Positions 1-11,516 of a stretch of 11,516 nucleotides of DNA are shown one piece after another. The notes below the pieces were generated by a model. That model was not told where the DNA came from. It searched no databases and saw nothing but the letters and a program-made list of their open reading frames with translations. Numbering within the stretch: position 1 is the first letter of the stretch; each line of letters begins with the position of its first letter. Source of the stretch: an uncultured Rhodobacter sp. (GTDB lineage: Bacteria > Pseudomonadota > Alphaproteobacteria > Rhodobacterales > Rhodobacteraceae); contig CALGTJ010000316.1 of the NCBI GenBank assembly GCA_937901435.1, positions 1 to 11,516 on the forward strand, in the 5' to 3' direction. The position numbers and the translations under genes were made by a program.

Positions 1-1
1 T

Positions 2-823
2 GCCTATATGGCGCAGGTGCAGCGTCGCAGGCTTTACGGCGGTCTGACCCTTCTGATTTTCGTCGTTTTGATGGTGTCCGGCTTCAATGTCGCCGACGAC
101 CGCAACGCAGGCGGGTTCTGGGATGGCTTACATCAGATTGGCGACTACCCGGCGGATGTTCTGTCTGAGGCGTGGGAAAAGCGCGCCGATCTACCCGGCC
201 TGATTGTCAAATACTTCCCGGCATTGGTGGAAACTATCAATATCGCTGCGGTCTCGACCTTGATCGGGGCGATGGGGGGCTTGGTCTTGTCGTTGCTGGG
301 CACCCGTGGCCTTGCAAAATGGCCCAGGCTGATCCCGCTGTTTCGCCACATCTCGGACATTATGCGCGCCGTGCCAGAGATCGTGGTCGCGCTGGTGCTG
401 ATCTTTGTGCTGGGTGGTGGTCCCGTCCCCGCCATGATCGCCATTGCCATTCACACAGCTGGCGCGCTCGGCAAGATGTTCTCGGAGGTTTCCGAAAACG
501 CTGACCTGAAACCGGTCGAGGGTCTGGCCTCTACCGGGGCCACGTGGTCGCAACGGATGCTGTTGGGCGTGCTGCCGCAGGTCGCCCCCAACTACATAAG
601 CTACACCTTGCTGCGGTTCGAGATCAACATCCGCGCCTCTGCCATTCTCGGCTTTGTCGGTGCGGGCGGGCTGGGCTACGAGTTGCGCAACTCGATGGCT
701 TGGGGGCCGGGCCGCTTTGACGAGGCCGCTGCGATCTTCGTCCTGCTGTTCGGGACGATCGTGTTCTTCGATCAAGTCTCCAGCCGCTACCGCAACCGCC
801 TCACAGAAGGGCAAGGCCAATGA
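2..823 (+). CDS. phnE: Phosphonate-type ABC transporter permease PhnE (first of a pair), probably 5'-partial
   Basis: Inner-membrane permease of the PhnCDE type, which forms the channel through which a binding protein delivers phosphonates (or a related oxyanion) to the ATPase. The reading frame is open to the left edge of the window. An ATG at position 8 would give 271 residues, but no upstream sequence is available to judge a ribosome site, so the true start may lie outside. From that ATG a hydrophobic segment runs at about residues 12-28, followed by a loop rich in charged residues and then the membrane core from about residue 75. The BPD_transp_1 coupling loop is visible near residues 155-175 (GKMFSEVSENAD, then PVEGLASTGA), which is typical of PhnE. 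The stop overlaps the next gene as ATGA, so the two are translationally coupled and probably form a heterodimer. The substrate itself cannot be read from this gene. Confidence 0.88.
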   Translation, partial: AYMAQVQRRRLYGGLTLLIFVVLMVSGFNVADDRNAGGFWDGLHQIGDYPADVLSEAWEKRADLPGLIVKYFPALVETINIAAVSTLIGAMGGLVLSLLGTRGLAKWPRLIPLFRHISDIMRAVPEIVVALVLIFVLGGGPVPAMIAIAIHTAGALGKMFSEVSENADLKPVEGLASTGATWSQRMLLGVLPQVAPNYISYTLLRFEINIRASAILGFVGAGGLGYELRNSMAWGPGRFDEAAAIFVLLFGTIVFFDQVSSRYRNRLTEGQGQ

Positions 824-2133
824 CCGCCATTGATCTGGACACCACCAAGTTCGAGGCCGCAAGGCTTTTTCAGCGCAAGCGCCTGTTTGGCTTTGGCATC
901 CCTGCGGTCATCGCGCTGTATTTTGTCTATATCTTCTTTGCCTTCGACCTGCCGGGCCTCGCGGGACGCGCCAATATGGACAACGCCATCACGCTGGCTT
1001 CTGACAGTTGGTCGCACAAGGTGCATGTCACCCGCGACAACCGCTCTGGCGAGATCACCTACGCCGTCGAAGGCGAGCGCAAGGGCACCTACCCCGACGG
1101 CATGCGGCCCGATTGGGTCAGCGGGGATGAGATACTCACCATCGATCTGGGCGGCGATCATATCGTGCGCTACCTTCCTGACAACCGGACCGAGATTGAA
1201 ATTCCGGGTTTTCAATTGATCGAGGCGTACGCCGAGGGGCGCAGCGTGACGACCAATTTGCCCGCCGACCTGCCGGATTGGATTTCCGCCTCAAACCGCC
1301 GCGTCGGCATCACGACACCCGAAGGGCGCATCACGCTGACAGGCGCGCGCACCGAAGTGTTCAACTACTTCCCCGGATGGGAGCTGTTCTGGTTCACGCT
1401 CGACAGCCCCTATCACGGACAGGGCCTTGGCACGCTGATGTTCGGGGATCGTCTGGACCCCGCACGCTCAAACATGTCAGGCGCGCTCTCTGATTGGTGG
1501 AACAATGCGATGTGGCGCCACAAGGATGTGGCCTGGGCCATTGGCGAGACGATCCTGATGGCATTCCTTGGCACGATGGGGGCTGCGATCATCGCGCTGT
1601 CGCTGGCCTTTCTGGCGGCAAGACGTTTCTCGCCAATCATGCTGCTGCGTGCCACCACCCGCCGCCTGTTCGATTTCGTGCGCGGGGTGGACGCGCTGAT
1701 CTGGACGGTGGTTCTGGCGCGTGCCTTTGGCCCCGGTCCATTGACGGGCGCACTGGCGATCCTGATCACGGACACAGGCACCTTTGGCAAGGTCTTTTCT
1801 GAGGCCCTTGAAAACGTGGATCAAAAGCAAATCGAAGGGGTGTCCTCTACCGGGGCCAAGCCGCTGCAACGCTACCGCTTTGGCGTGATCCCGCAGGTTG
1901 TGCCGGTGCTGCTGGCGCAGATCCTCTATTTCCTTGAATCCAACACCCGTTCCGCCACAATCATCGGTGCCATCACCGGGGGCGGCATCGGACTGATGCT
2001 GACACAGGCGATCCAGACCCAGAAAGACTGGGAAGAAGTCGCCTATTACATCGCGCTGATCATCGTCATGGTGATGGCCATGGACTGGGTCTCGGGCTGG
2101 CTGCGCGGCAAGCTGATCGGGCGCAAGGACTAA
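820..2133 (+). CDS. phnE: Phosphonate-type ABC transporter permease PhnE (second), with large soluble insert
   Basis: Second permease subunit of the same importer, 437 residues, starting at the ATG inside the ATGA overlap with its neighbour. One hydrophobic segment lies at about residues 22-45 and is followed by roughly 180 mostly polar residues that should lie in the periplasm. The membrane core then begins near residue 239 (ETILMAFLGTMG). The coupling-loop signature is at about residues 320-345 (GKVFSEALENVD, then IEGVSSTGA) and closely parallels the one in the first permease. Typical PhnE proteins are about 260-290 residues long, so the extra length is the N-terminal membrane anchor plus soluble region. 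The assignment to the family is secure. The function of the added region is unknown; a docking role for the binding protein would be a guess. It is the last gene of its operon, because an apparent terminator follows. Confidence 0.88.
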   Translation: MTAIDLDTTKFEAARLFQRKRLFGFGIPAVIALYFVYIFFAFDLPGLAGRANMDNAITLASDSWSHKVHVTRDNRSGEITYAVEGERKGTYPDGMRPDWVSGDEILTIDLGGDHIVRYLPDNRTEIEIPGFQLIEAYAEGRSVTTNLPADLPDWISASNRRVGITTPEGRITLTGARTEVFNYFPGWELFWFTLDSPYHGQGLGTLMFGDRLDPARSNMSGALSDWWNNAMWRHKDVAWAIGETILMAFLGTMGAAIIALSLAFLAARRFSPIMLLRATTRRLFDFVRGVDALIWTVVLARAFGPGPLTGALAILITDTGTFGKVFSEALENVDQKQIEGVSSTGAKPLQRYRFGVIPQVVPVLLAQILYFLESNTRSATIIGAITGGGIGLMLTQAIQTQKDWEEVAYYIALIIVMVMAMDWVSGWLRGKLIGRKD

Positions 2134-2160
2134 AGCTGCGTCTAACGGCTCCGGCCCGAT

Positions 2161-2210
2161 CCATCGCTGACGGGGGCCAGCCGCGACCTGCGTCAGGCCG
2201 ATGGAATTTT
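2161..2210 (+). terminator. Candidate rho-independent terminator after the second phnE
   Basis: The left arm CCATCGCTGACG (2161-2172) pairs with the right arm CGTCAG-GC-CGATGG (2191-2204), giving a 12-bp stem with a two-base bulge. The loop is about 18 bases and G+C-rich, and the right arm is followed directly by AATTTT (2205-2210). It begins 27 bases after the stop of the second permease and lies before the regulator. The T-run is short, so termination may be partial. Confidence 0.55.
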
Positions 2211-2310
2211 GCGCAAGGGCAAGAGGTGCATTGTGGCGCATGGCGACCCGCACCTGCGCGACGGCGCAAAGCAACTTTACTTTAATCGCCATACGCGCAT
2301 GTATTTGGAC

Positions 2311-3351
2311 ATGACCCCTGCCCTCGCACATCCCATCGAAATCCTTGTCGTCGTCACCCCGCATTTCAATCTTGCGACAACCTCGGCGTTCCTTGACCCA
2401 TTTCGCGCGGCCAATTACCTGACCGGACAGAGCCGGTTCAAGTGGTCCCTGATCTCTTATTCGGGCGGCGCGGTCGCCACCAGCAACGGGATGACGGTCG
2501 CGACGGCGGCGTTGAGCACAACGACGGGATCCCCCCCCGATATCGTTGTTGTCTCGTCCAGTTGGTCCCCGGAACGCTACCAAGAGGCCGCGCTTACGAA
2601 ACAACTTCAACGGTGGGCCAGAGCCGGAACCAGAGCAGAAACAAGAGCCAGAACAAGGATCGGGGCGCTTGATACCGGCGGATTTATCCTTGCCAAGGCC
2701 GGCCTGCTGGATGGAAAACGCGCCACCGTCCATTACGAACATATCGACGCTTTCATCGAATTATTTCCCGAAATTGACGTCAGCGAGACCGTCTTTGTGG
2801 TTGATGGGCCTGTGTTTACCTGTTGCGGCGGGATGGCATCAATGGATCTCGCCCTGCATCTTTTGCAAGAGTTGGGCGGTGAGGGCCTTGCAAATGCCGC
2901 GGCAAGATATCTGTTTCACCATGCCGTGCGCGGGCCGGACGCATCCCAAAATCCCGACCGGCTGGAACCCTTTGGCCAGACCACACCCAGCCTTGTGCGC
3001 CGCGCCATTGATGTGATGGAGGCGCATCTTGAAACCCCCCTGTCGATCCCCGCGATTTGCCAGCACCTGAAGGTCTCACAGCGCCACCTTGGCCGGGTGT
3101 TCAAGGACTATGTCCGAAAGACCCCGGTGCTGTATTATCGTGACATCCGGTTGGATCGCGCGCGCGGGCTGGTCACCCAGACCGAGTTGAAGCTGAGCGA
3201 GATCGCGGTCGCCTCTGGCTTTGCCAGTCAGGTGCATTTCAGCCGCGCCTATCACCAGCGATTTGGCCTATCGCCGAGGCAAGACAGGATCGACGGGCGG
3301 GTTCCGTTTGAGTTTCGCGCCTGGCCGATGCACACCCCCAAGGGCCGCTAG
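2311..3351 (+). CDS. GlxA/CdhR-type AraC-family transcriptional regulator
   Basis: DNA-binding regulator of 346 residues from the chosen ATG at 2311. An ATG at 2299 is also possible, the frame is open further upstream, and no start has a clear ribosome site; 2311 places the domain start where relatives have it. Residues about 7-190 form a DJ-1/PfpI (amidotransferase-like) sensor domain (HPIEILVVVTPHFNL, then FLDPFRAANYLTG, later IGALDTGGFILA and CCGGMASMDLALHL). Residues about 226-330 form an AraC HTH_18 domain (IPAICQHLKVSQRHLGRVF, then LSEIAVASGF). This architecture is shared by GbdR and CdhR, which control glycine betaine and carnitine catabolism. The Rieske operon beside it is therefore its likely target. 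Residues 104-115 contain three imperfect four-residue repeats (RAGT, RAET, RART) not expected in relatives. The stop overlaps that of the convergent dehydrogenase gene. Confidence 0.85.
   Translation: MTPALAHPIEILVVVTPHFNLATTSAFLDPFRAANYLTGQSRFKWSLISYSGGAVATSNGMTVATAALSTTTGSPPDIVVVSSSWSPERYQEAALTKQLQRWARAGTRAETRARTRIGALDTGGFILAKAGLLDGKRATVHYEHIDAFIELFPEIDVSETVFVVDGPVFTCCGGMASMDLALHLLQELGGEGLANAAARYLFHHAVRGPDASQNPDRLEPFGQTTPSLVRRAIDVMEAHLETPLSIPAICQHLKVSQRHLGRVFKDYVRKTPVLYYRDIRLDRARGLVTQTELKLSEIAVASGFASQVHFSRAYHQRFGLSPRQDRIDGRVPFEFRAWPMHTPKGR
2620..2655 (+). repeat. Three imperfect 12-bp tandem repeats inside the regulator gene
   Basis: Units AGAGCCGGAACC, AGAGCAGAAACA and AGAGCCAGAACA follow one another without a gap and are followed by AGG. 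They are in frame and encode RAGT-RAET-RART just before the conserved RIGALDTG segment. Relatives usually pass from one such unit straight into the IGALDTG motif, so two units look like an in-frame duplication of 24 bp. Confidence 0.75.
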
Positions 3352-4277
3352 CGATATTTTGCGGCCGCCACCTGCAGAGCGGTCAGCATTTGGTCGCGTT
3401 TGCGCGACAGATCCTCTGGCGATTGCCCGCCTGCCTGCTCTGCCATCCCGGCCACCAGTGTCGCAATCGTGGCCTCGTCCAGATGGGGCGTGCCCAGATC
3501 ATCCCACCATCCGTTGAACGTGTCTTTGAAGTGGTCACAAAACGCCTGTAGTCCGCCCTCTCCGGCCCCCAGATGAAACAGGGTCGTCGGCCCCATCGCC
3601 GCCCATCTCAGGCCCGGCCCCGCCCACATCGCCTTGTCGATGTCCTCGACACTTGCAACGCCCTCAACCGCCATGTGAACGGCCTCGCGCCAGACCGCCG
3701 CCTGCAAACGGTTGGCGACATGGCCCGGCAGGCCTTTCTTGATGCGGATCGTGACTTTTCCGATGTCGTGATAAAACGCGTCGACCCGGTCCAGCACGCC
3801 CGCGCCGGTCTTTTGGTTGGCTGTCAGTTCGACCAGAGGGATCAGATGCGGCGGATTGAAAGGATGCCCCAGCACCAGCGGGGCCGGGTTCGCCCATCCC
3901 TGTTGAAGCGCCTCAAGCGTAAGGCCAGAGGTCGAACTTGATACAAGCGTGCGCGCGCCCAGAACCGGTTCGATTTCGCCAAAGATGGCATGTTTGACGG
4001 GCAGGCGTTCGGGGGTGTTTTCCTGCACGAAATCCGCGCCTTTCACCGCCTCTGCTGCACTCTGCGCAAAGCGAAGCGCCTCTGGTGTAGCGCGCTTCGT
4101 CAACCCCAGTTCATCCAGAGCGGGCCATGCGTTTTCGATATAGGCGCGCACGGCCTGTTCCGTCGTGGGGGCCGGGTCATAGACCGTGACCTGTCGGCCT
4201 GCCGCAAGGAACAGCGCCGTCCAGCTGGCCCCGATGACGCCCCCGCCAAGGACGGCAACATTGTGAATGTCAGACAT
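3348..4277 (-). CDS. 3-hydroxyacyl-CoA / L-carnitine dehydrogenase-like NAD-dependent dehydrogenase
   Basis: Cytosolic NAD-dependent dehydrogenase of 309 residues in the family that includes 3-hydroxyacyl-CoA dehydrogenase, lambda-crystallin/L-gulonate 3-dehydrogenase and L-carnitine dehydrogenase. The Rossmann motif is GGGVIG at residues 11-16, and Asp34 (YDPAP) at the end of the second strand indicates NAD rather than NADP. The catalytic pair is His138 (GHPFNP) and Glu150 (IPLVE), with the 12-residue spacing usual for the family; SSSTSG lies at 113-118. The C-terminal domain has the GPGLRWAAMGP segment also seen in carnitine dehydrogenases, but there is no fused thioesterase. It is the last gene of the operon, overlapping the previous stop by one base (TGATG) with AGGA eight bases upstream of its ATG. 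The likely role is oxidation of a 3-hydroxy carboxylate or betaine. The precise substrate is inferred from context only. Confidence 0.85.
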   Translation of the reverse strand: MSDIHNVAVLGGGVIGASWTALFLAAGRQVTVYDPAPTTEQAVRAYIENAWPALDELGLTKRATPEALRFAQSAAEAVKGADFVQENTPERLPVKHAIFGEIEPVLGARTLVSSSTSGLTLEALQQGWANPAPLVLGHPFNPPHLIPLVELTANQKTGAGVLDRVDAFYHDIGKVTIRIKKGLPGHVANRLQAAVWREAVHMAVEGVASVEDIDKAMWAGPGLRWAAMGPTTLFHLGAGEGGLQAFCDHFKDTFNGWWDDLGTPHLDEATIATLVAGMAEQAGGQSPEDLSRKRDQMLTALQVAAAKYR

Positions 4278-5017
4278 CAGAATAATCCTGGATTGAGAGG
4301 CGAGGCTGCGGTCATGCCGCCATCGATTGTGAATAGCTGTCCGGTGGCAAAACCGGCCTCGTCCGAGGCCAGCCAGACGGCCATGGATGCAACATCGGCA
4401 GGCGAGCCAAAGCGCCGTGTTGCGTGGCGCGCGATTGCGTCGGCGCGCGCCGCCTCGGGATCTTGTGCCAGATCAAAGCCTGCCTCCAACATCCCCGTTT
4501 CGATCCATCCCGGGCAGATCGCATTGCACCTGATACGGGGCCCGTGATCCACCGCAATCGAGCGTGTCAGCCCATGCACAAAGGCCTTTGACGCGTTGTA
4601 AAGCGCCATCGAGGGGTCAGCGACCTTGCCTGAAATCGACCCGATGTTGATGATCGATCCAACGGGGGTCATCTGCGGGATGAAGGCGCGGCAGACATTG
4701 AACACGCCGCGCGCATTCACCCCCATGACCAGATCCCAGTCGGCGTCAGTGCTATCAACCACCGTCTTTTCCACTTGAACCCCGGCGTTGTTCACCAGCG
4801 TATCGACAGGTCCGATCACGCGGCAGACGCGTTGCACATCTGCGTCTCTGGAGACGTCCAGTTCAAACCAGCCCACCGCTTTGGGCAGATCAGCAGGTCT
4901 TGCGCCGCGTCCGCAGGTCATGACCTGCGCGCCTTCAGTGACGAAGGCGTCAACGATCCCGCGACCGATCCCTTGCCGCCCGCCCGTCACAAAGGCGCGT
5001 TTGCCCGCCAGCCGCAT
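4277..5017 (-). CDS. Short-chain dehydrogenase/reductase (SDR), first of two
   Basis: Classical SDR of 246 residues, a cytosolic NAD(P)-dependent alcohol dehydrogenase or ketoreductase. The cofactor motif TGGRQGIG lies near residues 11-18 and the NNAG motif near residue 80. The catalytic Ser is in NIGSISG, and the Tyr and Lys are in YNASK. The C-terminal segment ends in the usual IDGG-type motif. The ATG at 5017 was preferred over a TTG one codon earlier because AGGAG lies seven bases upstream of it. The gene begins only 13 bases after the stop of the upstream SDR and overlaps the following dehydrogenase by one base, so it belongs to the middle of the operon. Substrate specificity cannot be read from the sequence; oxidation of an intermediate made by the Rieske oxygenase is the natural inference. 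Confidence 0.87.
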   Translation of the reverse strand: MRLAGKRAFVTGGRQGIGRGIVDAFVTEGAQVMTCGRGARPADLPKAVGWFELDVSRDADVQRVCRVIGPVDTLVNNAGVQVEKTVVDSTDADWDLVMGVNARGVFNVCRAFIPQMTPVGSIINIGSISGKVADPSMALYNASKAFVHGLTRSIAVDHGPRIRCNAICPGWIETGMLEAGFDLAQDPEAARADAIARHATRRFGSPADVASMAVWLASDEAGFATGQLFTIDGGMTAASPLNPGLF

Positions 5018-5024
5018 CAAGACG

Positions 5025-5029
5025 CTCCT
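5025..5029 (-). promoter_or_regulatory. Ribosome binding site AGGAG deciding the start of the first SDR
   Basis: On the minus strand the gap between the two SDR genes contains AGGAG, seven bases before the ATG at 5017. This supports that ATG over the in-frame TTG at 5020. The motif directly follows the upstream TGA stop, which suggests coupled translation. Confidence 0.7.
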
Positions 5030-5030
5030 A

Positions 5031-5825
5031 TCACAGCTTCATCTGCTGTACCTGCGCGGACAGGCCGCCATCCAGCACCCACAACTGACCACTGGCATAG
5101 CGCGCCTCATCCGAGGCCAGCCAGTTCACCAGATTGGCAATATCTTCGGGCGTTCCGTAGATGCGCATCGGATGCACGTCGCGCACCGCTTTTTGCAGGG
5201 TCTCAATCGTGCCACCGTCCCCGCCAGACCCGCCCCCGTTGAAAAAGCTTTGCAGCATCGGCGTGTCAATATAGCCGGGACAGATCGCGTTCACCCGGAT
5301 GCCCTCGGGGCCGTGATCACAGGCCATTGCGCGGGTCAGCGCGTGCACCGCGCCCTTGGTGGCGCAATAGGCCGCAAGGCCGGGATCGGCAATGAACCCA
5401 TCGTAAGAGCCGAAATTGATCAGAGACGCGCTGGTGCCCGATCTGGCCGCCTCGCGCAACAGCGGCAGCGCATATTTAGAGGTCAGAAAGGTGCCTGTGG
5501 CGTTGACGGCAAAGCTTTGGTTCCATTCGTCCAGCGTGGTGTCTTCGATCGTCTTTTCGATTTCGATCCCGGCCGCATTCACAAGGATGTTCAGGCGGCC
5601 CTGCTCTGCCTTGACCCGGTTCATCGCGTCGATGACTTCGCTTTCTTGCGTAACGTCGAGTTTGACAAAGCGGCTGCCATCCTCGTCGTGCTCTGCCAGT
5701 GACCCTTGCGGCGTCAGGTCGGCCGCATAGACCGTTGCGCCTTCTTTCACAAAGCGTGACACGATCGCGCGTCCGATCCCACCGCGCCCGCCCGTCACAA
5801 GGGCTGTCTTACCGTCAAGTTTCAT
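5031..5825 (-). CDS. Short-chain dehydrogenase/reductase (SDR), second of two, with Gly-rich insert
   Basis: Classical SDR of 264 residues. The dinucleotide motif is TGGRGGIG near residues 11-18, followed by a conserved Asp-containing strand (AADLT) and NAAG in the LVNAAGIE segment. The catalytic Ser is in NFGSYDG and the Tyr/Lys pair in YCATK. After the substrate-loop sequence PMLQSFF there is a glycine-rich run (NGGGSGGDGG) that is unusual for the family and may be a low-complexity insertion in the flexible lid. The gene starts 49 bases after the Rieske oxygenase stop and its own stop precedes the next SDR by 13 bases. It resembles sugar and hydroxyacid SDRs in general but no specific substrate can be assigned. 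It probably oxidises or reduces a pathway intermediate together with its neighbour. Only weak purine-rich sequence precedes the ATG. Confidence 0.87.
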   Translation of the reverse strand: MKLDGKTALVTGGRGGIGRAIVSRFVKEGATVYAADLTPQGSLAEHDEDGSRFVKLDVTQESEVIDAMNRVKAEQGRLNILVNAAGIEIEKTIEDTTLDEWNQSFAVNATGTFLTSKYALPLLREAARSGTSASLINFGSYDGFIADPGLAAYCATKGAVHALTRAMACDHGPEGIRVNAICPGYIDTPMLQSFFNGGGSGGDGGTIETLQKAVRDVHPMRIYGTPEDIANLVNWLASDEARYASGQLWVLDGGLSAQVQQMKL

Positions 5826-5874
5826 CGGCTGTTTCTTTCAGTGAAAGGGTGATCGGACCGTAAAGAGCCGTGCA

Positions 5875-6996
5875 TCACCCGGCCCCTTTCGCATAAGCGT
5901 CCAGGACCAAGCCATGAAAGTGATGCACCGCATGTTCGGATTTGCCAGAGCCCTGCGGGTCATGCACGATACGTCCCTGCGTGAACGCAGGCGTGTTCAT
6001 GCCGCGCTGCACGCTTTCGACAAGGCCGATATCCTCGATCTGCAAGACCTCGTCAAGATAGCGGATCGCGTCCAGTTCCATCGTGTCGGGTTCCGGTGTC
6101 TCAAGAAAGAAGTCATAGGTTTCAAGGGTGCGGTTCGGTCCCACTGGAATGATGTTTAACACGATCATCGACGACCGCCCCGGATAGCGCATCAGACAGG
6201 TTGTCGGATACAGCCACCAGACGGCGTGGGTCTTGACCGTGGCGTTTGACACATCATAGGCGGCATTCGGGCTGTTGCCGGCCTCGGCCATGTGACTGGA
6301 ATACATCCCGTATGTGGTGACTTTGTAGGTGTCCATATCGACAAGCTCGCAGAAATCCTTGTGCGCTGTCGGGCAGTGATAACATTCGAGGAAATTATCG
6401 ACCACGTTTTTCCAGTTGGATTTGACGTCATATGTCAGGCGACGCGCGAATGTCAGCTGGTCCACATCCGGGGCCCAGTGGCGCAGCTCGGATTCCAGAT
6501 CGCCCGATTGGGACGACAGCGACGGCGTATCCGGATCGAGGTTCACAAAAACAAAGCCGCAGAATTCTTCGACCTGCACCTGATCAAGGCAGATTTCGCC
6601 CGTGTCAAAGTCCTGCAGGCTTTCGGTGTGGGGGGCGCGCACCAATTGACCGTCCAAACGATAGACCCAAGCGTGATAGGGGCACATGATGCGGGTGGTC
6701 GTGCCCTCGCCTGCGAGCAGTTCATGGGCACGATGTTTGCACACATTATAAAAGGCGCGCAGCACGGCGTTCTTGTCCCGGACAATTACGATGGGGTGAC
6801 CTGCGATCTGAACGGTCAGGTAAGCCCCCGGCCCGCGCGTCTTTTCGACATGGCACACCCATTGCCACGACCGGCTGATCACCTTGGTCAAATCGGCATC
6901 AAACCACGCGGCCTGCGTGTAGGCGTCTGCCTTCAGAGAATAAGACCGTGACGGCTCTTTATCATAGCCCGCAGAGATCTGATCTGGATTGGTCAT
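5875..6996 (-). CDS. Rieske non-heme iron oxygenase of the CntA / quaternary ammonium type
   Basis: Oxygenase component of a Rieske monooxygenase, 373 residues from the ATG at 6996. AGAGG lies nine bases upstream; the same frame is open further back, but that extension is non-coding shadow. The [2Fe-2S] ligands are Cys86-His88 and Cys105-His108. The mononuclear iron ligands are His207 and His212, with Asp322 in QIEDIGLVESVQRG. The residue bridging the two centres is Glu204 (FLECYHC), where most Rieske oxygenases have Asp. In carnitine monooxygenase CntA (371 residues) the bridge is also Glu, and all these positions fall one residue away, so a quaternary ammonium substrate is likely. It is the promoter-proximal gene of the four-gene operon. 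No reductase (CntB-like) gene is present, so electrons must come from a partner encoded elsewhere. Substrate candidates include carnitine-like or betaine compounds; which one is not determinable here. Confidence 0.88.
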   Translation of the reverse strand: MTNPDQISAGYDKEPSRSYSLKADAYTQAAWFDADLTKVISRSWQWVCHVEKTRGPGAYLTVQIAGHPIVIVRDKNAVLRAFYNVCKHRAHELLAGEGTTTRIMCPYHAWVYRLDGQLVRAPHTESLQDFDTGEICLDQVQVEEFCGFVFVNLDPDTPSLSSQSGDLESELRHWAPDVDQLTFARRLTYDVKSNWKNVVDNFLECYHCPTAHKDFCELVDMDTYKVTTYGMYSSHMAEAGNSPNAAYDVSNATVKTHAVWWLYPTTCLMRYPGRSSMIVLNIIPVGPNRTLETYDFFLETPEPDTMELDAIRYLDEVLQIEDIGLVESVQRGMNTPAFTQGRIVHDPQGSGKSEHAVHHFHGLVLDAYAKGAG

Positions 6997-7023
6997 CTGG
7001 CAAAGCCTCTTTGTGCAACACCC

Positions 7024-7047
7024 CCAAGGTGCCGCATGTCCAAGGTG
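7024..7047 (-). promoter_or_regulatory. Candidate operator: direct repeat upstream of the Rieske operon
   Basis: The octamer CCAAGGTG occurs at 7024-7031 and again at 7040-7047, exactly 16 bases apart, beginning 28 bases upstream of the Rieske start codon. On the coding strand it reads CACCTTGG twice. A further inverted pair GTCCAA (7038-7043) and TTGGAC (7063-7068) overlaps it. AraC-family proteins bind direct repeats, so this could be the site of the nearby GlxA-type regulator. No convincing -10/-35 pair was identified, so this is a weak call. Confidence 0.3.
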
Positions 7048-7154
7048 GCAGAACCGCGGTCGTTGGACTTGATCTTTTTCGCCATAAACCAAACTATTTT
7101 CGTCACTGCCTTTCATCGGGATGGTCCCGCGGAAAGCCTTTTCTCGCCCGTCCT

Positions 7155-7229
7155 GACGTTGAGGGGCCTGACGTTGGGGGGCTTGACGTTTGAGGGCCTG
7201 ACGCCGGGGGGCCTGACGTCTGGAGACCT
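7155..7229. repeat. 15-bp tandem repeat, five units
   Basis: Five head-to-tail units: GACGTTGAGGGGCCT, GACGTTGGGGGGCTT, GACGTTTGAGGGCCT, GACGCCGGGGGGCCT and GACGTCTGGAGACCT. Two more degenerate 15-base steps may follow, because CATCTCAAG at 7232 and CATCTCAGG at 7247 keep the same period. The array lies between the Rieske operon and the 3' end of the dioxygenase remnant. It is translatable on the minus strand without stops, which explains a spurious upstream extension of the Rieske frame, but nothing suggests that it is protein-coding. The stretch 6997-7154 beside it holds only the presumed promoter and leader of the Rieske operon. Confidence 0.85.
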
Positions 7230-7258
7230 TACATCTCAAGCCTCTCCATCTCAGGTGG

Positions 7259-7454
7259 CGCGGGGCGGAAGGGGGGCCGCCTAGGTTTGCCCAGCAATTG
7301 CCCCACTGGCCCACCATCGGGGATCGGATAAAAGCGCGGCTTGATCGCCTCCATGACCTCTGCCAGTCGCGGCTCTGTCGAGGGGGGCGATGCGCGAGAC
7401 CACCACATCGGCAGAGGTGTCTTCGGTAAAATAACCCTGTTCCTGTGTGGACAT
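7259..7454 (-). pseudogene. Remnant of hydroxyquinol 1,2-dioxygenase
   Basis: Fragments of an intradiol dioxygenase that would cleave hydroxyquinol (1,2,4-trihydroxybenzene) to maleylacetate. It starts at the ATG at 7454 with MSTQEQGYFTEDTSADVVVS, the characteristic N-terminus of this enzyme. A frameshift in a run of six C (7382-7387 on the plus strand) moves into the frame reading STEPRLAEVMEAI. That is joined near 7343, by an internal deletion, to a C-terminal-half segment KPRFYPIPDGGPVGQLLG, ending in RPPFRPAP where intact enzymes continue with the iron-ligand region (RPAHIH). About 65 of the roughly 290 residues usual for the family remain, and no iron ligands survive. The start lies only three bases from the stop of the hydroxylase remnant, so the two were once adjacent operon genes. 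It cannot be functional. Confidence 0.8.
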
Positions 7455-7457
7455 GGC

Positions 7458-8744
7458 TTAGCCCTCCGTTTTGGCAGGAATGGCCGCAAGGACGCGGGCC
7501 AGTTCGCTTGAGTGATCGCCCTCTGCGCCATCGTTGCGCCAGCAGACATGCTGATCGGGCCGGGTGAGGATATAGCCCGCATCGCCCACCTCGCACGCAT
7601 GCGCCCAGTCGCCGGTGTGGTCGACATATTGCTGGCGTGGTCCGATGACATGGGCCGCGATGGCAATCCCCATATCGGCGGCAATCTTGGCTGCGGCCTC
7701 TGCCCATGTCATGCCGCCAAGACCGGTGAACAGCGTAAAGACGCCGTGCCCGGCCAGATCCAGCGTCGAATGCGTGCCACCCGCCGCGTCAAACAGCCAG
7801 ACATGGGGAACGCGCGCGCCCGGCCATGTGGTCGGCTGGTAATGCAGATCGGCGTCGGGGGTAAAATCGGGTTCCATCTGGCCATCGGTCACAATCGCAT
7901 CGGATCGATAGCGCTGGTTCATCTCGACACCATGCGCGTCAAATTCGTATGTCTTGAACGCAATCGCCGCATTCAGCGCGGCCCGATGCGCCTCTGCCTC
8001 TGGCGTGCAATCACAACGCGCGTCCATATTGGCCTGAATTTTCTCGATATCCGTGCCCCCGGTCATGCCCAGAGCCTCAAAGATCGGGCCGAATTCACCG
8101 ATGGACTGGTTGGCGCGGGTCACGATCTGCTTGGCAATCGGCGCGCGCTCGACTGTGTGGCTGTCCGGCAGGCCAGCCCCCGCCTGCCCTTTCACAACGG
8201 CCGCCAGCTTCCACGCGAGGTTGAAGGCATCCTGTATCGACGTGTTGGACCCCAGCCCGTTCGAGGGCGGATGCCGGTGCGCCGCGTCACCCATGATGAA
8301 CACGCGGCCCTTTGACATTTGCGTGGCATAGCTGTCGTTGACGGTCCATGTGGTTGCAGGCGGTCTTGACCAAGATCGGCTCGATAAAGGTCTGGGGCAG
8401 ATCGTTCATGAAGGACGGCGAGGACAGCAGATGCTCGGCTCTGGACAAATATGCGTGCCCCATGATTTCATCCGCCCGATCTCTTCGCCCGCAAGGCTTT
8501 CGCAAACGACATTCTTGCCCATCAGGCTTTGATCCATCGCGTTCAGATAGACCTCGGCCTCGACGTCGCGGCCCAGATCGCGCAGCACCTCCATGGTGCG
8601 CTGGTTGGTGATATGCGCGCGCGGCGTATTCGCCAGCCAGTGATAGCGGTTGATCACCACATTGGGCACGCCATAGCCGGACAAAAGCGCCGCCGTCGTC
8701 GATCCGGCCGGGCCAATGCCAGTGCCAGTGCCAGTGCCAAGGGC
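7458..8744 (-). pseudogene. Broken FAD-dependent phenol/resorcinol-type hydroxylase (TfdB family)
   Basis: Remnant of a single-component flavin aromatic hydroxylase that would insert a hydroxyl group into a phenol; the neighbours suggest resorcinol to hydroxyquinol. Three pieces can be aligned. The first (8744 to about 8456) holds the N-terminal FAD motif, with a repeat expansion, and NRYHWLANTPRAHITNQRT. A frameshift near 8455 leads to the second (about 8460-8356), with LSSPSFMNDLPQTFIEPIL. A second frameshift coincides with a deletion of perhaps 150-200 residues near 8357. It joins the third piece (8357-7458), starting TWTVNDSYATQ and carrying the second FAD motif GDAAHRHPPSNGLG and an apparently complete C-terminus. 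About 430 of roughly 600 residues survive. No good start codon lies before the FAD motif. The piece from 8318 down is a clean open frame of 286 codons, but without the N-terminal FAD site it should not act as an enzyme. Confidence 0.85.
8717..8739. repeat. TGCCAG hexanucleotide repeat, 3.8 units
   Basis: TGCCAG occurs at 8717, 8723 and 8729 and is followed by TGCCA at 8735. On the minus strand it encodes alternating Gly-Thr inside the FAD-binding motif of the hydroxylase remnant, giving GTGTGTGIGPAG where intact relatives have a single GTGPAG-like turn. Confidence 0.8.
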
Positions 8745-8760
8745 TCGCCCCTGAGGTCGG

Positions 8761-9232
8761 TTAAACGATGACCTGCATCGAGCCGCCGGTCGGGATGTTG
8801 GGGTGATCGGAATTGTACACGATCACCAGATCATACCCCCCGCCGTCCTTCAGACGCCATTGACCGCCCACCAGAGGCGTCTTGGCGACATTCGCGGCGG
8901 CAAAAGGCTGGGGAAAGCCAATATTCGGGTCGCCCCATGCGTTGCTATCGCCATCGTTGGGAAACAACCCGCCGACCTGCCTGTTGGTGTCCAACTGGTT
9001 CCAGATGGCGGTAAAGGTGCGGATCACATCCTACAGCCCCCAGAAGAAGTGAAAGCTGTAGTCAAACGGACGCCAGATCCGGGATCACCCGGATTGCCCT
9101 GCTGGCCAATGAAATAGGGCTGTACGGGGCCACGGTCGAGATCACCGGGATCTCTTCGGCCTCGCAGGTGGTGGCGACGGGGTTTGTGATTTCAGGCGTC
9201 GAAGCGACCAGCATCAGGTCGATTTCATCGTC
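8761..9232 (-). pseudogene. Remnant of a LivK-type ABC substrate-binding protein (Peripla_BP_6)
   Basis: Fragments of a periplasmic binding protein of the branched-chain amino acid type, a family also used for aromatic acid uptake. It begins without its N-terminus near 9232 (DEIDLMLVASTPEITNP, then EEIPVISTVAP). It shifts frame near 9122 to YFIGQQGNPGDPGS, and shifts again near 9080 to WRPFDYSFHFFWGL. At 9033-9031 a TAG stands where relatives continue without a stop; the frame resumes with DVIRTFTAIWNQLDTNR and PNDGDSNAWGDP. Near 8908 a large in-frame deletion joins GFP to the C-terminal segment PFAAANVAKTPLVGGQW, ending MQVIV and TAA. About 150 of roughly 400 residues are left, with two frameshifts and a nonsense codon. 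The signal peptide and first lobe are lost, and no LivFGHM partner genes are in the window. The piece 8761-9027 is open but is only the tail of this gene. Confidence 0.82.
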
Positions 9233-9234
9233 AA

Positions 9235-9414
9235 GGCGCCGCGCTGGGTGTCCTGTCGGGCAGACAGATCCTGTGGGTTTGCAAGGACACGCGGCAGGCC
9301 CGTCACAAAGGCCGCAAGCCCCTCCAGCGCCAGACCATCTGTGGCCACCGTGCGGTCTTGCGCATAAAGCGCCTCGGCGGCATGGGCCATCGCATTCAGA
9401 CCCGAGGTCACCGT
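9235..9414 (-). pseudogene. Remnant of maleylacetate reductase (iron-type alcohol dehydrogenase family)
   Basis: About 60 residues of an enzyme that reduces maleylacetate to 3-oxoadipate, the step after hydroxyquinol ring cleavage. The recognisable core is TVTSGLNAMAHAAEALYAQD, followed by GLPRVLANPQDLSARQDTQRGA; the HAxEALYA segment and the spacing to the PxDLxAR helix are typical of maleylacetate reductases. Both ends are gone. The N-terminal nucleotide-binding half ends where the divergent LysR remnant begins (about 9410-9420). The C-terminus is joined near 9235 to the binding-protein remnant. Intact enzymes have about 350 residues. The larger open frames running through here on the minus strand are chimeras of remnants and antisense sequence and are not genes. 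Confidence 0.75.
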
Positions 9415-9430
9415 CGTCACCGCAGGCGGT

Positions 9431-9901
9431 TTGACCGAAGGTGCTGCGGCCCTTGGCAAGTCCCAGCCCAGCGTGTCGCGAACTATTTCCATGTTTGAGG
9501 CGCGGGTTGCTGGCAGTCCGGTCTTTATGGATGGGGTGATTTCCAACATGATCGCGGGGTTTCAGGTCGCCTACCCCGATGTCAGGATCGATCAGTCCTT
9601 TGGCTATGCCACCGGGTTGATGGACCAGCTTGCCTTTGGCAACATCGATCTGGCGATCTGCCCGATGAAGGACGGCACCGTCCTGCCCTATTCGGTTGTC
9701 TTTTTGCAAAAGCATCTGAAAAGTCTGGTCGCCCTGCCGATCCGCATCGAGCATCCGGAACGTCAACCTGGCTTGCTGCGTCGGATTGATCGCCCCGAAC
9801 GCCCCGATGCCCTGCGGTTTCGCAACGACATCAAGCAACAGTTCGCTCCCCTGTCCCACACCATCGGCGCGCGAAAGCGCAATACCCCATGGCGCAAGTA
9901 G
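9431..9901 (+). pseudogene. Internally deleted LysR-type transcriptional regulator
   Basis: A shortened LysR-family regulator that probably once controlled the divergent hydroxyquinol genes. The frame stays open for 156 codons, against about 300 in the family. From the TTG at 9431 it carries the recognition-helix part of the HTH (ALGKSQPSVSRTISMFEARV), without the first helix. It then passes by an in-frame deletion to the start of the effector domain (GSPVFMDGVISNMIAGF, then YPDVRIDQS and GNIDLAICPM). A further deletion leads to a typical C-terminus (TVLPYSVVF, LVALPIRIEHPERQPGLLRR, FAPLSHTI). Sequence upstream of 9431 continues the LysR frame for a few codons (TVVTAGG) before running into the maleylacetate reductase remnant. 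With no proper start and an incomplete DNA-binding domain it is very unlikely to work, although the open frame could still be translated. Confidence 0.78.
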
Positions 9902-9909
9902 GAGCGTCT

Positions 9910-9951
9910 TGTCGGTGTGGAGGTTTCGGTGTGGGTGTTTCGGTGTGGGTG
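9910..9951. repeat. 14-bp tandem repeat, three units
   Basis: Two identical units TTTCGGTGTGGGTG at 9924-9937 and 9938-9951 are preceded by a diverged copy TGTCGGTGTGGAGG at 9910-9923 and followed by TTTA. The repeat fills most of the 70-base gap between the LysR remnant and the ABC ATPase stop. It forms no stem-loop that would act as a terminator for either gene. Confidence 0.8.
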
Positions 9952-9971
9952 TTTAGGGGGGCGTTTGTGGT

Positions 9972-11117
9972 TTACCCGCGCCCTTGCCTCTGGGCGAGCC
10001 GGATCCGCTGGCCATCCTGCGGATCAAAGAGAACGCATTTTTCCATGTTGAAAACCAGATCGCGGGTATCCCCGGCCTTGGTTTGGGTGTCGGCCCGCAT
10101 CCGGCAAATGACGTCCTTGTAGCCGAAGGTCGTCGTGACAAAGGTATCTGACCCGGCAGGTTCCACCACCTCAATCCTGTTGGGCACACCAACAAGCGCC
10201 ACGGCATTGCGATCTACGCTGTCCTGATCTGTCACCGCTTCGGGGCGGATGCCGAACAGAATATCAGTGCCCTCACCCATACCTTCTGGCATATCTTCTG
10301 GCAAACCCGTCAGAGGCAAGGCCACATCGCCGCCCTGCGCATCCACAATACGCACCACCGCCCCCTGCCCGGTCATGGCCAGCCGCCCCGGAATGAGGTT
10401 CATCGACGGAGACCCCATGAAGCTGGCCACAAACACATTGGCGGGATCGTCGTAAATCTCCTGCGGTGTGCCAAGCTGCTGCACAAAACCGCCGTTCATC
10501 ACCGCAATGCGGGTGGACAAGGTCAGCGCCTCTATCTGGTCATGGGTGACATAGACAATCGTGGTGCCCAGATTCTGGTGCAGTTTCTTGATCTCGGTGC
10601 GCATATCGACGCGCAGTTTGGCGTCAAGGTTCGACAGAGGTTCATCGAAAAGGAACACATCCGGCTTGCGCACCAAGGCGCGCCCCATTGCGACGCGCTG
10701 ACGCTGGCCGCCGGATAGTTGCCCCGGCTTGCGGGTCAACAGCGGCTCGATCTGCAACAGCTTGGCCACATCGGCCATCGCCCTGTCACGTTCTGGTTTG
10801 GGGATGCCGTGCATCTCAAGCCCAAAGGTGATGTTCTGCGCCACAGTCATGTTCGGGTACAAGGCGTAGCTTTGAAACACCATCGCGATGTTGCGCTTGG
10901 ACGGGTGGACCCCGTTCATCCGCTTGCCCTTGATAGAGATATCGCCCGTCGTGATTTCCTCCAGCCCCGCGATCATGTTCAGCAGGGTGGACTTGCCGCA
11001 GCCAGAGGGGCCGACGAGAACCAGGAACTCTCCTTCCTCGACAGAGATGTCCACATTGTGCAGCACCTGCACCGAGCCATAGGATTTGGTCGCGTTGTTG
11101 ATGTCGAGAAACCCCAT
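9972..11117 (-). CDS. CUT1-family sugar ABC transporter ATP-binding protein (UgpC/MalK type)
   Basis: Cytosolic ATPase of 381 residues that powers a carbohydrate (or polyol/glycerol-phosphate-like) importer. Walker A GPSGCGKS is at residues 36-43, the Q-loop Gln at 82 (VFQSY) and the signature LSGGQ at 134-138. Walker B VFLFDE is at 154-159 and the switch His at 192 (THDQ). Residues from about 235 to the end form the MalK-type TOBE/regulatory region (FMGSPSMNLIPG, then FGIRPEAV). All catalytic residues are intact, so it appears functional. The ATG at 11117 lies three bases after the stop of the permease gene, with AAAGG in the permease tail serving as ribosome site. It is the last visible gene of the operon and runs towards the graveyard. 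The specific sugar cannot be told from the ATPase. Confidence 0.9.
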   Translation of the reverse strand: MGFLDINNATKSYGSVQVLHNVDISVEEGEFLVLVGPSGCGKSTLLNMIAGLEEITTGDISIKGKRMNGVHPSKRNIAMVFQSYALYPNMTVAQNITFGLEMHGIPKPERDRAMADVAKLLQIEPLLTRKPGQLSGGQRQRVAMGRALVRKPDVFLFDEPLSNLDAKLRVDMRTEIKKLHQNLGTTIVYVTHDQIEALTLSTRIAVMNGGFVQQLGTPQEIYDDPANVFVASFMGSPSMNLIPGRLAMTGQGAVVRIVDAQGGDVALPLTGLPEDMPEGMGEGTDILFGIRPEAVTDQDSVDRNAVALVGVPNRIEVVEPAGSDTFVTTTFGYKDVICRMRADTQTKAGDTRDLVFNMEKCVLFDPQDGQRIRLAQRQGRG

Positions 11118-11120
11118 GGG

Positions 11121-11516
11121 TCAGCCTTTCACGGAACCGGCCATCAGACCACGCACGAAATAGCGGCCCGCGACGATGTAGACGAGAAGAGTGGGAAGCG
11201 CGGCCATGATGGCCCCGGCGAAATGCACGTTATATTCCCGCACCCCGGTCGAGGAATTGACGAGATTGTTCAGCGCCACGGTCATCGGCGCAGTGCCGCC
11301 CGAGGCAAAGGAGGCCCCGAACAGAAAGTCGTTCCAGATATTCGTGAACAGCCAGATCACGAAGACCACGGTGATCGGCCCCGAAGAGGGCATCAGGATG
11401 CGGTAGAAGATCTGAAAGAACCCGGCCCCGTCAATCTGGGCCGCCCGCACCAGCTCGGTTGGAAAGGCGGCGTAGTGGTTGCGGAAATAGAGCGTCGAAA
11501 AGCCGATGCCATAGAC
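11121..11516 (-). CDS. CUT1-family sugar ABC transporter permease (MalG/GtsC-like), 5'-partial
   Basis: C-terminal 131 residues of an inner-membrane permease; the gene continues beyond the right edge of the window. The coupling-helix (EAA) motif is visible as LVRAAQIDGAGFFQIFYRIL, followed by membrane segments (ITVVFVIWLFTNIWNDFLFG and, later, LPTLLVYIVAGRYFVRGL) and the common ending GLMAGSVKG. The segment TVALNNLVNSSTGVREYNV resembles glucose/mannose-type permeases such as GtsC, so a hexose or glucoside substrate is plausible but not established. An internal ATG at 11450 is not the start, because the conserved motif begins upstream of it. The stop lies three bases before the ATPase gene, so the two are co-transcribed. 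Confidence 0.85.
   Translation of the reverse strand, partial: VYGIGFSTLYFRNHYAAFPTELVRAAQIDGAGFFQIFYRILMPSSGPITVVFVIWLFTNIWNDFLFGASFASGGTAPMTVALNNLVNSSTGVREYNVHFAGAIMAALPTLLVYIVAGRYFVRGLMAGSVKG

Follow-up and report, generated by a model that had tools for sequence, protein, structure and literature searches.

Remnants of a hydroxyquinol-pathway cluster

In the stretch of DNA analysed in this work (11,516 nucleotides, referred to here as the window), remnants of five genes lie next to each other at positions 7258-9906: a LysR-type regulator, a maleylacetate reductase, a LivK-type binding protein, a FAD-dependent phenol hydroxylase, and a hydroxyquinol 1,2-dioxygenase (Table 1). The same five families had been read from the sequence alone in the earlier note, with coordinates no more than 5 bases off. 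A synteny comparison with relatives carrying an intact cluster, suggested in that note, found this region collinear with a 9.4-kb cluster in the two closest relatives, L001 (uncultured Roseobacter sp., CANKZM010000008.1) and L002 (Roseobacter sp. MAG, JAGXGZ010000028.1), at approximately 80% nucleotide identity; both have the genes, gene order and strands of the window, but are complete. Over the aligned columns of a long-gap alignment the identity was 81% to L001 and 79% to L002. In blastn the window matched L001 in eight collinear pieces (75-84% identity, best E-value 0); for L001 and L002 together the pieces were 72-84% identical, and an extra piece in the dioxygenase (7258-7342) matched L002. 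Pfam domains in the window are FAD_binding_3 and Rng_hyd_C (7458-8318), FAD_binding_3 (8406-8684), ADH_Fe_C (9214-9549), and LysR_substrate (9431-9901), while the binding-protein and dioxygenase remnants have no Pfam match and nonetheless align to the intact relatives.

The span left amounts to 2,649 of approximately 9,440 bases (approximately 28%, with approximately 72% gone), and not one of the nine genes survives intact: 52% is kept of LysR, 16% of the reductase, 37% of the binding protein, 0% of the transporter genes, 71% of the hydroxylase, and 22% of the dioxygenase. The shrinkage had previously been put at about 6 kb to about 2.6 kb in a five-gene cluster. The present size stands (2.65 kb), and the starting size has to be raised to 9.4 kb because four Liv transporter genes (approximately 3.4 kb), missed in reading the sequence by itself, are wholly missing.

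Table 1. Features of the window, and deletions relative to the intact clusters of L001 and L002
Feature	Window position	Strand	Deletion size	Reference position	Remarks
Neighbour operon	3348-6996	-			Intact: Rieske oxygenase (GbcA-like), two SDRs, carnitine-dehydrogenase-like gene
Stretch between remnant and Rieske gene	6997-7257				15-base repeat array 7152-7219
Hydroxyquinol 1,2-dioxygenase remnant	7258-7454	-		L002 10865-11525	About 22% kept; single-base insertion at 7387; 3' end lost
FAD-dependent phenol hydroxylase remnant	7458-8720	-		L001 9131-10861	About 71% kept; single-base deletion near 8451
D6 junction	8712-8756	-		L001 about 5720 to 9140	Holds 4.7-copy 6-base repeat (8712-8739)
LivK-type (Peripla_BP_6) binding protein remnant	8757-9236	-		L001 4714-5720	First 272 bases lost
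Maleylacetate reductase remnant	9237-9415	-		L001 3841-4019	179 of 1092 bases, both ends cut
LysR-type regulator remnant	9416-9906	+		L001 2304-3217	Divergent from the rest; gene start lost; frame open to stop at 9901
UgpC-type ATPase and part of permease gene running off the window	9972-11516	-			Intact; ATPase above NCBIfam UgpC cut-off
D1	near 9677		267 bp		Within LysR; multiple of 3
D2	near 9505		156 bp		Within LysR; multiple of 3
D3	9415/9416		623/624 bp		LysR start into reductase; shared intergenic region removed too
D4			694/693 bp		Reductase into binding protein
D5	near 8897		about 525 bp		Within binding protein
D6			about 3.4 kb		Binding-protein stop to hydroxylase start; two Liv ATPase and two Liv permease genes gone whole
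D7	8351/8352		467 bp		Within hydroxylase; not a multiple of 3
D8	near 7343-7353		466/465 bp		Within dioxygenase

The intact cluster of L001 is arranged in the order of LysR (divergent), maleylacetate reductase, binding protein (Peripla_BP_6), two Liv ATPases, two Liv permeases, FAD hydroxylase, intradiol dioxygenase, and BKACE, the last scoring above the cut-off for 3-oxoadipate:acetyl-CoA acetyltransferase and being followed by a nitroreductase-like gene and a DctP gene; these three genes beyond the dioxygenase have no blastn match in the window. The closest PDB matches of the L001 dioxygenase (10865-11746) are chlorohydroxyquinol and hydroxyquinol dioxygenases; hydroxyquinol-type enzymes make up three of the top five matches (1e-96 to 1e-66), the best catechol enzyme is found at 1e-37, and the NCBIfam catechol and chlorocatechol models score below their cut-offs. 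The L001 reductase, a member of the iron-type alcohol dehydrogenase family, matches a solved maleylacetate reductase at 4e-128, and the closest solved relatives of the intact hydroxylase are 2-hydroxybiphenyl 3-monooxygenase and 2,4-dichlorophenol 6-monooxygenase; a PDB search with the binding protein gave no match. Judged by family, the dioxygenase and maleylacetate reductase of the decayed cluster are of the hydroxyquinol-pathway type. The hydroxylase is placed by family as the putative source of hydroxyquinol, and its substrate is likewise putative; pathway chemistry beyond the family level is deduced from the families. The label "resorcinol-type" given earlier was a guess at the substrate, since the sequence gives the hydroxylase family only. 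The remnant is a decayed hydroxyquinol-pathway cluster of a Roseobacter-like bacterium, with a phenol-type compound as the probable original substrate.

Lesions and deletion junctions

Lesions were called by long-gap alignment of the window against L001 and L002. Eight deletions of at least 156 bp were mapped on both sides (D1 to D8, Table 1), and the dioxygenase is also lost from its 3' end onward. Six single-base indels were present against both references (near 9129, 9076, 8451, 7491, 7485, and 7387), of which the first two are deletions in the binding protein and the pair 7491 and 7485 restores the frame; five more were seen against one reference only. A single in-frame stop, TAG at 9031-9033, lies in the binding protein, and the cluster carries about 16 lesions in total. 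The two references agree on the deletion sizes within 1 bp except for the 3.4-kb D6, which was measured from its outer ends because the aligner had put short, probably chance, blocks inside it. The picture of an operon eroded mainly by deletion, drawn in the earlier note, was borne out by the eight mapped deletions against six single-base indels and one stop; so were its internal deletions in at least four of the five genes (LysR, binding protein, hydroxylase, and dioxygenase, the reductase being cut at both ends) and its frameshifts or nonsense changes in three (binding protein, hydroxylase, and dioxygenase). Four of the five within-gene deletions have a length divisible by three (binomial p = 0.045), a pattern not expected from plain neutral decay.

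How the deletions arose was approached through their junctions. Direct repeats as a general mechanism were tested at seven of the eight junctions (D6 left out) and rejected as not above chance: the mean junction ambiguity was 2.8 bases, compared with 1.65 in 3000 simulated deletions (p = 0.10), and was zero at D3 and D7, so there is no demonstrated role for repeats in the deletions. Slippage (recombination at short direct repeats), as opposed to repeat-independent end joining, is a possible but doubtful route. Blastn overlaps of 11 and 15 bases (8897-8907 and 9413-9427) and, at D1, D2, D4, and D5, an ambiguity of at least 5 relative to one or other reference speak for it, and it is further weakened by the lost ends being known only from relatives approximately 20% diverged. 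Short tandem arrays are located outside both ends of the remnant (7152-7219, 15 bases; 9912-9954, 14 bases), and a third one, of 6 bases (8712-8739), at the junction of the largest deletion, D6. An insertion element as the cause was rejected, as no transposase family was found among the scanned window proteins and no large insertion in the alignment.

Relatives of the cluster and of its neighbours

A scan of species genomes with the hydroxylase remnant gave 247 candidate stretches, 220 of which encode a relative, and the best 80 were kept. The core LysR'-MAR-SBP-LivGFHM-FAD-DOX is complete and uninterrupted in 32 of these 80 loci, L001 included; the remaining ones have other gene orders or are cut by contig ends. 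DNA matches at E ≤ 0.001 were found in 10 of 19 genomes of the L001 genus and in 133 of 394 genomes of its family, where two candidates per genome were scored and the statements made here concern the matches listed. Among the listed matches in these 19 genus-level and 394 family-level genomes the eroded form was not found; the strong matches stop at the junctions of the window, as intact clusters would, and none extends more than approximately 30 bases across a mapped junction. The two genomes nearest in phnE belong to genera represented by 1 and 2 genomes, and none of these three matched, in a search that had no positive control. A breakage screen of the best 80 loci, which used identity thresholds, flagged 33 gene hits as partial or with a stop: 24 were hydroxylase hits with stops at most 5 residues from the alignment end, and the other nine were found in L005, L018, L025 (twice), L033, L036, L049, L065, and the Rieske gene of L074. 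Multi-gene erosion comparable to that of the window was absent from the screen output for these 80 loci, and in the literature collection searched no paper joined Roseobacter, pseudogene and hydroxyquinol.

The flanks consist of seven complete open frames and two reaching the window ends, in agreement with the flanking operons having been described as intact. Among 186 loci compared, the sequence separating the remnant from the Rieske gene had no confident match. The genes at 2308-6996 (GbcA-like Rieske, carnitine-dehydrogenase-like, two SDRs, and a GbdR-like regulator) all score under the NCBIfam thresholds for these names and look like an unassigned quaternary-amine pathway; on pTHAF9_b, relatives occur beside choline-sulfatase, aldehyde dehydrogenase, and BKACE. 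The GlxA-type regulator beside the Rieske operon is an open frame in the window, and a 12-base repeat array inside its gene (2620-2657) leaves the frame open. The second PhnE-type permease (820-2133) has 437 residues, and its first half is taken as an extra N-terminal part because the best stretch of the PhnE model begins at residue 217.

One relative, G008 (L074, CANMMF010000007.1), has both pathways in the order and orientation of the window, with the Rieske operon 4.5 kb beyond the hydroxyquinol cluster. Its hydroxyquinol cluster is whole, aligning free of stops from LysR through the BKACE, nitroreductase-like and DctP genes. Its Rieske gene is interrupted by a stop at residue 321 of 372, one SDR aligns over 87 of 264 residues only, the other is missing 11 residues from its start, and the regulator is divided over separate frames; there is no N in this stretch. 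The broken operon corresponds to L141 2388-9164 (G008:C7:250387-257163), with probable frameshifts in a gene between. Among the best 80 loci, L074 alone has a Rieske gene beside the hydroxyquinol cluster. The Rieske gene occurs in 31 family genomes, eight of which have hydroxyquinol-cluster matches with listed places, and G008 is the only one of the eight with both clusters on one contig, although many-contig drafts could hide others. It might be that the window and G008 have each stripped the opposite half of one inherited two-pathway catabolic island, which we consider unlikely. The window Rieske gene is 84% identical to that of G097 and 77% to that of G008, and in blastn the window cluster is nearer to L001 than to G008; shared descent of the two-cluster arrangement was not shown for this reason.

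Loss of constraint and decay of the pathway

Window-specific changes fell at codon positions 1/2/3 as 29/34/65 (834 codons), compared with lineage-specific changes of 14/5/80 in L001 and 30/10/82 in L002 (remnant versus both relatives, positions 2 and 3, p = 1.6e-7). The control, for which six of the eight open genes in the flanks were used, gave 47/36/82 in the window versus 48/15/114 and 31/15/91 in relatives, so that second-position change is also above that of relatives in the intact flanks (z = 3.9 per covered site), which weakens the codon-constraint test. Remnant and flanks did not differ in raw position-2/3 counts (34/65 versus 36/82, p = 0.56), and only per covered site did the remnant exceed the flanks (z = 2.4), the two analyses having used different outgroup rules and hence different numbers of covered third positions. 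Jointly, the six flanking genes (8-2133 and 3348-6996) have approximately 2.4 times the second-position changes of relatives (36 versus 15 and 15), which may reflect a lineage under weak selection or errors in the sequence. In a two-phase model, 46% (95% range 25-73%) of the window branch since its split from the two reference clusters falls after the loss of constraint, and 34% (5-68%) when the flanks of the window itself serve as the baseline. Constraint on the remnant is likely relaxed, with a loose date of perhaps a third to half of the branch and a wide error, the second range extending down to nearly recent. The earlier dating of the loss as "fairly recent" had been based on the ease with which the pieces are recognised, and the codon-position shares do not establish it.

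The remnant, a probable pseudogene cluster, has had its coding capacity destroyed relative to the intact orthologues, and with no gene whole it most likely has no present role. We consider it very probable that a working catabolic cluster lost its selective value and was removed piecemeal by separate deletions plus a few indels and one stop. The intact cluster would have served uptake by a Liv-type ABC transporter, hydroxylation of a phenol to hydroxyquinol, ring cleavage to maleylacetate, and reduction to 3-oxoadipate, under LysR control. After its selective value was lost in this lineage, separate deletions within and between genes would have stripped the cluster, with the few single-base indels and the stop adding to them. 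This order of events is a reconstruction, and so is the cause, which may be a substrate no longer needed or poor selection in the lineage.

That the remnant is an assembly or binning artefact, with an intact cluster having been collapsed or joined chimerically during assembly, is very unlikely: the eroded form is known from one assembly and is shared by no listed relative match, and sequence error could partly explain the raised second-position change in the flanks, but eight separate junctions are mapped in 2.65 kb, the seven tested share repeats no more than expected by chance, the flanking frames are open, and a misjoin alone gives no raised second-position change against intact relatives such as the pieces show. 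Also very unlikely is the continued use of a truncated protein in a new role, from the 156-codon LysR frame (9431-9901) or the 286-codon hydroxylase frame (7458-8318), since, for all that both frames are open and four of the five within-gene deletions keep the reading frame, LysR changes are spread nearly evenly over codon positions (7/9/10, versus 1/0/16 and 4/0/9 in relatives), its frame retains the DNA-binding domain incompletely (HTH_1 17-41 of 60, below cut-off), and of FAD_binding_3 the hydroxylase frame retains no more than the final fifth (281-349 of 349).

Piecemeal decay of a catabolic cluster is ordinary in kind, and the cluster itself is of a known type. Plasmid clusters in PLSDB (Paracoccus, Allorhizobium/Agrobacterium vitis) combine a FAD monooxygenase with maleylacetate reductase as in the window, with LysR or the binding protein annotated under the match depending on the record; Paracoccus pPAN2 also has the dioxygenase and a Liv-type transporter, but in a different order (FAD-MAR, divergent LysR, a hypothetical gene, then dioxygenase, transporter, and binding protein). 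One study reports an enrichment of tfdB, tfdF, and chqB genes in lake Yoonia strains (PMC10673129). In Salmonella pseudogenes, according to PMC2916853, deletion is a main route of erosion and insertions are a minority, 346 of 378 pseudogenes carry a single inactivating mutation, and those that have lost more than 20% of their length form a small fraction. The deletion-led erosion is alike in the window, whereas the single cluster here carries about 16 lesions and is approximately 72% gone; the decay is unusually far advanced, yet readable.

The locus offers a readable case in which a whole pathway, with its enzymes, uptake system and regulator, was lost via many separate deletions, and the intact references are near enough for the junctions to be mapped. 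The parts most fully gone escape a reading of the sequence alone, as the four transporter genes have left no trace. Reciprocal decay of the two neighbouring pathways in the window and in G008, if true, would be expected where each lineage has specialised on one of two alternative substrates; and if the decay in G008 has a shared history with that in the window, work on this locus could address whether pathways lying side by side disappear through specialisation or at random.
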